A DNA stretch of 64,000 nt, taken from contig NZ_MPKW01000005.1 of assembly GCF_009729415.1 (NCBI RefSeq), positions 186,001 through 250,000 of the forward strand, given 5' to 3'. Positions 1-64,000 of the stretch are shown piece after piece. A model generated the notes under the pieces. The model did not search any database. It was not told the origin of the DNA and was given only the letters and a program-made list of their open reading frames with translations. Source of the DNA: Mycolicibacterium sp. CBMA 234 (GTDB lineage: Bacteria > Actinomycetota > Actinomycetes > Mycobacteriales > Mycobacteriaceae). Position 1 is the first letter of the stretch. Each line of letters starts with the position of its first letter. The position numbers and the translations under genes are program-made.

Positions 1-1527
1 CGCATCGCCATCACCGAGGTCGCAACCGGCGCCGACTACACCTACCGGGAGCTGACCACGCGCATCGAGGCGTTCGCCGGTGCTCTGGCCGCTCGGGGAA
101 TCGGGGTCGGCGATGTGGTGGGCCTGCTGGCACCGAACAGCGCCGCGTTCGCCGTCGCTTTCCACGGCATTCTGCGGTCCGGCGCCACCGCCACGACCAT
201 CAACGCGTTGTTCACCGCCAAGGACATCGCCAAGCAGCTGACCGATTCGGGTGCGGTCGTGTTGATCACCGTCTCCGCGCTGGCACCCCAGGCGCTGGAC
301 GCGGCGACGGTGGTCGGGCTGCCCGCCGACCGCATCGTCATCCTGGACGGCCCCGGCGCCTCGTCGGACGGCCATCCGAACGCCGCCGAACTGCTCGACG
401 GCGCACCGCCGGCACCGCAGGTCAGCTTCGACCCGACGACCCATCTGGCGGCCCTGCCGTACAGCTCGGGAACCACCGGAAATCCCAAGGGCGTCATGCT
501 TACCCACACGAATCTGGCGGCGAACGTCGCGCAGATTCGGCCGATTCAGGCCATGGACGCCGACGACCGCGTGGTGGCGGTGCTGCCGTTCTTCCACATC
601 TACGGCATGACGGTGCTGCTCAACTCTGTGCTGCACGCGCGCGCCCGGCTGGTCATCATGCCGAGCTTCGATCTCGCCCAGTTCCTGGCGACCATCCAGG
701 ATCACAAGTGCACGTTCGCCTTCATCGCCCCGCCGGTCGCGGTGGCCCTGGCGAAGCACCCGATGGTCGACTCCTACCGGCTCGATTCGCTGAAAGGCCT
801 GATGTCGGGCGCGGCGCCGCTCGACGACGACCTCGGGATGGCCGTTGCCGACCGGCTCGGCTGCCCCATCGTGCAGGGCTACGGCATGAGTGAACTGAGT
901 CCGGTGAGCCACTGCATGCCGTTCGACGGCGGCCGCGAACTCGTCGGTGCCGTTGCGCCGCTCAGCTCCTGTGGCTGGACGGTGCCGGGCGCCGTCAGCA
1001 AGATCATCGACCCTGAGACCGGCGCCGAAATCGGCCTGCCCGAACACGGTTTGAGTGAAATCGGCGAATTGTGTTTCCGGGGCCCCAACGTGATGGCCGG
1101 CTATCTCAACAACGACGAGGCCACCCGCGAGACCATCGACTCCGACGGTTTCCTGCACACCGGCGACCTGGCGCGCGTCGACGCCAGCGGGTGCGTCTAC
1201 ATCGTCGACCGGCTCAAGGAGCTGATCAAGTACAAGGGCTACCAGGTACCGCCCGCTGAACTTGAGGCAGTGCTGCTCACCCACACCGGCATCGCCGACG
1301 CCGCGGTGGTCGGAGTCCGGGACCCGGAATCCGGTGAGGAAGTGCCCAAGGCGTTCGTCGTCCTACAACCGGAGTCTGTGTTGTCCCCCGCGGACATCAT
1401 GGAATTCGTCGCCGCGCAGGTCGCCCCGTACAAGAAGGTCCGGCAGGTCGCGTTCATCGACGCGATCCCAAAGTCCGCGGCAGGCAAAATCCTGCGCCGC
1501 GAGCTGCGCGGCATCCGCGAGATTTAG
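1..1527 (+). CDS. Acyl-CoA synthetase / 4-coumarate-CoA ligase family protein, 5' partial
   Basis: Adenylate-forming ligase that would activate a carboxylic acid as acyl-AMP and then transfer it to CoA. The frame is open from base 1, so the N-terminus lies outside the window; 508 residues are visible. The AMP-binding loop YSSGTTGNPKG (460-492), QGYGMSE (874-894), HTGDLA (from 1156) and the C-terminal KSAAGKILRREL with its catalytic lysine (from 1471) are all intact, so the enzyme looks functional. The length and motif set fit the 4CL/FadD group; the substrate cannot be read from sequence. It is convergent with the next gene and overlaps its stop by 4 bases. Confidence 0.93.
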   Translation, partial: RIAITEVATGADYTYRELTTRIEAFAGALAARGIGVGDVVGLLAPNSAAFAVAFHGILRSGATATTINALFTAKDIAKQLTDSGAVVLITVSALAPQALDAATVVGLPADRIVILDGPGASSDGHPNAAELLDGAPPAPQVSFDPTTHLAALPYSSGTTGNPKGVMLTHTNLAANVAQIRPIQAMDADDRVVAVLPFFHIYGMTVLLNSVLHARARLVIMPSFDLAQFLATIQDHKCTFAFIAPPVAVALAKHPMVDSYRLDSLKGLMSGAAPLDDDLGMAVADRLGCPIVQGYGMSELSPVSHCMPFDGGRELVGAVAPLSSCGWTVPGAVSKIIDPETGAEIGLPEHGLSEIGELCFRGPNVMAGYLNNDEATRETIDSDGFLHTGDLARVDASGCVYIVDRLKELIKYKGYQVPPAELEAVLLTHTGIADAAVVGVRDPESGEEVPKAFVVLQPESVLSPADIMEFVAAQVAPYKKVRQVAFIDAIPKSAAGKILRRELRGIREI

Positions 1528-2318
1528 GGCTCGTTCACCAGGCCGACGTCGCGCGCGGCTTTGGCCTGGCGATACCCGACGGCAAGGCCCACCAGCGGCA
1601 TCAGAATCAGCCCGGCCAGCCCGAACAGGTCTCCCCGCAGCTCGGCCGGCTGAATGGCGGTCCACACCGGGATGAGGGTGTGCTCGATGGTCTGCAAATC
1701 CGAGGGCGCCGCGTCGCGCGGCGGTGCCACGGGCAGTGGCTGCGGTTGGGCGGCGGGCAGCGCAACGTCCAGCAGCGCCGGAGGTCCCACCTGGGCGGTG
1801 GCCGAGCCGACATGATGTTCGGCTACGACGATCGGCAGCGGCGGCACGCGCATGGCCGTGGCTGCACCGGGATTGGTCGCGGGATTATTGGCACCCGACG
1901 ACCACGAACCGCCGTTGGATTGTGCCGACGCAGTACTCCCGTTCCCGTTCCCGCTGCCGTTCCCGCTGCCGTTGCCGTTATTGCCATTCCCGTTGTTGCC
2001 GTTGCCGTTGCCATTGCCGTTGTTGCCACCCGTTTTCGGCGCATTGTTCCCGGCGTTCCCGCGGGCCGCGGACCCGCCGTTACCCGAATTGCCACCCTGG
2101 CCGTTGCCGGAGTTACCTGAGCCGTGATTGCTGCCGCCATTGCCGTGGGAACCGCCTGGGGCGGCCCCGGCAATGGCCGTCGGCGAGCCTGACACCAGCA
2201 CAAATGCGGCCACGGCAAGGGTCGCGCTACCTCGCAGCGTTCGGCTCCGGCGCACGTCCGCCCCCGATCGACTTCGTTGCCAGGTGCCACCCCGAAGCAC
2301 CCTCTGGGCTCTCATCAT
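1524..2318 (-). CDS. Secreted Gly/Asn-rich low-complexity protein with C-terminal membrane anchor
   Basis: 264 residues, family not recognised. A basic N-terminus and hydrophobic stretch (about residues 30-50, ending in an AIAGAAP-type cleavage site) look like a Sec signal. Residues about 55-130 are almost entirely Gly and Asn (GNG/NGN units with some Ser), then comes a Pro/Ala-rich segment. A hydrophobic helix near residues 230-247 is followed by RQAKAAR, a plausible membrane stop-transfer. I infer an exported, anchored envelope protein. The GNN-rich DNA makes long reading frames on every strand; the signal peptide and tail make this frame the credible one. It resembles PE_PGRS proteins only in composition, since no PE domain is present. 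Confidence 0.72.
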   Translation of the reverse strand: MMRAQRVLRGGTWQRSRSGADVRRSRTLRGSATLAVAAFVLVSGSPTAIAGAAPGGSHGNGGSNHGSGNSGNGQGGNSGNGGSAARGNAGNNAPKTGGNNGNGNGNGNNGNGNNGNGSGNGSGNGNGSTASAQSNGGSWSSGANNPATNPGAATAMRVPPLPIVVAEHHVGSATAQVGPPALLDVALPAAQPQPLPVAPPRDAAPSDLQTIEHTLIPVWTAIQPAELRGDLFGLAGLILMPLVGLAVGYRQAKAARDVGLVNEP

Positions 2319-2380
2319 GGCACGGCACCGCGGCCTGAATCGACAGTTCTGTCAGCGTGCTACGACAATCGGTGCGCCAC

Positions 2381-3391
2381 TCACGCGGCGTCGGGGTCCT
2401 CGGCAATGCCATTTGCCGCCTTGCGCAGCAGAGCCAACGCGGTGCGGGCCCATTTCTCCGTCGCCCCGGCCAGACCGCACGCCGGGGTCAGGCCAATGCG
2501 TTCGCGCAGGACCGCGCGCGGAAAACCAAGTCGGTCGGTGACGCTCGCGGCGGCGGCCGCGACCTTCTCCACCGGCACCGGACGTTCGGGCGCGACGCCC
2601 GGCAGCACCCCCAGCATGACGGTCCGGCCCATTTCGACCCACTCACCGATGCCGTCCAGGTCGGCCGCGGACAGCTTGGACGCGTCCACCGAGATGGCCT
2701 CAAAACTGGTGCGCGCCAGCATTTTCCACGGCATGTCGGCGGCGCACACGTGGATGGCGGCCGCACCACCGACGGTCGCGAGGCACTCGTCGAGCAGGTT
2801 CGCGGCCAGTAGTTCGTCCACAGGTGCCACTGGCGACATCCGGGTCACGCCGGCGAGACGCCCCGCCAGCGCCGCGGGCAGCGAGGGTTCGTCGTACTGC
2901 ACCACGACCTCGGCGTCGCACCGCCGCGCCACCTCCGCACGATGACGCGCGACACCCTCGGCCAATGAACCGGCCAGGTCACGCAGCGCACCCGGGTCGG
3001 TGATGGCCCGGTGGCCGCCGGACAACTCAAGCTCGGCGGCCAGCGTCAGCGGGCCCGGGACCTGCACCTTGATGGTCCGCCCCGTGCCGCGCAGCCCGGC
3101 CTTCTCCCACGCTTCTTCGAGCGCGTCGACGTCCTCGTCGAGCAGACCGGCGGCCCGGCGCACGACGCTGCTGCGCCCGGGCGCGATGCGATAGCCGCGC
3201 GGGACGGTGTCGATGCCGATGTCGACGAGCAGGGCACCGGCCCGGCCGATCATGTCGGCGCCGATGCCGCGGGCCGGCAGCTCCACCAGGTGCGGCAGCG
3301 CGGGCAGCTCACCGACGACGACTGCCGCCGCTTCCCGGGCGACCGTCCCCGGCCACGAGCCGATACCGGTTGCCTGGGCGAAAACAGTCAC
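2381..3391 (-). CDS. MetE C-terminal-domain-like (cobalamin-independent methionine synthase-like) protein
   Basis: About 336 residues, the size of a single MetE catalytic half rather than full MetE (about 750). It begins VTVFAQATGIGSWPGT and carries QYDEPSLPA and HVCAADMP segments typical of the UROD/MetE TIM-barrel fold, with metal-ligand-type His/Cys in HVCA. I chose the GTG at 3391, 10 bases past the ArsR stop; an upstream extension would run into the ArsR gene. It is the third gene behind SRPBCC and ArsR. The M. tuberculosis counterpart is probably Rv3015c, function unknown. True methionine synthase activity is uncertain because the N-terminal half is absent. Confidence 0.82.
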   Translation of the reverse strand: MTVFAQATGIGSWPGTVAREAAAVVVGELPALPHLVELPARGIGADMIGRAGALLVDIGIDTVPRGYRIAPGRSSVVRRAAGLLDEDVDALEEAWEKAGLRGTGRTIKVQVPGPLTLAAELELSGGHRAITDPGALRDLAGSLAEGVARHRAEVARRCDAEVVVQYDEPSLPAALAGRLAGVTRMSPVAPVDELLAANLLDECLATVGGAAAIHVCAADMPWKMLARTSFEAISVDASKLSAADLDGIGEWVEMGRTVMLGVLPGVAPERPVPVEKVAAAAASVTDRLGFPRAVLRERIGLTPACGLAGATEKWARTALALLRKAANGIAEDPDAA

Positions 3392-3401
3392 GGGGCCAAC
3401 A

Positions 3402-3746
3402 CTATTCGATGGGGTCCTCGGCCAGATCTTCGACGTAGATCCGCAGCCGGTCAATCGCACGATCCCAACGCTGCGACAAGGCGGTGAGGTAGTCGCTGGC
3501 CTCGGCGAGAGGATCCGGCTGAATGCGCCAGATCCGCTCGCGCCCGTGCCGGCTGCTGGTCACAAGACCCACCGCCTCCAATAGCAACAGGTGCTTGGTG
3601 GCCGCTTGCCGAGTCACCGGAATCACCTGTGTCACTTGCGAAGTCGAGCACGGGCCGGCGTCGCATAGCCGCACCACGATGCGCAGTCGATTGGGATCGC
3701 CGAGTGCGTCGAACAGCGGCGCCCGCTCCTCGACCGCAGAACTCAC
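3402..3746 (-). CDS. ArsR-family transcriptional repressor
   Basis: 114-residue winged-helix regulator. The N-terminal FDALGDPNRLRIVVRL is the classic ArsR opening. The recognition region TRQAATKHLLLLEAVGLV is followed by the wing (SSRHGRERIWRI). No CxC metal-binding motif is present in helix 3, so a metal sensor is not indicated. The GTG start at 3746 overlaps the SRPBCC stop (GTGA), so the two are translationally coupled. ArsR/SRPBCC pairs are widespread; in M. tuberculosis Rv2034 is an autoregulated example of the family. Two identical palindromes upstream of the SRPBCC gene are the likely operators. Confidence 0.93.
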   Translation of the reverse strand: MSSAVEERAPLFDALGDPNRLRIVVRLCDAGPCSTSQVTQVIPVTRQAATKHLLLLEAVGLVTSSRHGRERIWRIQPDPLAEASDYLTALSQRWDRAIDRLRIYVEDLAEDPIE

Positions 3747-4237
3747 ACCCGCTCGCCCAGCTGGAGGTACTTGCGTACCAGATTGGTCTGCGCTTCCCAG
3801 CCGCCGCTGTTGGCTTCGAACGCCGCGGCCCGACGCTCGGCCGGGATGGCGTCGAACCCGGATTCGACGATCTGCAGCAGGACCCCGTCGGCGGTTTCGG
3901 TCAGGGTGAACTCGACCAGCGTGGTCGGCTCCGCGGCGTAGTCAGCGTCCGGTTCGACGGCGTACGGGTGCCGGCGGAACGCCAGTCGCGTTTGCGGCTC
4001 CACAGCAACCACCTGCCAGACGGACGCCTTACCGGCGTGCGGTTGCTGCGCGGCGGCGACGTCGTCGTCGACTTCGGTTGGGGTGATCACCCCGGTCACC
4101 GACTCGCCGGCGACGAACGGGCCGTCGAAGCGGACCCCGAACCACCGCCCGAACTCATCGGAGTTGGCGATCGCTCGCCAGACCCGGTCGAGCGGCGCGC
4201 GCAGCGTGACTTCTTTTTCAATACGATCCGAATTCAT
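3743..4237 (-). CDS. SRPBCC / AHSA1-domain protein
   Basis: 164 residues. The sequence (EKEVTLRAPLDRVWRAIANS, then EFGRWFGVRF, and a C-terminal GWEAQTNLVRKYL helix) is the Aha1/START-like helix-grip fold that binds hydrophobic ligands or acts as a small-molecule-handling partner. I chose ATG 4237 because AGGAGG sits 6 bases upstream (4244-4249). It is the first gene of the SRPBCC-ArsR-MetE-like operon. The ribosome-binding site lies inside one of the two operator palindromes, so repressor binding would cover the transcription start and leader. Confidence 0.92.
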   Translation of the reverse strand: MNSDRIEKEVTLRAPLDRVWRAIANSDEFGRWFGVRFDGPFVAGESVTGVITPTEVDDDVAAAQQPHAGKASVWQVVAVEPQTRLAFRRHPYAVEPDADYAAEPTTLVEFTLTETADGVLLQIVESGFDAIPAERRAAAFEANSGGWEAQTNLVRKYLQLGERV

Positions 4238-4239
4238 AA

Positions 4240-4255
4240 GCAACCTCCTGGTTGC
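4240..4255. promoter_or_regulatory. Operator copy 1 (GCAACC-N4-GGTTGC)
   Basis: Perfect 6-4-6 inverted repeat with central TCCT. It covers the SRPBCC ribosome-binding site and the expected transcription start. Its GGTTGC arm is followed by CTA, as in copy 2. Likely ArsR binding site. Confidence 0.75.
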
Positions 4256-4260
4256 CTATC

Positions 4261-4289
4261 ACGCTAGGGCGGACCATCCGGATGCGCAA
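4261..4289 (-). promoter_or_regulatory. Promoter of the SRPBCC-ArsR operon
   Basis: On the minus strand TTGCGC (4289-4284) and TAGCGT (4266-4261) are separated by 17 bases, a SigA-like spacing (TANNNT -10). Operator copy 2 overlaps the -35 and copy 1 overlaps the start region. Confidence 0.6.
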
Positions 4290-4301
4290 CCTTTTGGTTG
4301 C
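4286..4301. promoter_or_regulatory. Operator copy 2 (GCAACC-N4-GGTTGC)
   Basis: Same 6-4-6 palindrome as copy 1 with central TTTT, 46 bases away, again followed by CTA. It overlaps the predicted -35 box. Confidence 0.75.
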
Positions 4302-4310
4302 CTAGAGATA

Positions 4311-5378
4311 TCAGCGGGTGATCGTGGCGCTGCCGATGACTTCGTCGCCGTCAGCATCAGCCCGGTACAGCACCATGGTCTGACCAGGCGCTACGCCGCG
4401 CAGCACCGAACGCAACTGCACCGTGAGCACGCCGTCGCGGTACTCGGCAACGGCGTCGGCCAGGCCACCGTGCGCACGCACCTGGACATGGCATTCCACC
4501 GGGCCCTCCGGCGCGACGCCCGAGGTGAACACGGGCCGCTCGCCGGTCAGGGTGTGCACCTCAAGGTCGTCGACGCCGCCGACGTGCACCGTTCCGGTCT
4601 CCGCATCGATGCCGGTCACGTAACGCGGCAGGCCGTCGGGCCCCGGACCCGCGATGCCGAGCCCCTTGCGTTGACCGATGGTGAATCCGTGCACGCCGTC
4701 GTGTTCTGCCAGCACTGCGCCGCCGGCGTCGACGACCGAACCACGACGCACACCGATCCGGGCCCCCAGGAAGGCCTGGGTGTCACCGGAGGGGATGAAG
4801 CAGATGTCGTGGCTGTCCGGCTTGTCGGCCACCGCCAGCCCACGGTCAGCCGCCTCCTGCCGAATCTGCGGCTTAGGGGTGTCACCGATCGGGAACAGCG
4901 CATGGCTCAGCTGCTCGGCCGTCAGCACGCCGAGCACGTACGACTGATCCTTGTCCGCGTCGACCGCACGGCGTAGCCGTCCGTCTTCCAACCGGGCGTA
5001 GTGCCCGGTGGCGACGGCGTCAAAACCGAGGGCCAGCGCGCGGGCCGACAGCGCCGAGAACTTGATCTTCTCGTTGCAGCGCACGCACGGGTTTGGCGTC
5101 TCGCCGCGGGCGTACGACTCGACGAAATCGTCGATGACGTCTTCCTTGAAGCGGTCCGCGAAATCCCAGACATAGAAAGGGATTTCCAGGATGTCAGCGA
5201 CCCGGCGGGCGTCCCCAGCGTCTTCCTTCGAGCAGCAGCCGCGCGACCCGGTGCGCAAGGTGCCCGGCGTCGCGGACAAGGCCAGATGCACGCCCACCAC
5301 GTCATGGCCGGCGTCGACCATCCGCGCCGCGGCCACCGAGGAGTCCACTCCCCCACTCATCGCTACCAGAACCCGCAT
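4311..5378 (-). CDS. mnmA: tRNA-specific 2-thiouridylase MnmA
   Basis: Transfers sulfur to U34 of Lys, Glu and Gln tRNAs, with ATP activation of the uridine. 355 residues, full length. The PP-loop ATPase motif [11 protein letters not shown] starts at residue 7, the first catalytic cysteine is in NPCVRCN and the second in DICFIPSGD. The ATG at 5378 lies two bases after the iscS stop, so it is co-transcribed with the cysteine desulfurase that supplies its sulfur. Counterpart of trmU (Rv3024c). Confidence 0.97.
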
Positions 5379-5380
5379 GA

Positions 5381-6568
5381 CTACCTTCCCAACCCGGCAC
5401 TGGCCAGTGCAGCCTGCCGCGCCCGCTCGACCGCAGCCGGCAACACGGCCAGCACAGCATCGATGTCGGCGTCAGAACTCGTGTGGCCCAATGAAAAACG
5501 GAGTGATCCACGGGCGCTGGCCGGATCGGCGCCCATCGCGATCAAGACATGTGACGGCTGCGCCACCCCGGCCGTGCAAGCCGAGCCTGTCGAACATTCA
5601 ATGCCCTTGGCGTCCAACAGCATCAACAGGGCATCGCCCTCGCAGCCGCGAAAAGTGAAGTGCGCGTTGCCCGGCAGCCGGTCGGCACCGGTGGCGCCGT
5701 TGAGCACCACGTCGTCGATACCGGACAGCACACCCTCGACTAGACGGTCGCGCAGCGCCCCGACTCGATTCCGGTGCGCGTCCAGGCCCTCGACCGCGAC
5801 GCGAGCCGCGGCGGCCATGGCCACGACACTCGCGACATCCGCGGTGCCCGAACGCACATCGCGTTCCTGACCACCGCCATGCAACAGCGGCGTGCACGCC
5901 ACGTCGCGCCGCAGCAGCAGCGCCCCGACACCGGTGGGGCCGCCGAACTTGTGTGCCGCCACGCTCATGGCGGACAGCCCGCTGGCGGCGAAATCAACCG
6001 GTACCGCGCCGATCGCCTGGATCGCGTCGCTGTGCATGGGCACGTCGAATTCGGCTGCCACAGTGGCCAATTCAGCGATCGGCTGAATGGTGCCAACCTC
6101 GTTGTTGGCCCACATCACGCTGACCAGCGCCACGTCGTCGTGGGTTTCGAGAATCTCGCGCAGAGCCTGAGGCGAAGTGCTGCCCGCCTTGTCGACGGGC
6201 AGCCAGGTCACCTGTGCGCCCTCGTGCTCGACGAGCCACTCGACGGCGTCGAGCACCGCGTGGTGCTCAATGGGCGACGTCACGATGCGACGGCGCTCCG
6301 GGCAGTTGTCCCGGCGGGCCCAGTAGATGCCCTTGACCGCTAGGTTGTCGCTCTCGGTGCCGCCCGCGGTGAAGATCACCTCGGATGGCCGGGCGCCCAG
6401 CTGCTGCGCCAGGGACTCGCGGGCCTCTTCCATCCGGCGCCGCGCGGCCCGCCCGGTGGTGTGCAACGAGGACGCGTTTCCGCCTGCCGCCAGGACCGCC
6501 GTCATCGCCTCGATGGCAACAGGGTGCATCGGGGTGGTGGCGGCGTGGTCGAGATATGCGGGGCTCAT
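5381..6568 (-). CDS. iscS: Cysteine desulfurase IscS (NifS family)
   Basis: PLP enzyme that takes sulfur from L-cysteine as a persulfide for Fe-S clusters and tRNA thiolation. 395 residues. The start [13 protein letters not shown] is canonical. The PLP lysine is in [10 protein letters not shown] and the persulfide cysteine in [10 protein letters not shown]. It sits directly upstream of mnmA with a 2-base gap and 33 bases after the acyltransferase gene. Counterpart of Rv3025c. Confidence 0.97.
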
Positions 6569-6601
6569 GGCCTGTCCAGGATACCGGCCAGGCCAAACCG
6601 G

Positions 6602-7468
6602 TCAGGCGGCCAGCGCGCGCCCGTGAACAGCAGCGACAGGCAACGGACCACACTGGTGCACCGCGGCCTGGCAGCGGCCGGCCAAATCCCGGCGGTCGGT
6701 GCCGGGCAACTGCAGCGATTGCACCTGGATGTGGCACACCGTCAGCCGGGCGGTGATGACGCGCTTGATGGAGGTCAGCAACGAATCGTCACCGATGAAC
6801 GCCGGGATGGTCGACTGGGCGCCGTCCCGGTGCCGGTAGGTCAGCTGCAGCGGCTGAACCGGGCGTCCGGCGTCGACCGCGGCCTGGAACATCGCCGGAG
6901 CGAACGTGCCGTGGCCCAGGCCGCACCAGGTGGTGCCCTCGGGGAATGCGACGACGGTCTGACCCGCGGTCAGCCGGTCAGCGACGGTGCGCACCACGTC
7001 AGGCAGGCGGCGCAGGCTGTGCCGGTCGATGGGGATGACCTTCAGCAGCCGGGCGAGGGCCCCAAGGGCCGGCCACTCGATCAGGTCGGCTCGCGCCACG
7101 AACGACCCCGGCATGACCGCGCCGATGGCGAAGATGTCGACCCACGAGACGTGCCCGGCGACCACCAGCACGCCGCTGAGGTTGCGGATCGGCCCGCCGG
7201 AAACGGTGATCCGCACACCCAGGCACCGCAGCACCAGCCGGCAGTACGCCCGCTGGAGACGGGACTTGCCGGGCATCGGGACCGCCAGCAGCGGCAGCGT
7301 GGGCAGCAGCAGCACCGTCATGATCAGCCGCACCGTCGTACGCAGTGCGACCACCACGGGACGGCTGACCTGAGCGGCCTCCACCCGGATGCAGCTGGCG
7401 TCGCACGACGCCTTGGGCAGCCAGGAGTGCTCCTGGACCGGCACGGGCGGCGTAACGGGCGTGGTCAC
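6602..7468 (-). CDS. PlsC-family 1-acyl-glycerol-3-phosphate / lyso-lipid acyltransferase (OlsA-like)
   Basis: 288 residues. The acyltransferase HX4D box is GHVSWVDIF, and FPEGTT is the glycerol-phosphate/substrate motif; a hydrophobic segment (about residues 40-65) would attach it to the membrane. The same frame stays open upstream inside the neighbouring gene, but GTG 7468 overlaps the GNAT stop (GTGA), which fixes the start. PlsC proteins coupled to an OlsB-type GNAT are the arrangement used for ornithine lipid synthesis in other bacteria. Counterpart of Rv3026c; its substrate is not established here. Confidence 0.9.
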   Translation of the reverse strand: MTTPVTPPVPVQEHSWLPKASCDASCIRVEAAQVSRPVVVALRTTVRLIMTVLLLPTLPLLAVPMPGKSRLQRAYCRLVLRCLGVRITVSGGPIRNLSGVLVVAGHVSWVDIFAIGAVMPGSFVARADLIEWPALGALARLLKVIPIDRHSLRRLPDVVRTVADRLTAGQTVVAFPEGTTWCGLGHGTFAPAMFQAAVDAGRPVQPLQLTYRHRDGAQSTIPAFIGDDSLLTSIKRVITARLTVCHIQVQSLQLPGTDRRDLAGRCQAAVHQCGPLPVAAVHGRALAA

Positions 7469-8298
7469 TGATCGGCCTTGTCGGTCGCCGCGGCCGCCGA
7501 ACGCAGCCGGGTCAGGTAGCGGACGTCGGCCTCGTCCTTGTTCAGCAGGGCCGGGAAGTCGCCGACGCCGAAGTCGGGGTCGTAGGCGGGGTCGCCGCAC
7601 ACCTTGGCACCCAGGCGCAGGTAGCCGCGCATCAGCGGAGGCACGGTCACGCGGGCCGGCGGCTCGATGTCGTCGAGCAGCTTGCCGTCGATGATCACCG
7701 GGCGGTACGGCCGGACGGTGTATTCGGAGGCGTGCCGCTTGTTGACGAAGTCGCGCACGCCGCGAATCTGGGTGGCCGGCGGTTCGTCGGGGCTGCCCTG
7801 GATGGGCACCGACACGCAGCCGGTGACGTAGTCGTAGCCACTGCGGTCCAGGTAGGCCAGGATGCCGCCCCACATCAGCAGGACGACGGCGCCGTTGCGG
7901 TGGTCGGCGCGGACCACGGCGCGGCCCATCTCGACCAGCGACGGCCGCAGCACGTCGAGCGCGCTGACGTCGAATTCGGTTGCTGTATAGAGCCCGCCTG
8001 CCGCGATGGCACCTGGCGGCGGCAGCATCCGGTAGCAGCCCACGTACTCGCCGGTGTGGTCTTCGCGAACCAGCAGGTGGTCGCAGAACTCGTCAAATCG
8101 GTCGGCGTCACGACCGCTTTCGAAGCCGGGGCTGTCATCGGTGAGGGTGTAGCCCGGTTCCGAGGTGAACACGTGGTGTCGAAGCCGTTGCGCGGCCTCG
8201 ATGTGTTCTCGGTCGGCCGACAGCAGCAGCGTGTAGCGCGGGGTGTCGGTCGACGAACTGGTGTCGTCAGGGGCGATGAGTACAGAACTAGTGCTCAT
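7465..8298 (-). CDS. GNAT-family N-acyltransferase (OlsB / hemolysin-like)
   Basis: About 277 residues from ATG 8298 (GTG 8376 would add 26 residues of low-quality leader). The core RLRHHVFTSEPGYTL...DEFCDHLLV, then VGCYRMLPPP and EMGRAVVRADHRNGAVVLLMW, matches the OlsB/autoinducer-synthase-like N-acyltransferases that use acyl-ACP. It is translationally coupled to the PlsC gene. Two-step logic would be N-acylation of an amino acid, then O-acylation by PlsC. Counterpart of Rv3027c. Confidence 0.87.
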   Translation of the reverse strand: MSTSSVLIAPDDTSSSTDTPRYTLLLSADREHIEAAQRLRHHVFTSEPGYTLTDDSPGFESGRDADRFDEFCDHLLVREDHTGEYVGCYRMLPPPGAIAAGGLYTATEFDVSALDVLRPSLVEMGRAVVRADHRNGAVVLLMWGGILAYLDRSGYDYVTGCVSVPIQGSPDEPPATQIRGVRDFVNKRHASEYTVRPYRPVIIDGKLLDDIEPPARVTVPPLMRGYLRLGAKVCGDPAYDPDFGVGDFPALLNKDEADVRYLTRLRSAAAATDKADQ

Positions 8299-8406
8299 GG
8301 TTTGCACGGTGACGGAGCTGTTCGGCGCGGCGGCATCAATCACGTAACGCGTTGATGACCGGTTGCGAAACATCACGGTCCGTTACATTCGGCGCATGAT
8401 GCCGCG

Positions 8407-9552
8407 ATGAGGAGCCGCGCCGCAATTGTCCGTGAGGCCGGTGGGAATTGGGTGGTCGAGGAGTTCGAGCTCGACCCGCCGCGCGCCGGTGAAGTGCTGC
8501 TGAAAATGGCGGCAGCAGGCCTGTGCCATTCCGACGATCACATCCGTTCCGGCTTCCTGGCGGCGCCGAAAGGCGCTGCACTGCCGGTCATGCCGCCGAC
8601 CATCGGTGGCCACGAGGGATCGGCGGTGGTGCTGGAGGTCGGCCCCGGAGTCACCCGGTTCTCTCCCGGTGACCACGTGGTGACGTCGTTCCTGGCGGTG
8701 TGCGGGAAATGTCGTTGGTGCACAAGCGGTATGGAGTATCTGTGTGACGTCGGCGCCGGCACGCTGGTGCCCGGCATGCCCACCGACGGCACCTTCCGGC
8801 ATCACGGCCTCTCCGGCGAGGAGCTGCGGCACACGTCCAAGATCGGGGCGTTCGCCGAACACACGGTGGTGGCCGCTGATTCGCTGGTCAAGATCGATCC
8901 GTCGTTGCCGCTCGTCCCCAGCGCGCTGCTGTCCTGCGCGGTACCCACCGGTTACGGGTCGACGGTGCACCGGGCCGGCGTGCGCGCCGGTGACACCGTC
9001 GTGGTTATCGGTGTCGGGGGTATCGGCACCGCGGCCGTGCAGGGCGCGCACCTTGGTGGTGCGTCGAATGTCATAGCGGTCGACCCGGTGGCGTTCAAAC
9101 GCCACTCCGCGCTCGGGTTCGGCGCCACGCACGGTGCCGGGACGGTCACCGAAGCCGTTGCGCTGGTTCGGGATCTGACGCTCGGTGTGATGGCCGACGT
9201 GGTGGTCGTGTCACCGTCGGAAATCAATGACGGCGACGTCGCCGACGCCTTGTCGCTGACCCGCAAAGGCGGCACCTGTGTGCTGACCGGTATGGCGGCG
9301 GCGTCCGCCGGGACGGTGCAGCTCGACTTGCAGGACCTCATCCTGATGAACAAGAACCTGTGCGGCACATTGTTCGGCTCGTGCAATCCGACGACCGAAA
9401 TCCCGGCGCTGGCCCGGCTCTATCAGGACGGCCACCTCAAGCTCGACGAGATGGTCACCCGGCGCTACCGGCTCGACGACATCAACGTCGCGTTCGACGA
9501 TCTGCTGGGCGGCCGGGTGATTCGTGCCGTGGTCGACTTTTCCCTTACCTGA
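8407..9552 (+). CDS. NDMA-dependent-type zinc alcohol dehydrogenase
   Basis: 381 residues. Medium-chain dehydrogenase: catalytic zinc region AGLCHSDDH and GGHEG, structural zinc CGKCRWCTSGMEYLC (CX2CX2CX7C), Rossmann motif VIGVGGIGTAA. The insert and overall form match the actinobacterial nicotinoprotein/NDMA-linked alcohol dehydrogenases, in which NAD stays bound and an external acceptor, often mycofactocin in mycobacteria, reoxidises it. It is convergent with the aldehyde dehydrogenase (8-base overlap). Probably oxidises an alcohol feeding the adjacent monooxygenase and aldehyde dehydrogenase. Confidence 0.93.
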   Translation: MRSRAAIVREAGGNWVVEEFELDPPRAGEVLLKMAAAGLCHSDDHIRSGFLAAPKGAALPVMPPTIGGHEGSAVVLEVGPGVTRFSPGDHVVTSFLAVCGKCRWCTSGMEYLCDVGAGTLVPGMPTDGTFRHHGLSGEELRHTSKIGAFAEHTVVAADSLVKIDPSLPLVPSALLSCAVPTGYGSTVHRAGVRAGDTVVVIGVGGIGTAAVQGAHLGGASNVIAVDPVAFKRHSALGFGATHGAGTVTEAVALVRDLTLGVMADVVVVSPSEINDGDVADALSLTRKGGTCVLTGMAAASAGTVQLDLQDLILMNKNLCGTLFGSCNPTTEIPALARLYQDGHLKLDEMVTRRYRLDDINVAFDDLLGGRVIRAVVDFSLT

Positions 9553-10996
9553 CGCCCCTGGCGACCAACTTGGTCTCCAGATACTCCTCGAAGCCGGCCA
9601 GGCCCATTTCGCGGCCGATGCCGGACTGCTTGTAACCGCCGAACGGAGCGTCCGGCGCGTACCAGACGCCGCCGTTGACGTTGATGGTCCCGGTGCGCAG
9701 TCGCGACGCCACCCAATCGACCCGATCCTGATCTGCGCCGACCACCGCGCCGGACAGACCGTACGGCGAATCGTTGGCGATGCGTACCGCGTCGGCGTCG
9801 CCGTCATGCGCGATGACGGTGAGCACCGGGCCGAAGATCTCCTCGCGGGCCACGCGGGAATCGTTGGTCAGGCCGGCGATGACGGTCGGTTCGATATAGA
9901 ACCCAGCAGCCGGGTCCACTGGCCGCCCGCCACCGCACGCAAACCGGCCACCCTCCTCGAGCGCCAGCCGCAGATAACCCTCAACCCGGTCGCGTTGGCG
10001 CGCAGAAATCAAAGGACCACACAACGTCGCCGGATCAGTGGGATCACCAAAACCGATCTTCGCCATGGCTTTTGCTGCCGCTTCGACGGCTTCGTCGTAG
10101 CGGTCCCGCGGCACCAACAGCCGCGTGGTGAAAGCACAGCCCTGCCCGGCGTGCATCGCCACGCCAGCGGCCGCGGCGGCACTGGCCGCGGGCAGGTCGG
10201 CATCGTCGAGCACGATGTACGCGGACTTGCCGCCGAGTTCCAGGAACACCTTTTTGATGGTCTGCGACGCCGCCACCATAACGGCCCGGCCGGTCGCCGT
10301 CGAGCCGGTGAACGACACCAGATCCACCCGTGGATCCTCGGTCAGTTGCGCGCCGATCCGGTGATCGTCTGAGGTGATGACGTTGACAACGCCCGCAGGA
10401 AAATCGGTGCGCTCGTTGATGATCCGGCCGACTTCGGCCGCACACCACGGGGTATCCGGCGCCGCCTTCAGCACGACGGTGTTGCCGGCGGCGAGCGCCG
10501 GGCCGAGCTTGGCGAAGTTGATCTGGTGCGGGAAATTCCACGGTGTCACCGCGCCGACCACGCCGCAGGGCTCGCGCACGACGGTGCGCCGGGTCGGCTT
10601 GCCGAACGGCGCGGCCTCACCGAGATCGGTTGTCCATTCGTAGTTCTCGGCGAGGTCGGCAACAAAGGCCAGACCATCGACCGGCAGCTGCAGATGCCCG
10701 CCATAGGTCAGCGACACCGGCGCACCGACCTCGGCCACGGTAATGGTCCGCAGGTGCTCGATCTCGTCGTTCAGCGCCGAGCGCAGCTGCCGCAGGCAGT
10801 GCACCCGCAGTGCCGTGTCGCGCGACCAGTCGGTCTCGTCGAAGGCGGTGCGGGCCGCCGCAATGGCCCGGTCCATATCGCCGGCGTCAGCGTTGGCGGC
10901 CTGGCCCAGCACCTCTTCAGTGGCCGGGTTGATGGTCGCGAATGCACCGCCGCGGCCCGGTACCAGGGCGCCGTCGATCAGCAACGCGGTGCTCAT
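9545..10996 (-). CDS. NAD(P)-dependent aldehyde dehydrogenase
   Basis: 483 residues, complete. PWNFPHQINFAK (cofactor site), FTGSTATGR, catalytic Glu in LELGGKSAY, nucleophilic Cys in GQGCAF and the EEIFGPVL motif are all intact. Its ATG overlaps the stop of the upstream monooxygenase by 4 bases, so the sigma-monooxygenase-aldehyde dehydrogenase set reads as one minus-strand operon. The substrate is inferred to be an aldehyde from ester or lactone breakdown. Confidence 0.96.
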   Translation of the reverse strand: MSTALLIDGALVPGRGGAFATINPATEEVLGQAANADAGDMDRAIAAARTAFDETDWSRDTALRVHCLRQLRSALNDEIEHLRTITVAEVGAPVSLTYGGHLQLPVDGLAFVADLAENYEWTTDLGEAAPFGKPTRRTVVREPCGVVGAVTPWNFPHQINFAKLGPALAAGNTVVLKAAPDTPWCAAEVGRIINERTDFPAGVVNVITSDDHRIGAQLTEDPRVDLVSFTGSTATGRAVMVAASQTIKKVFLELGGKSAYIVLDDADLPAASAAAAAGVAMHAGQGCAFTTRLLVPRDRYDEAVEAAAKAMAKIGFGDPTDPATLCGPLISARQRDRVEGYLRLALEEGGRFACGGGRPVDPAAGFYIEPTVIAGLTNDSRVAREEIFGPVLTVIAHDGDADAVRIANDSPYGLSGAVVGADQDRVDWVASRLRTGTINVNGGVWYAPDAPFGGYKQSGIGREMGLAGFEEYLETKLVARGVR

Positions 10997-12777
10997 CGGC
11001 TCGTAATATCCATTCCCTCAAGGGTTTCCGCGTCACGCCACGCGGCGAGGATATCGGAGTATTCGGTGGGGCTGCCGAAGAAGAAACTGTCCTGGTTCAG
11101 CCGGTCATTGGCCTGGCCCTCACGGTTGTAGTAGCCGGGCGTGCAGGCTTCGCGCCGCCCAGCAATGACCACAGAGCGCGCCACCACATCCTTGACCCAG
11201 CCGTCTTCGGCCGCTGCGCTCGCTTCCAGTTCCGCGACGTCGTTCTTCAGGGCCCACGCGATCACCCACGCGGCGTGCCGGGACTGGGTGTCGATCAGAT
11301 ACGGGAAGTTCACCGTGAAGCCCGATTGCGCAATGCTGGCGATGAAGCAGTTCGGAAAACCGTTGACGTGCAATCCATGTAGGGTGCGCACCCCATCAGA
11401 CCACTTGTCGGTCAACGTCTTTCCGTCGCGACCGATCACCTCGAAGCCGGTGCGTCGCGTGTAGTCGGTGCCAACCTCGAATCCGGTGGCGAAAATCAGG
11501 CAGTCCAAAGGGTATTCGACACCCTCCACCACCACCCCGGAAGCGCTGATCTGCTCGACGCCGCGACCCCTGGTATCGACCAGGGTGACATTGGCACGGT
11601 TGAACGTCTGCAGATACTCGTCGTGGAAACACGGCCGCTTGCAGTAGTAGCCGTACCAGGGCTTGAGTCCCTCAGCGGTGGCGGGGTCGGTCACCAGCTC
11701 GTCGACCCGAGCGCGGATCTGTTCCATCTTCGCGAAGTCCGCCAGTTCCGCCGTCGACGCCTGCGGGTCGGTGCCCTCTTTCGCAATCGGCAAGGCTTTG
11801 GCCAGGCTGGTCCAGGCGTCGGCCACCAAGTCCTCATCGGCCTGACCGCCAGCGGTGAGGATCTGAAAATTCTCGATGCGGCGTTGCTGCCAGCCAGGTT
11901 CCAGCGCCGCCGCCCAGGCCGGGTCGGTCGGCGCGTTGGCCCGCACATCGACCGTCGAGGGGGTGCGCTGGAACACGAACAACTCCCCGACCGCGGGCGC
12001 CAGCCGCGGCACGCACTGAATGGCGGTGGCACCGGTGCCGATGATGCCGACGCGCTTGTCGGCCAGATTCTCCAGGCCGGCGCCGCTGTAGCCGTAATCC
12101 CAGCGACTGGTGTGGAACGCATGACCTTCGAACGACGTGATGCCGTCGATACCCGGCAGCTTCGGCTTCTGCAGATAGCCGTTGGCCATCGAGACGAACC
12201 GGGCGCGCATGGCGTCACCGTGGTTGGTGATGATCACCCAACGCGAATCGGCCGGGTCCCAACGGATTTCCTGTACCTCGGTCTGCAGGCACGCGTTGCG
12301 GTACAGGTCGTAGTGCCGCGCTATCGCCTGGCAGTGCGCGAAAATCTCGGCGCCCTTGGCGTACTTCTCGGTCGGCACATGGCCCAGCTCTTCCAACAGC
12401 GGCATGTACACATACGACTCGACGTCACACGCGATCCCCGGATACCGATTCCAGTACCAGGTGCCGCCGACGTCGGCCGCCTTATCGATGAGGCGGATAT
12501 CCGCCACCCCGAGCTCGCGCAGCCGGGCGCCGGTGAGCAGCCCACCGAACCCGGCCCCGATGATCGCGACGTCGACCTCGTCGGTCAGCGGTTCCCTAGT
12601 GAATCCCGGCTGCGCCCAAGGGTCTTCACCGAAGGAGGCGAACCGACCGGCAATCTCGACGTATTGGCCGATGCCGTCGGACCGCAGCCGTCGCGCGCGC
12701 TCCTCGGCATACCGCAGGCGTAATGCATCAGGGTCGAACGTCGCGCCGTCGCTGCCTGCGGTCCCGCCATGCGTCAT
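10993..12777 (-). CDS. Type I Baeyer-Villiger monooxygenase (flavin-containing)
   Basis: Inserts oxygen next to a ketone using FAD and NADPH, giving an ester or lactone. About 594 residues from ATG 12777; a GTG at 12795 is also possible. The two Rossmann motifs are GAGFGG and GTGATA, and the family fingerprint FxGxxxHxxxW is FEGHAFHTSRW. The N-terminal extension (about 75 residues before GAGFGG, with an RYAEERARRLRSDG helix) is typical of the longer BVMOs such as the cyclopentadecanone-type group. It follows the ECF sigma gene by 39 bases and is coupled to the aldehyde dehydrogenase. Confidence 0.93.
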   Translation of the reverse strand: MTHGGTAGSDGATFDPDALRLRYAEERARRLRSDGIGQYVEIAGRFASFGEDPWAQPGFTREPLTDEVDVAIIGAGFGGLLTGARLRELGVADIRLIDKAADVGGTWYWNRYPGIACDVESYVYMPLLEELGHVPTEKYAKGAEIFAHCQAIARHYDLYRNACLQTEVQEIRWDPADSRWVIITNHGDAMRARFVSMANGYLQKPKLPGIDGITSFEGHAFHTSRWDYGYSGAGLENLADKRVGIIGTGATAIQCVPRLAPAVGELFVFQRTPSTVDVRANAPTDPAWAAALEPGWQQRRIENFQILTAGGQADEDLVADAWTSLAKALPIAKEGTDPQASTAELADFAKMEQIRARVDELVTDPATAEGLKPWYGYYCKRPCFHDEYLQTFNRANVTLVDTRGRGVEQISASGVVVEGVEYPLDCLIFATGFEVGTDYTRRTGFEVIGRDGKTLTDKWSDGVRTLHGLHVNGFPNCFIASIAQSGFTVNFPYLIDTQSRHAAWVIAWALKNDVAELEASAAAEDGWVKDVVARSVVIAGRREACTPGYYNREGQANDRLNQDSFFFGSPTEYSDILAAWRDAETLEGMDITSR

Positions 12778-12816
12778 CGATGCATATTGGAACACGTTTC
12801 AGTTTCTGGCAAGGGT

Positions 12817-13365
12817 TCATTCCCTGTCCAGGTGCGACAGCGCGATCCTCAGCCGCCGCCGACCGCGCGACACCCGCGACATCACCGTGCCCACCGGCAC
12901 GCCCATGAGGGCGGCGGTTTCGGCATAGGTGTATCCCTGGACCTCGACGTAGAACATGGCCGTGCGCGCGCCGTCGGGTAGCTCGGCAAGCGCGGCCTCG
13001 ACGTCACCGTCGGGCATGACGTCGAGCACCTCCACCTCTGCGGAACTGTGGACGGCCGACCGCTCGTGGCCGCCGGCGGTGATCACCTCGAGTGACACCT
13101 CTGTGGGACGGCATTGCCGGTGCCGGTGCCTACTGATCCATCGGTTGTGCAGAATCCGAAAGAGCCACGCGTTGAGGTTGGTGCCACTCCGGAAAGACCC
13201 GAACCCCTGATAGGCGTGTAACAAGGTGTCCTGCAACAGATCTTCGGCGTCAGCTTCGGAGTTCGTCAGCCGACGGGCACCACGACCGAGCGCATCGAAC
13301 AGCGGCACCGCCTCGCTGACGAACCGGGCAGCGAGTTCTGAGTCCGGCACCGGTGCTGCCGTCAC
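12817..13365 (-). CDS. ECF RNA polymerase sigma factor (SigH-like)
   Basis: 182 residues from GTG 13365, which has GGGGAGG 8 bases upstream (13374-13380). The frame stays open further upstream but that sequence is not sigma-like. Region 2: FDALGRGARRLTNSEADAED and DTLLHAYQGFGSF; region 4: YTYAETAALMGVPVGTVMSR. It lacks a neighbouring anti-sigma gene and any visible zinc-type CXXC anti-sigma partner. It leads the operon with the monooxygenase and aldehyde dehydrogenase. One of four copies of a shared motif lies 50-98 bases upstream of its start. Confidence 0.92.
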   Translation of the reverse strand: MTAAPVPDSELAARFVSEAVPLFDALGRGARRLTNSEADAEDLLQDTLLHAYQGFGSFRSGTNLNAWLFRILHNRWISRHRHRQCRPTEVSLEVITAGGHERSAVHSSAEVEVLDVMPDGDVEAALAELPDGARTAMFYVEVQGYTYAETAALMGVPVGTVMSRVSRGRRRLRIALSHLDRE

Positions 13366-13414
13366 GTTCGAAGCCTCCCCTCGCCTGGTGACAGCACAGA
13401 TCGCACCGCCGAAC

Positions 13415-13463
13415 TCAGACTCGTCGCGTGGCGGCCGTAGTGAACCTTTGGAAGTACGTGGTC
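13415..13463 (-). promoter_or_regulatory. Shared regulatory motif copy A (upstream of ECF sigma gene)
   Basis: On the minus strand GACCACGTACTTCC is followed after exactly 32 bases by TGA. The same element precedes three other minus-strand genes (copies at 15375, 15926 and 16867). The TGA end is 49 bases from the sigma start. Confidence 0.65.
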
Positions 13464-13575
13464 GACGATCCGAATCCGTGGTGCGGGTCGAGATGGATGA
13501 CTTCACGAGTCGGCTTGCGTTCAACCCCGCGCAGGGTCAAATCCGCTGCCGAACGGCGCAGCCAAAGGAGACAAC

Positions 13576-14490
13576 GTGAGCTTGGACAACATTTCCCACC
13601 TCGGTCAGACGGGGCTCGACGAGTTGGTTCCGTCGCGCTATGCGGTGCAGGTCGGCGACATCGAAGTACTCGTGATCAGTGACGGCGTGCTGCCGATCAC
13701 GGCCTCGACGCTGGGCACCAATGTCCCGCCGGCCGAACTGACAGAGTGGTTGGACGAAAACTTCCTGCCGCCCGAGATCGTCGACTGGCCGCTGAACATC
13801 GTGGTGGTCCGCAGCGGCAATCGGACGATCCTGGTCGACGCAGGGCTGGGACTGGAGTTTCCGGACTTCCCACGGGCCGGTCAGACTGTGCAGCGGCTGG
13901 AGGCAGCGGGCGTCGACCTCACGTCGGTCACCGACGTCGTGCTCACGCACATGCACATGGACCACGTCGGCGGGCTGATCACCGAAGGGGTAAAGGAGCG
14001 GTTCCGGCCGGACCTGCGCGTGCATGCCGCCACTGCCGAGGCCGAGTTCTGGGCGGCACCTGACTTCACCCGCACGGTCATGCCCGGGCCGATACCGGAC
14101 GTGCTGCGCCGGTGCGCCACGCAGTTTCTGGATCAGTACAGCGGTCAACTGCGGACATTCGAGACGGAGTACGAAGTGGCACCGGGGGTACTCCTCAGTC
14201 GCACCGGCGGTCACACGCCCGGCCACAGCGTGGTTCGTCTGGAGTCCCGCGGCGAAAAGCTGACGTTCGCAGGCGACGCCGTGTTCGCTCCCGGATTCGA
14301 TAATCCGGAGTGGCAGAACGGCTTCGAGCACGACCCAGAGGAAGCGGCCCGTGTCCGGATTCGCCTGCTGCGGGAAATCGCGGCCACAGGTGAGGCGTTG
14401 GTCGCCACCCACCTGCCGTTCCCGTCGGTGTGCCACGTGGCGGCCGTCGGCGACACCTTCCGGTGCGTGCCCGCAGTCTGGGATTACTGA
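13576..14490 (+). CDS. Metallo-beta-lactamase-fold hydrolase (lactonase-like)
   Basis: 304 residues from GTG 13576 with AAAGGAG (13564-13570) 5 bases upstream. The dinuclear zinc site is HMHMDH (HXHXDH), GGHTPGHS, FAGDAVF and a last His in ATHLPFPS. This is the set used by AHL lactonases and related hydrolases. Placed beside a Baeyer-Villiger monooxygenase, a lactone hydrolase role would complete a ketone-to-hydroxyacid route, but this is inference. Divergent from the sigma gene. Confidence 0.93.
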   Translation: MSLDNISHLGQTGLDELVPSRYAVQVGDIEVLVISDGVLPITASTLGTNVPPAELTEWLDENFLPPEIVDWPLNIVVVRSGNRTILVDAGLGLEFPDFPRAGQTVQRLEAAGVDLTSVTDVVLTHMHMDHVGGLITEGVKERFRPDLRVHAATAEAEFWAAPDFTRTVMPGPIPDVLRRCATQFLDQYSGQLRTFETEYEVAPGVLLSRTGGHTPGHSVVRLESRGEKLTFAGDAVFAPGFDNPEWQNGFEHDPEEAARVRIRLLREIAATGEALVATHLPFPSVCHVAAVGDTFRCVPAVWDY

Positions 14491-14501
14491 CCGCTGATCA
14501 C

Positions 14502-14540
14502 GAAAACGGCCCCCGGACCTGTTGTCCGGGGGCCGTTTTC
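14502..14540. terminator. Bidirectional hairpin terminator
   Basis: Perfect 17-bp stem (14502-14518 with 14524-14540, 5-base loop), starting GAAAACGGCC and ending GGCCGTTTTC, so it gives a U-run in either direction. A second outer pair TGATCACG/CGTGATCA extends it. It lies between the convergent hydrolase and reductase genes. Confidence 0.88.
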
Positions 14541-14591
14541 AGCGTGATCAAGCAGCCGCGCCGCCGCCGTCGGCGTGCAGGGTCGAACCCG

Positions 14592-15335
14592 TCACTGCGT
14601 CGCCAGCCAGTCCACCAACCGGGTGTCGGACAGGATAGCGCCGCCGCTCGTGACCAGGCCAGTGTCACCGACTTTGGTGCCGAAGTAGACAGCGGCCGGA
14701 TCGATGACGACCGGCAGGCTTGCGCCGGTGTGGGCCTGCGCCAGCTCGGCTAGCTGCGCAAAGGTCAGCTTCTCCGGCCCGCCGATGTTCACGATCCCGT
14801 CGACCGGCGCAGCCTGCGCGACGCGAGCGACTTCTGCGGCCACCTCTGCGCCGGCAATCGGCTGGATCCGCCCTTCGGGCGCCCGAACCTCACCGTCGAC
14901 TGTCAACGACGCGGTTATCGCGACGGCGAATTCGTGGAACTGCGTGGCCCGCACGATCGTGTATGGAAGCCCTGATTCGGTGATGATCCGTTCCTGGGCG
15001 ACCTTTGCGCGCATGTACCCGCTGTCGGGCAAGCCGTCGCAGCCCACGATGGACAGCGCGACGTAATGACCGACACCAGCCGTCTTGGCGGCGGCCACCA
15101 GATTGGTCGCCGACTTGGTGAAGAACGCCAGTACCGGGCCGTCGGAGAAGTCCGGCGAGTTGACGACGTCGACCAGCACGTCGGAGCCCGTGAGAGCCTC
15201 GACCAGGCCTGCGCCGGTGAGTACGTCGGCACCCGATTCGCGGGAAGCGGCCACGGTGTCATGGCCGGCGGCTTTGAGCAGTGCAACGTCCTTCGAACCG
15301 ATCTGGCCGCTGGCACCCATTACGGTGATCTTCAT
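14592..15335 (-). CDS. NAD(P)-binding NmrA/SDR-like reductase
   Basis: 247 residues. Atypical SDR: MKITVMGASGQIGSK gives the GxxGxxG nucleotide site; YMRAKVAQERIITESGLPYTIVR is the NmrA/atypical-SDR YxxxK-like segment. RBS AAAGGG lies a few bases upstream of the ATG. Members act as NAD(P)H sensors or ketone/quinone reductases; substrate unknown. It has its own upstream copy of the shared motif (15375-15424). Confidence 0.88.
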   Translation of the reverse strand: MKITVMGASGQIGSKDVALLKAAGHDTVAASRESGADVLTGAGLVEALTGSDVLVDVVNSPDFSDGPVLAFFTKSATNLVAAAKTAGVGHYVALSIVGCDGLPDSGYMRAKVAQERIITESGLPYTIVRATQFHEFAVAITASLTVDGEVRAPEGRIQPIAGAEVAAEVARVAQAAPVDGIVNIGGPEKLTFAQLAELAQAHTGASLPVVIDPAAVYFGTKVGDTGLVTSGGAILSDTRLVDWLATQ

Positions 15336-15374
15336 CTGAACACCCTTTCCATCGTCGATTTCTGTTGTGCGGCT

Positions 15375-15424
15375 TCAACACTGACAGCCGTCTGGAACGC
15401 GTGGACCCCGGAAAGTCCGTAGTC
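15375..15424 (-). promoter_or_regulatory. Shared regulatory motif copy C (upstream of NmrA-like gene)
   Basis: On the minus strand GACTACGGACTTTCC is followed after 32 bases by TGA; the TGA end is 39 bases from the gene start. Ungapped alignment with copy D gives identical GACTACGGA and GGGTCC flanks. Confidence 0.65.
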
Positions 15425-15438
15425 GCGTGGGTCGGCCA

Positions 15439-15837
15439 TTAGCGAACTCGCCGGTCCTTGCGGGCTTCGAGCTCGTCGTCATCGACCACGACCAGCATCG
15501 GTACGCCCGGCGTGCAGATCATCGTGACCAGGAACCGCAGCGCGATATCGGAACGATTGTTGGCATCCGAGTAGTGGATGACGTCGCCTCCGGGCTCCCA
15601 GAACGCCTCCCCGGCCTTGATCACCCGCGGCGGTTCACCTTCCAGTTCGAAGAGCATCTCGCCCTCCAGCACGTACCCGAACGACGGTCCACCCGGGTGG
15701 CGGTGTGGCGGTGCGCCCGCACTTCCGGCCGGCCACTCGATGATCGATGTCATCACGTGGGCATCGGCGGGAATGAACGGCGGCGTGACGGTCTGGATCG
15801 TCGTGATGGCCTTCATCAGGTCGGCAGAGTCGAACAT
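15439..15837 (-). CDS. Cupin-domain protein
   Basis: 132 residues; single beta-barrel. Motif 1 is PPHRHPGGPSFGYVLEGE, with the two metal-binding His and downstream Glu, and motif 2 is GEAFWEPGGDVIHYSDA. RBS GAGGAG lies 5 bases before the ATG. Probably a metal-binding sensor or small-molecule enzyme of the accessory block; the exact reaction is unknown. Its motif copy (15926-15974) lies inside the 3' end of the next upstream gene. Confidence 0.9.
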   Translation of the reverse strand: MFDSADLMKAITTIQTVTPPFIPADAHVMTSIIEWPAGSAGAPPHRHPGGPSFGYVLEGEMLFELEGEPPRVIKAGEAFWEPGGDVIHYSDANNRSDIALRFLVTMICTPGVPMLVVVDDDELEARKDRRVR

Positions 15838-15925
15838 TGTTGCTCCTCGAGTTGAATTGAAGTCGGGCTGGTCGAAATGCCAACGGGCGCTCAGGACATG
15901 ACCCGGACGGCCCTGCGCGGTGTAT

Positions 15926-15974
15926 TCAGCATCGGCGCGATGGAATCTGATCGGACCCTTGGAAATCCGTAGTC
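15926..15974 (-). promoter_or_regulatory. Shared regulatory motif copy D (upstream of cupin gene)
   Basis: On the minus strand GACTACGGATTTCC, 32 bases, TGA. It overlaps the last codons of the preceding gene and ends 88 bases before the cupin start. Confidence 0.62.
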
Positions 15975-16837
15975 GACACCGAGGCCCCAGTGGGCTGTAG
16001 CCAGGTGGCGAGATTGGCGATGTAGTCCTTGAAGACAGCTAGCCGTAACGGGTCGGCGGCTATCTGCGTGCCAGGCGGGTCGGACACGAATGACGGTGCC
16101 CCGTAGGCGAGATCCCAGTTGTAGTCGGCGAAGTGGTGGAACGTCGATTCGGCGATCGCGCGGCCCATCGGCCGGCCGGCGGGCGAACATTCACCATCGA
16201 TCACGACGGCCAGGTTGAACTGCCGACCGGTCGCGGTGCTGCGGCCCTTCGCGATTGCGCTGGCGAACAGGCCTTTAGCCGAGACCATGCCTTCGTGTGG
16301 ATGAGCGGGGAACCACTCGATGTGGCCACTTGCGGTTCGGTTGGTGCGCAGCAGTTCGTGTGACGGACCGTCAACCAGTACCGGCTGATAGTCGCCGTTG
16401 GCGCCGGAATGGTAGTTGGGCCACGAGATATCCGGGTTGTCCTGGTCGTCGCACATACTGCTGGGATCGACGTTCTTGTCGTGAAATTCGTTGATCAGAC
16501 CGAGAGAACCCAGACGGTTCAGACAGCACCCCAGGTCTTGATGGTCGCGCGCGGTGAGCACACCACCACCGCCCTCACGGAACCGCCGGATCCCGTCGGC
16601 ATCGGCTTCCGTCAGACCATCTCCGACGTCGACCGCCATCAGCCACAGCTGCTCGAAACCCAGCTCGTCCAGCCGACTCAGCACCGGGTCGTCAGCCTGG
16701 TGCAGTCGATTGCGCGCAGTCACCTCGTGACCCGCCGCTCGCAGTTCGCCCGCTAGCAGGGAGAACCGGCTGATGTCCCAGTCGTCGGGGCACGAGGTGA
16801 TGGTCGTCTGCAGCAGAATGCGGGACACGGAACTCAT
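15926..16837 (-). CDS. Conserved protein of unknown function, possibly GATase1/ThuA-like
   Basis: 303 residues, no signal peptide. Family not confidently recognised. The opening RILLQTTITSCPDDWDISRFSLLAGELRAAGH split over an alpha/beta pattern, GFEQLWLMAVD and GGVLTARDHQDLG look like a flavodoxin/GATase1-type fold with a possible nucleophile-elbow region, but no Cys-His-Glu triad is obvious. Residues are rich in His, Asp and Trp. ATG 16837. The last 12-16 codons are built from motif copy D, so the C-terminus may be dispensable or the stop recently moved. Confidence 0.72.
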   Translation of the reverse strand: MSSVSRILLQTTITSCPDDWDISRFSLLAGELRAAGHEVTARNRLHQADDPVLSRLDELGFEQLWLMAVDVGDGLTEADADGIRRFREGGGGVLTARDHQDLGCCLNRLGSLGLINEFHDKNVDPSSMCDDQDNPDISWPNYHSGANGDYQPVLVDGPSHELLRTNRTASGHIEWFPAHPHEGMVSAKGLFASAIAKGRSTATGRQFNLAVVIDGECSPAGRPMGRAIAESTFHHFADYNWDLAYGAPSFVSDPPGTQIAADPLRLAVFKDYIANLATWLQPTGASVSTTDFQGSDQIPSRRC

Positions 16838-16866
16838 TTCGCTTCAAAGGGTTTCGCGGATCGCGA

Positions 16867-16915
16867 TCAGGATGACCGTTCCTGCGCCGCGGCAAACCCT
16901 TGGAAGTTCGTGGTC
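16867..16915 (-). promoter_or_regulatory. Shared regulatory motif copy B (upstream of unknown-function gene)
   Basis: On the minus strand GACCACGAACTTCC, 32 bases, TGA; the TGA end is 29 bases from the start at 16837. It lies just behind the LuxR-family gene. Confidence 0.65.
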
Positions 16916-16932
16916 TGGTGAACCGGTCCGCT

Positions 16933-19722
16933 TCAGCTCGCCGGGAAGACCTTGCGCAGCTGCCGCCGCGACGTGATGCCGAGCTTGACGAACACCTTTC
17001 GCAGATGCCATTCGACGGTGTGCGTGCTGATGAACAGCTGGGCGCCGATCTCCTGATTGGTCAGGCCGGCGCCAGCCAGACGGGCGATCTGGTCCTCTTG
17101 CGCCGTCAGCTCGTCGCCGGAACTGACCGGCTCCTTGCGTACCTTCTTGCCGGCGGCGATCAACTCCCGGCGCGCCCGCTCGGCGAAAGCCTCTGCACCC
17201 ATGCGGCTGAACATCTCGTAGGCCTCGCCGAGATGCTTACGCGCATCAGTCCGGCGGTTCACGCGACGCAGCCATTCGCCGTAGCACAGGTGCGCCCGGG
17301 CCAGATGTATGACAACGGCGGTGCGCTCGAGCCGCTCGATGGCTTCGCAGTACAAGGCGTCGGCATCAGCGTCTGATGCGATGAATGCACGCGCATGGGC
17401 GAGCGCACCCAGTCCCCAGTCCGTGCCGCTGGAGCCCGCCCGCGCCGCCAGCAGCCGCACCGCCCACGCCGCAGTTTCCTTGTCCCCGATGCGAATTGCC
17501 GCTTCGGTCAGCTCGAACAGGGCCCTACCGTGAATCCCTAGGTCGTCGAATTCACAGCAGTCCCTGGCAGCAGCAAAGGCATCCGAATACTGACCCAGCC
17601 CGTTGTAGAGGACCGCCGACACGTACCCCGTCACCCCGAGCACCCGGCCTTCGCCCTTGCTCGTCGCCTCCGCCGCAGCGGACTCGATCTGGCCGATCGC
17701 GTCAGCGGGCACGCCCCGTAACGCCGCTAAGAGCAGCGACTGGTACCGCAATGGCGCGTAGTTCGTCGCCAATGCCATCGAAGCAGCCTCATCGATAAGC
17801 GTTGCCGCCGTGGTGAGTTCGCCGGCCAGTAGATGCACGCCCGCCCGGTAGGCGAGCGCCGCAGGAAGGACGGCCAACGCGCCGACGTCGCGTGCCTGGC
17901 CAATGGCGCCGGTGGCCAGTTGGCGGTAGAGCACCTCGTCCCACAGTTCACCGGTGGCCGATTCCTGCACGATGGCCAGCCCCAGGAACATCCACCGAAG
18001 GACTTGGCCGTCGCCGTCGCGCTCTTGACTGCGCATGAACTCCAACGCAGTGCGGATCAGCTCGGTACCGCCGCCGGTTGTGATTCGACTCGTCATGCCG
18101 CTCAACAGCAGATCGATCGGCCGCCTCAAGTTCTCCACGTTGCCGAGCGCCGCAGCCGCGGCCTCGGCCACCTGCACCAACATGCCTGGCGTACCGAGCC
18201 GTCCGGCATACATGGCCGCGGCGAGCGCTTCGAGGTATGTCTCCCTGGAAAGGCTTTCGTCAAGCGCCTCAAGATGTTTCGCAGCCGCAAGCAGGTTCGA
18301 CACGGAGTCGCTGAGCGGCCGAACGCCCGGACCGCCGCCCCGGCTGCGGGCGAACTCCATCTGGGCCCGCAACCGATCCACTTGCGCGCGCTGCAGATCG
18401 GTGCGCGGCCCGAGGTCTGCGATCGCCAGGAGTTCATATGCGGCAGCCGGTGCTGCGGCGTCGCGTTTGGCCTGCGCCGCCGCGAGCGCCCTGGCCACCC
18501 GCAGGGCCGGGTCCAAGGTAAGCGCTGCCGCGCGTTCCAGAAACGCCGCCGCGGCGGCAATGCCGCCTTTGCTTTGCGCGCGATCGGCCGAGCGCTCCAG
18601 GTCCGCGGCCACCACATCGTCGGGACCCGACGCGGCGTTGGCGGCATGCCAGGCCCGACGGTCCGGATCGTGCTGCGGGTCCGTCGCGTCCGCCAAGGCC
18701 CGGTGAACCGCCCTGCGCTCGTTCAGGTTTGCCGAGCGGTATGCGGCCGACCGCATCAATGGATGGCGGAAGCGCATGCGCGACCCGAACTCGATGAACC
18801 CGTCGGCCTCGGCCGGAGCCAACGCCTCCACGGGCACACCCAGATTCTCTGCCGCGCGCACGAACAGCGCAGCGTCGCCCACCGGCTCCGCGGCCGCCAC
18901 CAACAACAACCGCTGGGTATCCGGTGGCAGCGCCTGGACGCGACGCCGGTAGCCCTCCTCGACGTACCCCATCACGCCACGTCCGGTGCCCATGTTCCAG
19001 AATCCGCCCGCCAGCTCGGCGGCTGGAACGCTTCGCGGTACTTCGAGAAGGGCCAGCGGAATCCCTCGGGTCTCGGCGACGACGCGGTCACGCACCCGCG
19101 CGTCGAGCCGTCCCAGCACCACGGAGTCCAGCAGGTCACGGGCGTCGACGTCAGACAGACCGGTCACCTTCAGTTCCGGCAAGCCCCCCAGCGCCTCAGG
19201 GCCGGCGTCGCGGACCGCGAACAGCAAGACGACCGGCTCAGCCAGGAATCGCCGCGCAACGAAGGCCAGCGTCTGCACCGACACCTGATCGAGCCACTGC
19301 GCGTCGTCGACGAGACAAAGCAAGGGTTGGTCGGCGGTGGCGACGGCCAGCAGGCTGAGCACCGCCAGCCCCACCAAGAATCGATCTGGCGCCGCCCCGA
19401 CGCCGCGACCAAAGGCCACATCCAACGCCTCGCGCTGAGGCTTCGGCAGCTCATCGAGATGATGCAGCAGCGGTGCGCACAGCTGCTGCAAGCCTGCATA
19501 CGCCAGCTCCATGTCGGACTCGACGCCTGTCACCTGAATGCAACGGAGTCCGTCGGCGATATGCGCCGCGTGCCGCAGCAGCGCGGTCTTCCCGACGCCT
19601 GCCTCGCCGCGGAGCACCAGCACCTGGCTGCTACCGGAGCGAGCAGTCGAAAGCAGCCCCTGCAGCGTCGCGCATTCGCTGTCGCGACCGCGAAGCCGCT
19701 GCCCCCGGTCCGGGCTGGACAT
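16933..19722 (-). CDS. Large ATP-binding LuxR-family regulator (LAL type)
   Basis: About 929 residues from ATG 19722; ATG 19731 is also in frame, and a longer start would sit inside a terminator hairpin. The order is: N-terminal AAA/NACHT-like ATPase with Walker A GEAGVGKTALL (about residues 39-49) and Walker B LLCLVDDAQWLD, a long helical TPR-like middle, and a C-terminal LuxR HTH (LTAQEDQIARLAGAGLTNQE, then HTVEWHLRKVFVKLGITSRR). MalT-like LAL proteins activate genes on binding a ligand and ATP. It is the obvious candidate to bind the four-copy motif found in front of nearby genes. Confidence 0.94.
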   Translation of the reverse strand: MSSPDRGQRLRGRDSECATLQGLLSTARSGSSQVLVLRGEAGVGKTALLRHAAHIADGLRCIQVTGVESDMELAYAGLQQLCAPLLHHLDELPKPQREALDVAFGRGVGAAPDRFLVGLAVLSLLAVATADQPLLCLVDDAQWLDQVSVQTLAFVARRFLAEPVVLLFAVRDAGPEALGGLPELKVTGLSDVDARDLLDSVVLGRLDARVRDRVVAETRGIPLALLEVPRSVPAAELAGGFWNMGTGRGVMGYVEEGYRRRVQALPPDTQRLLLVAAAEPVGDAALFVRAAENLGVPVEALAPAEADGFIEFGSRMRFRHPLMRSAAYRSANLNERRAVHRALADATDPQHDPDRRAWHAANAASGPDDVVAADLERSADRAQSKGGIAAAAAFLERAAALTLDPALRVARALAAAQAKRDAAAPAAAYELLAIADLGPRTDLQRAQVDRLRAQMEFARSRGGGPGVRPLSDSVSNLLAAAKHLEALDESLSRETYLEALAAAMYAGRLGTPGMLVQVAEAAAAALGNVENLRRPIDLLLSGMTSRITTGGGTELIRTALEFMRSQERDGDGQVLRWMFLGLAIVQESATGELWDEVLYRQLATGAIGQARDVGALAVLPAALAYRAGVHLLAGELTTAATLIDEAASMALATNYAPLRYQSLLLAALRGVPADAIGQIESAAAEATSKGEGRVLGVTGYVSAVLYNGLGQYSDAFAAARDCCEFDDLGIHGRALFELTEAAIRIGDKETAAWAVRLLAARAGSSGTDWGLGALAHARAFIASDADADALYCEAIERLERTAVVIHLARAHLCYGEWLRRVNRRTDARKHLGEAYEMFSRMGAEAFAERARRELIAAGKKVRKEPVSSGDELTAQEDQIARLAGAGLTNQEIGAQLFISTHTVEWHLRKVFVKLGITSRRQLRKVFPAS

Positions 19723-19771
19723 TGGCACCATCCTGTCTAGTTCTCGTGCAGAATACCTGGCCGAGCAGACG

Positions 19772-19809
19772 CAAAACTGCCCCAAAACCGAAGTCCTGGG
19801 GCAGTTTTG
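19772..19809. terminator. Hairpin terminator behind etfA
   Basis: 12-bp perfect stem CAAAACTGCCCC / GGGGCAGTTTTG (19772-19783, 19798-19809) with a 14-base loop. The minus-strand reading ends in TTTTG after the etfA stop. It shares the GAGCAGACGYAAAACTG flank with the hairpin at 25534. Confidence 0.85.
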
Positions 19810-19830
19810 AGTTAGCTGTCGAGGCGGAGA

Positions 19831-20787
19831 CTAGCCCTTGCGAGCCTTGACTGCGTCGGTGAGCTGCGGGGTGACCTTGAACAGGTCGCCCACGATGCCG
19901 AGGTCCGAGATCTCGAAGATCGGAGCCTCTTCGTCCTTGTTGACCGCGATGATGGTCTTGGACGTCTGCATGCCGGCGCGGTGCTGGATGGCGCCCGAGA
20001 TGCCCAGGGCGATGTACAGCTGCGGGGCAACGGTCTTACCGGTCTGGCCGACCTGGAACTGACCGCCGTAGTAGCCCGAGTCGACCGCGGCACGCGAAGC
20101 ACCGACAGCACCGCCGAGCGAGTCGGCCAGTGCCTCGACAACCGCGAAGTTCTCGGCGCTACCCACGCCACGACCACCGGCGACCACAACGGTGGCCTCG
20201 GTGAGCTCCGGACGGTCACCGGCGACAGCCGGCTGACGCGAGGTGATCGTGGTGACTGCGGCCTCAGTGGCCGGCACCTCGACGGTGACGACCTCGCCGG
20301 CACCGTCGGCCGGGGCAGCCTCAATGGCACCCGGACGCACGGTGATGACCGGCAGCACGTCGTTGGCCTGCGCCTCAACGGTGTAAGCACCACCGAAGAT
20401 GCTGTGCACGCCCACGCCGCCAGCCTTGACGTCGACGACGTCGACCAGCAGGCCGGCGCCCAGACGCGCAGCCAGACGGCCCGCGACCTCTTTGCCCTCG
20501 GCGCTGGCAGCAGCCAGAACCGCAGCCGGGCCGGCCGACTCGACGAGAGCCTCCAGCACGTCGACGGTCGGGGTGACCAGGAAGTTCTCCGCGTCAGCCG
20601 ACTCGGCGACGTAGATCTTGGCCGCACCGGCGGCCTTCAGGGCGTCGGTCAGCGGGGCGGCGGTGCCGGGGGCACCCACCACGACTGCCGACGGCTCACC
20701 GAGCACACGGGCGGCGGTGATCAGTTCGGTGCTCACCTTCTTGACGGCACCATCTGCGTGCTCAACGAGCACAAGTACTTCAGCCAT
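19831..20787 (-). CDS. etfA: Electron transfer flavoprotein alpha subunit
   Basis: 318 residues. Carries electrons from acyl-CoA dehydrogenases to the respiratory chain as a heterodimer with EtfB. The C-terminal FAD-binding part is canonical: [49 protein letters not shown] and [12 protein letters not shown]. Start [10 protein letters not shown]. Counterpart of fixB (Rv3028c). It follows etfB by 48 bases. Confidence 0.97.
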
Positions 20788-20835
20788 GCGTATTTGCCTC
20801 TGTGTCTTTCGTGGAAGTTTGTCGTGGGGTGGGGG

Positions 20836-21636
20836 CTAGATCAGCTTCTGAGCAACGAGGTACTCAGCGATCTTGTTGCCGCCCTCGCCCTCGTCGGTGA
20901 TCTTCTCGCCCGCAGCCTTGGCCGGCTTCGGCGTCGACGACAGCACCTTGCTGCTGGCGTTGGCGACACCGACCTCTTCGGCCTCGACGCCGATCTCAGC
21001 CAGGGTCAGCACGGTGACCGGCTTCTTCTTGGCGGCCATGATGCCCTTGAACGACGGGAAGCGGGCCTCGCCGATGCGTTCGGTCACGCTCACGACGGCC
21101 GGCAGTGCGGCTTCCAGAGCGAAGATGCCCTCGTCGGTCTCACGCTCGCCGGTGACCTTGCCGCCTTCGACGGAAACGTTGCGCAGGTGGGTCAGCTGCG
21201 GCAAGCCCAGCAGCTCGGCGATGATCGCCGGCACTGCGCCACCGACACCGTCGGTCGACACGTTGCCGCCGATGACCAGCTCGGCGCCTTCGATGGTGCC
21301 CAGCGCACGGGCCAAGGTCCACGCGGTCTGCACAATGTCCGAGCCCTTGAGCTCGTCGTCCTTCACGTGCACAGCGCTGTCGGCGCCCATGGACAGAGCC
21401 TTGCGGATGGCCTCGGTGGCCCGCTCCGGTCCGACCGTCAGCACGGTGACGGTGCCGGCGCCGCCGGCGGCCTCTTCCTTCTCCTTGATCTGCAGCGCAG
21501 CCTCGACGGCGCGCTCGTTGATCTCGTCGAGCACCGCGTCGGCGGCGTCGCGGTCGAGGGTGAAGTCGCCGTCGTTGAGCTTGCGCTCCGACTCGGTGTC
21601 AGGGACCTGTTTGATCAGGACCACGATGTTCGTCAT
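20836..21636 (-). CDS. etfB: Electron transfer flavoprotein beta subunit
   Basis: 266 residues from ATG 21636 (MTNIVVLIKQVPDTESERKL), the usual EtfB start and length, with GAGGAGG about 14 bases upstream. The beta-subunit signature region VTERIGEARFPSFKGIMAAK is present. Counterpart of fixA (Rv3029c). A palindrome 76 bases upstream may control the pair. Confidence 0.97.
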   Translation of the reverse strand: MTNIVVLIKQVPDTESERKLNDGDFTLDRDAADAVLDEINERAVEAALQIKEKEEAAGGAGTVTVLTVGPERATEAIRKALSMGADSAVHVKDDELKGSDIVQTAWTLARALGTIEGAELVIGGNVSTDGVGGAVPAIIAELLGLPQLTHLRNVSVEGGKVTGERETDEGIFALEAALPAVVSVTERIGEARFPSFKGIMAAKKKPVTVLTLAEIGVEAEEVGVANASSKVLSSTPKPAKAAGEKITDEGEGGNKIAEYLVAQKLI

Positions 21637-21711
21637 GAGTGTGGTTCGTCCTCCTCGATGAGGCCGGCGGTCGGTCGGCCTGGCATTCACGATTCGCGCA
21701 ACGACCAACAT

Positions 21712-21727
21712 GTTACTACTGGGTAAC
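21712..21727. promoter_or_regulatory. Palindrome upstream of etfBA (GTTAC-N6-GTAAC)
   Basis: Perfect 5-6-5 inverted repeat 76 bases before the etfB start and 178 before the divergent methyltransferase. TTAC/GTAA dyads are common for TetR-type regulators of fatty acid genes; no regulator is assigned. Confidence 0.45.
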
Positions 21728-21904
21728 TTATGTGGCACGGCGCAGGAACACCATAGCTGGTCGAGTCCAGCACAGGTGTGCCGCCATTTGTTTTCTTGAC
21801 CACACGCGAGCTGGTTCGGCAACATGACAGAACCAGCAGGTGGGACGACCCAACCAATCGGGCATGGGAACAGCGGTACCACTCTGAGCTAGCCTGCCTA
21901 TCTA

Positions 21905-22717
21905 ATGAGCACTTTTCCCGAAACTCAGCCGACCGGAGCGGCGGCCGAACCGGTCGAGGTGCCGGTGATGCCACTGACCGGTGAGCGCACGGTTCCAGAC
22001 CTGGCGGAGGAGAACTACTGGTTCCGCCGCCACGAGGTGGTGTACCGGCGCCTCGCCGACCGCTGCCGCGATCGCGACGTGCTTGAGGCCGGCGCCGGCG
22101 AGGGCTACGGCGCTGATCTCATCGCCGACGTGGCCCGCCGCGTGATCGGGCTGGACTACGACGAGTCCTCGGTGGCGCACATCCGCGCCCGTTACCCGCG
22201 GGTCGAGATGCTCCACGGCAACCTGGCCGCGCTGCCGCTGCCCGACGCCTCGGTCGATGTGGTGGTCAACTTCCAGGTCATCGAGCATCTATGGGACCAG
22301 GGCCAATTCGTCGCCGAGTGCCTACGTGTGCTGCGGCCGGGCGGGGTGCTGCTCATGTCGACGCCCAACCGGATCACCTTCACCCCGGGCAGCGACACCC
22401 CCCTCAACCCGTTCCACACCCGGGAACTCAATGCGGCCGAGATGACCGAGCTGCTCACCGAGCAGGGCTTCGTCATGGAGGCCATGCTCGGCGTCTATCA
22501 CGGCGCCGGACTGCGTGCCCTCGACGCCCGCTACGGCGGTTCCATAATTCAGGCGCAGATCGACCGCGCCGTGGCCGATGCCCCGTGGCCCGCGGACCTG
22601 CTGGCCGACGTGGCCGCAGTGACGATCGACGACTTCGATCTGCTCGATTCCAACGCCGCCGATGGCCCGAACATTGATGACAGCCTCGACTTGGTGGCAA
22701 TCGCGGTGCGGCCGTGA
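21905..22717 (+). CDS. SAM-dependent class I methyltransferase (Rv3030-like)
   Basis: 270 residues. SAM site VLEAGAGEGYGADL, acidic second strand VIGLDYDES and NFQVIEHLWDQ. It heads a translationally coupled set with the GH57 and GT4 genes, the methylglucose lipopolysaccharide (MGLP) cluster known from M. tuberculosis Rv3030-Rv3032, so 6-O-methylation of glucose units is the likely role (inference from context). TAGCCT ends 10 bases before the ATG and there is no clear ribosome-binding site, so a very short or leaderless mRNA is possible. Confidence 0.93.
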   Translation: MSTFPETQPTGAAAEPVEVPVMPLTGERTVPDLAEENYWFRRHEVVYRRLADRCRDRDVLEAGAGEGYGADLIADVARRVIGLDYDESSVAHIRARYPRVEMLHGNLAALPLPDASVDVVVNFQVIEHLWDQGQFVAECLRVLRPGGVLLMSTPNRITFTPGSDTPLNPFHTRELNAAEMTELLTEQGFVMEAMLGVYHGAGLRALDARYGGSIIQAQIDRAVADAPWPADLLADVAAVTIDDFDLLDSNAADGPNIDDSLDLVAIAVRP

Positions 22718-24291
22718 GTAATTCGTCCACTGCCCGACACTCCGAGCAGGTGCCCGGAATGTTCACGCTGGTGCTGCACACGCACCTACCGTGGCTGGCG
22801 CACCATGGCCGCTGGCCAGTGGGCGAAGAATGGCTCTACCAGTCGTGGGCAACGGCGTATCTGCCACTGACCCGCGTGCTGCGCACCCTGGCCGACGAGG
22901 GCCGCAGCCACCTGCTGACCCTCGGCATGACGCCGGTTGTCACCGCCCAACTCGACGACGCGTACTGCCTGGCCGGTATGCAGCAGTGGCTGACCAACTG
23001 GCAGCTGCGCGCACTGGAGGCCACCACCATCCGTGACGGTGGCGGGGAACCCGAGACGTTCAACTCACCGGAAGCATTGCGCGCCTTCGGTATTCACGAG
23101 CATCAGCAGGCCGGTGCGGCGCTCGCCGAATTCGCCGACCACTGGCAGCACGGCGGCAGCCCGGTGCTGCGTCAGCTCATCGGCGCCGGCACCATCGAGT
23201 TGCTCGGCGGCCCGCTGTCCCATCCGTTCCAGCCGCTGCTCAATCCGCGACTGCGGGAATTCGCGCTGCGCGAGGGCCTGGCCGACGCCGGCGCCCGCTT
23301 CGCCCACACGCCCGGCGGCATCTGGGCCCCCGAATGCGCTTACGCCCCTGGCATGGAGACCGGCTATGCCGCCGCCGGCGTCACCCACTTCATGGTCGAC
23401 GGCCCGTCACTGCACGGCGACACCGCACTCGGCCGCCCGGTCGGCGAATCGAACGTCGTCGCCTTTGGCCGCGACCTGCAGGTCAGCTACCGCGTGTGGT
23501 CGCCGAAGTCCGGGTACCCCGGCCACCCCGCGTATCGCGACTTCCACACCTACGACCACCTCACCGGCCTCAAGCCGGCGCGGGTGACCGGACGCACCGT
23601 CCCCTCCGAATCGAAGGCGCCGTACGACCCCGAACGTGCCTCCAGCTCCATCGATACCCACGTCGCCGATTTCGTGAGCGTCGTTCGGCGACGCCTGATT
23701 TCTGAGTCCGAGCGCACCGGCCGGCCGGCCCACGTCGTCGCCGCCTTCGACACCGAGTTGTTCGGGCACTGGTGGCACGAGGGACCCGAGTGGCTCGCCC
23801 GGGTGCTGCGCGCCCTGCCCGAAGCTGGGGTCCGGGTTGGCACGCTGTCCGACGCGATCAACGACGGCTATGTCGGCTCGCCCGTCGAACTCCCGCCCAG
23901 CTCGTGGGGATCCGGAAAAGACTGGCAGGTCTGGTCAGGCGAGCAGGTGGCCGACTTCGTGCAACTCAACACTGAGGTCGTCGACACCGCACTGACCACG
24001 GTGGACAAAGCGCTCGCGCAGAATTCGGCATACCCCGCCCGCGACCGGGTGGCCGATCAGATCCTGCGGGAAGCCCTGCTCACCGTCTCGAGTGACTGGC
24101 CATTTATGGTCAGCAAAGACACCGCAGCGGAATACGCTCGGTACCGCGCGCACCTGCACGCACATGCCACCCGGGAGATCGCTGGTGCCCTCGCGTCCGG
24201 ACGACGCGATCAGGCCGAGCAGCTCGCGGAAGGTTGGAACCGCGCCGACGGCCTGTTCGGCGCCCTGGATGCCAGGCGGTTGCCCCGATGA
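22714..24291 (+). CDS. GH57 family 1,4-alpha-glucan branching enzyme (Rv3031-like)
   Basis: 525 residues. GTG start at 22714 overlaps the methyltransferase stop (GTGA). GH57 fold: HTHLPW opening, catalytic nucleophile Glu in GGIWAPECAY (about residue 207) and catalytic Asp in AFDTELFGHWW (about residue 346), both present. It would form the alpha-1,6 branch of glycogen or MGLP. Coupled to the next glycosyltransferase by an ATGA overlap. Counterpart of Rv3031. Confidence 0.95.
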   Translation: MSNSSTARHSEQVPGMFTLVLHTHLPWLAHHGRWPVGEEWLYQSWATAYLPLTRVLRTLADEGRSHLLTLGMTPVVTAQLDDAYCLAGMQQWLTNWQLRALEATTIRDGGGEPETFNSPEALRAFGIHEHQQAGAALAEFADHWQHGGSPVLRQLIGAGTIELLGGPLSHPFQPLLNPRLREFALREGLADAGARFAHTPGGIWAPECAYAPGMETGYAAAGVTHFMVDGPSLHGDTALGRPVGESNVVAFGRDLQVSYRVWSPKSGYPGHPAYRDFHTYDHLTGLKPARVTGRTVPSESKAPYDPERASSSIDTHVADFVSVVRRRLISESERTGRPAHVVAAFDTELFGHWWHEGPEWLARVLRALPEAGVRVGTLSDAINDGYVGSPVELPPSSWGSGKDWQVWSGEQVADFVQLNTEVVDTALTTVDKALAQNSAYPARDRVADQILREALLTVSSDWPFMVSKDTAAEYARYRAHLHAHATREIAGALASGRRDQAEQLAEGWNRADGLFGALDARRLPR

Positions 24292-25517
24292 AAATCCTGA
24301 TGGTCTCGTGGGAGTACCCACCCGTCGTGATCGGTGGCCTTGGCCGCCACGTCCACCATCTGGCCGTCGAACTGGCCGCTCTCGGGCACGAGGTGGTGGT
24401 GCTGTGCCGCCGTCCGGCAGACACCGACCCCAGCACCCACCCCACCACCAATGAGGTGCACGAGGGCGTGTGGGTGATCTCCGCGGCGCTGGACCCGAAC
24501 GAATTCACCTTCGGCACCGACATGATGGCCTGGACGCTGGCCATGGGGCACGCCATGGTTCGCGCCGGCCTCAGCGTGCGCGACTGGGCCCCCGACGTCG
24601 TGCACGCGCACGACTGGCTGGTCGCCCACCCGGCCGTTACGTTGGCCGAATACTTTGACGTGCCACTGGTTTCCACCATCCATGCCACTGAGGCCGGCCG
24701 ACATTCGGGCTGGCTGTCCGGGCCGGTGAGCCGGCAGGTGCACTCGCTGGAATCGTGGCTGGTGCACGAGTCTGACTCGCTGATCACCTGCTCGGTATCC
24801 ATGAGCGAGGAGATCACCGAACTGTTCGGGCCCGAACTGCCCGACGTGAAGGTGATCTGCAACGGAATCGACACGGCCGGTTGGCCGTTCGCGATGCGCC
24901 GTAAGCATGACGGTCCCGCCGAGCTGTTGTTCGTCGGCCGACTGGAATACGAGAAGGGCGTGCACGACGTCATCGCCGCGCTCCCCCGCATCCGCCGGAC
25001 CCACCCCGGCACCACACTGACCATCGCAGGCGACGGCACCCAGTACGACTGGCTCGTCGAAGAAGCCCGCAAGCACAAAGTCAGCAAGGTGGCGAATTTC
25101 GTTGGCCGCGTTGACCATTCAGGACTCCTTGAATTGCTGCACCGGGCCGACGCCGCCGTGCTGCCCAGCCACTACGAACCCTTCGGCATCGTGGCACTGG
25201 AAGCCGCCGCGGCCGGCACCCCGCTGGTGACCTCCAACGTCGGCGGCCTCGGCGAAGCGGTGATCGACGGCGAGACCGGCGTCTCCTGCCCGCCCCGGAA
25301 CGTCGGCGCCCTGGCATCCGCCGTCCGCAAGGTGCTCGACGATCCGCCGGCTGCACAGCAGCGGGCCCTGGCCGCGCGGGACCGGTTGAACCACGACTTC
25401 TCGTGGCAGACCGTCGCCGCCGAGACATCGGACGTCTACCTGGCCGCTAAGCGCGGCGAGCGCCTCCCGCACGCCCGTCGTCCCATCGTCGAGCGCCCCC
25501 TCCCCGACCGCGGCTGA
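24288..25517 (+). CDS. Retaining GT4 alpha-1,4-glucosyltransferase (Rv3032-like)
   Basis: 409 residues from ATG 24288 (overlaps the GH57 stop); the frame is open further upstream inside the previous gene. GT-B fold: VSWEYPPVVIGGLGRHVHHL (acceptor/nucleotide loop), FVGRLEYEKGV and EPFGIVALEAAAAGTP (sugar-nucleotide EX7E motif). M. tuberculosis Rv3032 elongates MGLP and contributes to glycogen. The last gene of the coupled trio, followed by a strong hairpin. Confidence 0.95.
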   Translation: MKILMVSWEYPPVVIGGLGRHVHHLAVELAALGHEVVVLCRRPADTDPSTHPTTNEVHEGVWVISAALDPNEFTFGTDMMAWTLAMGHAMVRAGLSVRDWAPDVVHAHDWLVAHPAVTLAEYFDVPLVSTIHATEAGRHSGWLSGPVSRQVHSLESWLVHESDSLITCSVSMSEEITELFGPELPDVKVICNGIDTAGWPFAMRRKHDGPAELLFVGRLEYEKGVHDVIAALPRIRRTHPGTTLTIAGDGTQYDWLVEEARKHKVSKVANFVGRVDHSGLLELLHRADAAVLPSHYEPFGIVALEAAAAGTPLVTSNVGGLGEAVIDGETGVSCPPRNVGALASAVRKVLDDPPAAQQRALAARDRLNHDFSWQTVAAETSDVYLAAKRGERLPHARRPIVERPLPDRG

Positions 25518-25533
25518 GAGTTTCTCCCGCGAC

Positions 25534-25582
25534 CAGACGTAAAACTGTCGTTTCCCCTTCGAAAACGACAGTTTTACGTCTG
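25534..25582. terminator. Long hairpin (20-bp stem) between GT4 and multicopper oxidase
   Basis: Perfect stem of 20 bp (25534-25553 with 25563-25582; 9-base loop), beginning CAGACGTAAAACTGTCG. It ends the MGLP operon 17 bases after the stop and insulates the copper promoter that starts 19 bases further on. Sequence related to the hairpin at 19772. Confidence 0.85.
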
Positions 25583-25600
25583 CTCGCGAGGTGACAGAGC

Positions 25601-25636
25601 TTGACGGATATACCCCCCAGGGGTACAACGGCAGAG
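25601..25636 (+). promoter_or_regulatory. Copper-responsive promoter with CsoR/RicR-type operator
   Basis: TTGACG (25601-25606) and TACAAC (25624-25629) are 17 bases apart. The spacer carries the dyad TACCCC-CCA-GGGGTA (25611-25625), the form of Cu(I)-sensing CsoR/RicR operators. The expected transcription start falls at about 25635-25636, on the GTG codon. Confidence 0.7.
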
Positions 25637-27129
25637 TGTTCACTCGCCGCAGCTTCTTGATCGCATCTGCCGTCACCGGCGCCTCGGCGCTTGCCGCCTG
25701 CAGCAAGACGCCGTCACCTGCGTCGGCCACAGGCGTCGACGAGAAGGCCATCGCCGCGGCCGAGGCGGCCCGTCCGCACTCGGGGCGCATCGTCACCGCG
25801 GCACTGCGCGCCCAACAGGCCACCGTCGACCTCGGCGGCGTCACCGTGCAGACCCTGGCGTACGGCGAGCAGGTGCCGGGGCCGCTGATCCGAGCGTCGG
25901 TCGGCGACGAGTTGGCCGTCACGGTGTCCAACGGGCTCGACCACGACACCTCGGTGCACTGGCACGGCATCGCGCTGCGCAACGACATGGACGGCGCGGC
26001 ACCTGCGACACCGAACATCAAGCCGGGCAACGACTTCACCTACAGATTCTCCGTGCCCCACGCCGGCACCTACTGGGCCCATCCACATACCGGCCTCGAC
26101 GCGGACTACGGCCTCTACCTCCCTGTGGTGGTCGACGATCCGGCCGACCACGGCGCGTATGACGCCGAATGGATTGTCGTTCTTGATGATTGGACCTCGG
26201 GCGCCGGCCAGTCACCGCAGCAGATCTACGACGGCTTGCGGGCTATGGCCAACACGGGCGGGCACGACATGAGCAACATGGGCGACATGGCCGGCATGGG
26301 TGGGGCCACCAGCGCACTCCTCGGCGGCGACGCCGGTGACGTCAAGTACCCCTATTTCCTCGCCAACGGCCGAATTCCGGCGGCACCAACGGTTTTCAAT
26401 GCCAAGCCGGGCCAGCGCATCCGGCTGCGCATCATCAACGCCGGCGCCGACACCGCCTTCCGGGTGGCCCTGGCCGGTCACCGGATGACCGTCACCCACA
26501 CCGACGGCTTCCCTGTTGACCCGGTGGACGTCGACGCACTACTGCTCGGCATGGGCGAGCGCTACGACGTCGTGGTCACCGCCGGGGACGGCGCCTTCCC
26601 TTTGGTGGCAGTGGCTGAGGGCAAGGACGGCAGCAACGTTCTAGCCCGCGCCCTGCTGTCGACCGGCACCGGAACCCCGCCCGGCCCCGAGTTCCGCCCG
26701 GCGGAGCTGACTCGTCGAGTTGGCACCGTCGCCGATTTCACAGCGACCCGCGCAGTCGACCTCGGCCCCATCGCCCCAGACGTGACGCTGGGCGCGGAAC
26801 TCACCGGGTCGATGATGAAGTACGACTGGGGCATCAACGGGCGGCCGTTCGACAATCGGCAGCCTCTGACCGTCCGCCAGGGACAGCGCGCCACCATGAC
26901 CTTCACCAATTCCACGACCATGTGGCATCCAATGCACCTGCACGGCCACACCTTTCAGGTGTTGCAGGCCGACGGACGGCGCGGTCCCCGCAAGGACACG
27001 CTGATCGTGCTACCCAAGCAGAAGGTGACCGTCGCACTCGTCGCCGACAACCCCGGTGACTGGATGCTGCACTGCCACAATGCCTATCACCAGGAGGCAG
27101 GCATGATGACCACCCTCAACTACAGCTGA
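25636..27129 (+). CDS. Tat-exported multicopper oxidase lipoprotein (MmcO-like)
   Basis: About 497 residues, starting GTG 25636: VFTRRSFLIAS is a twin-arginine motif and LAAC (Cys22) a lipobox. An upstream start at 25591 would place the promoter and operator inside the gene. The four copper motifs are HWHG, HPHTG, HPMHLHGH and HCHNAYHQEAGM, so three-domain type-1/2/3 copper sites are complete. A Met/His-rich insert (HDMSNMGDMAGMGG) is typical of Cu(I)-oxidising members. M. tuberculosis MmcO is also RicR-controlled. It probably detoxifies copper in the periplasm. Confidence 0.93.
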   Translation: MFTRRSFLIASAVTGASALAACSKTPSPASATGVDEKAIAAAEAARPHSGRIVTAALRAQQATVDLGGVTVQTLAYGEQVPGPLIRASVGDELAVTVSNGLDHDTSVHWHGIALRNDMDGAAPATPNIKPGNDFTYRFSVPHAGTYWAHPHTGLDADYGLYLPVVVDDPADHGAYDAEWIVVLDDWTSGAGQSPQQIYDGLRAMANTGGHDMSNMGDMAGMGGATSALLGGDAGDVKYPYFLANGRIPAAPTVFNAKPGQRIRLRIINAGADTAFRVALAGHRMTVTHTDGFPVDPVDVDALLLGMGERYDVVVTAGDGAFPLVAVAEGKDGSNVLARALLSTGTGTPPGPEFRPAELTRRVGTVADFTATRAVDLGPIAPDVTLGAELTGSMMKYDWGINGRPFDNRQPLTVRQGQRATMTFTNSTTMWHPMHLHGHTFQVLQADGRRGPRKDTLIVLPKQKVTVALVADNPGDWMLHCHNAYHQEAGMMTTLNYS

Positions 27130-27144
27130 GTTCGCTCGCGAGCG

Positions 27145-27166
27145 GAAGAGCTACCGGGAGCTCTTC
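27145..27166. terminator. Short hairpin at convergent gene ends
   Basis: GAAGAGCT-N6-AGCTCTTC (8-bp stem) at the 3' end of the acyltransferase gene, 16 bases after the oxidase stop, next to a self-complementary CGCTCGCGAGCG (27133-27144). Weak U-run; moderate candidate. Confidence 0.45.
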
Positions 27167-27888
27167 TTACGCTCGATGTCGGCCAGGGCGCGGGCGAGTT
27201 CCTCGCGCTCGGCGGCGGAGGTCTCCCAATCCAGCTTGCGGTTCCTGACGACCTTTGCCGGTGCACCGACCGCAATGGAGAAGTCTGGAATCTCGCCCTT
27301 GACCACCGCGTGGGCGCCCAGCACACAGCCGCGGCCGATGCTGGTGTTGCGCAGGATGGTCACCTTGGCGGCGACCCAGGTGTCCGGACCGATTCGCACC
27401 GGGCCCTTGACGATGCCCTGATCCTTGATGGGCAGCTCCATGCTGTCCATCTTGTGGTCGAAATCGCAGACGTAGCACCAGTCGGCCATCAGCGCCGAAT
27501 CACCGAGCTCGATGTCCAGGTAGGTGTTGATGACGTTGTCGCGGCCCAGCACCACCTTGTCGCCGAAGCGCAGTGACCCCTCGTGGCACCGAATGGTGTT
27601 CTTGTCGCCGATGTGCACCCAACGGCCGATTTCCATCTGCGCCAACTCCGGCGTGCACTGGATTTCCACGCCTTTGCCCAGGAACACCATGCCGCGCGTG
27701 ATGATGTGCGGATTGGCCAGCTTGAACTTCAGCAGCCGCCAGTACCGCACCAGGTACCACGGGGTGTAGGCCTTGTTGTCGAGCACCCACTTCAGCGACT
27801 CACGGGTGAGGAAACGCGCCTGTCGCGGATCGCGTAGCCGCGAACCCCGCCATCGTTTGTGAATCGGTGCGCCCCACATCGTCGTCAT
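27151..27888 (-). CDS. Left-handed beta-helix acetyl/acyltransferase (Rv3034c-like)
   Basis: About 245 residues from ATG 27888. Hexapeptide repeats are visible (GKGVEI, MEIGRWVHIG, VRIGPDTWVAAKVTI, TSIGRGCVLGAHAVV), with the catalytic-type His in CDFDHKMD. The C-terminus is charged. Counterpart of Rv3034c, genetically grouped with MGLP genes, so acylation (acetyl, propionyl or succinyl decorations) of the polysaccharide is the likely role. Convergent with the inserted multicopper oxidase. Confidence 0.9.
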   Translation of the reverse strand: MTTMWGAPIHKRWRGSRLRDPRQARFLTRESLKWVLDNKAYTPWYLVRYWRLLKFKLANPHIITRGMVFLGKGVEIQCTPELAQMEIGRWVHIGDKNTIRCHEGSLRFGDKVVLGRDNVINTYLDIELGDSALMADWCYVCDFDHKMDSMELPIKDQGIVKGPVRIGPDTWVAAKVTILRNTSIGRGCVLGAHAVVKGEIPDFSIAVGAPAKVVRNRKLDWETSAAEREELARALADIERKKSSR

Positions 27889-27952
27889 GGCCGCAAAGCC
27901 TACGCGAGGCAAAATCGGACAATCGCCGGTCTCGGGCTAGTCTCGGGACTCG

Positions 27953-29260
27953 ATGCCTGCACACCGATTGCGCCGCCTCGCTGCCCTCACCATCGCCGCG
28001 GCGACCCTGACCGTCGCCGGTTGCGGCAACACCGACTCCTGGGTCCAGGCCCACCCGTCGGACGGTTGGCCGGCACAGTACGGCGACGCGGCCAACAGCA
28101 GCTACACCGCGCTGGCCGGGGCGAGCACCCTGAAGCAGGACTGGGCCCGGTCGGCCAAGGGCTCCATCGGGGCCCAGGTGATCCTCGGTTCGGGGAGCTA
28201 TCTGGCTATCAACGCGCAGTCGGCCAATGGCTGTTCGCTGATGGTCTGGGAAAGCGACCAGCGCGGCCGTCAGCGGTGGTGCACCCGGCTGTGGCCGGGC
28301 GGCGGAATGTCCAGTCCGCTCTTTGATGGCTTCGACAACATGTATGTCGGCCAGCCCGGCGCCATCATGTCGTTCCCACCGACTCAGTGGATCCGCTGGC
28401 GCCAGCCGGTGATCGGCATGCCGATGACACCGCGCATCCTGTCGCCGGGTCAGCTGCTGGTGGTGACGCACCTGGGCCAGGTGCTGGTGTTCGACGCGCA
28501 CCGCGGCCAAACCGTCGGCGCCCCGCTGGATCTGGTCAGCGGCGTCGACCCCACCGACTCGGCTCGCGGACTCGCGGATTGTCAACCCGCCAAGGCGGCC
28601 TGCCCCATCTCGGCCGCGCCGGCCTACTCACCGGACACCAACATGATCGTGCTGGGGCTGTGGCAGCCCAATACGGACGCGCCCTCGCTCGTGGGGCTGC
28701 GCTACCACGAGGGCCAGACGCCGCTGCTCACCCGGGAATGGACCAGCACTGCGGTTGGCGGCGGCCCCATTGCCAGCCCGGTGCTTTCCGCCGACGGCAA
28801 GACCATCTACGTCAGCGGCCGCGACCAGCACCTCTGGGCGCTGAACTCGGCCGACGGTAAAGCCAAGTGGTCTGTCGACCTCGGCTTCCAGCCTCAGACG
28901 CCACCGTCGGTGACACCGGACGGCCTGGTCGTCGCCGGCGGCGGGCCGCACACCAAGCTCACTGCAGTCAAAGACAAAGGCGATAAGGGCGATGTGGCCT
29001 GGACCCGAGGCGACGTCGAGCCGCTGACGACGTCCACGCGCGCCGGCAGCGAGGTCGGGTACGCCGTCGTCACCGACGGTGACCATCCAGGTCAGGCTGG
29101 CCAGGCGCTGTTGGTCTTCTCCGCAGCCGATGGCCACACCCTGAACAGCTACCCGCTGCCGGGCGCGACGGGATGGCCCGTCGGAGTATCGGTCGGGCAT
29201 GACAAGCGGGTGGTCACCGCCACCAGCGACGGCCAGGTCTACGCCTTCGCCCCTGCCTGA
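27953..29260 (+). CDS. PQQ-like beta-propeller lipoprotein (Rv3035-like)
   Basis: 435 residues with a lipoprotein signal (basic start, hydrophobic core, VAGC with Cys24). Repeated blades such as VLSADGKTIYVSGRDQHLWA and SVTPDGLVVAGGG identify a quinoprotein-like/WD-type propeller without obvious active site. Envelope protein of unknown role, conserved across mycobacteria next to MGLP genes. Divergent from the acyltransferase (64-base gap). Confidence 0.9.
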   Translation: MPAHRLRRLAALTIAAATLTVAGCGNTDSWVQAHPSDGWPAQYGDAANSSYTALAGASTLKQDWARSAKGSIGAQVILGSGSYLAINAQSANGCSLMVWESDQRGRQRWCTRLWPGGGMSSPLFDGFDNMYVGQPGAIMSFPPTQWIRWRQPVIGMPMTPRILSPGQLLVVTHLGQVLVFDAHRGQTVGAPLDLVSGVDPTDSARGLADCQPAKAACPISAAPAYSPDTNMIVLGLWQPNTDAPSLVGLRYHEGQTPLLTREWTSTAVGGGPIASPVLSADGKTIYVSGRDQHLWALNSADGKAKWSVDLGFQPQTPPSVTPDGLVVAGGGPHTKLTAVKDKGDKGDVAWTRGDVEPLTTSTRAGSEVGYAVVTDGDHPGQAGQALLVFSAADGHTLNSYPLPGATGWPVGVSVGHDKRVVTATSDGQVYAFAPA

Positions 29261-29268
29261 CCCTGGGA

Positions 29269-29315
29269 ATTTGTGCACGTTTTTCCGCGCCGAACGCGGA
29301 AGATCGTGCACAAAT
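29269..29315. terminator. Two-stem palindromic element between convergent genes
   Basis: Outer stem ATTTGTGCACG / CGTGCACAAAT (29269-29279, 29305-29315) around an inner TTCCGCG / CGCGGAA stem. Starts 8 bases after the propeller stop and ends 2 bases before the next stop. Related to the element at 49484. Confidence 0.75.
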
Positions 29316-29317
29316 CG

Positions 29318-30013
29318 CTAGGCGAGCATCGATTCGATCGGCGCCCGTGGCACCGTCACCTGCACGGCTCCAGCGGATTCCGGCAGCACCTGCCCCTGGC
29401 TGAAGAAGAAGATCAGCGAGTCGTTGGTGAGCGCAAAGTTCTGATAGGTCTGCGGGTCCAATCCGGCTGCGGGCGGTAGCAAGACCGGCTGCGCAGACTG
29501 CCTGACCAACTCGCCCTGCACCATCGGCAGGATCACCGGAAACGGTTGGGCGCCAGGGGCGAACAGGGTGTCGATGGTGATCGGCTTACGCAGGTTCTGA
29601 TCCCAGTTGAACGACTTGTAGAAGGTCTGCGGGTGCGCTCCGCCGACGTCCTGGAACGTCTTGAACACCACCGACTGCGTGGCCCGCGTCGGACTGGTCG
29701 AGCTGTACTGCGTCGCCGTGGTGTCCAGCTCGTACGAGGTCTCGTGCGGCCCAGGCATCTTCGCGACGTTGACGTACCCGTCTCGGGTCTCCGTGATGTA
29801 GTCGACGACGGCCTGCTGATCGGGGTAGTCGACCGGGTAGCTGATGTTGAGCGCGTAGCCGCGTGACGTGTCGCGAATCTGACACATCCGGGAGCCGTCG
29901 ACGACGCCGGCCAGGTCCGAGCACTTCTGCGGGTTCGCCGCCGCAAGAGGGGCACCGAGCCATCCGACCGCGCCTGAGGCAGCGATCACTGCGGCGAGTA
30001 CGGGTAGGCGCAT
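29318..30013 (-). CDS. Secreted protein, TB22.2 (Rv3036c)-like
   Basis: 231 residues from ATG 30013 with GGAGG 8 bases upstream. Sec signal LPVLAAVIAASGAVGWLG, ending near AAANP; mature domain has two Cys (KCSD, RMCQ) and the DUF3298/RsiV-type pattern IDTLFAPG. A longer frame upstream lacks a start with a signal. Exported antigen in M. tuberculosis; molecular function unknown. Confidence 0.9.
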   Translation of the reverse strand: MRLPVLAAVIAASGAVGWLGAPLAAANPQKCSDLAGVVDGSRMCQIRDTSRGYALNISYPVDYPDQQAVVDYITETRDGYVNVAKMPGPHETSYELDTTATQYSSTSPTRATQSVVFKTFQDVGGAHPQTFYKSFNWDQNLRKPITIDTLFAPGAQPFPVILPMVQGELVRQSAQPVLLPPAAGLDPQTYQNFALTNDSLIFFFSQGQVLPESAGAVQVTVPRAPIESMLA

Positions 30014-30115
30014 GTGGTGGGTCCTCCGGGGGATAAATGAATGGCGGCACGTCGCCGCTTTTCCAGCGTACCTGTCAGGTGCCCGCAAACTGGGCATGAT
30101 CTGCGACCAGACCAT

Positions 30116-31309
30116 CTACCGTGACGGCCGGCAAATAAAGGCCGTGGACCGCGACGCGGCCCCGGCGCCGATGCGGGTGATCACGACGGACAACTGGGCA
30201 CCCGATCGCTTCAGCTTCAGCTTGGACCGCAGCGCGTCGGGGTCGACGTCGACGCCGCGAACCAATATTTCGACGGCCGACGCGTCGTGCGCCGACAACG
30301 CCTGCCGCAGCCGCTTCTCGTTGTAGGCGATTTGCTCGATGACCTCGAATCCCCTTGTTCCACTGGGTAATTCGTCACCGGACAAATAGGCGATGGCCGG
30401 ATCCAGCTGCCACAGTCCGTGCCGTGCGGCGTAGTGACGCACCAGACCAGCCCGGACCACCGCGCCGTCAGGGTCGACGATCCACCGCCCCGCGGGTGCG
30501 GCGGGGCAATCGTCGGGATCGGCGTCGGTGAGTTCCTCAGCCACCCGACCGGACTTGTCCAGCACAGTGGCCCGCCGCGTCACCCCGGATTCGGTCAGCC
30601 CAGGTGACCACAGACACGCCTCCCGGACACTGCCGGCCAGCGAGGTGATCTGCACCTCGCTGCTGAATCCCAGATCGGCCAATTGACCGAAATCTACGCC
30701 AGGAGCACATTTCACGACCAGGTCGCGGTCGCGATACACCTGCAGTAGCTCGTCCAGCGGGGGCGCGTAATCGCGGGGGTCGAACGTGCGACGCCCGGAA
30801 CTGCGCCGGGCCGGGTCGACCACGACGACGGCGTCCCGCGTCACTGGCCGCAGCGCGTCGGCGCGGCACAGCTGCGCGCGGTCGCCCACGTTGTGCTGTG
30901 CCATGGCCAACCGAACCTCGTCGAGGTCACTGCCGATCAGCAGCGAGGCTGAATCACGCAGTGCCGCAAGCTCTGTGCCCACCGAACAGGTCGCATCGTG
31001 GACGACGCGGCCAGCCAGCCGGCGCGCACGGTGCAGCGCGACGGCGCCAGCCGTCGCCTGCTGCACCGCCTCGTCGGTGAACAGCCACGTATCGACAGCA
31101 CCGAGCTCGGCGAGCTTGACCACAGCCCGCCGACGCAACAGCACCGTCTCCACCAATATCGCGGCGCGATCACCGAAACGCGAACGCGCCCAAGCGATGT
31201 CGGATACCCGGTTGGCTTCGGTCAGCGGCCGGGCCGCCACCTCGGCAAGCGCCCCCTGACCGGGGCCGGTCAGGTAGGCGACGTCACCGCGAGTGAAAAC
31301 TACAGCCAA
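30116..31309 (-). CDS. THUMP-like class I SAM methyltransferase (Rv3037c-like)
   Basis: 397 residues. Start appears to be TTG 31309, one base after the previous stop. The SAM site is VVHDATCSVGTELAAL, then the acidic strand LIGSDLDEVRLAMAQHN and the catalytic-type VVVVDPARR. C-terminal domain resembles THUMP-like folds. The Rv3037c group has been tied to methylglucose polysaccharide synthesis; an RNA substrate is the alternative because of the fold. Follows the next methyltransferase gene head-to-tail. Confidence 0.88.
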   Translation of the reverse strand: MAVVFTRGDVAYLTGPGQGALAEVAARPLTEANRVSDIAWARSRFGDRAAILVETVLLRRRAVVKLAELGAVDTWLFTDEAVQQATAGAVALHRARRLAGRVVHDATCSVGTELAALRDSASLLIGSDLDEVRLAMAQHNVGDRAQLCRADALRPVTRDAVVVVDPARRSSGRRTFDPRDYAPPLDELLQVYRDRDLVVKCAPGVDFGQLADLGFSSEVQITSLAGSVREACLWSPGLTESGVTRRATVLDKSGRVAEELTDADPDDCPAAPAGRWIVDPDGAVVRAGLVRHYAARHGLWQLDPAIAYLSGDELPSGTRGFEVIEQIAYNEKRLRQALSAHDASAVEILVRGVDVDPDALRSKLKLKRSGAQLSVVITRIGAGAASRSTAFICRPSR

Positions 31310-31310
31310 T

Positions 31311-32360
31311 TCAGGAAGGCTTAACCCCGGTGATCATCACGTTGTAGAACCAGCCCTTCGGCACGACGCGGCGCCACACGTTGGCGTCGAACCAGCTCAG
31401 CGTGGTCCAGCCGCCGAAGGCGAACTTGGCCCACTTGAAACCGAGCTTGCCCTGGGGCACCGTCGACTCGAAGGTACGCACCGGCCAGCCCAGCATGGCA
31501 GCAGTGAATTCCTCACTGGCCGTGGCGACTTCGACCGCACCGGCGTTGGTGGCCATCCGCTCCAGGTCGGCGGGCTCGAAGGTGTGCAGGTCGACAATCC
31601 ACTCCAGCGCTGCGGCGCGCGAGTTCTCGTCCAGCTCCGCCTGCGGCCGGCGCCAGGACTCCAGCCCCGGCAGCTTCATGGCCGCGACCGTGGTCTTCCA
31701 GGTCAGGTCGGCCAGGTGGCGGGCATAGAAGTTACCGACAGTGGTGGGCTCGCCGGCGAAGATGAACCGGCCGCCCGGCTTGAGCACGCGGACCACCTCG
31801 CGCAGCGACAGCTCGACGTCCGGGATGTGGTGCAGCACCGCGTGACCCACAACGAGGTCAAAGGTGTTGTCCTCGTAAGGAATTCCCTCGGCATCGGCGA
31901 CGCGACCGTCGATATCCAGGCCCAGCGCCTGGCCGTTGCGGGTAGCCACCTTGACCATGCCCGGGGACAGGTCGGTGACCGAGCCGCGGCGAGCCACGCC
32001 GGCCTGGATCAGGTTCAGCAGGAAGAAACCGGTGCCGCAGCCCAGTTCCAGCGCCCGGTCATAGGGCAGCTCGCGCTGAACGTCGTCGGGGACGATGGCA
32101 TCGAAGCGGCCCCGGGCGTAGTCGATGCACCGTTGGTCGTACGAGATCGACCACTTGTCGTCGTAGCTCTCGGCTTCCCAGTCGTGGTACAGAATCTGCG
32201 CCAGCTTGGTGTCATGGCGGGCGGCCTCGACCTGCTCGGCGGTCGCGTGCGGGTTCGGAGCCTGGTCAACTACCTGGTCAACAGCCTCGTCAACTACGTC
32301 GGACACCTGGGCGGCAGTCTCGTCTGCGGCGACCTCGGACGTCTGGTCGGTACTCGTCAT
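31311..32360 (-). CDS. Class I SAM-dependent methyltransferase (Rv3038c-like)
   Basis: 349 residues. SAM signature RALELGCGTGFFLLNLI, VTDLSPGMVKVA, DAEGIPYEDNTFDLVVGHAVLHHIPD. The N-terminal 40 residues are acidic and low-complexity. Overlaps or abuts the Rv3037c-like gene, suggesting co-translation. Substrate unknown. Confidence 0.92.
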   Translation of the reverse strand: MTSTDQTSEVAADETAAQVSDVVDEAVDQVVDQAPNPHATAEQVEAARHDTKLAQILYHDWEAESYDDKWSISYDQRCIDYARGRFDAIVPDDVQRELPYDRALELGCGTGFFLLNLIQAGVARRGSVTDLSPGMVKVATRNGQALGLDIDGRVADAEGIPYEDNTFDLVVGHAVLHHIPDVELSLREVVRVLKPGGRFIFAGEPTTVGNFYARHLADLTWKTTVAAMKLPGLESWRRPQAELDENSRAAALEWIVDLHTFEPADLERMATNAGAVEVATASEEFTAAMLGWPVRTFESTVPQGKLGFKWAKFAFGGWTTLSWFDANVWRRVVPKGWFYNVMITGVKPS

Positions 32361-32406
32361 GCAGGTCAGCCTAACTGCCTGTCACCGCGAGTTCACATCC
32401 ACCGCT

Positions 32407-33057
32407 TCAGCGGACCCCGAACGCGGCCTTTGCTGTGGCCAGCGCCTCGGGCGAGGCATCCAGGAACCTGCGCACCCACTTCTGCGCTTCCTCGTAGACG
32501 TGGTCTGGCGCCACCAGTTGGTCGATCAACCCCAAGGACACCGCTTCCTCGGCCCCTGCGAACCGCCCGCTGAACACCAGTTCCTTGGCTCGGCTGTCGC
32601 CGACCGCGGCGGAAAGACGCGCCGCTGAACCCTCAAACGGTGCCCGGCCAGACAGAATCTCCGTCGACCCGACCTTGACGTTGTCGCCGCTGATCCGCCA
32701 GTCGGCGGCCAGGGCCAGCGTCAGGCCACTGCCCAACGCGTAGCCGGTCACGGCTGCGACGGTCGGCCGCGGGATGGCGGCGACGGCGTCGACCGCGGCC
32801 CGGCAGACCGCCCCGGCGACACGCGCCTCGGCCGCATCCAGGGTGCTGGTCTCGTGGTCGTCGTCGCCGGTGCAGAACACCTCGTGGCCGCCGTACACGA
32901 TGACCGCAGTGACATCGGAGCGCTGCCCCAACTCGTCGGCCGCCGTGCCGATTTCCCGGCACATCTGGCGGGTCAGCGCGTTGCGCGGGGGCCGCGCCAG
33001 CAGCAGCGTGCCGATGCCGTCGGTGACGTGGACCTGGACGAATTCGCCGATCTCCAT
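32407..33057 (-). CDS. echA17: Enoyl-CoA hydratase/isomerase-superfamily protein (EchA17-like)
   Basis: 216 residues from ATG 33057 (GTG 33060 possible). Crotonase fold: [15 protein letters not shown] forms the oxyanion region and [14 protein letters not shown] the second half. The first catalytic Glu seen in classical hydratases (CELALA) is replaced by Thr (LTLALA), while the second Glu (STEIL) stays, so dehydration activity is doubtful. Coupled to the NUDIX gene by TGATG. Confidence 0.9.
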
Positions 33058-33866
33058 CACTGAGCCTTACCGGCGCGTGCGGCCTTGTAGCGCTCAGCGT
33101 CAAAGAACTCGATGTCCCAGGTGCCCTCACCCATGGTGAGCACGGGCTCGATCGGGACGATTGTGCGCTCGTCGGCGAGCAGCTCGCCGACGGTGCGGCC
33201 GTCCAGCGAGCTGAGCTGAGTCCAGGTGGGCGGCAACAGGAAGGAATGCCCCTGTTCGAACTCGGCGAGCGCGGCCTGGGGCGTCGACCAGGCGACGTGG
33301 TCGCTTTCGGTGTTGTTGCCGTCGGCACGCTGACCGGCCGGCAGAGCGCCGACGAAGAAGAAGGTGTCGTAGCGACGGGTCCGTTCTTCTTTGGGCGTGA
33401 TCCAGTTGGCCCACGGCCACAACAGATCGGCGCGCAGCACGAGCTTCTCGCGGGCCAGGAACTCACCGAACGACAGGTCGCGGCTCTCCAGCGCGGCACG
33501 GGCTTCGTGGTAGACGGTCGCATCGGACACGATCCCGTCGGGATCGTCGGCCGGCCCCGCGAACAGCACCCCGGATTCCTCGAAGGTCTCGCGAGCCGCC
33601 GCGCACACGAGCGCGCCGGCAAGCACCGGGTCGACGCCGAGCTTGCCGGCCCACCAGGTGCGGTCAGGGCCGGTCCAGGCGACGTCGGCGTCGCGGTCAC
33701 GTTCGTCGACGCCACCGCCGGGGAACACCGTCATGCCACCGGCGAAGGCCATGGACATGGTCCGGCGCATCAGGAAGACCTCGATGCCCGGCACCCCATC
33801 GCGCACCAGCATCACGGTCGCCGCCGGCCGCGGAAACAGCGGATCGGCCGGGTCAATCTGGGTCAT
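33057..33866 (-). CDS. NUDIX hydrolase (NUDT19/CoA-pyrophosphohydrolase-like)
   Basis: 269 residues. The Nudix box is present but with a long insertion between FPGGGVD and [13 protein letters not shown], as in peroxisomal NUDT7/19-type CoA hydrolases. N-terminal [12 protein letters not shown]. Counterpart of Rv3040c. Coupling to the crotonase gene fits a CoA-ester housekeeping role. Confidence 0.9.
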
Positions 33867-34753
33867 GCACGCCTCCTGTGTGCCGCACGGCTGCGGGTAC
33901 GACGGGCGAAATACCGCCCGTCGATGTAGTCCAGGGCGATCGACTGGCCGAAGGCCTGGGAGAGATTTTCGGACGTCAGCACGTCGGGCAGCAGACCGGC
34001 CGCGACCACCTGACCTTCAGAGAGCAACAGGCAGTGCGTGAAGCCTTCCGGAATCTCCTCGACGTGATGGGTCACCAGGACCGACGCCGGCGCGTCCGCA
34101 TCGGCGGCCAGATCCGCCAGCCGCGCCACCAGCTCTTCGCGCCCGCCGAGGTCCAGCCCGGCCGCAGGCTCGTCGAGCAGCAGCAGCTCTGGGTCGGTCA
34201 TCAGCGACCGGGCGATCAGCACGCGCTTGCGCTCGCCTTCGGACAACGTGCCGTACCGGCGGTCGGCGAGATGCTCGGCGCCGAGGCTCTCCAACGTGTC
34301 CAGCGCCTGGTTGTAGTCGACGTCGTCGTACTGCTCGCGCCAGCGGCCCAACACGGCGTAACCGGCGGAGACCACCAGGTCGCGCACTACTTCGTCGTCC
34401 GGTATCCGCTGGGACAGGGCTGAGCTGCTCAACCCGATCCGGGACCGCAGCTCGGACATGTCGGTGCGGCCGAGCCGCTCGCCGAGGACGAACGCCGTGC
34501 CCGACGACGGATGTTCGACGGCCGCCGCCATGCGCAACAGCGAGGTCTTGCCGGCGCCGTTGGGGCCGAGGACAACCCAGCGTTCGTCGAGTTCGACCGC
34601 CCAGTCGACCGGACCGACGAGGGTCGCCCCGCCGCGGCGCAGCGTCACGCCGACGAATTCGATCAGCAGGTCGTCATTGGCGGAGCCGATCAATTGGTTG
34701 GGGTCGGGCTGGGCGTCACGTTCTACAGGGTTGTCGCTGAGGGCGCCGGGCAC
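33863..34753 (-). CDS. ABC transporter ATP-binding protein (Rv3041c-like)
   Basis: 296 residues. Walker A GPNGAGKTSLL, signature LSEGERKRV, Walker B LLLLDEPAAGLD, switch His in VLVTHHVEE. No permease gene is adjacent, so it may act as a stand-alone ATPase or pair with a distant permease. GTG 34753 overlaps the stop of the YczE-like gene by 31 bases; TTG 34693 is an alternative start. Confidence 0.9.
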   Translation of the reverse strand: MPGALSDNPVERDAQPDPNQLIGSANDDLLIEFVGVTLRRGGATLVGPVDWAVELDERWVVLGPNGAGKTSLLRMAAAVEHPSSGTAFVLGERLGRTDMSELRSRIGLSSSALSQRIPDDEVVRDLVVSAGYAVLGRWREQYDDVDYNQALDTLESLGAEHLADRRYGTLSEGERKRVLIARSLMTDPELLLLDEPAAGLDLGGREELVARLADLAADADAPASVLVTHHVEEIPEGFTHCLLLSEGQVVAAGLLPDVLTSENLSQAFGQSIALDYIDGRYFARRTRSRAAHRRRA

Positions 34754-35412
34754 TCGCTCATCGTAGCGACGACCGGTTCAGCGGCCCGGTCGCCCACCAC
34801 ATGCGCCCATCCGCTGGCGGCGAGCCAGCGCCGCGGCGTGCATCGCAGCACCAGTTGCACCAGCGGCCCAATACCCAAGGCGTACACCACGGTTCCCACG
34901 CCGACGGTGCCGCCCAGCAACCAGCCCACCGCCACCACAGTGACCTCGATGCTGGTGCGGACCAGCCGCACCGACCATCCGGTTCGGGCAACCAGCCCGG
35001 TCATCAAGCCGTCGCGCGGACCGGGGCCCATCCCGGCACCGATGTACATCACCGTGCTCAGTGCATTGAGCACCACGGCGCCGACCATCATCGCTGTGCG
35101 CACCGGCACCGTCGTCGGCTGTGACAGCACCGCCAGGGCGGCGTCGACCGTGACGGAGAGGACGATGACGTTCGCCACCGTGCCGACCCCCGGCCGGTTG
35201 CGCAGCGGAATCCAGCCCAGCAGCACCACGACCCCCACCAGCGCCGTGGCGCCGCCGATGGTCAGCCCGGTGTGCTTGGCCAGACCCTGATGGAAGACGT
35301 CCCACGGGTCCAGGCCGAGGCCGGCGCGCACGAACAGCGCCATCGACAGCCCGTAGCCGGTCAGCCCGGCGAGCAGCAGCACCGAGCGGCCGACGACCGC
35401 CTTCGGCTTCAC
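34723..35412 (-). CDS. YczE/YyaS-family membrane protein
   Basis: 229 residues from GTG 35412 with AGGA 6 bases upstream; overlaps the small ORF stop (GTGA). About five hydrophobic helices: SVLLLAGLTGYGLSMALF, TALVGVVVLLGWIPL, VANVIVLSVTVDAALA, MMVGAVVLNALSTVMYIGA, VTVVAVGWLLGG. LGLDPWDVFHQGLA and GMGPGPRDGLMTGL are YczE signatures. YczE is commonly paired with MocR regulators; transport substrate unknown. Confidence 0.88.
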   Translation of the reverse strand: MKPKAVVGRSVLLLAGLTGYGLSMALFVRAGLGLDPWDVFHQGLAKHTGLTIGGATALVGVVVLLGWIPLRNRPGVGTVANVIVLSVTVDAALAVLSQPTTVPVRTAMMVGAVVLNALSTVMYIGAGMGPGPRDGLMTGLVARTGWSVRLVRTSIEVTVVAVGWLLGGTVGVGTVVYALGIGPLVQLVLRCTPRRWLAASGWAHVVGDRAAEPVVATMSECPAPSATTL

Positions 35413-35552
35413 GCGTGGTCCTGAAAACGAGCGCGGATGGCGTCCAGCTCGTGGCGCACGCGGCTGGCATCGACATCGCGGTCCCGGGCCCGGTTGTCGC
35501 GGCCTGACCGAAGGTGCTTGCCAGCCAGTTTGAATAGCCAGTTCGTTCGCAT
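35409..35552 (-). CDS. Small 47-residue basic protein upstream of yczE-like gene
   Basis: Starts ATG 35552 (MRTNWLFKLAGKHLRSGRDN) and ends RVRHELDAIRARFQDHA; its TGA overlaps the next GTG, which argues for real translational coupling. No family recognised. It is basic and amphipathic. Two of the CCAGT half-sites described for the MocR operator fall in its first codons. Could be a leader ORF that couples translation to YczE, or a genuine small membrane or DNA-associated protein. Confidence 0.55.
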   Translation of the reverse strand: MRTNWLFKLAGKHLRSGRDNRARDRDVDASRVRHELDAIRARFQDHA

Positions 35553-35609
35553 AGTCCCAGTTTCTCGGCCAACTGGCTTGCCTTTCAATATCCAGTTGAC
35601 CGATACTGG
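35524..35609. promoter_or_regulatory. MocR operator cluster (CCAGT / ACTGG half-sites)
   Basis: At least five CCAGT/ACTGG half-sites in 86 bases: GCCAGTT at 35524 and 35537 (same orientation, 13 bases apart), AACTGG at 35571, and the dyad CCAGT-N8-ACTGG at 35592-35609, which sits only 6 bases before the MocR-type start. Likely the shared regulatory region of the divergent pair. Confidence 0.6.
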
Positions 35610-35615
35610 CTTCAA

Positions 35616-37073
35616 ATGTCGATCGAGATGTCAGCCAGATCACTTGATGAAGTCCTTCTGGCACGCGAATTGGGTAACTGGCGCACCTCCAGCCTCAGTG
35701 GGCCCGCTTACCTCGGCCTGGCCGACGCCATCAAGCTGCTCATCGTCGACGGCCGACTCCCCGTCGGGGCTCGGTACCCGAGCGAACGCGCACTGGCCGA
35801 CGCGATCCGGGTGTCCCGTACCACCGTGACCGCGGCCTATGCCCAGTTGCGCGAGGACGGCTATCTCAACGCCCGTCGCGGCGCTCGCAGCACCACAGCG
35901 CTACCGCATGCAGCCTCGACCGCTGGGCCGACGCCCGCCGCCCGAGCCACGTCGGGCACCCTGAGCCTGGCCGATGCCGCCCCATCCGCGCCCCCAGCGG
36001 CGACCCTCGAGGCCTTCACCCGCGCCGCACAGCGGGTGGCGCCCTATCTGCACGACATCGGGATCGAGCTCACCGGCATCCCGGAGCTGCGTCATGCGAT
36101 CGCCGAAAGATATTGCGCCAGAGGACTTCCCACCGACCCTGACGAGATCATGGTGACCAGCGGGGCGCTGAACGCGATCAATCTGGTGTTGGCCACGTAT
36201 GCCCAGCCGGGCGACCGCGTCCTCGTCGAGCAGCCGACCTACCACGGCGCCATCTCCGCAATCACCGCGTCGGGCGCCCGCCCCGTACCGGTCAGCATGA
36301 CCGACGCCGGCTGGGAGCTGGACGCCGTGCAGGCCGCGATGCGGCAACTGGCCCCTACGCTGGCCTATCTGATCGTGGACAACCACAATCCGACCGGGCT
36401 GAGCCTGCCGGCCGCGGGCCGCGAACGGCTCGCGCGGATCATTGGCGAGACCCGGACCCGCACCATCGTCGACGAAACCGTTTGTGACGTCTGGCTCGAC
36501 GAGCCGCTGCCACCCCCGCTGGCGGCGTACTTGGACAGCCGGCGCGACCTGCTGATCACCGTCGGCTCGATGTCGAAGTCGTTCTGGGGGGGCCTGCGCG
36601 TCGGCTGGATTCGCGCCGAACGCTCCACCTTGGCCGCCATCGCCGCGGTCCGGCCGACGATCGACCTGGGTACCGCCATCGTCGAGCAACTGGCGTCGGC
36701 CGACCTGCTCCGCCAGGCCGACGAGGTCCTGCCCGCGCGCCGCGAGCTGCTGCGCACGCGTCGAGAACTGGCGAGTTCGCTTCTGCAGGAACAACTTCCG
36801 GAATGGACCGCCGGCCCGTGCCATGGTGGCCTGTCGATGTGGATGCGGCTGCCGGCACCCATGAGTTCAGCGCTGTCCGCCGCGGCGGCTCGCATGGGCC
36901 TCGTCATCCCGGCCGGTCCACGATTCGGGGTCGACGGCAGCCTGGAACGCTTCATCCGCGTGCCCTACACACAGCCCGAAGACCGCCTACGGGAATCGAT
37001 TACCGTGCTGGCGGGGGCCTGGCGCAGCGTCACGGGCGTCGGTACGCCCGACGCCCACGCCGTCGTCGTCTGA
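35616..37073 (+). CDS. MocR-type GntR/aminotransferase regulator (YczR-like)
   Basis: 485 residues. N-terminal GntR winged helix: GLADAIKLLIVDGRLPVGAR, YPSERALADAIRVSRTTV. C-terminal class I aminotransferase fold with the PLP lysine in VGSMSKSFWGGLRVGWI and N/Y ligands in VDNHNPTGLS. Such proteins sense PLP or an amino-acid-like effector. Divergent from the yczE-like gene, the arrangement known for YczR/YczE. It has half-sites upstream of its own start, so it is probably autoregulated. Confidence 0.93.
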   Translation: MSIEMSARSLDEVLLARELGNWRTSSLSGPAYLGLADAIKLLIVDGRLPVGARYPSERALADAIRVSRTTVTAAYAQLREDGYLNARRGARSTTALPHAASTAGPTPAARATSGTLSLADAAPSAPPAATLEAFTRAAQRVAPYLHDIGIELTGIPELRHAIAERYCARGLPTDPDEIMVTSGALNAINLVLATYAQPGDRVLVEQPTYHGAISAITASGARPVPVSMTDAGWELDAVQAAMRQLAPTLAYLIVDNHNPTGLSLPAAGRERLARIIGETRTRTIVDETVCDVWLDEPLPPPLAAYLDSRRDLLITVGSMSKSFWGGLRVGWIRAERSTLAAIAAVRPTIDLGTAIVEQLASADLLRQADEVLPARRELLRTRRELASSLLQEQLPEWTAGPCHGGLSMWMRLPAPMSSALSAAAARMGLVIPAGPRFGVDGSLERFIRVPYTQPEDRLRESITVLAGAWRSVTGVGTPDAHAVVV

Positions 37074-37094
37074 ATCGGTGGTCTGAACCGAAAC

Positions 37095-37409
37095 TTATTG
37101 CTGGCTCTGGATCAGGCCGATGCAGGTGCCGATGTGCTGGGGTGTACACGGAATACCGTTCACCGTCTGCAATCCGCCGACCGACTGGGTGATGTTCGCA
37201 CCACCGGCACCGCTGTTGGACGTCTGCGGCGGCACCGCCTGCGGGCCGCTGCGTCCCGCCGCGCCGCTGACGCACACGCCGTCGAAGTGACTGGGCACGG
37301 TGCCCCACGGGCAGGCGTACGCCGGCGCGGCAGCGGTCACCGAGACGACCGCCAACGGACCGGCAACCAGCGCGACAGCACTCACACCGACCAGAACTGC
37401 ACGCAACAT
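37095..37409 (-). CDS. Small secreted cysteine-containing protein
   Basis: 104 residues from ATG 37409. Sec signal LRAVLVGVSAVALVAGPLAV, ending near PAYAC. The mature part (about 70 residues) has four Cys (CPWG, GVC, IPCTPQ, GTC), probably two disulfides, and a Gly/Ser/Ala spacer. Convergent with the MocR gene and 120 bases from serB2. Family unknown; similar in design to the secreted protein at 44107. Confidence 0.75.
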   Translation of the reverse strand: MLRAVLVGVSAVALVAGPLAVVSVTAAAPAYACPWGTVPSHFDGVCVSGAAGRSGPQAVPPQTSNSGAGGANITQSVGGLQTVNGIPCTPQHIGTCIGLIQSQQ

Positions 37410-37529
37410 GTCACCGTCTCTCCACGCTTGCACTACAAAATCAACAACAGCAGTCACCACTGTAACGCGACTGCAGACGTGGCGGGGCCTGGCCACCGGA
37501 TTCACCGGAGGCAGTTCCCGTCTGAATCG

Positions 37530-38765
<1,236 letters not shown>

Positions 38766-38785
38766 TTAAGTCCCCTAACGCAGAA

Positions 38786-38810
38786 CCGCCCGCGCCTTAG
38801 GCGCGGGCGG
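38786..38810. terminator. Hairpin terminator behind ctaD
   Basis: CCGCCCGCGCC-TTA-GGCGCGGGCGG (11-bp stem, 3-base loop), 12 bases past the ctaD stop. The poor U-run suggests strong-stem termination typical of mycobacteria. Confidence 0.75.
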
Positions 38811-38822
38811 GTCGGCTGATTC

Positions 38823-40589
<1,767 letters not shown>

Positions 40590-40731
40590 TTATCCCCCAT
40601 CGAACCGCATTGCGGCGAGGGTCCTACAAACTGTCGTAATTGGCTGAACCGGCCCCCGTCCCCGGCGCGGCGCCTGCGGTCGCGACCGCGCCTCATCTGG
40701 GCCGGAAGGCGCGAGTGTTACCGTCGGCCAC

Positions 40732-41844
40732 GTGCAGTTTCCGACTCCCCGTACCCGACGGTCCAACGCGAGCGCAGCGGTGCTCACCGCCTTGGGAATC
40801 ACCGTCGCGACGGCGACTTTGTCGCTTACGGGCTGTTCGGGCCACACCAGCGACCCTCCGGCAGCGAACTCGGCGCCGATCACCAGCACCACGCGCATCG
40901 CTACCGCCGGTGTGTTGGGCAACCAGCGCCGGCCCGACGATTCGTGCGCACCCGACGCGGCGGCGCTCGATGACGGCCCGCCGACCCGCCAAGTGCACCA
41001 CGCGGCCGGCGCCACGGACGTCAAGGCCGACCCACAGCGCATCGTCGCACTGTCCGGCTCGGCACTGGACGCGCTGTGCGCCCTCGGCCTGCAATCCCGC
41101 GTCGTCGCCGCAGCGACCCCGACGGACGCGGCGGGACAAACGTCATACCTGGGCACCGTGATCCACAACGTCGCGGCGGTCGGCACCCGCAGCACGCCTG
41201 ACCTGAACGCCATCAAGGCCGCCAATCCCGACCTGATCCTCGGCTCCGAGGCGTCGGCGACGTCGGACACCTATGGCGCGTTGTCGGCGATCGCTCCGAC
41301 GGTGCTTACCGGAGCTTCCGGCGCGGCCTGGGAGGACGACCTGCGCACCGTGGGCGCGGCGACCGGCCGCGGCGGCGCGGCGGGCGCACTGGTCGACGGT
41401 TTCAATGCCGACGCCGCCAAGGCCGGCGCTCAGAGCGACGCTCCGCATTTCCAGGTGTCCGTTGTGCAGCTGACTGAGAAGACGATGCGGGTGTGGGGTG
41501 CGAACAACTTCCCGGGCAGCGTCCTCACCAAGGTCGGCGCGGATCGTCCTGCGCCGCAACGGTTTACCGACAAGCCGTACCACGAGATCGATATCTCGAA
41601 GCTCAACTCCAACACGGATCTCTCGTCGGCCGACGGCGACATCGTCTACCTGTCGTTCGATTCGCCGGCCGCCAAGGACCACGCCGCGACGCTCCTGGAC
41701 GGGCCAGCGTGGAAGAAGCTGGCGGCGACGAAGGACAACCGGGTATTCGTGGTGAACAACGAGGTGTGGCAGACCGGTCAGGGCATGGTGGCCGCCCGCG
41801 GCATGCTCGACGACCTGCACTGGCTCAACGCGCCCATCAACTAG
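40732..41844 (+). CDS. fecB: FecB-like iron/heme-siderophore-binding lipoprotein
   Basis: 370 residues from GTG 40732. Lipobox LTGC (Cys35). Periplasmic-binding protein fold: PQRIVALSGSALDALCALGL, AVGTRSTPDLNAIKAANPDLIL, YLSFDSPAAK. Binds iron-siderophore or heme near the envelope. Counterpart of Rv3044. No transporter genes are adjacent. Divergent from ctaD. Confidence 0.92.
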   Translation: MQFPTPRTRRSNASAAVLTALGITVATATLSLTGCSGHTSDPPAANSAPITSTTRIATAGVLGNQRRPDDSCAPDAAALDDGPPTRQVHHAAGATDVKADPQRIVALSGSALDALCALGLQSRVVAAATPTDAAGQTSYLGTVIHNVAAVGTRSTPDLNAIKAANPDLILGSEASATSDTYGALSAIAPTVLTGASGAAWEDDLRTVGAATGRGGAAGALVDGFNADAAKAGAQSDAPHFQVSVVQLTEKTMRVWGANNFPGSVLTKVGADRPAPQRFTDKPYHEIDISKLNSNTDLSSADGDIVYLSFDSPAAKDHAATLLDGPAWKKLAATKDNRVFVVNNEVWQTGQGMVAARGMLDDLHWLNAPIN

Positions 41845-42131
41845 TGTTTGCACACGTGTTCCACGTGCTGAATATCACCTACACCCAGCCCCTCGACGTC
41901 GTCGACCAGTCCCGGCCGGCGCATCTCGAATGGCTCGGCGACCTCGTCGAGAAGCGTCGAATCCTGCTGGCCGGCCGGCTTGAATCGCAGGGCGGCGCCG
42001 TGCTGATCGCCTCGGACATGTCCGCCGAAGAAGCCGATGCCCTCACCGCCAGCGACCCGTACGTGCACGCCGGCGTCGCCTCCTATGAGCGGGTGAGCTT
42101 CAACGGCGGTTTCCGCGCGGCCGGGTTGTAG
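41844..42131 (+). CDS. YciI-family small protein
   Basis: About 95 residues from GTG 41844, whose G overlaps the fecB stop (TAGTG). The pattern HLEWLGDLVEKRRILLAGRL and ASDPYVHAGVASY matches the YciI ferredoxin-like fold with its conserved His/Asp. The same frame stays open over part of fecB, so the start is set by overlap logic. Probably a small enzyme or chaperone-like partner; function unknown. Confidence 0.75.
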   Translation: MFAHVFHVLNITYTQPLDVVDQSRPAHLEWLGDLVEKRRILLAGRLESQGGAVLIASDMSAEEADALTASDPYVHAGVASYERVSFNGGFRAAGL

Positions 42132-42290
42132 CAGGCAGAATTCACAGCCAAATGCGGGATTAGTTCAGCCGCGACGGCAGTTGTGTGTGGTCAGGGCCCG
42201 CTGCGTGCCCTCATTTCGTTACCTTCGCTAATCTTTGTGTTAGGTAGCCGCCGCTAGGCATGCCGAGAATGAAGAGGACTGATTAAAGCC

Positions 42291-43340
42291 ATGACCACCA
42301 CCGTTTCCGCCTACGCCGCGACCTCGGCGACCAGCCCGCTGGCCAAGACCACCATCGAGCGACGTGACGTCGGCCCGCACGACGTCGCCTTCGACATCAA
42401 GTTTGCCGGCATCTGTCACTCGGACATCCACACCGTCAAGTCCGAATGGGGCCCGGCCAACTACCCGGTGGTACCCGGCCACGAGATCGCCGGTGTCGTC
42501 ACCGAGGTTGGCTCAGAGGTCACCAAGTACAAGGTCGGCGACCACGTCGGCGTCGGCTGCTTCGTCGACTCCTGCCGTGAGTGCGAGAACTGCCAGGCCG
42601 GCCTGCAGCAGTACTGCACCGGCAAGGGCGGCAACATCGGCACGTACAACAACGTCGGCCGCGACGGCACGCCGACCTACGGCGGCTACAGCACCGCCAT
42701 CGTCGTCGACGAGAACTACGTCCTGCGCATCCCGGACAGCATTCCGCTGGACAAGGCCGCTCCACTGCTGTGCGCCGGCATCACCCTGTACTCGCCGCTG
42801 CGGCACTGGAACGCCGGGCCGGGCAAGAAGGTTGCCGTCGTCGGCCTCGGCGGGTTGGGCCACGTGGGTGTGAAGCTCGCGGTCGCGATGGGCGCTGAGG
42901 TAACGGTGCTCAGCCAGTCACTCAAGAAGATGGAAGACGGCCTGCGCCTCGGTGCGCAGCACTACTACGCCACCAACGACCCGACCACCTTCCGCACGCT
43001 GGCCGGCAGCTTCGACCTGATCATCAACACCGTGTCGGCGAACCTGAACATGGGCCTCTACCTGAACCTGCTCAAGAACGACGGCACGCTGGTCGAGCTG
43101 GGCGCACCGGAGAAGCCGCTGGAGGTGCCGGTGTTCCCACTGGTCAGCATGCGCCGCACCCTCGCCGGTTCATTGATCGGCGGCATCCCGGAGACCCAGG
43201 AAATGCTGGACTTCTGCGCCGAGCACAACGTCACGCCGGAGATCGAGGTCATCGACGCGTCGTACGTCAACGAGGCCTACGAGCGCGTAATCGCCAGCGA
43301 CGTGCGGTACCGCTTCGTCATCGACACCGCAACCATTTAG
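42291..43340 (+). CDS. adhC: NADP-dependent zinc alcohol dehydrogenase AdhC
   Basis: 349 residues. Cinnamyl-alcohol-dehydrogenase-type: catalytic zinc AGICHSDIH and PGHEIAG, structural zinc [15 protein letters not shown], nucleotide site [10 protein letters not shown] with a basic or neutral NADP-type context (SQSLKKM). Counterpart of Rv3045. The leader has a GAAGAGGA stretch about 13 bases before the ATG. Confidence 0.95.
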
Positions 43341-43352
43341 TTCGGACGCCCG

Positions 43353-43547
43353 GTGGCCGACGATCCGGTAGACATCCTGCAGCGCTGGGAGCTTGCGGGC
43401 GGTGTCTGGCGGATCATCGGCCGCCGCGCGGAAGAATTGACCGTCGGGCTGTTCCAGTGCGACGGCGGTGAGCGGGTCGACGTGATCCGCTCCGCCGACG
43501 CCGCATTGCTGGCCTTCGTCGGCGACCGGGAATCCAACGCGGACTGA
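43353..43547 (+). CDS. Small conserved hypothetical protein
   Basis: 64 residues from GTG 43353, 12 bases after adhC. MADDPVDILQRWELAGG, VWRIIGRR, ELTVGLFQCDGGERVD, ALLAFVGDR. The pattern looks like a small actinobacterial family seen alone or near metabolic genes. No signal or membrane segment. Function unknown. Confidence 0.72.
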   Translation: MADDPVDILQRWELAGGVWRIIGRRAEELTVGLFQCDGGERVDVIRSADAALLAFVGDRESNAD

Positions 43548-43603
43548 TTGTCGCGTCAACCAAAAAGTTGACGGCATTTGTTGTGGCGCACTAGAAATTG
43601 ACC

Positions 43604-44083
43604 ATGACGTCCACTCGCGGTCGCCGCGCTCTGCTACCCCAATTGGCTCTCGCCGGCGTGGTCATGGCACTGCTGCCGATGGGCGGTCCGGTCGTCGCTC
43701 ATGCCGATCCGGAACCGCCCCCTGTGTCTCCTGGTGTCACGGGCGTGCTCAATGACTGGCAGAAATCCGTATGTGCGCCAGACAGTTTCAGCCAGGACGA
43801 TCCCGCCATCGCCGCACGCGACTGGCCGGGCGCGGTCCGGGCCGGCACCTGCGCCAGTGCCGTGAATCCCGGCCTCACCAACGGGCTGTGGATCACCCAG
43901 TGGACCGCCAACAGCGACATGACCTCGGCGCTGCAGCGCAATTTCATGGCCTTGTTCGCCTCCGCGGTGAGCGATCAGACGGCCATCATCACCTTCGCGG
44001 TCGCCTCACCGGAGGCACGCAAATCCCTTGAGCCACTGACGAAGTTCGGGTTTGTCATCCAGCCGGTGCCGACACTGAACTGA
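43604..44083 (+). CDS. Secreted protein of unknown function (Rv3046c-type position)
   Basis: 159 residues from ATG 43604. Sec signal LALAGVVMALLPMGG, cleavage near AHADP. Mature domain with DWQKSVCAPDSF and AGTCASAVN (likely disulfide) and ITQWTANSDM. Extracytoplasmic; no family recognised. Confidence 0.8.
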   Translation: MTSTRGRRALLPQLALAGVVMALLPMGGPVVAHADPEPPPVSPGVTGVLNDWQKSVCAPDSFSQDDPAIAARDWPGAVRAGTCASAVNPGLTNGLWITQWTANSDMTSALQRNFMALFASAVSDQTAIITFAVASPEARKSLEPLTKFGFVIQPVPTLN

Positions 44084-44106
44084 CGGCCAAGCGGCTGCTC
44101 CCGACG

Positions 44107-44340
44107 TCAGTGTGTGTGGCTACCAGGGCTGGTGTGGCCACCCGTGGTCGAACCGGACCCACCCGCGGTGCTGGCGTGACTGCTGTTCGACGGCGACTGG
44201 CATTGGCCGTCGATGACGACCTGCCCCGGCTCACACGCGATGGTGTTGTCGGCCGCGGCCGTGGGAATTCCGATGGTCAGCGCTGCCCCGCTTAGAAGGC
44301 CAGCGACGAAAAGACGTGAGATCGATGTCGAAAGCGCCAT
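44107..44340 (-). CDS. Small secreted Gly/Ser/His-rich protein
   Basis: 77 residues from ATG 44340. Sec signal SRLFVAGLLSGAALTIGIP, cleavage near TAAAD. Mature peptide: IACEPGQVVIDGQCQ (two Cys), then a Ser/Gly/His tail (HASTAGGSGSTTGGHTSPG). Similar design to the product at 37095. Function unknown. Confidence 0.7.
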   Translation of the reverse strand: MALSTSISRLFVAGLLSGAALTIGIPTAAADNTIACEPGQVVIDGQCQSPSNSSHASTAGGSGSTTGGHTSPGSHTH

Positions 44341-44540
44341 AGTCGGCCCGCCTGTTCTCGACGTGTAAAACACGATATTAACGCCGACGTACAACGCGTC
44401 TAAGCGGATCGACCACCTCACTGCCAACTGCAAGCAGTTGCGGAGCTGGGTCTTAGAAATCCTGACTAGCCAACCTGCCGTCGTGGCGCAGGAAGTTCGT
44501 CCGTTCAGCTGCTATCAACCAACGGGCAATAGGAGGAGTC

Positions 44541-44574
44541 GTTCAGACCCCGAACTCACGCCCGGGGTCTGAAC
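44541..44574. terminator. Hairpin terminator behind nrdF2
   Basis: GTTCAGACCCC / GGGGTCTGAAC stem (11 bp; 44541-44551 with 44564-44574), 8 bases after the nrdF2 stop (44582). Confidence 0.75.
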
Positions 44575-44581
44575 CGTGCTT

Positions 44582-45568
<987 letters not shown>

Positions 45569-45679
45569 TCAGCCGCGGAGACGTGTTTGCCTTGCCCGTG
45601 CCACGACACTACCCCTGGTGTCTCGCCTTGCCGAACACCGCAAGAAATAGTGTTTTCGTGTCGCGCCAGTGAGGCCGAC

Positions 45680-47203
45680 TCAGCGAATGAATTCATACTC
45701 CGCCGACTCGAATTTGCGGGTCTCGAGCCAGTATTGCCAGGTCATGCCACTCCACAGGGTCCGGTTGACGCCATGCTCGTCCATGTACCAGCTGTGGCAA
45801 CCTCCGGTGCTCCACACGGTGCCAGCCAGATTCTGTTGCAATTCGGCGTTGTAGTCGTCCTGCGCGCGCCGACTCGGCATCAGAGCGGCTGCGCGAGCCT
45901 TGTCGGCGGCGGCGATAGCCTGCGCGGCGTAGCGGATCTGCGACTCGATCATGAACACCACCGAGTTGTGGCCCAGCGCGGTGTTCGGGCCCAGCAGGAA
46001 GAACAGGTTCGGCATACCCGCGACGGTGATGCCGCGGTGTGCCGCCATGCCCTCGCGATTCCACCGGTCCACCAGGTCCTCTCCACCGAGGCCCTTCATG
46101 TCGACGTAGGTGTATGAGTCAGTGACGTGAAAACCGGTGCACCACACCACCACATCGACCGGATGCTCGACGCCGTCTCGAGTGACGATGGCGTCGGCCG
46201 TCATTCGCTCGATGCCCTCAGTGAAGACCTGTGTCTTGGGGTTGGCAATGCCGCCATAGTAGGTGTCGGAGTTGAGGATTCGCTTGCAGCCCGCCACGTA
46301 GTTGGGGGTGAGTTTGCGCCGCAGTTCGGGGTCTTTGACACTGCGGTTGAGATTCCATTTGCCCAGCAGCTCACCGATTTTGAGCAGCCGCGGCTGCTTG
46401 GTCATGGCGAAGCCGACGCCTTCGTGAATCCAGTAGATGGCTGCCCGCATCAGCGCCCGGGCACCCGGCACGCGGCGGAACACGTCCTTCATCCACACCG
46501 GAAAAGCGTTGTTGGGCCGTGGCATAACCCAGGCCGGCGTGCGCTGATACAGGTGCAGCTCGGCGGCCTGATCGACGATCGCGGGCACGATCTGGATGGC
46601 GCTGGCCCCAGTCCCGATCACCGCGACCCGCTTACCAGCGATGTCGACGCTGTGATCCCACTGCGCGGAATGGAAAGTGGCACCGGCAAATTCGTCCATC
46701 CCGTCGATCTCGGGGACAGCCGGGATGTGCAAGCCGCCGGCCCCAGAGATCAGAAATTGCGCGATGTACTCCTGACCGGTGCGGTCATAGATGTGCCAGC
46801 GCCGCTCGTCTTCGTCCCAGTGCGCGCGGTCGACGTGGGTGTTGAACCGGATGTTGCGCCGCAGCCCGTACTTGTCGGTGACGCCCTTGAGGTAGTCGAA
46901 GATTTCCGGCTGGAACGACCACATGTGCGTCCAGTCCGCCTTCGGCTCGAAGGAGAACGAGTACATGTGCGACGGGATGTCGCACGCACAGCCCGGGTAG
47001 GTGTTGTCGCGCCAGGTGCCGCCGATTTCGCCGGCCTTTTCCAGGATCAGGAAGTCGCGATCCTTGAACCCCTGCTTCCGCAACGCAATGCCCATACCCA
47101 GGCCGGAGAAGCCGGAGCCGATGATCACCGCCCGCGTCACGATGGGCTCGGTGCGACTGTCACGGTCGGCTGCTGACGCTTCGGTTGACTGCTCGACCGT
47201 CAT
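45680..47203 (-). CDS. Flavin-containing monooxygenase (BVMO type, Rv3049c-like)
   Basis: 507 residues. FAD motif GSGFSGLGMGIAL, NADPH motif GTGASAIQ and BVMO fingerprint FAGATFHSAQW. Ketone or sulfide substrates are likely; the counterpart Rv3049c is uncharacterised in detail. Only 53 bases separate the upstream TetR stop region. Independent of the 10.9-12.8 kb BVMO, which is longer. Confidence 0.93.
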   Translation of the reverse strand: MTVEQSTEASAADRDSRTEPIVTRAVIIGSGFSGLGMGIALRKQGFKDRDFLILEKAGEIGGTWRDNTYPGCACDIPSHMYSFSFEPKADWTHMWSFQPEIFDYLKGVTDKYGLRRNIRFNTHVDRAHWDEDERRWHIYDRTGQEYIAQFLISGAGGLHIPAVPEIDGMDEFAGATFHSAQWDHSVDIAGKRVAVIGTGASAIQIVPAIVDQAAELHLYQRTPAWVMPRPNNAFPVWMKDVFRRVPGARALMRAAIYWIHEGVGFAMTKQPRLLKIGELLGKWNLNRSVKDPELRRKLTPNYVAGCKRILNSDTYYGGIANPKTQVFTEGIERMTADAIVTRDGVEHPVDVVVWCTGFHVTDSYTYVDMKGLGGEDLVDRWNREGMAAHRGITVAGMPNLFFLLGPNTALGHNSVVFMIESQIRYAAQAIAAADKARAAALMPSRRAQDDYNAELQQNLAGTVWSTGGCHSWYMDEHGVNRTLWSGMTWQYWLETRKFESAEYEFIR

Positions 47204-47292
47204 GAACCTGCTCTTTCCTGGGAACGGCGGTACCGGATAATTCCCAGTCTCCGGTCAGGCCGCCCAGGTGTCAACGCACCAGATCAGGCAGT

Positions 47293-48129
47293 TCAGCCCA
47301 CGGATTCTTCGCGGCGCACGGCGTCGTGCACCGGCAGGTCCAGATCGAACCTGATGCCGAGCAACCGCGCGGTGCCGTTGATGGCACCGATCATGATGGT
47401 CGTCATATGCGCGACGAACTGGTCGCGGGGCAGCCGTCGCGGCGTCTCGTCGCTGCCGCCGAGCCACCAGTCGGTGGCCGATGCCGCCGCGCCGAACAAC
47501 GTGAACGCCGCCAGCTCGAAGATGGCCGAGTCCAGGTCCATGTCCTTGAGCTCGCCGCTGATCATGGCGGCGATGGCCAGAGTGATGTCGCGGCCCCGGT
47601 TGACGGTCGTCATCGCCGCGGCGGACTGGTCAGCGAACCGGCCCTGCAGCAGGAAGCGCACCACGTTGGGGTGCTGGTCCACCAGATCCACGTAGTGCTC
47701 GACGGCGCGGCCGATGATCTGGCCGGTCGAATCGTTTTCGATGTCGATGGACGGAATCACCGCAGCCCACAACATGTCTCGCATGCGCTCGCCGATCTGC
47801 GAGAACATGTCGGACTTGTCGGCGAAGTGCCGGTAGATCTTGGGCTTCGCGGTGCCGGCCTCTTCGGCGATCTCCCGCACGCTGACGTTCGGGCCGAGCC
47901 GGTCGATCGCGCGGAACGCGGCGTCGACGATCTCCTCGCGGACCTTCAGGCGGTGTTCACGCCAGCGTTCGCTGCGGGCATCGACTTTCTCGGGCGCTCC
48001 CTTGCCGGCAGCGGGCTTGCCGGGAGTGACCTTGACCTGCACGGTGACCGACGGAACATTCACGCTCGGCACACCCGGAACTTTCACCCCGGCCTGGATG
48101 CCGGTGCGTGGAAGAGATGGCCTGCGCAC
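47293..48129 (-). CDS. TetR-family regulator (Rv3050c-like) with unusual N-terminal extension
   Basis: 278 residues from GTG 48129. The HTH is REEIVDAAFRAIDRLGP, NVSVREIAEEAGTAKPKIYR. A 55-residue leader with Val/Pro repeats (VPGVPSVNVPSVTV) precedes it; internal GTG codons make the true start uncertain. Upstream of the monooxygenase gene on the same strand, and divergent from an FAD reductase, so it may control either. Confidence 0.9.
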   Translation of the reverse strand: MRRPSLPRTGIQAGVKVPGVPSVNVPSVTVQVKVTPGKPAAGKGAPEKVDARSERWREHRLKVREEIVDAAFRAIDRLGPNVSVREIAEEAGTAKPKIYRHFADKSDMFSQIGERMRDMLWAAVIPSIDIENDSTGQIIGRAVEHYVDLVDQHPNVVRFLLQGRFADQSAAAMTTVNRGRDITLAIAAMISGELKDMDLDSAIFELAAFTLFGAAASATDWWLGGSDETPRRLPRDQFVAHMTTIMIGAINGTARLLGIRFDLDLPVHDAVRREESVG

Positions 48130-48295
48130 CCCGCCACTGTACCGGGCGAGGAAAATTTGACCTGCTCAGACCGCTCGGCGCGGCGGATGTCACATGCGTC
48201 GGCGCGCCGTCTCACCCAGGCGACCGACAGTCTTCGCGCGTAGCATCGGCCCCGGGCTTCGCCCGAAAGTACCGGCCTGACAGGGACTTGATCAC

Positions 48296-49474
48296 ATGGC
48301 TGAGCGGTACGACGTCGTCGTCGCAGGTGGAGGTCCGGCGGGATCCGCCGCTGCGTGGCAAGCGGCGCAGACTGGCGCGCGCGTCGTCGTGCTCGACAAA
48401 GCCACCTTCCCGCGCGACAAGCCATGTGGCGACGGCCTGACCGCCCGTGGGGTCAGCTATCTGCAGAAGATGGGCCTCGCGAAGCAGGTCGCGACGTTCC
48501 ACCAGATCAATCGGGTGACGGTGTTCAGCCCCCACCGCTGGGAGCTGTCGTTCCCGCGCCGGCCCGGCATGCCCGACTATGGCTGCACCGTCAGCCGCGC
48601 CCGACTGGACGCCTTGCTGCTTGCCCACGCCGCCTCGGCCGGCGCCGAAGTACGGCAGGGCTGCGAAGTCACCGGCACTGAACGCAGCGACGACGGCCGG
48701 GTGACGGGCGTCGTCCTCAAAAGCGGCGAAACCGTGCGAGGCGACGCCGTCATCGCAGCCGACGGCGCGTACTCCCCCATCAAACGGGCACTGCATCTCG
48801 AATCGGCGTATCACGGCTATTCGGCCATCGCCATTCGCGCGGAGATGCCCGCCAACCGCCCCGATTCTGACGCCCTGGAGATTTACCTCCAGCTGATGTT
48901 CGACGGCGACCAACTGCCCGGCTACGGCTGGGTTTTCCCAATGGGCAACGGCGCCTTCAACATTGGGCTGGGATACGTGAACAGCTACCGAAACTGGCAG
49001 GCCATCAACGCAACCCACTTCCTCGGCGACTTCCTGCAGACTCTGCCCCGCGACTGGGCGCTGCCGTCCATCGACGAGCTGAAGAAGAACAAGAGCGTGC
49101 GCGCCTGGCGGTTGCCCATGGGGTTCACGACGTGGCCGCCATGGCGACCGGGCGTGCTGTTCGCCGGCGACGCACTAGGTGCCGGGAAACCCGCCTCGGG
49201 CGCCGGCATCTCCAAGGCGCTCGAATCTGGTTTGGCCGCAGGCGAATGCGCCGTCGCCGCGCTCATGAACGGCAGTCCGGACGACTTCACCAACTACGGG
49301 CAGCGAATCGAGTCGGCGTGGGGCCGCGAGTATCGGCGCGGCCGCTTCTTTCACAAGCTGGCCGGCATTCCGGCAGTGGCCGGCGCCGGGCGCAGAGCAG
49401 TGGACAGCCGCGCCTTCCGTGACCTGCTACTGAAGTCGCTGTACAAGAAGGCGGAGGGTCCGTCTCATACGTGA
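48296..49474 (+). CDS. Geranylgeranyl-reductase-family FAD oxidoreductase
   Basis: 392 residues. FAD site VVVAGGGPAGSAAAW, CGDGLTARG substrate loop, and GVLFAGDALGAGKPASGAGI second FAD motif. The family reduces prenyl double bonds or oxidises aromatic compounds. First gene of the 8.9-kb block between the TetR gene and nrdE; divergent from TetR. Substrate unknown. Confidence 0.9.
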   Translation: MAERYDVVVAGGGPAGSAAAWQAAQTGARVVVLDKATFPRDKPCGDGLTARGVSYLQKMGLAKQVATFHQINRVTVFSPHRWELSFPRRPGMPDYGCTVSRARLDALLLAHAASAGAEVRQGCEVTGTERSDDGRVTGVVLKSGETVRGDAVIAADGAYSPIKRALHLESAYHGYSAIAIRAEMPANRPDSDALEIYLQLMFDGDQLPGYGWVFPMGNGAFNIGLGYVNSYRNWQAINATHFLGDFLQTLPRDWALPSIDELKKNKSVRAWRLPMGFTTWPPWRPGVLFAGDALGAGKPASGAGISKALESGLAAGECAVAALMNGSPDDFTNYGQRIESAWGREYRRGRFFHKLAGIPAVAGAGRRAVDSRAFRDLLLKSLYKKAEGPSHT

Positions 49475-49483
49475 GGGCGCGAA

Positions 49484-49542
49484 TGTGAGTGCTGTGCACG
49501 AATTCTCGCGGCGCCCGCGAAATTCTGTGCACAGCACTCACA
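49484..49542. terminator. Long palindromic element between convergent genes
   Basis: Outer 16-bp stem TGTGAGTGCTGTGCAC / GTGCACAGCACTCACA (49484-49499, 49527-49542) with an inner near-palindrome built on TCGCG/CGCGA. Ten bases after the reductase stop and before the ABM-domain stop. Related to the element at 29269. Confidence 0.78.
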
Positions 49543-49552
49543 CTCGGCTGTG

Positions 49553-49840
49553 TTATGCGAACTCGTCCATGAGAGTGGCCACACCTTCCTGCCTCCGGTG
49601 TGCGTCGATCTGCGGCACGAGTCGGCGGAAGTGCTCGGAAGCGCAGTGGGCGTCGAGCGCCGCCCGGTCTGGCCACGTCTCGATGAAGACAAAATGGCCG
49701 GGGTCTTCTTGGTCGACGAACAGGTCGTAGCTGCCGCAGAGCGGCTCCTGCCGGGTCAGTCGGACCAGCTCCTCCAACAGTGGATGCACCGTTTCGATCG
49801 ACTCGGGCCGGATGAAGTCTTGAGCGATAACTTTGAGCAC
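49553..49840 (-). CDS. ABM-domain (antibiotic biosynthesis monooxygenase-like) small protein
   Basis: 95 residues: MLKVIAQDFIRPE, FVFIETWPDRAALDAHCASE and HFRRLVPQID, the YgiN/ABM ferredoxin-like dimer fold. Often detoxifying or quinone-related. Convergent with the reductase. Confidence 0.85.
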   Translation of the reverse strand: MLKVIAQDFIRPESIETVHPLLEELVRLTRQEPLCGSYDLFVDQEDPGHFVFIETWPDRAALDAHCASEHFRRLVPQIDAHRRQEGVATLMDEFA

Positions 49841-49907
49841 CAGCCCAGGCTACCCATGGGGCGCAATCGATTTCGCCGACCAGCCCTGGCCTGCCGTTGC
49901 GGCTACG

Positions 49908-50621
49908 TCAGCGTTTACCGCGTTGCGTCTTGCCGGGCTTGCGGGCGACTTTGCCCGCTGCGGCGCGAGCGGCCTGTTTCGCGAGCGTCTTCTCTCGCGC
50001 GCTGCGTTTCGGTGCCGGCTCGGCCTGGCCCCGCGACGAACTGGTCTTGCGACCCCGCACGATTCCGATGAACTCCTCGACGAGCTCCGGCTGCTGCCCT
50101 TCCGGGAAGACAAGCGCGACAGGGCACGTGGGCGCGTCGGTGATCGGCCGGTATGTGAGGTCCTTGCGGTGATAGAGCCGGGCCAACGACTGCGGAACAA
50201 TCAGCGCGCCCATCCCCGCGGCGACGAGTTCTATTGCGCCCTCAGTGGTTTCGGGCCGGTATTCGACCGGGACGCCGGGCGAGCCCTCCCAGCCGACAAC
50301 GTCGTCGAGTGGGAGCAACGTCGGCTCACCGTCGAGGTCCGCGGAGGCGATTTCATCGGCTGCGGTGAGGACATGGTCAGTCGGCACCACGGCGACCGTC
50401 GTCTCCTCATACAGCGCGATGACAGCCAGCCCCGATGTGTCGGTCGGCAGCCGCAGCAATGCCACATCGACGGTGCCGGCCCGCACGGCGTCGGCCGCAT
50501 CTGCCGCATCGACGGCATGCAGGATCAGCGGAACCTCGCGGTGGCGTTCGGCCCAGATCCGAGCCCACTTCGCGGGCGTCCCGCCAGGGACATAGCCGAG
50601 GGTCAGGGAGAGCGCGGTCAC
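49908..50621 (-). CDS. LysR substrate-binding-domain protein lacking HTH, with basic tail
   Basis: 237 residues. The whole protein is a LysR-type effector domain (LGYVPGGTPAKWARIW, TVAVVPTDHVLTAADEI, VAAGMGALIVPQSLARLY) without the N-terminal winged helix. The C-terminal ~40 residues are Ala/Lys/Arg-rich (KTLAKQAARAAAGKVARKP), resembling mycobacterial histone-like tails. Possibly DNA-binding through this tail, or a ligand sensor. Divergent from a DUF5997 gene, a pairing seen in other actinobacteria. Confidence 0.85.
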   Translation of the reverse strand: MTALSLTLGYVPGGTPAKWARIWAERHREVPLILHAVDAADAADAVRAGTVDVALLRLPTDTSGLAVIALYEETTVAVVPTDHVLTAADEIASADLDGEPTLLPLDDVVGWEGSPGVPVEYRPETTEGAIELVAAGMGALIVPQSLARLYHRKDLTYRPITDAPTCPVALVFPEGQQPELVEEFIGIVRGRKTSSSRGQAEPAPKRSAREKTLAKQAARAAAGKVARKPGKTQRGKR

Positions 50622-50649
50622 CGCGTCAGGCTACCGATAGGCTGACCCC

Positions 50650-51036
50650 ATGAGCAGGCCCAACGCGCAGTCCATGAAACCCGCCACCGCGGCGAAGAAG
50701 CTGGACGTCTACTTGCCCGCGACGCCTGCTGAATTCCAGGAGAACGCGATCACCCGCGCCGAGCTGGCAGCACTGCAGGCGGACCCGCCGCAGTGGCTCA
50801 AGGACCTCCGCAAGAACGGGCCGCACCCGAAGAACCTGGTCGCAGCCAAGCTGGGCGTCTCGATCGCCGGTCTCTCGCGCGGCGGCGTCACGGATGCGCT
50901 GACTACCGAACAGATCGATGCGCTGCTCGAAGAGAAGCCGGACTGGCTGATCATCGAACGCGAAAGCTACCAGCAGGTGCTGCGCGACCAGCGCCGCATC
51001 AAGGCGCTGCACGCGGATCAGGCGCGCGAAGCGTGA
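50650..51036 (+). CDS. DUF5997 family protein
   Basis: 128 residues: KLDVYLPATPAEFQENAITR, LKDLRKNGPHPKNLVAAKLG, VSIAGLSRGGVTDALT. No motif for catalysis. Consistent pairing with the divergent LysR-domain gene suggests a shared function, unknown. Confidence 0.8.
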   Translation: MSRPNAQSMKPATAAKKLDVYLPATPAEFQENAITRAELAALQADPPQWLKDLRKNGPHPKNLVAAKLGVSIAGLSRGGVTDALTTEQIDALLEEKPDWLIIERESYQQVLRDQRRIKALHADQAREA

Positions 51037-51061
51037 CGGACCGGTAGCCACCGGTCCGTCG

Positions 51062-51943
51062 ATGGCTGACACTCCAAACTGTCCGCTGGGCATCGCCACC
51101 TTCAACGTCAACGGGATCCGTGCGGCACGCCGTCGCGGCTTCGACGCGTGGCTCGCCGGGCGGGGGCTCGACGTGGTGGCCCTGCAGGAGTTGCGCTGCC
51201 CACCCGAGGAGGTCGGCGCGTTCGACGGTTATCGCGCGGCAATCGACTGCGGCTCGATCCCGGGCCGTAACGGCGTCGCGATCCTGACGCGCGAAGCACC
51301 GTCGGACGTGCGGACCTGGGTCTCACATCCGCCGCGCGCTCGGGGCCTCGGGGCCCATGCGCGCGAGGGCCGGTACCTCGAGGTCGATCTCGCGGACGTT
51401 CCGCTTACGGTGGCGTGTCTCTACCTGCCGAAGGGCGGCCTGCCCGCGCACCTGCAGCGGCCCGGCACCATGCGCGACACGCCTGACGGCGGCGCCAAGT
51501 ACGACCGGAAGATGCGTTTCCTCGGGGCGTTCGCGCGCGAGCTGCGCCGGAACCGCCGGGCGGCGCTCGAGGCGGGCCGCGAGTTCCTGCTGCTCGGCGA
51601 CCTGAACCTGGCCCATCTTCCGCACGACGTGACCAATTGGCGGCCCGCACAGAAGATGGAGGGCTTCCTCCCTGAGGAACGCGCCTGGCTGGACGCACAG
51701 ATCGGGCCGCGCACGCTCGTCGACGTGGTCCGGACACTGCACGGCGACCGCCCCGGGCCACTGTCCTGGTGGAGTTGGGCCGGCGAGTCGTTCGTCAAGG
51801 ACGTGGGCTGGCGGATCGATCACCACCTGGCCACGCCGCGGCTCGCGCGGACCGCCGTGTCGGTGACCGTCGATAAGGAAGCCGCACCCGGCGCGCGGCT
51901 GTCCGACCACGCACCCGTGGTCGTGCGGTACGCCTTCCCCTGA
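51062..51943 (+). CDS. xth: Exodeoxyribonuclease III / AP endonuclease family
   Basis: 293 residues, EEP fold. N-terminal TFNVNGIRAARR, LQELRC (metal Glu), LLGDLNLAH and C-terminal SDHAPVVV (catalytic Asp-His) are complete. Base-excision repair enzyme. 25 bases after the DUF5997 gene. Convergent with the VOC gene. Confidence 0.92.
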   Translation: MADTPNCPLGIATFNVNGIRAARRRGFDAWLAGRGLDVVALQELRCPPEEVGAFDGYRAAIDCGSIPGRNGVAILTREAPSDVRTWVSHPPRARGLGAHAREGRYLEVDLADVPLTVACLYLPKGGLPAHLQRPGTMRDTPDGGAKYDRKMRFLGAFARELRRNRRAALEAGREFLLLGDLNLAHLPHDVTNWRPAQKMEGFLPEERAWLDAQIGPRTLVDVVRTLHGDRPGPLSWWSWAGESFVKDVGWRIDHHLATPRLARTAVSVTVDKEAAPGARLSDHAPVVVRYAFP

Positions 51944-51964
51944 AATGTCCGTTTCTCAACGTCG

Positions 51965-52363
51965 TCATCCCGGCGCGCCCGGGTCCATCCAGAAGATCTG
52001 CCAGGAGTGGCCGTCCAGGTCGTGGTAGCTGCGGCCGTACGTGTTGTCCTCGTCGTCGGTATCCCCTGGTGTGCCGCCCGCCGCGATGGCGCGGTCCACC
52101 AGCGCGTCCACACACTCACGGCGCTCGACGCCCAAGCAGATGACGCACTCCTTCGTCGTCGATGCGTCGGCGGTCTGGACCGTGTGTAGCGAGTCGAAAA
52201 CGTCGCGCCGCGTCAACATCGCGAACTGGTTCTCCCCCAGCACCAGCGTCACCGCACTGTCGTTGGTGAAGTTCTCGTTGAACGTATAGCCGAGGCTGGT
52301 GAAGAACTTCCGTGAGCGGTCGATGTCGCTGACCGGCATGTTGACGAGGATCATTGAATGCAC
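51965..52363 (-). CDS. VOC (glyoxalase/bleomycin-resistance) superfamily protein
   Basis: 132 residues from GTG 52363 with GGAGG 8 bases upstream. ILVNMPVSDIDRSRKFFTSL and YHDLDGHSWQIFWMD are paired beta-alpha-beta VOC units with metal-type His/Glu positions only partly conserved. Function unknown. Confidence 0.85.
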   Translation of the reverse strand: MHSMILVNMPVSDIDRSRKFFTSLGYTFNENFTNDSAVTLVLGENQFAMLTRRDVFDSLHTVQTADASTTKECVICLGVERRECVDALVDRAIAAGGTPGDTDDEDNTYGRSYHDLDGHSWQIFWMDPGAPG

Positions 52364-52587
52364 TTTGGGTGCCTCCCGTGAGTTGGCGGGGTCCGTTGGT
52401 GGACCCGTCGCCCATATAGACCCGGCTGAGTCCGAAACTCATCGGTCGCACAGCTCCGCGGCGCCATCGGCTTGCCCCTCTGCGTCGTCGGCGGCGTACA
52501 GTCCACCGGCGTGAACTACGCGAGCGTGGAGAGGGCGGCCAGCAGCTGCCGCGCTTACCGCCGCGACCAGGGCGGCGGGAACGGCTG

Positions 52588-53241
52588 ATGCCTCCCGAGC
52601 GGGTCTATCCAGACACCATCGCGTCCCCGGTGACCCGGGAGATGGTGGTGAAGAAGTCGCGGTTCATCGCGCACGTCGCGCCGGTGACCTCGGTCGCCGA
52701 GGCCGACGAGGTGATTGCCGCGGTCCGTAAGCAGGCGTGGGACGCCGGGCACAACTGCATCGCGATGGTCACCGGGCTGACCGCCGACCAAGCCCGGTCC
52801 TCCGACGACGGCGAACCGTCCGGGACCGCCGGCGTGCCGATGCTGGAGGTGCTGCGCCGCCGCGCACTCACCGACGTGGTGGCAGTGGTCACCCGTTATT
52901 TCGGCGGTGTGAAGCTCGGTGCAGGTGGGCTGATTCGGGCCTACTCGACCGCGGTGTCGGAAGCGCTCGACGAGGCGAAGCTGGTGCATCGCCAGCTGCT
53001 GCGGCAGGTCACCGTCGCCGTGCCGCACGCCGATGCCGGCCGGATCGACAACTTCCTCCGCGACTGGGCCGCGGGCAACGGCGCCACGCTCGGTGAGGTC
53101 GACTATGCCGCCGAGGCGCGGTTCGAGCTCTGGGTGCCGCCCACCGCGCTGGACCGGTTCGACGCGGACCTGGCCTCCGCCTCGGCGGGCGCTCTCACCG
53201 CCGAGGCGGGCGACGACCGGGTGGTGGACGTCCGTCCCTAG
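52588..53241 (+). CDS. IMPACT/YigZ family protein
   Basis: 217 residues. VTREMVVKKSRFIAHVAPV, SSDDGEPSGTAGVPML, VTRYFGGVKLGAGGLIRAY are the UPF0029/IMPACT signature; C-terminal ferredoxin-like domain. Linked to translation or nucleotide-related stress in other bacteria. The preceding 220 bases hold no gene I can support. Confidence 0.92.
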   Translation: MPPERVYPDTIASPVTREMVVKKSRFIAHVAPVTSVAEADEVIAAVRKQAWDAGHNCIAMVTGLTADQARSSDDGEPSGTAGVPMLEVLRRRALTDVVAVVTRYFGGVKLGAGGLIRAYSTAVSEALDEAKLVHRQLLRQVTVAVPHADAGRIDNFLRDWAAGNGATLGEVDYAAEARFELWVPPTALDRFDADLASASAGALTAEAGDDRVVDVRP

Positions 53242-53371
53242 GACGTGACGCCGGAAGGCTCACGCCCGCGGGCGGCTCGACTGTGAGGCCTATGCACGCG
53301 AATCGACTTGTCCGCGTACACAACCCACACAGTCACGACGTCAAACGAATGGTCTCAAACGTTGCCCCAGG

Positions 53372-54418
53372 TCAACCTTGCGCCGCTTTGGCCGTCTCGG
53401 CGGCCTCCAGCTCTTGCATGAGCTTCATCGACAGGAACGTCATGGGTCCCTTGTCCTCGAACTTGCCGGCCACTTCGCCCACGATGCCGCCCTGGACGGC
53501 GAGCTGACCGATCAAGTCCAGCTTCAGTTGCGGGCTGCCCTCGGTGAAGTCGAGGTCGGCGAGATCCACCCACACGATGTTGGGTCGAGTGGTGGATTCG
53601 TAGACGTAGCGCTTGTTGGTGAGGTCCAGCACCACCTGCCAGATGGTCTGCGAGGCATCGGGTTTCCCCGGCTCCGGGATTCGGAAGGGCTGCGCGGCGT
53701 TGCGGATCACCGAGAACATGGCGGCGATAGCCTCCACCTGGGTGTTCGGGGTGGGGACCCGCTCGACGTAGAAGCTGGCCCGCGCGAACCGGTCCCGGGC
53801 ATCCGTGCCACCGGGGAGCGGCTGGTCGCCGCCGAGACCCGTGAACGACTTCACCAGCTCCAGCTGCTTGTCGAAGGTCGGTGAATTGGTCATCACCTTG
53901 TAGTCGCGCGAGTGGTAGACCCGGGCGTGGCCGTCGACGTACTCGATGATCGCCGAGTCGCCGGAGGCGTCATCGAGGGCCAGGTGCAGGCCGGGCCGCT
54001 CGCCGCCAGTCGGGTCGTCCATCTGCACCACCTGCACGTCGGTCTCCGCGATCCACGCAGTGGCCTCGGCGACAGTGGCAAAGTTGTCCAGGAAGTACTG
54101 CAGCCAAATCCCCTGCCCAAGTTGGGTTCTGGAATCGTCCGGCTCGCCGTAGGTGGACTCCGCCAGCCACAGAATGTGGCCGGCCAGGCCGGCCTCGTTC
54201 ATCCCGTCAGTGGAGGTGATGTCGTAGGCCGTGGCCACCACACTGCCGTACTTCGAGGTCCAGGTGAGCTTGCCGCTGACCGCGTCGTCGCGCTGCAAAC
54301 CGCGCGGCTGCTTCCACAGGTTGGTCATCAGGTCTCTGTGGAAGTCCATGTTCCGGCCAACCAGAACTGAGTTGCCTGTCTTATCGCCGGTGTCGGGCCA
54401 GATGACTCGTGTGCACAT
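53372..54418 (-). CDS. Linear amide C-N hydrolase (choloylglycine-hydrolase family)
   Basis: 348 residues. Ntn hydrolase: the N-terminal MCTRVIW gives Cys2 as the nucleophile after Met removal. VGRNMDFHRDL, GMNEAGLAGHILWLAE, ALDDASGDSAIIEY and VMTNSPTFDKQL follow the bile-salt/penicillin-V acylase layout. Substrate unknown. Confidence 0.9.
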   Translation of the reverse strand: MCTRVIWPDTGDKTGNSVLVGRNMDFHRDLMTNLWKQPRGLQRDDAVSGKLTWTSKYGSVVATAYDITSTDGMNEAGLAGHILWLAESTYGEPDDSRTQLGQGIWLQYFLDNFATVAEATAWIAETDVQVVQMDDPTGGERPGLHLALDDASGDSAIIEYVDGHARVYHSRDYKVMTNSPTFDKQLELVKSFTGLGGDQPLPGGTDARDRFARASFYVERVPTPNTQVEAIAAMFSVIRNAAQPFRIPEPGKPDASQTIWQVVLDLTNKRYVYESTTRPNIVWVDLADLDFTEGSPQLKLDLIGQLAVQGGIVGEVAGKFEDKGPMTFLSMKLMQELEAAETAKAAQG

Positions 54419-54538
54419 GCAGCGACCCTATCGGCGGGCGCGGCGACCCTAGCGGGACGACGCCAATCCCACCGGGCGATGGACGCGCATCGGCAAAAGT
54501 GTTCTGCTGATGCGCACCGGAAGACCAGGGAGTCCCAC

Positions 54539-55609
54539 GTGAGCGATATGTCGACGCCGGCCATCAGCGTCCGCCGAATTGGAATCATCGGCGTCGCAGT
54601 GACGATCGCGTTGTTCGGCGTCGGGCTGCTGTGGGCGAAGTGGATGCCCTACACCGACAAGATCGCCACCCTGACGGACACCCACCACTGGTCCGGCAAA
54701 TCAGTCTTCCTCGCTAGCGGACAACCGGGAGCGGCACCGACAACCCATGGCGCATGGGCGTTCTGGGAAGCGTATTTCCAGTCGGTGTGGAAGGCCATAG
54801 TCGTCGCCGTCGTTGTCGCGGCCGCCATCGAGGTCTTCGTGCCGCGGCGCTGGCTGGTCGGATTGTTCGCTCGCCGAACGGCATTCGGCCAGGGCGCCCT
54901 GGCCGGATTGGCAGCGACGCCGAGCATGATGTGCACCTGCTGCACCGCACCAGTGGCGATCGGCTTACGTCGGCGCGGCGCCCCATTGGGGGCCACCGTC
55001 GCCTATTGGCTCGCGAATCCACTGCTCAATCCGGCGGTGCTGGCGTTTATCGCGTTGACACTGCCTTGGCAATTCATCGCGACAAGGCTCGTTGTCGGCG
55101 TGCTCGTGGTCCTCGGAGCCGCGATGCTGGCCAACAAGCTGATGACCCGTGGACAGCCGACGGCGTTCGCAACGGATAGCGACGAGATCGATACACCCCG
55201 AATCGGGAACGTACTAGGCCGATTTGGCCTGACGTTGGCCAAGTACCTCGCCATCCTGGTGCCTGAATACGCCGTCCTGGTCTTGCTGACGGGTTGGTTC
55301 AGTGGGTGGCTTTCGAACTTCGCCGGGCTCGACCGCGCGGCGGGTCCTATTGCCCTTCTTGCCATAGGCCTGGTCGGTGCGGCCCTGGTTATCCCTACCG
55401 GCGGTGAGATACCGGTAATCATCGGATTGCTCACCGCCGGAGCCAGTCTCGGCGTCGTCGGTACCTTGCTCATCACACTGCCCGCGCTGAGCCTGCCGTC
55501 GATGGTTATGGTGGCGCGCACCATGACTTGGCAGGTCACTGCAGCGATCGCCACGCTCGTCATCGCGGGTGGCTTGCTCGCTGTCGGCGTGCTGACCGCG
55601 ATTGCATGA
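54539..55609 (+). CDS. COG0701/DUF318-type permease
   Basis: 356 residues from GTG 54539 (AGGGAG upstream). About nine hydrophobic segments. MMCTCCTAPVAIGLRRRGA is the CTCC-type motif of the DUF318/ArsP permease family, and PTGGEIPVIIGLL repeats the pattern. The family exports organoarsenicals or other substrates; this one is unassigned. Convergent with DinB. Confidence 0.87.
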   Translation: MSDMSTPAISVRRIGIIGVAVTIALFGVGLLWAKWMPYTDKIATLTDTHHWSGKSVFLASGQPGAAPTTHGAWAFWEAYFQSVWKAIVVAVVVAAAIEVFVPRRWLVGLFARRTAFGQGALAGLAATPSMMCTCCTAPVAIGLRRRGAPLGATVAYWLANPLLNPAVLAFIALTLPWQFIATRLVVGVLVVLGAAMLANKLMTRGQPTAFATDSDEIDTPRIGNVLGRFGLTLAKYLAILVPEYAVLVLLTGWFSGWLSNFAGLDRAAGPIALLAIGLVGAALVIPTGGEIPVIIGLLTAGASLGVVGTLLITLPALSLPSMVMVARTMTWQVTAAIATLVIAGGLLAVGVLTAIA

Positions 55610-55626
55610 CGGGCGACGATATGGCG

Positions 55627-56118
55627 TTACGGCTGCGCGACGATCTGCTCGCGCAGGATGTCGCCGTGGCCGGCATGCCGCGCGTACTCCTGGATCATGT
55701 GCGTGTAGATGAACCGCAATGTGACCAGGCCCGTCCGCCGAGGGAACTCCGCGCTCAGGTCCGGGTAGTCGGCAGCGATCTCGCGGGACCGCCGGCAGGC
55801 GCTCGTGAAGTCGGCAGCCACCGATTCAGTCGTGTCGCGGTCATTCAGCCGGAAGCTTGCCTCGACGTCTTCGGGAATTCCCAGCTCTTCGCGCGACAGG
55901 CCCGCGACCCGGTGGTGGAACCACACCTTCTCTACGAACACACCATGTTTCACCAAACCGAGCAGCGTGGTCAGCGACGGGACCAGCCGTCGGCGCGCAT
56001 CCGACTCAGTGATGCCGTCCAATAGCGCCGCTAGCTCCGCCCGTTGGACATCGAGCATCGCGTTGAGCATCGTGCGGTCGTCGACGGTCCGCAAGATGGC
56101 GTCGGAGTAGTCAGGCAT
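55627..56118 (-). CDS. DinB / DUF664 family protein
   Basis: 163 residues from ATG 56118. Four-helix bundle: MPDYSDAILRTVDDR, LLGLVKHGVFVEKVWFHH (metal His), FIYTHMIQEYARHAGHGDIL (second His set). Probable mycothiol-dependent thiol-transferase-like protein. It lies just downstream of the GIY-YIG gene on the same strand. Confidence 0.88.
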   Translation of the reverse strand: MPDYSDAILRTVDDRTMLNAMLDVQRAELAALLDGITESDARRRLVPSLTTLLGLVKHGVFVEKVWFHHRVAGLSREELGIPEDVEASFRLNDRDTTESVAADFTSACRRSREIAADYPDLSAEFPRRTGLVTLRFIYTHMIQEYARHAGHGDILREQIVAQP

Positions 56119-56222
56119 GCCGGCACCATAGCTCGGCTTCACGCAATATTCCGGCCGCACGTCATCGGAACGATGACATCGTCACAAGTGATGCCGTGTC
56201 GACCTTGCTTTCGCCGCCAGTC

Positions 56223-56984
56223 CTAGACCTGACCCGAGTCTTCAATGCAGTAACGACACGTGTCGTTTTTGACTCCGCGATTTGTGTGATACCTCGTATG
56301 CGCGCTGCGTCGGCTCGACGGCATGGGCCGACCCTTTCGAACCGCTGACATTTTGGCGCGCGTTTCCACACTGGCACTTCGGCCAAAGTTCGGGTTGCCA
56401 GCACCTTTCATTTTTTCGGAAAGCTTGGCCTTAGCGTCGTCCGACATCACATGACCGAAACTGGGGTGGTCAGCACCAAACTTCCCGTAATTCGGATTGT
56501 CAGCACCAATGTTCGTACCTTTGCGCGCGGCCGACCACTTCGCTCGTTGCTCGGCGGAGTGCTCCCGCTGATAGAACGGGGCCTCCTCACCGAATCGGCT
56601 GGGAATCTTACGACCAGTCGATCGAATCCTCGCCGCCTCCCGCATCTCCGCGGTCCACACAACGCCCGTCGGTCCGAGCCCGCCGTCCGCGAGGTTCAGC
56701 AGTGGATGCCCCTCCTGCCGCAGTAGGGCTATCCATGCGATTTCGGCCTCGCCAAGCTCGTCGAGCCCGTCTGTCCAGTCAAACGGGTCCACGATCAGAT
56801 CTTCCCGCTGCTGCTTTCGCAACCAGTCATAGAACGGCGTTTTCCTCCCGGCCCCAGCGACTTTCAGATGCTGCCGAAGCCGCAACTGCGCGGTTTTCGT
56901 CGTGAGGCCGACATAGCGATAAACGGACTCCGACCGGAGCCTGACCCCATAGATCAAGCCTCCGGTCGGAGTTCTACCAGTCAT
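56223..56984 (-). CDS. GIY-YIG endonuclease with NUMOD3 DNA-binding motifs (homing-endonuclease-like)
   Basis: 253 residues from ATG 56984. GIY-YIG nuclease: LIYGVRL (Tyr12), YRYVGL (Tyr24), Arg35/37, His39 and catalytic Glu81 in EAEIAW. Two NUMOD3-type segments follow (NPNYGKFG to KMKG at about 163-194, NPNFGRSA to RKG at about 197-218). The tail has H229, H233, C243 and C246, a possible zinc site. The five 60-base lines from 56221 count 162/300 G+C (54%), well below the neighbours (e.g. 72% in the line at 48301). Same strand as nrdE, 25 bases after its stop; suggests a free-standing homing endonuclease or a domesticated phage gene. Confidence 0.86.
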   Translation of the reverse strand: MTGRTPTGGLIYGVRLRSESVYRYVGLTTKTAQLRLRQHLKVAGAGRKTPFYDWLRKQQREDLIVDPFDWTDGLDELGEAEIAWIALLRQEGHPLLNLADGGLGPTGVVWTAEMREAARIRSTGRKIPSRFGEEAPFYQREHSAEQRAKWSAARKGTNIGADNPNYGKFGADHPSFGHVMSDDAKAKLSEKMKGAGNPNFGRSASVETRAKMSAVRKGRPMPSSRRSAHTRYHTNRGVKNDTCRYCIEDSGQV

Positions 56985-57009
56985 GAAACCCGCTGTCAGC
57001 GACCAATCA

Positions 57010-59178
57010 CTACAACATGCAACTGACGCAACCGTCCACGGCCGTGCCTTCCAGAGCCATCTGCCGCAGCCGGATGTAGTACAGCGTCTTGATGCCCTTG
57101 CGCCAGGCGTAGATCTGGGCCTTGTTGACGTCGCGGGTGCTGGCGGTGTCCTTGAAGAACAGCGTCAGCGAAAGCCCTTGGTCCACATGCTGAGTGGCTG
57201 CCGCGTAGGTGTCGATGATCTTTTCGTAGCCGATCTCATACGCGTCCTGGTAGTACTCCAGGTTGTCGTTGGTCAGGTACGGCGCGGGGTAGTAAACGCG
57301 GCCGATCTTGCCTTCCTTGCGGATCTCGATCTTCGACGCGACCGGGTGGATCGAGCTGGTCGAGTGGTTGATGTACGAGATCGAACCCGTTGGCGGGACG
57401 GCCTGCAGGTTCTGGTTGTAGATGCCGTGCGCCTGCACCGACTCCTTCAGCGAGCGCCAATCATCTTGCGTCGGAATGTGAATGCCGGCGTCGACGAAGA
57501 TCTGGCGCACCTTGTCGGTCTTCGGCGCCCACTCCTGGCCGGTGTACTTGTCGAAGAACTCACCCGACGCGTACTTCGACTTCTCGAACCCGCCGAACTT
57601 CGTACCGCGTTCGATCGCAATGAGATTGGAGGCCCGCAGCGCGTGGAACAGAACCGTGTAGAAGTAGATGTTGGTGAAGTCGATACCCTCGTCGGAGCCG
57701 TAGTAAATCTGCTCACGAGCCAGGTAGCCGTGCAGGTTCATCTGTCCCAGGCCGATGGCGTGAGAGTCGTTGTTGCCCTGCTCGATCGACGGCACCGACC
57801 AGATGTGAGTCTGATCCGACACCGCGGTGAGGGCCCGGATCGACACCTCGATGGTCTGCGCGAAGTCCGGCGAATCCATGGCCTTCGCAATGTTCAGCGA
57901 ACCCAGGTTGCACGAGATGTCCTTGCCCACCTTGGCGTAGGACAGGTCCTCGTTGAACACCGACGGCGTCGACACCTGCAGGATTTCCGAGCACAGGTTC
58001 GAGTGCGTGATCTTGCCCGCGATCGGGTTGGCCCGGTTCACCGTGTCCTCGTACATGATGTACGGGTAGCCCGACTCGAACTGCAGCTCGGCGAGGGTCT
58101 GGAAGAACTCGCGGGCCTTGATCTTCGTCTTGCGGATGGCGCCGTTGTCGACCATCTCGTAGTACTTCTCGGTGACGTTGATGTCGGCGAACGGCAGCCC
58201 GTAGACCTTCTCCACGTCGTACGGCGAGAAGAGGTACATGTCCTCGTTCCTCTTCGCCAGCTCGAACGTGATGTCCGGGATCACGACACCCAGCGAGAGC
58301 GTCTTGATGCGGATCTTCTCGTCGGCGTTCTCGCGCTTGGTGTCGAGGAAACGGTAGATGTCGGGGTGGTGCGCGTGCAGGTACACCGCACCCGCGCCCT
58401 GACGGGCTCCGAGCTGGTTGGCGTAGGAGAACGAGTCCTCTAGCAGCTTCATGATCGGGATGACGCCCGAGGACTGGTTCTCGATGTTCTTGATCGGCGC
58501 GCCGTGCTCACGAATGTTGCTGAGCAGCAACGCAACTCCGCCGCCGCGCTTGGACAGCTGCAGCGCCGAGTTGATGGAGCGGCCGATGGACTCCATGTTG
58601 TCCTCGATGCGCAGCAGGAAGCAGCTCACCGGCTCGCCGCGCTGCTTCTTGCCCGAGTTGAGGAACGTCGGGGTGGCCGGCTGGAACCGGCCGTCGATGA
58701 TCTCGTCGACCAGCTTCTCGGCCAGGTCGGTGTCGCCGGCGGCCAAAGTCAGGGCCACCATGACGACGCGATCCTCGAAGCGCTCGAGGTAGCGCTTGCC
58801 GTCGAAGGTCTTCAGCGTGTAGCTGGTGTAGTACTTGAACGCGCCCAAAAACGTTGGGAAACGGAACTTCTTGGCGAACGCCCGGTCCAGCAGCTGCTTG
58901 ACGAAGTTGCGGCTGTACTGGTCGAGCACCTCGCGCTCGTAGTACTCCTTCTCGATCAGGTAATCGAGCTTCTCGTCCTGGCTGTGGAAGAACACCGTGT
59001 TCTGGTTCACGTGCTGCAGGAAGTACTCCCGCGCCGCGAGCACATCCTTGTCGAACTGGATATTGCCATCCGCGTCGTACAGGTTGAGCATCGCGTTGAG
59101 AGCGTGGTAGTCGCTCTCACCGGGCAGCGCGTGTGCCGTGGCGGCTACCGGTTCTGCAGCTGTGACGGTTGGTGGCAC
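57010..59178 (-). CDS. nrdE: Class Ib ribonucleotide reductase large subunit NrdE
   Basis: 722 residues from GTG 59178 with AAGGA 8 bases upstream; overlaps the nrdI end by 34 bases. Normal NrdE length, with no intein or intron: [29 protein letters not shown], and C-terminal GCVSCML (redox thiols served by NrdH). Reduces NDPs to dNDPs with NrdF2. Counterpart of Rv3051c. Confidence 0.97.
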
Positions 59179-59588
59179 GAGAGTTCCTTCCAGAAATCTT
59201 CCAGACCCTCACGAACGGCGGCGACGTCGTCCGGGGTTCCCATGAGTTCGAAGCGGTAGAGGTACGGAACACCGCACTTGCGGGAAACCACGTTGCCCGC
59301 GTACGCGAATTCAGCACCAAAGTTGTTGTTACCCGCGGCAATGACGCCGCGAATCAACGACCTGTTGTGTTCATTGTTGAGAAAGGCGATGACCTGCTTG
59401 GGCACGTAGCCGCCGTCGTTGACGTCCGGGGTGGACCGGCCGCCGCCATAGGTCGGCAACACCAGGACGAAGGGCTCGTCCACCTCGATGCGGCCGTGCA
59501 GGGGAATCCGGGTGGCCGGGACACCCAGCTTCCGAACGAACCGGTGGGTGTTCTCCGACACGCTGGAGAAGTAGACGAGATTGCTCAC
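59145..59588 (-). CDS. nrdI: NrdI flavodoxin-like protein
   Basis: 147 residues from GTG 59588 with a GGAGGAGAGGGAACA leader. Flavin loops [36 protein letters not shown]. Supplies oxidant for Mn-tyrosyl radical assembly in NrdF. Between nrdH and nrdE. Confidence 0.95.
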
Positions 59589-59619
59589 TGTTCCCTCTCC
59601 TCCCCCGGTTGATTGCTTT

Positions 59620-59859
59620 CTAGGCGGTGACCGCCACTGTGCTGAGCGCCTTGATCCGGTCCGGACGGAAGCCCGACCAGTGCTCGCCGTCGGCCACCAC
59701 AACAGGGGCCTGCAGGTACCCGAGTGCCATCACGTAGTCACGAGCTTCGGTGTCGACGCTGATGTCGACCTTCTCGTACGCGATGCCCGCCTTGTCCAAC
59801 GCCTTGTAGGTGGCGTTGCACTGCACACATGCCGGCTTGGTGTACACGGTGACGGTCAT
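59620..59859 (-). CDS. nrdH: NrdH glutaredoxin-like redoxin
   Basis: 79 residues from ATG 59859 (AGAGGAG 10 bases upstream). [20 protein letters not shown] gives the CxxC site. Electron donor to NrdE. The frame runs on upstream but only this part is a redoxin. First gene of the nrdHIE operon. Confidence 0.95.
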
Positions 59860-60375
59860 CTCGGTACGACTCCTCTGTAAAAGGCCTGGAAGCTGAACTG
59901 AATATGGCTGGCAACTGACGGGAAACAGCTTTCCGCTGATATCTCCATCCGGATCAGCGGCCCGGCAACCCCGGAAATTCCCGAATTTCCGGTCGTCCCG
60001 AGCCGCTCGATCAGTACGTCCGAGAATCCCCGTCCGACTGACTTTCCGGCCCCGGCCGACCCTCAAATCGTTGGGGTCTGTCGGTTCGCCAAACACTACA
60101 CCTAGTGGCCGACAAACCGAAGCGATACAAGATGTTCCGAACAACATTCGTGAAATTCCCAGGTCGCAAGGCCAACACCAGGGCATTCCCCCGGCGTGTC
60201 GCACATCACACTTGAGAGTGTGTCGCGCTCCAACTACCGGTTTAGCACCAGCCACCGACAACTTTCGGCAACGCGCCGCCCCGAGGCCGCGCGGGCCTGC
60301 CGGGCCAAAACCCCCAGCTACGCCGATTTCGGCGTATTGAGCCCCGCCGATCTGGTACAAGCGTGACGCGTGTGG
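59860..60375. other. 516-base intergenic region upstream of nrdH
   Basis: No gene supported. It holds the nrdHIE control region on the minus strand, including the NrdR-box pair at 60061-60108, and the 3' flank of the sigma-Rieske operon. Long frames on both strands have no start, signal or family motif I trust. Confidence 0.7.
60061..60108. promoter_or_regulatory. Tandem NrdR-box-like palindromes
   Basis: Two 16-base 6-4-6 dyads start 32 bases apart: CCTCAAATCGTTGGGG (60061) and ACACTACACCTAGTGG (60093). The second contains CACTA-N4-TAGTG. NrdR boxes of this form and spacing repress nrd operons at high dNTP/ATP. About 200 bases before nrdH. Confidence 0.55.
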
Positions 60376-60753
60376 TTACTGCGATCGGGCGGCCCGCACT
60401 CCCACGGCCCACATCCCCACCGCCAGCACGGCCACCACTTCGGCCACCACACTGAGGACCGCATACGGTACCGGCTCGAGGCCCGTCTCCACGAATCCGA
60501 ACAATCCGACGGTGCGCGACAGCGCGAAGGCGCCCAACGCCCCCGCCGACAGGAGGCCCGCCGCCCACGCGAACCACCGCGGGGCGCCCGCCGCCAGCAG
60601 CACCCCGACCGCACAGAACGCCGAGGACTGCAGCAGGAAGGCGGTCCCGATATCGGGAATGTGTCGATACCCGTGTATGTAGAGGTACGCGTGGATCAGG
60701 CCGCTCGCCAGCATGGCCACTGCGATCACCAGGCGGTAGACGACGTTCGTCAC
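60376..60753 (-). CDS. Four-helix membrane protein of the sigma-Rieske operon
   Basis: 125 residues, about four transmembrane helices. GTG start at 60753 overlaps the metallophosphoesterase stop (GTGA). The first helix region holds several His (GLIHAYLYIHGYRHIPDIG), suggestive of metal or heme/quinone contact, though unproven. Family not recognised; it appears to belong to the same operon. Confidence 0.82.
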   Translation of the reverse strand: MTNVVYRLVIAVAMLASGLIHAYLYIHGYRHIPDIGTAFLLQSSAFCAVGVLLAAGAPRWFAWAAGLLSAGALGAFALSRTVGLFGFVETGLEPVPYAVLSVVAEVVAVLAVGMWAVGVRAARSQ

Positions 60754-61673
60754 AGCAGGGTCCGTTCCTTGAGCGCCAGGGTGTGCTGGCCGGTCTGGTA
60801 GCTCACCTCACGGACGCCGAGCGCGTCGTGCAACTTGCCGGCCGGCAACGTCACCGGTTTCGGCGCCGGCCCGTCGCCGGGATGCGGCAACGGATACGCG
60901 GTGGTCGTACCGCTGTGGAAGGTGATGTTGCCTTCGGTCTTCGAAAATACCTGGTGCACATGGCCATTGAGGCAGGTCACCGACGCGAACCGGCGCAGGT
61001 AGCTCAGCGCCTGCGTGGCATCGTCTGTCCCCCAACCCCAATCGGGATACATCGCAAACAGCGGGATGTGGCTGAACACCACAATCGGCGTATCACTGGA
61101 CAGCCCGGCGACGTCCTTCTCGACGAATTCGAGTTGATCGACCCCCAAATGGCCGAGCTTCTTGAGGTTGAGCGTGTTCACCAGCGCGATGACGTGCACG
61201 CCCGCGATATCGAAGCTGTACCAGCCGTCGCCGCGGGTGCCCGCGCCGAAAGTCTTGCGGTACTTGGCTCCGGCGTCGTCGGCCGTATCGTGTTCGCCCG
61301 GCACGGTGAAGACGTGCGGCGTCCGCAGACTGGTCATCATCTGCCGGACCTGGTCGAACTGCTGTGGGGTGGCCAGATGGGTGAGATCACCGGTGTGGAT
61401 GACGAAATCCGGCGTGTAGTCGAGGCGGTTGACAGTGTCGATGGCATGGGTGAACGAGCCGGCGACGTCGGTGTTGGCCGCGCCGGTGAAGCCAATGTGG
61501 CTGTCGCTGACCTGCGCGAAGCGCAGGGTGGGCCGCGCCGCCGGTCCAGACGGGCTACCAGCTACGTGCGACAGCACTTCCCCACCGACCACCGTCAACC
61601 CGACAGCGGCGCCGAACCACGCTGTGTGACGGAGCAATTGGCGCCGGTTCATCTGCTGCGGGTCGTCGTTCAT
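60750..61673 (-). CDS. Exported calcineurin-like metallophosphoesterase
   Basis: 307 residues. Twin-arginine signal NRRQLLRHTAWFGAAVGL. Dimetal site: DSHIG, HTGDLTH, PGEHD, FSHIPLF, GHVHQV, so a functional phosphodiesterase or phosphatase outside the membrane. Overlaps the cupredoxin stop by 4 bases and the downstream membrane protein start. Confidence 0.93.
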   Translation of the reverse strand: MNDDPQQMNRRQLLRHTAWFGAAVGLTVVGGEVLSHVAGSPSGPAARPTLRFAQVSDSHIGFTGAANTDVAGSFTHAIDTVNRLDYTPDFVIHTGDLTHLATPQQFDQVRQMMTSLRTPHVFTVPGEHDTADDAGAKYRKTFGAGTRGDGWYSFDIAGVHVIALVNTLNLKKLGHLGVDQLEFVEKDVAGLSSDTPIVVFSHIPLFAMYPDWGWGTDDATQALSYLRRFASVTCLNGHVHQVFSKTEGNITFHSGTTTAYPLPHPGDGPAPKPVTLPAGKLHDALGVREVSYQTGQHTLALKERTLL

Positions 61674-62128
61674 TGGACTACCACCGTTCCGTGCATGAAG
61701 GGGTGAATACCGCAGACGTACGCGAAGGTGCCGGGCGTCGCGAAGACGTAACTGAAGGTGGCCCCGGAACCCATTGTCGGAGAACGAAACTGGCCGCCTT
61801 CGGCGACGACGTTGTGGGGGTCTTCGTCGTGGTTGGTCCAGGTCACCGTCGTACCGGCCGGCACTGTCAGGGTCGCCGGCGCGAAGGCGAAGTTGTCGAT
61901 GTTGACCGCGTTCGGCCCTGCCGGAGCCGGTGCCGGGTGGCCAGATTCGGGCGGCGACATGGTCATCGACCCCATCTCAGGCATCGAGCCGGTACTCGCG
62001 AGCCCCGGCGTGGCGCTCAGATCAGAACTGAAAACCGGTGTGGGTGCGGAGCTTTGCGGTGCTGTCGACGTGCAGGCGGCCAGCAGCAGGGCAGCGCCGC
62101 AGAGCGCCGCCAGGGATCGTCGCGACAC
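61670..62128 (-). CDS. Cupredoxin (plastocyanin-like) lipoprotein
   Basis: 152 residues from GTG 62128 with GGAGG 8 bases upstream. Lipobox LAAC (Cys19), a Met/Pro-rich linker, then a type-1 copper domain with ligands His105, Cys139, His142 and Met145 (DPHNVV, YVCGIHPFMHG). Anchored electron carrier. It has its own promoter copy P2 and is coupled to the phosphoesterase. Confidence 0.93.
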   Translation of the reverse strand: MSRRSLAALCGAALLLAACTSTAPQSSAPTPVFSSDLSATPGLASTGSMPEMGSMTMSPPESGHPAPAPAGPNAVNIDNFAFAPATLTVPAGTTVTWTNHDEDPHNVVAEGGQFRSPTMGSGATFSYVFATPGTFAYVCGIHPFMHGTVVVQ

Positions 62129-62156
62129 GACGGGTACCTCCGTAGTCGTCGGGATC

Positions 62157-62173
62157 GGGTGCGCTGCGCACCC
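62157..62173. repeat. Inverted repeat in the Rieske-cupredoxin gap
   Basis: GGGTGCG-CTG-CGCACCC, perfect 7-3-7 dyad, between promoter P2 and the cupredoxin start. Could be an operator or an mRNA leader stem. Confidence 0.5.
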
Positions 62174-62181
62174 TCACCAAC

Positions 62182-62204
62182 AGATACGTCGGCGGGTTAC
62201 ACAC
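62182..62204 (-). promoter_or_regulatory. ECF-type promoter P2 (cupredoxin-phosphoesterase-membrane gene set)
   Basis: Minus strand GTGTGTAACCC (62204-62194), 7 bases, TATCT (62186-62182). Matches P1 in both sequence blocks and spacing. 54 bases before the cupredoxin start; overlaps the end of the Rieske gene. TGTAAC is an ECF-like -35. Confidence 0.75.
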
Positions 62205-62205
62205 C

Positions 62206-62910
62206 TCAGGCCGGTTGGCTCGGAGGGGTCGGTGCGAACACCTCGATCACGCCGCCGACCTCGCGAACATCGAACTTCGGCAACGGTTTTGGCGCAATCG
62301 GCAACTGGTGGGTCAGAACGTGACCGTCTGTCGCGAACGACGTGGAATGGCACGGGCAGCGCAGCCGGTCGTCCGGCGCGTCGAACCACAGCCGGCAACC
62401 CTGATGGGTGCAGACGCCCGAAATGCCCTGTACGCGCCCGTCGACCCGGCGCACAAACCCGACGACGGTGCCCAGGTCGAACGGGTGCACGGCACCCTCG
62501 GACACCGCCGCGCTGTCGGCCACCTTCTGCCAGCTGCCCGAGGTCGGGACCAGCTCCTGGCTCGCGGTGTCCGAACCTGTCGGCGCCCCGCGTCCGCCCA
62601 CCAGCGTCCGGTCGACCGCCACCGCCGCGACTGCGGCACTGGCCGCCGCCGACGTGCCGACGATCACCTGACGACGATTGGCCCGCAGCCATCCGGGTGG
62701 TGCCGCCGCGTCGCCGTCGAATTGCCCGGCGAGCCGGTGTTGCAGATCGGCGAGGAACTCCGGACGCGGCTCGTCGACACCAGGGCGCGCCGCCTGCAGA
62801 TCGATGGCCGTCCGCATCTGTGCGGCGTCGAAGTCGTCGGGCTTGAAGCCCGCCGGCTTGCGTCCGCGCAGCAGATCGTCGAGGTACCGGCGCAACCCAC
62901 GCGCGTTCAT
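62206..62910 (-). CDS. Membrane-anchored Rieske [2Fe-2S] protein, anti-sigma-like architecture
   Basis: 234 residues. Residues 1-78 are soluble and charged (LRRYLDDLLRGRKPAGF; LADLQHRLAG), then one membrane helix (about 81-100), then an external Rieske domain with Cys167/His169 and Cys185/His188 cluster ligands and Cys172-Cys187 as the usual disulfide. The ATG overlaps the ECF sigma stop. Cytoplasmic N-domain plus external redox domain directly behind a sigma gene suggests a redox-sensing anti-sigma factor; a simple electron-transfer subunit is the alternative. Confidence 0.88.
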   Translation of the reverse strand: MNARGLRRYLDDLLRGRKPAGFKPDDFDAAQMRTAIDLQAARPGVDEPRPEFLADLQHRLAGQFDGDAAAPPGWLRANRRQVIVGTSAAASAAVAAVAVDRTLVGGRGAPTGSDTASQELVPTSGSWQKVADSAAVSEGAVHPFDLGTVVGFVRRVDGRVQGISGVCTHQGCRLWFDAPDDRLRCPCHSTSFATDGHVLTHQLPIAPKPLPKFDVREVGGVIEVFAPTPPSQPA

Positions 62911-63452
62911 GGCTGCCCCTTCTCGTTGATCTGAGCCGCCAGCCGTAAAGCCCGGTGCTGCAACACCTTTGCATTGGCGACGGTGACACCCAGCTCGGCC
63001 GCGGATTCCTTGATGGACCTGGTCTGGAGGAATCGCAGCTCCAGTATGCGTCGATAGTTGTCGGGCAAGGCCTCCAGCACCGTCGCGACACGCTCAGGCG
63101 CGGTGCTGATGGATTGTTCGGACTCCGGCGGCGCCGCGATGTCTGGGTCGATCTCGGTGATCTCCCGCCCCATCGTTTCGCGCCAGTGCGCGGCCAGGAC
63201 CGTCCGCGCCGTGCTCCGCAGATAGGACCGCACCTCGGCGGCACTGGCCGTCAGCCGCAGCGGCCGCAGCGCCGCCAGGAACACCTCGGCGGTGAGGTCC
63301 TCAGCATCAGCCTGGTTGCCGACGCGCGCATAGATGGTGCGGTACACCCACCTGGCGTTGTCCTGGTAGACGGATTCCCAATCGGGATAGCGCGAATCCG
63401 ACGAGACCACGCGCAGTGGTGGTCGGTGCACAGGGTCACGCTGCGCAGACAC
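62907..63452 (-). CDS. ECF RNA polymerase sigma factor of the Rieske-cupredoxin operon
   Basis: 181 residues from GTG 63452. Region 2: YQDNARWVYRTIYARVGNQA, DAEDLTAEVFLAAL; region 4: LPDNYRRILELRFLQTRSI, KESAAELGVTVANAKVLQHR. Overlaps the Rieske gene (ATGA). Promoter P1 lies 56 bases upstream; since P2 repeats P1, autoregulation is likely. Confidence 0.92.
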   Translation of the reverse strand: MSAQRDPVHRPPLRVVSSDSRYPDWESVYQDNARWVYRTIYARVGNQADAEDLTAEVFLAALRPLRLTASAAEVRSYLRSTARTVLAAHWRETMGREITEIDPDIAAPPESEQSISTAPERVATVLEALPDNYRRILELRFLQTRSIKESAAELGVTVANAKVLQHRALRLAAQINEKGQP

Positions 63453-63507
63453 ATCGGCCCCGTCTCATCGGTGCGGCCCGGCACGCCCCGGAGCCACTTC
63501 ACCAGGT

Positions 63508-63530
63508 AGATAGCCGCCAGGGTTACACAC
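63508..63530 (-). promoter_or_regulatory. ECF-type promoter P1 (sigma-Rieske operon)
   Basis: Minus strand GTGTGTAACCC (63530-63520), 7 bases, TATCT (63512-63508), 56 bases before the sigma start. Overlaps the end of the PucR-type gene. Same two blocks and spacing as P2. Confidence 0.75.
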
Positions 63531-64000
63531 AGTCGTCGCCAGGCGAATCCAGCAGCCGGTCGCCGAACTGGCTGCACAACAACAGCGCGACTTCCACGTC
63601 CAGCCGGTCATCCTCGATGGGCCGGCCACGGCGTTCGATCGCCCGCTGGACCCGATACTTGACTGAATTGGTGTGCAGATGCAGCTCTTCGGCCGCAGCC
63701 TTGTTGCTGCCACCCGCCTTCAAGAAAGCCTGCAGCGTCTCTCGGAGACGCTGGTCACTATCGGTCGAACAGGCCAGTGGGCCAAGCACTTCGGTGGCCC
63801 ACGCCGACAGCGCGTCGACATTCGATCCCAGCAGCGCCGCGAGTGCGATACCGCGGTGGCTGAACGCGGTGAACCGGCGCCGCTGCGGGCCCGACGCCAC
63901 GGCGACAGTGCGGGCGTCTTCGGCCTGCCGGTAGGACAGCCGGAAGCCGGCGACGCCGGACTGTGCGGTACCCACGGCCACATACGGGCCGTCGTCAGGC
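63523..64000 (-). CDS. PucR/CdaR-type HTH regulator, 5' partial
   Basis: The C-terminal 158 residues are visible; the frame stays open to the window edge. PYVAVGTAQSGVAGFRLSYR, QAEDARTVA and the HTH LQAFLKAGGSNKAAAEELHL, HTNSVKYRVQRA are the PucR/CdaR tail. Target genes unknown; it lies upstream of, and on the same strand as, the sigma-Rieske operon. Confidence 0.88.
   Translation of the reverse strand, partial: PDDGPYVAVGTAQSGVAGFRLSYRQAEDARTVAVASGPQRRRFTAFSHRGIALAALLGSNVDALSAWATEVLGPLACSTDSDQRLRETLQAFLKAGGSNKAAAEELHLHTNSVKYRVQRAIERRGRPIEDDRLDVEVALLLCSQFGDRLLDSPGDDCV

Follow-up and report, generated by a model that had tools for sequence, protein, structure and literature searches.

Two copies of the motif GTGTGTAACCC-N7-TATCT, one before an ECF sigma factor gene and one before a cupredoxin gene, are instances of one conserved site, which accompanies both the sigma gene and the copper operon through gene rearrangements. 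We give a probability of about 0.6 to the reading that the ECF sigma factor uses these sites as promoters and that its membrane-bound anti-sigma factor is the Rieske protein from the adjacent gene. Our best inference is that sigma factor and Rieske protein form a signalling unit with its own class of promoter: a unit larger than the first-pass annotation of this DNA described, the anti-sigma role being our addition.

The locus lies in a 64-kb stretch of DNA (hereafter the window); coordinates are given in Table 1. Read along the minus strand, the end of a PucR-type regulator gene is followed by the genes for the ECF sigma factor, the Rieske protein, the cupredoxin, the metallophosphoesterase and a small membrane protein. 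The sigma factor has the composition of an ECF (group IV) protein: regions 2 and 4, no further domain and a length of ∼180 aa. The Rieske protein has the CxH ... CxxH ligands, the Cys pair and the Rieske fold, and the cupredoxin matches PF00127 at 2.1e-11 with type 1 copper ligands (DPHN ... CGIHPFM) recognizable by sequence. Just 3′ of the locus (57010–59860, minus strand) is what by eye appears to be nrdH-nrdI-nrdE, that is, a glutaredoxin-like protein (CVQC), a flavodoxin-like protein and a 722-aa ribonucleotide reductase chain. Adjoining nrdE (56223–56984, minus strand) is a 253-aa frame resembling, again by eye, a GIY-YIG homing endonuclease with NUMOD-like repeats.

Table 1. Features of the sigma–Rieske–cupredoxin locus (positions in the window).
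Feature	Position	Strand	Remarks
Site 1, GTGTGTAACCC-N7-TATCT, 5′ of ECF sigma gene	63508..63530	minus	predicted +1 near 63501
ECF sigma factor gene	62907..63452	minus	181 aa; PF04542 at 29–92, PF08281 at 121–170 (Pfam)
Overlap ATGA of sigma stop and Rieske start	62907..62910	minus	from sequence; possible translational coupling
Extended Rieske protein gene	62206..62910	minus	234 aa; PF00355 at 126–200; candidate membrane-bound anti-sigma factor
Rieske N-terminal extension, residues 1–78	62677..62910	minus	three AF2-predicted helices; proposed sigma-binding part
Twin-arginine signal and hydrophobic segment, residues 79–103 of Rieske protein	62602..62676	minus	from aligned rows
Rieske [2Fe-2S] domain, residues 117–226	62233..62562	minus	predicted outside cytoplasm
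Site 2, GTGTGTAACCC-N7-TATCT, 5′ of cupredoxin gene	62182..62204	minus	predicted +1 near 62175
GGAGGT, Shine-Dalgarno-like, ahead of cupredoxin GTG	62136..62141	minus	from sequence
Cupredoxin lipoprotein gene	61670..62128	minus	152 aa; PF00127, PF13473; lipobox-like LLAAC
Calcineurin-like metallophosphoesterase gene	60750..61673	minus	307 aa; PF00149; twin-arginine N-terminus (RR motif by sequence)
Small hydrophobic membrane protein gene	60376..60753	minus	125 aa; without Pfam family

Both copies of the motif are exact, and their distances to the start codons are as first reported: 56 bases from 63508 to the GTG at 63452, and 54 bases from 62182 to the GTG at 62128. The first-pass annotation also had each copy overlapping the end of the preceding gene. 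This holds for the sigma copy, within which the PucR-type gene ends (TAA stop, 63523), but not for the cupredoxin copy, the first base of which lies 1 base after the stop codon of the Rieske gene (gene end 62206). The window contains only these two copies, even when up to three mismatches are allowed; shuffled versions of it gave a mean of 0.15 matches at that tolerance and reached two in 1 of 100 shuffles. Across the 6.14-Mb genome a 21-base core has two exact matches, both at the locus. Looser matches include two places with a single mismatch; as a group they look like noise, since the 20 near-matches with up to two mismatches are fewer than the 38 returned by a reversed-pattern control, and the idea of a wider regulon in this genome was dropped.

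Conservation was assessed in 108 non-redundant orthologous loci (8 duplicate loci were dropped, as was L082, which occupies the same place as L081). The first loci supplied 94 sites for a scanning matrix, leaving 58 held-out loci that made no contribution to it; the matrix found no match in 172,875 shuffled bases. The site is real and deeply conserved: it precedes the sigma gene in 103 of the 108 loci; a cupredoxin gene was found in 102 loci, and the site precedes it in 98 of them. Frequencies in the held-out loci are similar (54/58 and 52/54). Five loci have no matrix site before the sigma gene (L063, L115, L118, L119, L133) and four have none before the cupredoxin gene (L019, L021, L085, L086), L019 and L021 having weaker sites. 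A count that makes no use of the matrix agrees: the 604,435 bases of these loci contain TGTAAC-N9-TAT 195 times, against 0–12 times for each of 13 other spacings of TGTAAC and TAT between N4 and N17, and 0–1 times for the reversed pattern. Simple chance as the origin of the site is ruled out by the shuffles, the matrix null and these spacer controls.

The locus counts are not independent, because the loci are related by descent. Nonetheless, shared descent alone is an unlikely cause of the conservation, because the motif is saturated while its flanks are little conserved and because the site moves with the cupredoxin gene. The information in bases −25 to −2, upstream of the motif, is no more than 0.3 bits before the sigma gene; before the cupredoxin gene, where the Rieske gene ends, it reaches 0.75 bits.

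Rearranged loci serve as a natural experiment. In 35 loci the cupredoxin gene is found 5′ of the sigma gene on the opposite strand, and in 32 of these the site follows it; such inverted loci often have two back-to-back sites. In three loci (L093 and L110, both inverted, and L140) the cupredoxin gene is displaced by ∼1.3–1.5 kb, with the site right before it. After the Rieske gene of L021, where the cupredoxin gene is inverted, no site was found. Where the Rieske gene is followed by some other gene, members of a small secreted protein family (74–115 aa, CTVTxVH ... YVDxxC) often have a further site before them; the family is found just after the Rieske gene in L013–L015, L083–L088 and others, and three members scanned matched no Pfam family above the cut-off. 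The CTVT-type signature of this family lies downstream of 29 of 243 sites, and 15 of the 243 matched none of the target patterns used. Extra sites precede TatA genes (L093 and L130) and a DoxX gene (L133). TatA is a telling target, given that twin-arginine motifs occur in both the Rieske protein and the phosphoesterase.

Some loci are more elaborate and others are in decay. L130 (genome G345) has four sites and a second copy of the sigma gene (oriented positions 898–1458, minus strand), which is divergent from a TatA gene that carries a motif copy of its own. L016 (G078) has four motif copies, at oriented positions 833, 843, 2207 and 2482, one of them divergent. In three decayed loci – L143 (G251), L144 (G280) and L145 (G358) – no sigma gene was found and the Rieske gene is truncated or broken, and a motif copy remains; an aldehyde dehydrogenase-like gene, recognized by eye, lies upstream in L143 and L144.

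The Rieske protein (E ≤ 1e-15) is present in 169 of the 396 Mycobacterium species sampled, about four in ten, with a truncated or broken copy in at least three of the 169; several other genera of its own family also have it. A 17-base form of the site, TGTAACCC-N7-TATCT-N-TTGG, has a single match per genome in 41 genomes out of 396; compared by eye, every one of them falls among the 169 that are Rieske-positive. The same 396 genomes gave no match to the reversed pattern and none to a spacer one base longer. Among 396 genomes drawn from across the phylum (E ≤ 1e-20) the sole match outside the genus is G765, a member of another family. Its sigma gene is 58% identical over 157 residues and is followed by two extended Rieske genes in tandem (L081, reverse strand, 1468–3054). 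One site, TTGTAACCC...TACCT, precedes the sigma gene; another, GCGTAACCC...TATCT, lies after the second Rieske gene and before a different membrane-protein gene.

The first-pass annotation had the sigma factor driving both its own operon and the copper output. Shared control of the sigma–Rieske and cupredoxin operons is strongly supported: the site is conserved, it tracks the cupredoxin gene to new positions, and a distant actinomycete, too, has it next to the sigma gene. That the sigma factor is what reads the site we infer, and here the geometry of the site matters. With TGTAAC numbered as bases 1–6, TATCT occupies bases 16–20. The ECF16 consensuses quoted in passages of PMC3420878 and PMC8315932 bear out the claim that TGTAAC is a known −35 box of ECF sigma factors. 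The accompanying claim of an ECF-type promoter stands for that box and is not easily squared with a simple −35/−10 pairing: TATCT follows TGTAAC by only 9 bases (N9 in 195 cases), as opposed to a normal ECF spacing of ∼16–18 bases.

Too short for a normal −35/−10 pair, the near-constant N9 could instead point to one rigid protein or complex seated on both halves, the centres of which are ∼1.4 turns apart. A separate transcription factor encoded elsewhere would then co-regulate the sigma–Rieske and copper operons, and the sigma factor would have other targets here or none. We think this quite improbable. The sequence tGTAACc is itself a described ECF −35 box (in the passage of PMC3420878 concerned), G765 also has the site next to its sigma gene, and the constant interval between TATCT and start codons is in keeping with a promoter. 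Moreover, an unsystematic look at the neighbours noticed no constant gene for another regulator; the PucR-type gene has a match in 9 of 108 loci, all with a Rieske identity of at least 86%. As to a sigma-A type promoter, a consensus scan of 59800–64000 found none, and the sigma-A −10 pattern TANNNT does not fit because the base after TATCT is T in only 2 of 226 sites.

The start codons bear directly on how a promoter would be arranged. An in-frame ATG stands at base 27, seven bases after TATCT, in 29 of 96 cupredoxin genes and in 18 of 28 genes of the small secreted family, two families that are unrelated to each other; 18 of 103 sigma genes have an in-frame ATG at base 28. In the cupredoxin genes inspected that have no other admissible start, the 14 bases before the base-27 ATG consist of the motif and contain no Shine-Dalgarno sequence. 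The fixed interval between TATCT and the ATG is most simply read as the mark of a leaderless mRNA: the arrangement suggests transcripts starting at base 27, with TATCT as the −10 element (−11 to −7). A +1 at base 27 would put GTAACC at about −25 to −20, which is ∼9 bp, or about one turn of the helix, too close for a −35 box.

A promoter of normal spacing, of the BldN/ECF16/SigD type, would dispense with this oddity: GTAAC would be the −35, G[GA][TC] at bases 24–26 the −10, and TATCT a conserved element of the spacer. There is indeed a peak of G[GA][TC] at bases 24–26 (55% of 223 sites, against at most 23% at 13 other offsets), and the passages describing these systems give N16 and CGTTGA for BldN, N16 and CGAA for ECF16 and GAT for SigD (PMC2375139, PMC3420878, PMC6338062). 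This arrangement would place +1 near base 34, downstream of the base-27 ATG, and 14 of the 91 lipobox-containing cupredoxin genes have no other admissible start; furthermore, TAT is better conserved than the proposed −10. We therefore consider normal spacing somewhat unlikely. The cupredoxin gene of the window starts further down, behind GGAGGT, so either −10 fits there.

The case for the Rieske protein as the anti-sigma factor begins with its gene, the start of which overlaps the stop of the sigma gene by four bases in all 108 loci (ATGA in 92, GTGA in 16). By sequence the protein consists of an extension of ∼78 residues, an RR signal with a hydrophobic run and the Rieske domain; its topology is predicted. 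AF2, for which two alignments were made (the first of 93 rows, the window protein plus 92 of 145 matches; the second of 77 rows), predicts helices at residues 3–14, 26–40 and 50–65 of the extension. Residues R33, A35, F52 and L56 are among the invariant positions of the extension. R79 is present in 93 of 93 aligned rows and R80 in 92 of 93. PF00355 is present in 118 of the 120 matches listed (of 967) for the extension, and in 25 of 25 in a second search. The names among the matches listed are Rieske, ferredoxin or b6-f subunit, 2Fe-2S protein and hypothetical protein; none is named anti-sigma. The extension goes with the sigma factor: at all 17 loci where the Rieske match does not reach into the extension, no such sigma gene was found within 1.5 kb on either side (less at some contig ends). 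All 76 sigma-positive genomes among 198 are Rieske-positive, as compared by eye.

Comparisons with known anti-sigma factors gave little. The window Rieske protein matches no known anti-sigma profile; one of 20 extension sequences, not that of the window, matches PF16751 (RsdA_SigD_bd) at E 0.0019, which is below the Pfam cut-off. Searched against PDB sequences, the extension matched neither RsbN nor any other anti-sigma chain (one search returned seven chance-level matches), and against NCBIfam it gave weak unrelated matches only. No structural match to its fold was found among 19 chains aligned, a comparison that shows little because it covers just those 19.

It could be argued that the Rieske protein is a redox partner of the cupredoxin, its place in the operon being a coincidence, and that the sigma factor is controlled in some other way: the Rieske domain and the cupredoxin are both electron carriers, and the window Rieske protein matches no known anti-sigma profile. 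Electron transfer of this kind would leave unexplained why the extension should be conserved, tied to the sigma gene and, by predicted topology, cytoplasmic. Nor does it sit well with the overlap of Rieske start and sigma stop in every locus, or with a cupredoxin operon that changes place while the sigma–Rieske pair stays fixed. We regard it as unlikely; the Rieske protein is likely, on the evidence of gene arrangement and domain layout, to be a membrane-bound anti-sigma factor of the ECF sigma factor.

If so, the N-terminal extension would hold the sigma factor on the cytoplasmic side of the membrane, with the [2Fe-2S] domain outside. A change outside – oxidation of the cluster, or metal attack or loss – would alter or destroy the Rieske protein, possibly by regulated proteolysis. 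The freed sigma factor would then fire site 1, renewing sigma and anti-sigma factor together, and site 2, from which cupredoxin, phosphoesterase and membrane protein would be made. In relatives it would also fire the sites before the small secreted proteins, the TatA gene and the DoxX gene. That the locus stands for a new redox class, with a Tat-exported, outer-face Rieske [2Fe-2S] domain as anti-sigma sensor and compact, often leaderless promoters in which GTAACC lies about one turn closer to the start than a −35 box, is a bolder proposal that we make tentatively, as possible rather than probable.

A search of the open-licence literature found no description of a sigma/Rieske unit; in the passages of PMC5445863, PMC3174227 and PMC6922518 concerned, Rieske and sigma terms are both present and are not linked. 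Should the proposal be correct, an iron–sulfur domain on the outside would be added to the known anti-sigma sensors, providing a new way of sensing extracellular redox state, and the copper/phosphoesterase operon would gain a regulator. The promoter geometry would be directly testable against what RNA polymerase should allow.

By sequence, the nearest relative of known structure for the sigma factor is 6dxo_A, which belongs to the ECF subfamily and which we take to be BldN. In the passages cited, Streptomyces BldN reads CGTAAC-N16-CGTTGA (PMC2375139) and its anti-sigma factor RsbN is membrane-anchored (PMC8103513) and binds sigma through three helices (PMC7406223, in a passage that swaps the two protein names). 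The GTAAC box is thus shared with the site described here, and the three binding helices have a counterpart in the three helices predicted for the Rieske extension. The differences are that N9 leads to TATCT here, where N16 leads to CGTTGA there, and that the outside part is a Rieske domain here. RsbN has an anti-sigma domain of class III.

ECF16 factors (Brucella BcrS, Bradyrhizobium EcfF) are tied to HOCl and reactive oxygen in passages of PMC8315932 and PMC3420878. Their consensus is given there as tGTAACc-N16-CGAA (PMC3420878) or (T/C)GTAAC-N17-CGAA (PMC8315932). The box is the same, and the operon of each ECF16 sigma gene is itself preceded by a promoter of this kind; however, the −10 is CGAA-like at N16–17, and the descriptions of ECF16 in these passages do not mention a Rieske protein. 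A third relative is SigD, which in C. glutamicum reads GTAAC and GAT and in mycobacteria is encoded in a putative autoregulated sigD-rsdA operon (both from passages of PMC6338062); RsdA is described as a membrane anti-sigma factor released by proteases (PMC11175481, passage). The GTAAC box and, if the Rieske protein has the proposed role, an operon of sigma and membrane anti-sigma factor are common to both systems, whereas the −10 differs and the SigD regulon of C. glutamicum consists of cell-envelope genes rather than of copper and redox proteins. Overall the GTAAC half is a genuine ECF-type box, which hints at kinship with the BldN, ECF16 and SigD pairs, short of proving membership.

Anti-sigma proteins with a [2Fe-2S] cluster are themselves known: RsmA of S. 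coelicolor and RshA of M. tuberculosis (PMC3427169, in the passage concerned), and it is this feature that the window Rieske protein is proposed to share. RshA uses cysteines to hold its cluster, and RsmA belongs to the HATPase_C type and has an HX3CX2S motif; the window protein, in contrast, is of Rieske type, with a Cys2-His2 centre predicted to lie outside the membrane. With the exported Rieske proteins of b6f/bc1 complexes and arsenite oxidase the window protein has in common the fold, the ligands, the Cys pair and the twin-arginine signal, and it differs from them in its N-terminal extension of ∼78 residues and its sigma-linked operon. No gene for a bc1 or oxidase partner lies beside the Rieske gene in the window. 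Finally, high-potential Rieske proteins have a tuning tyrosine at the position that matches residue 192, whereas the family described here has phenylalanine at this position in 92 of 93 rows.
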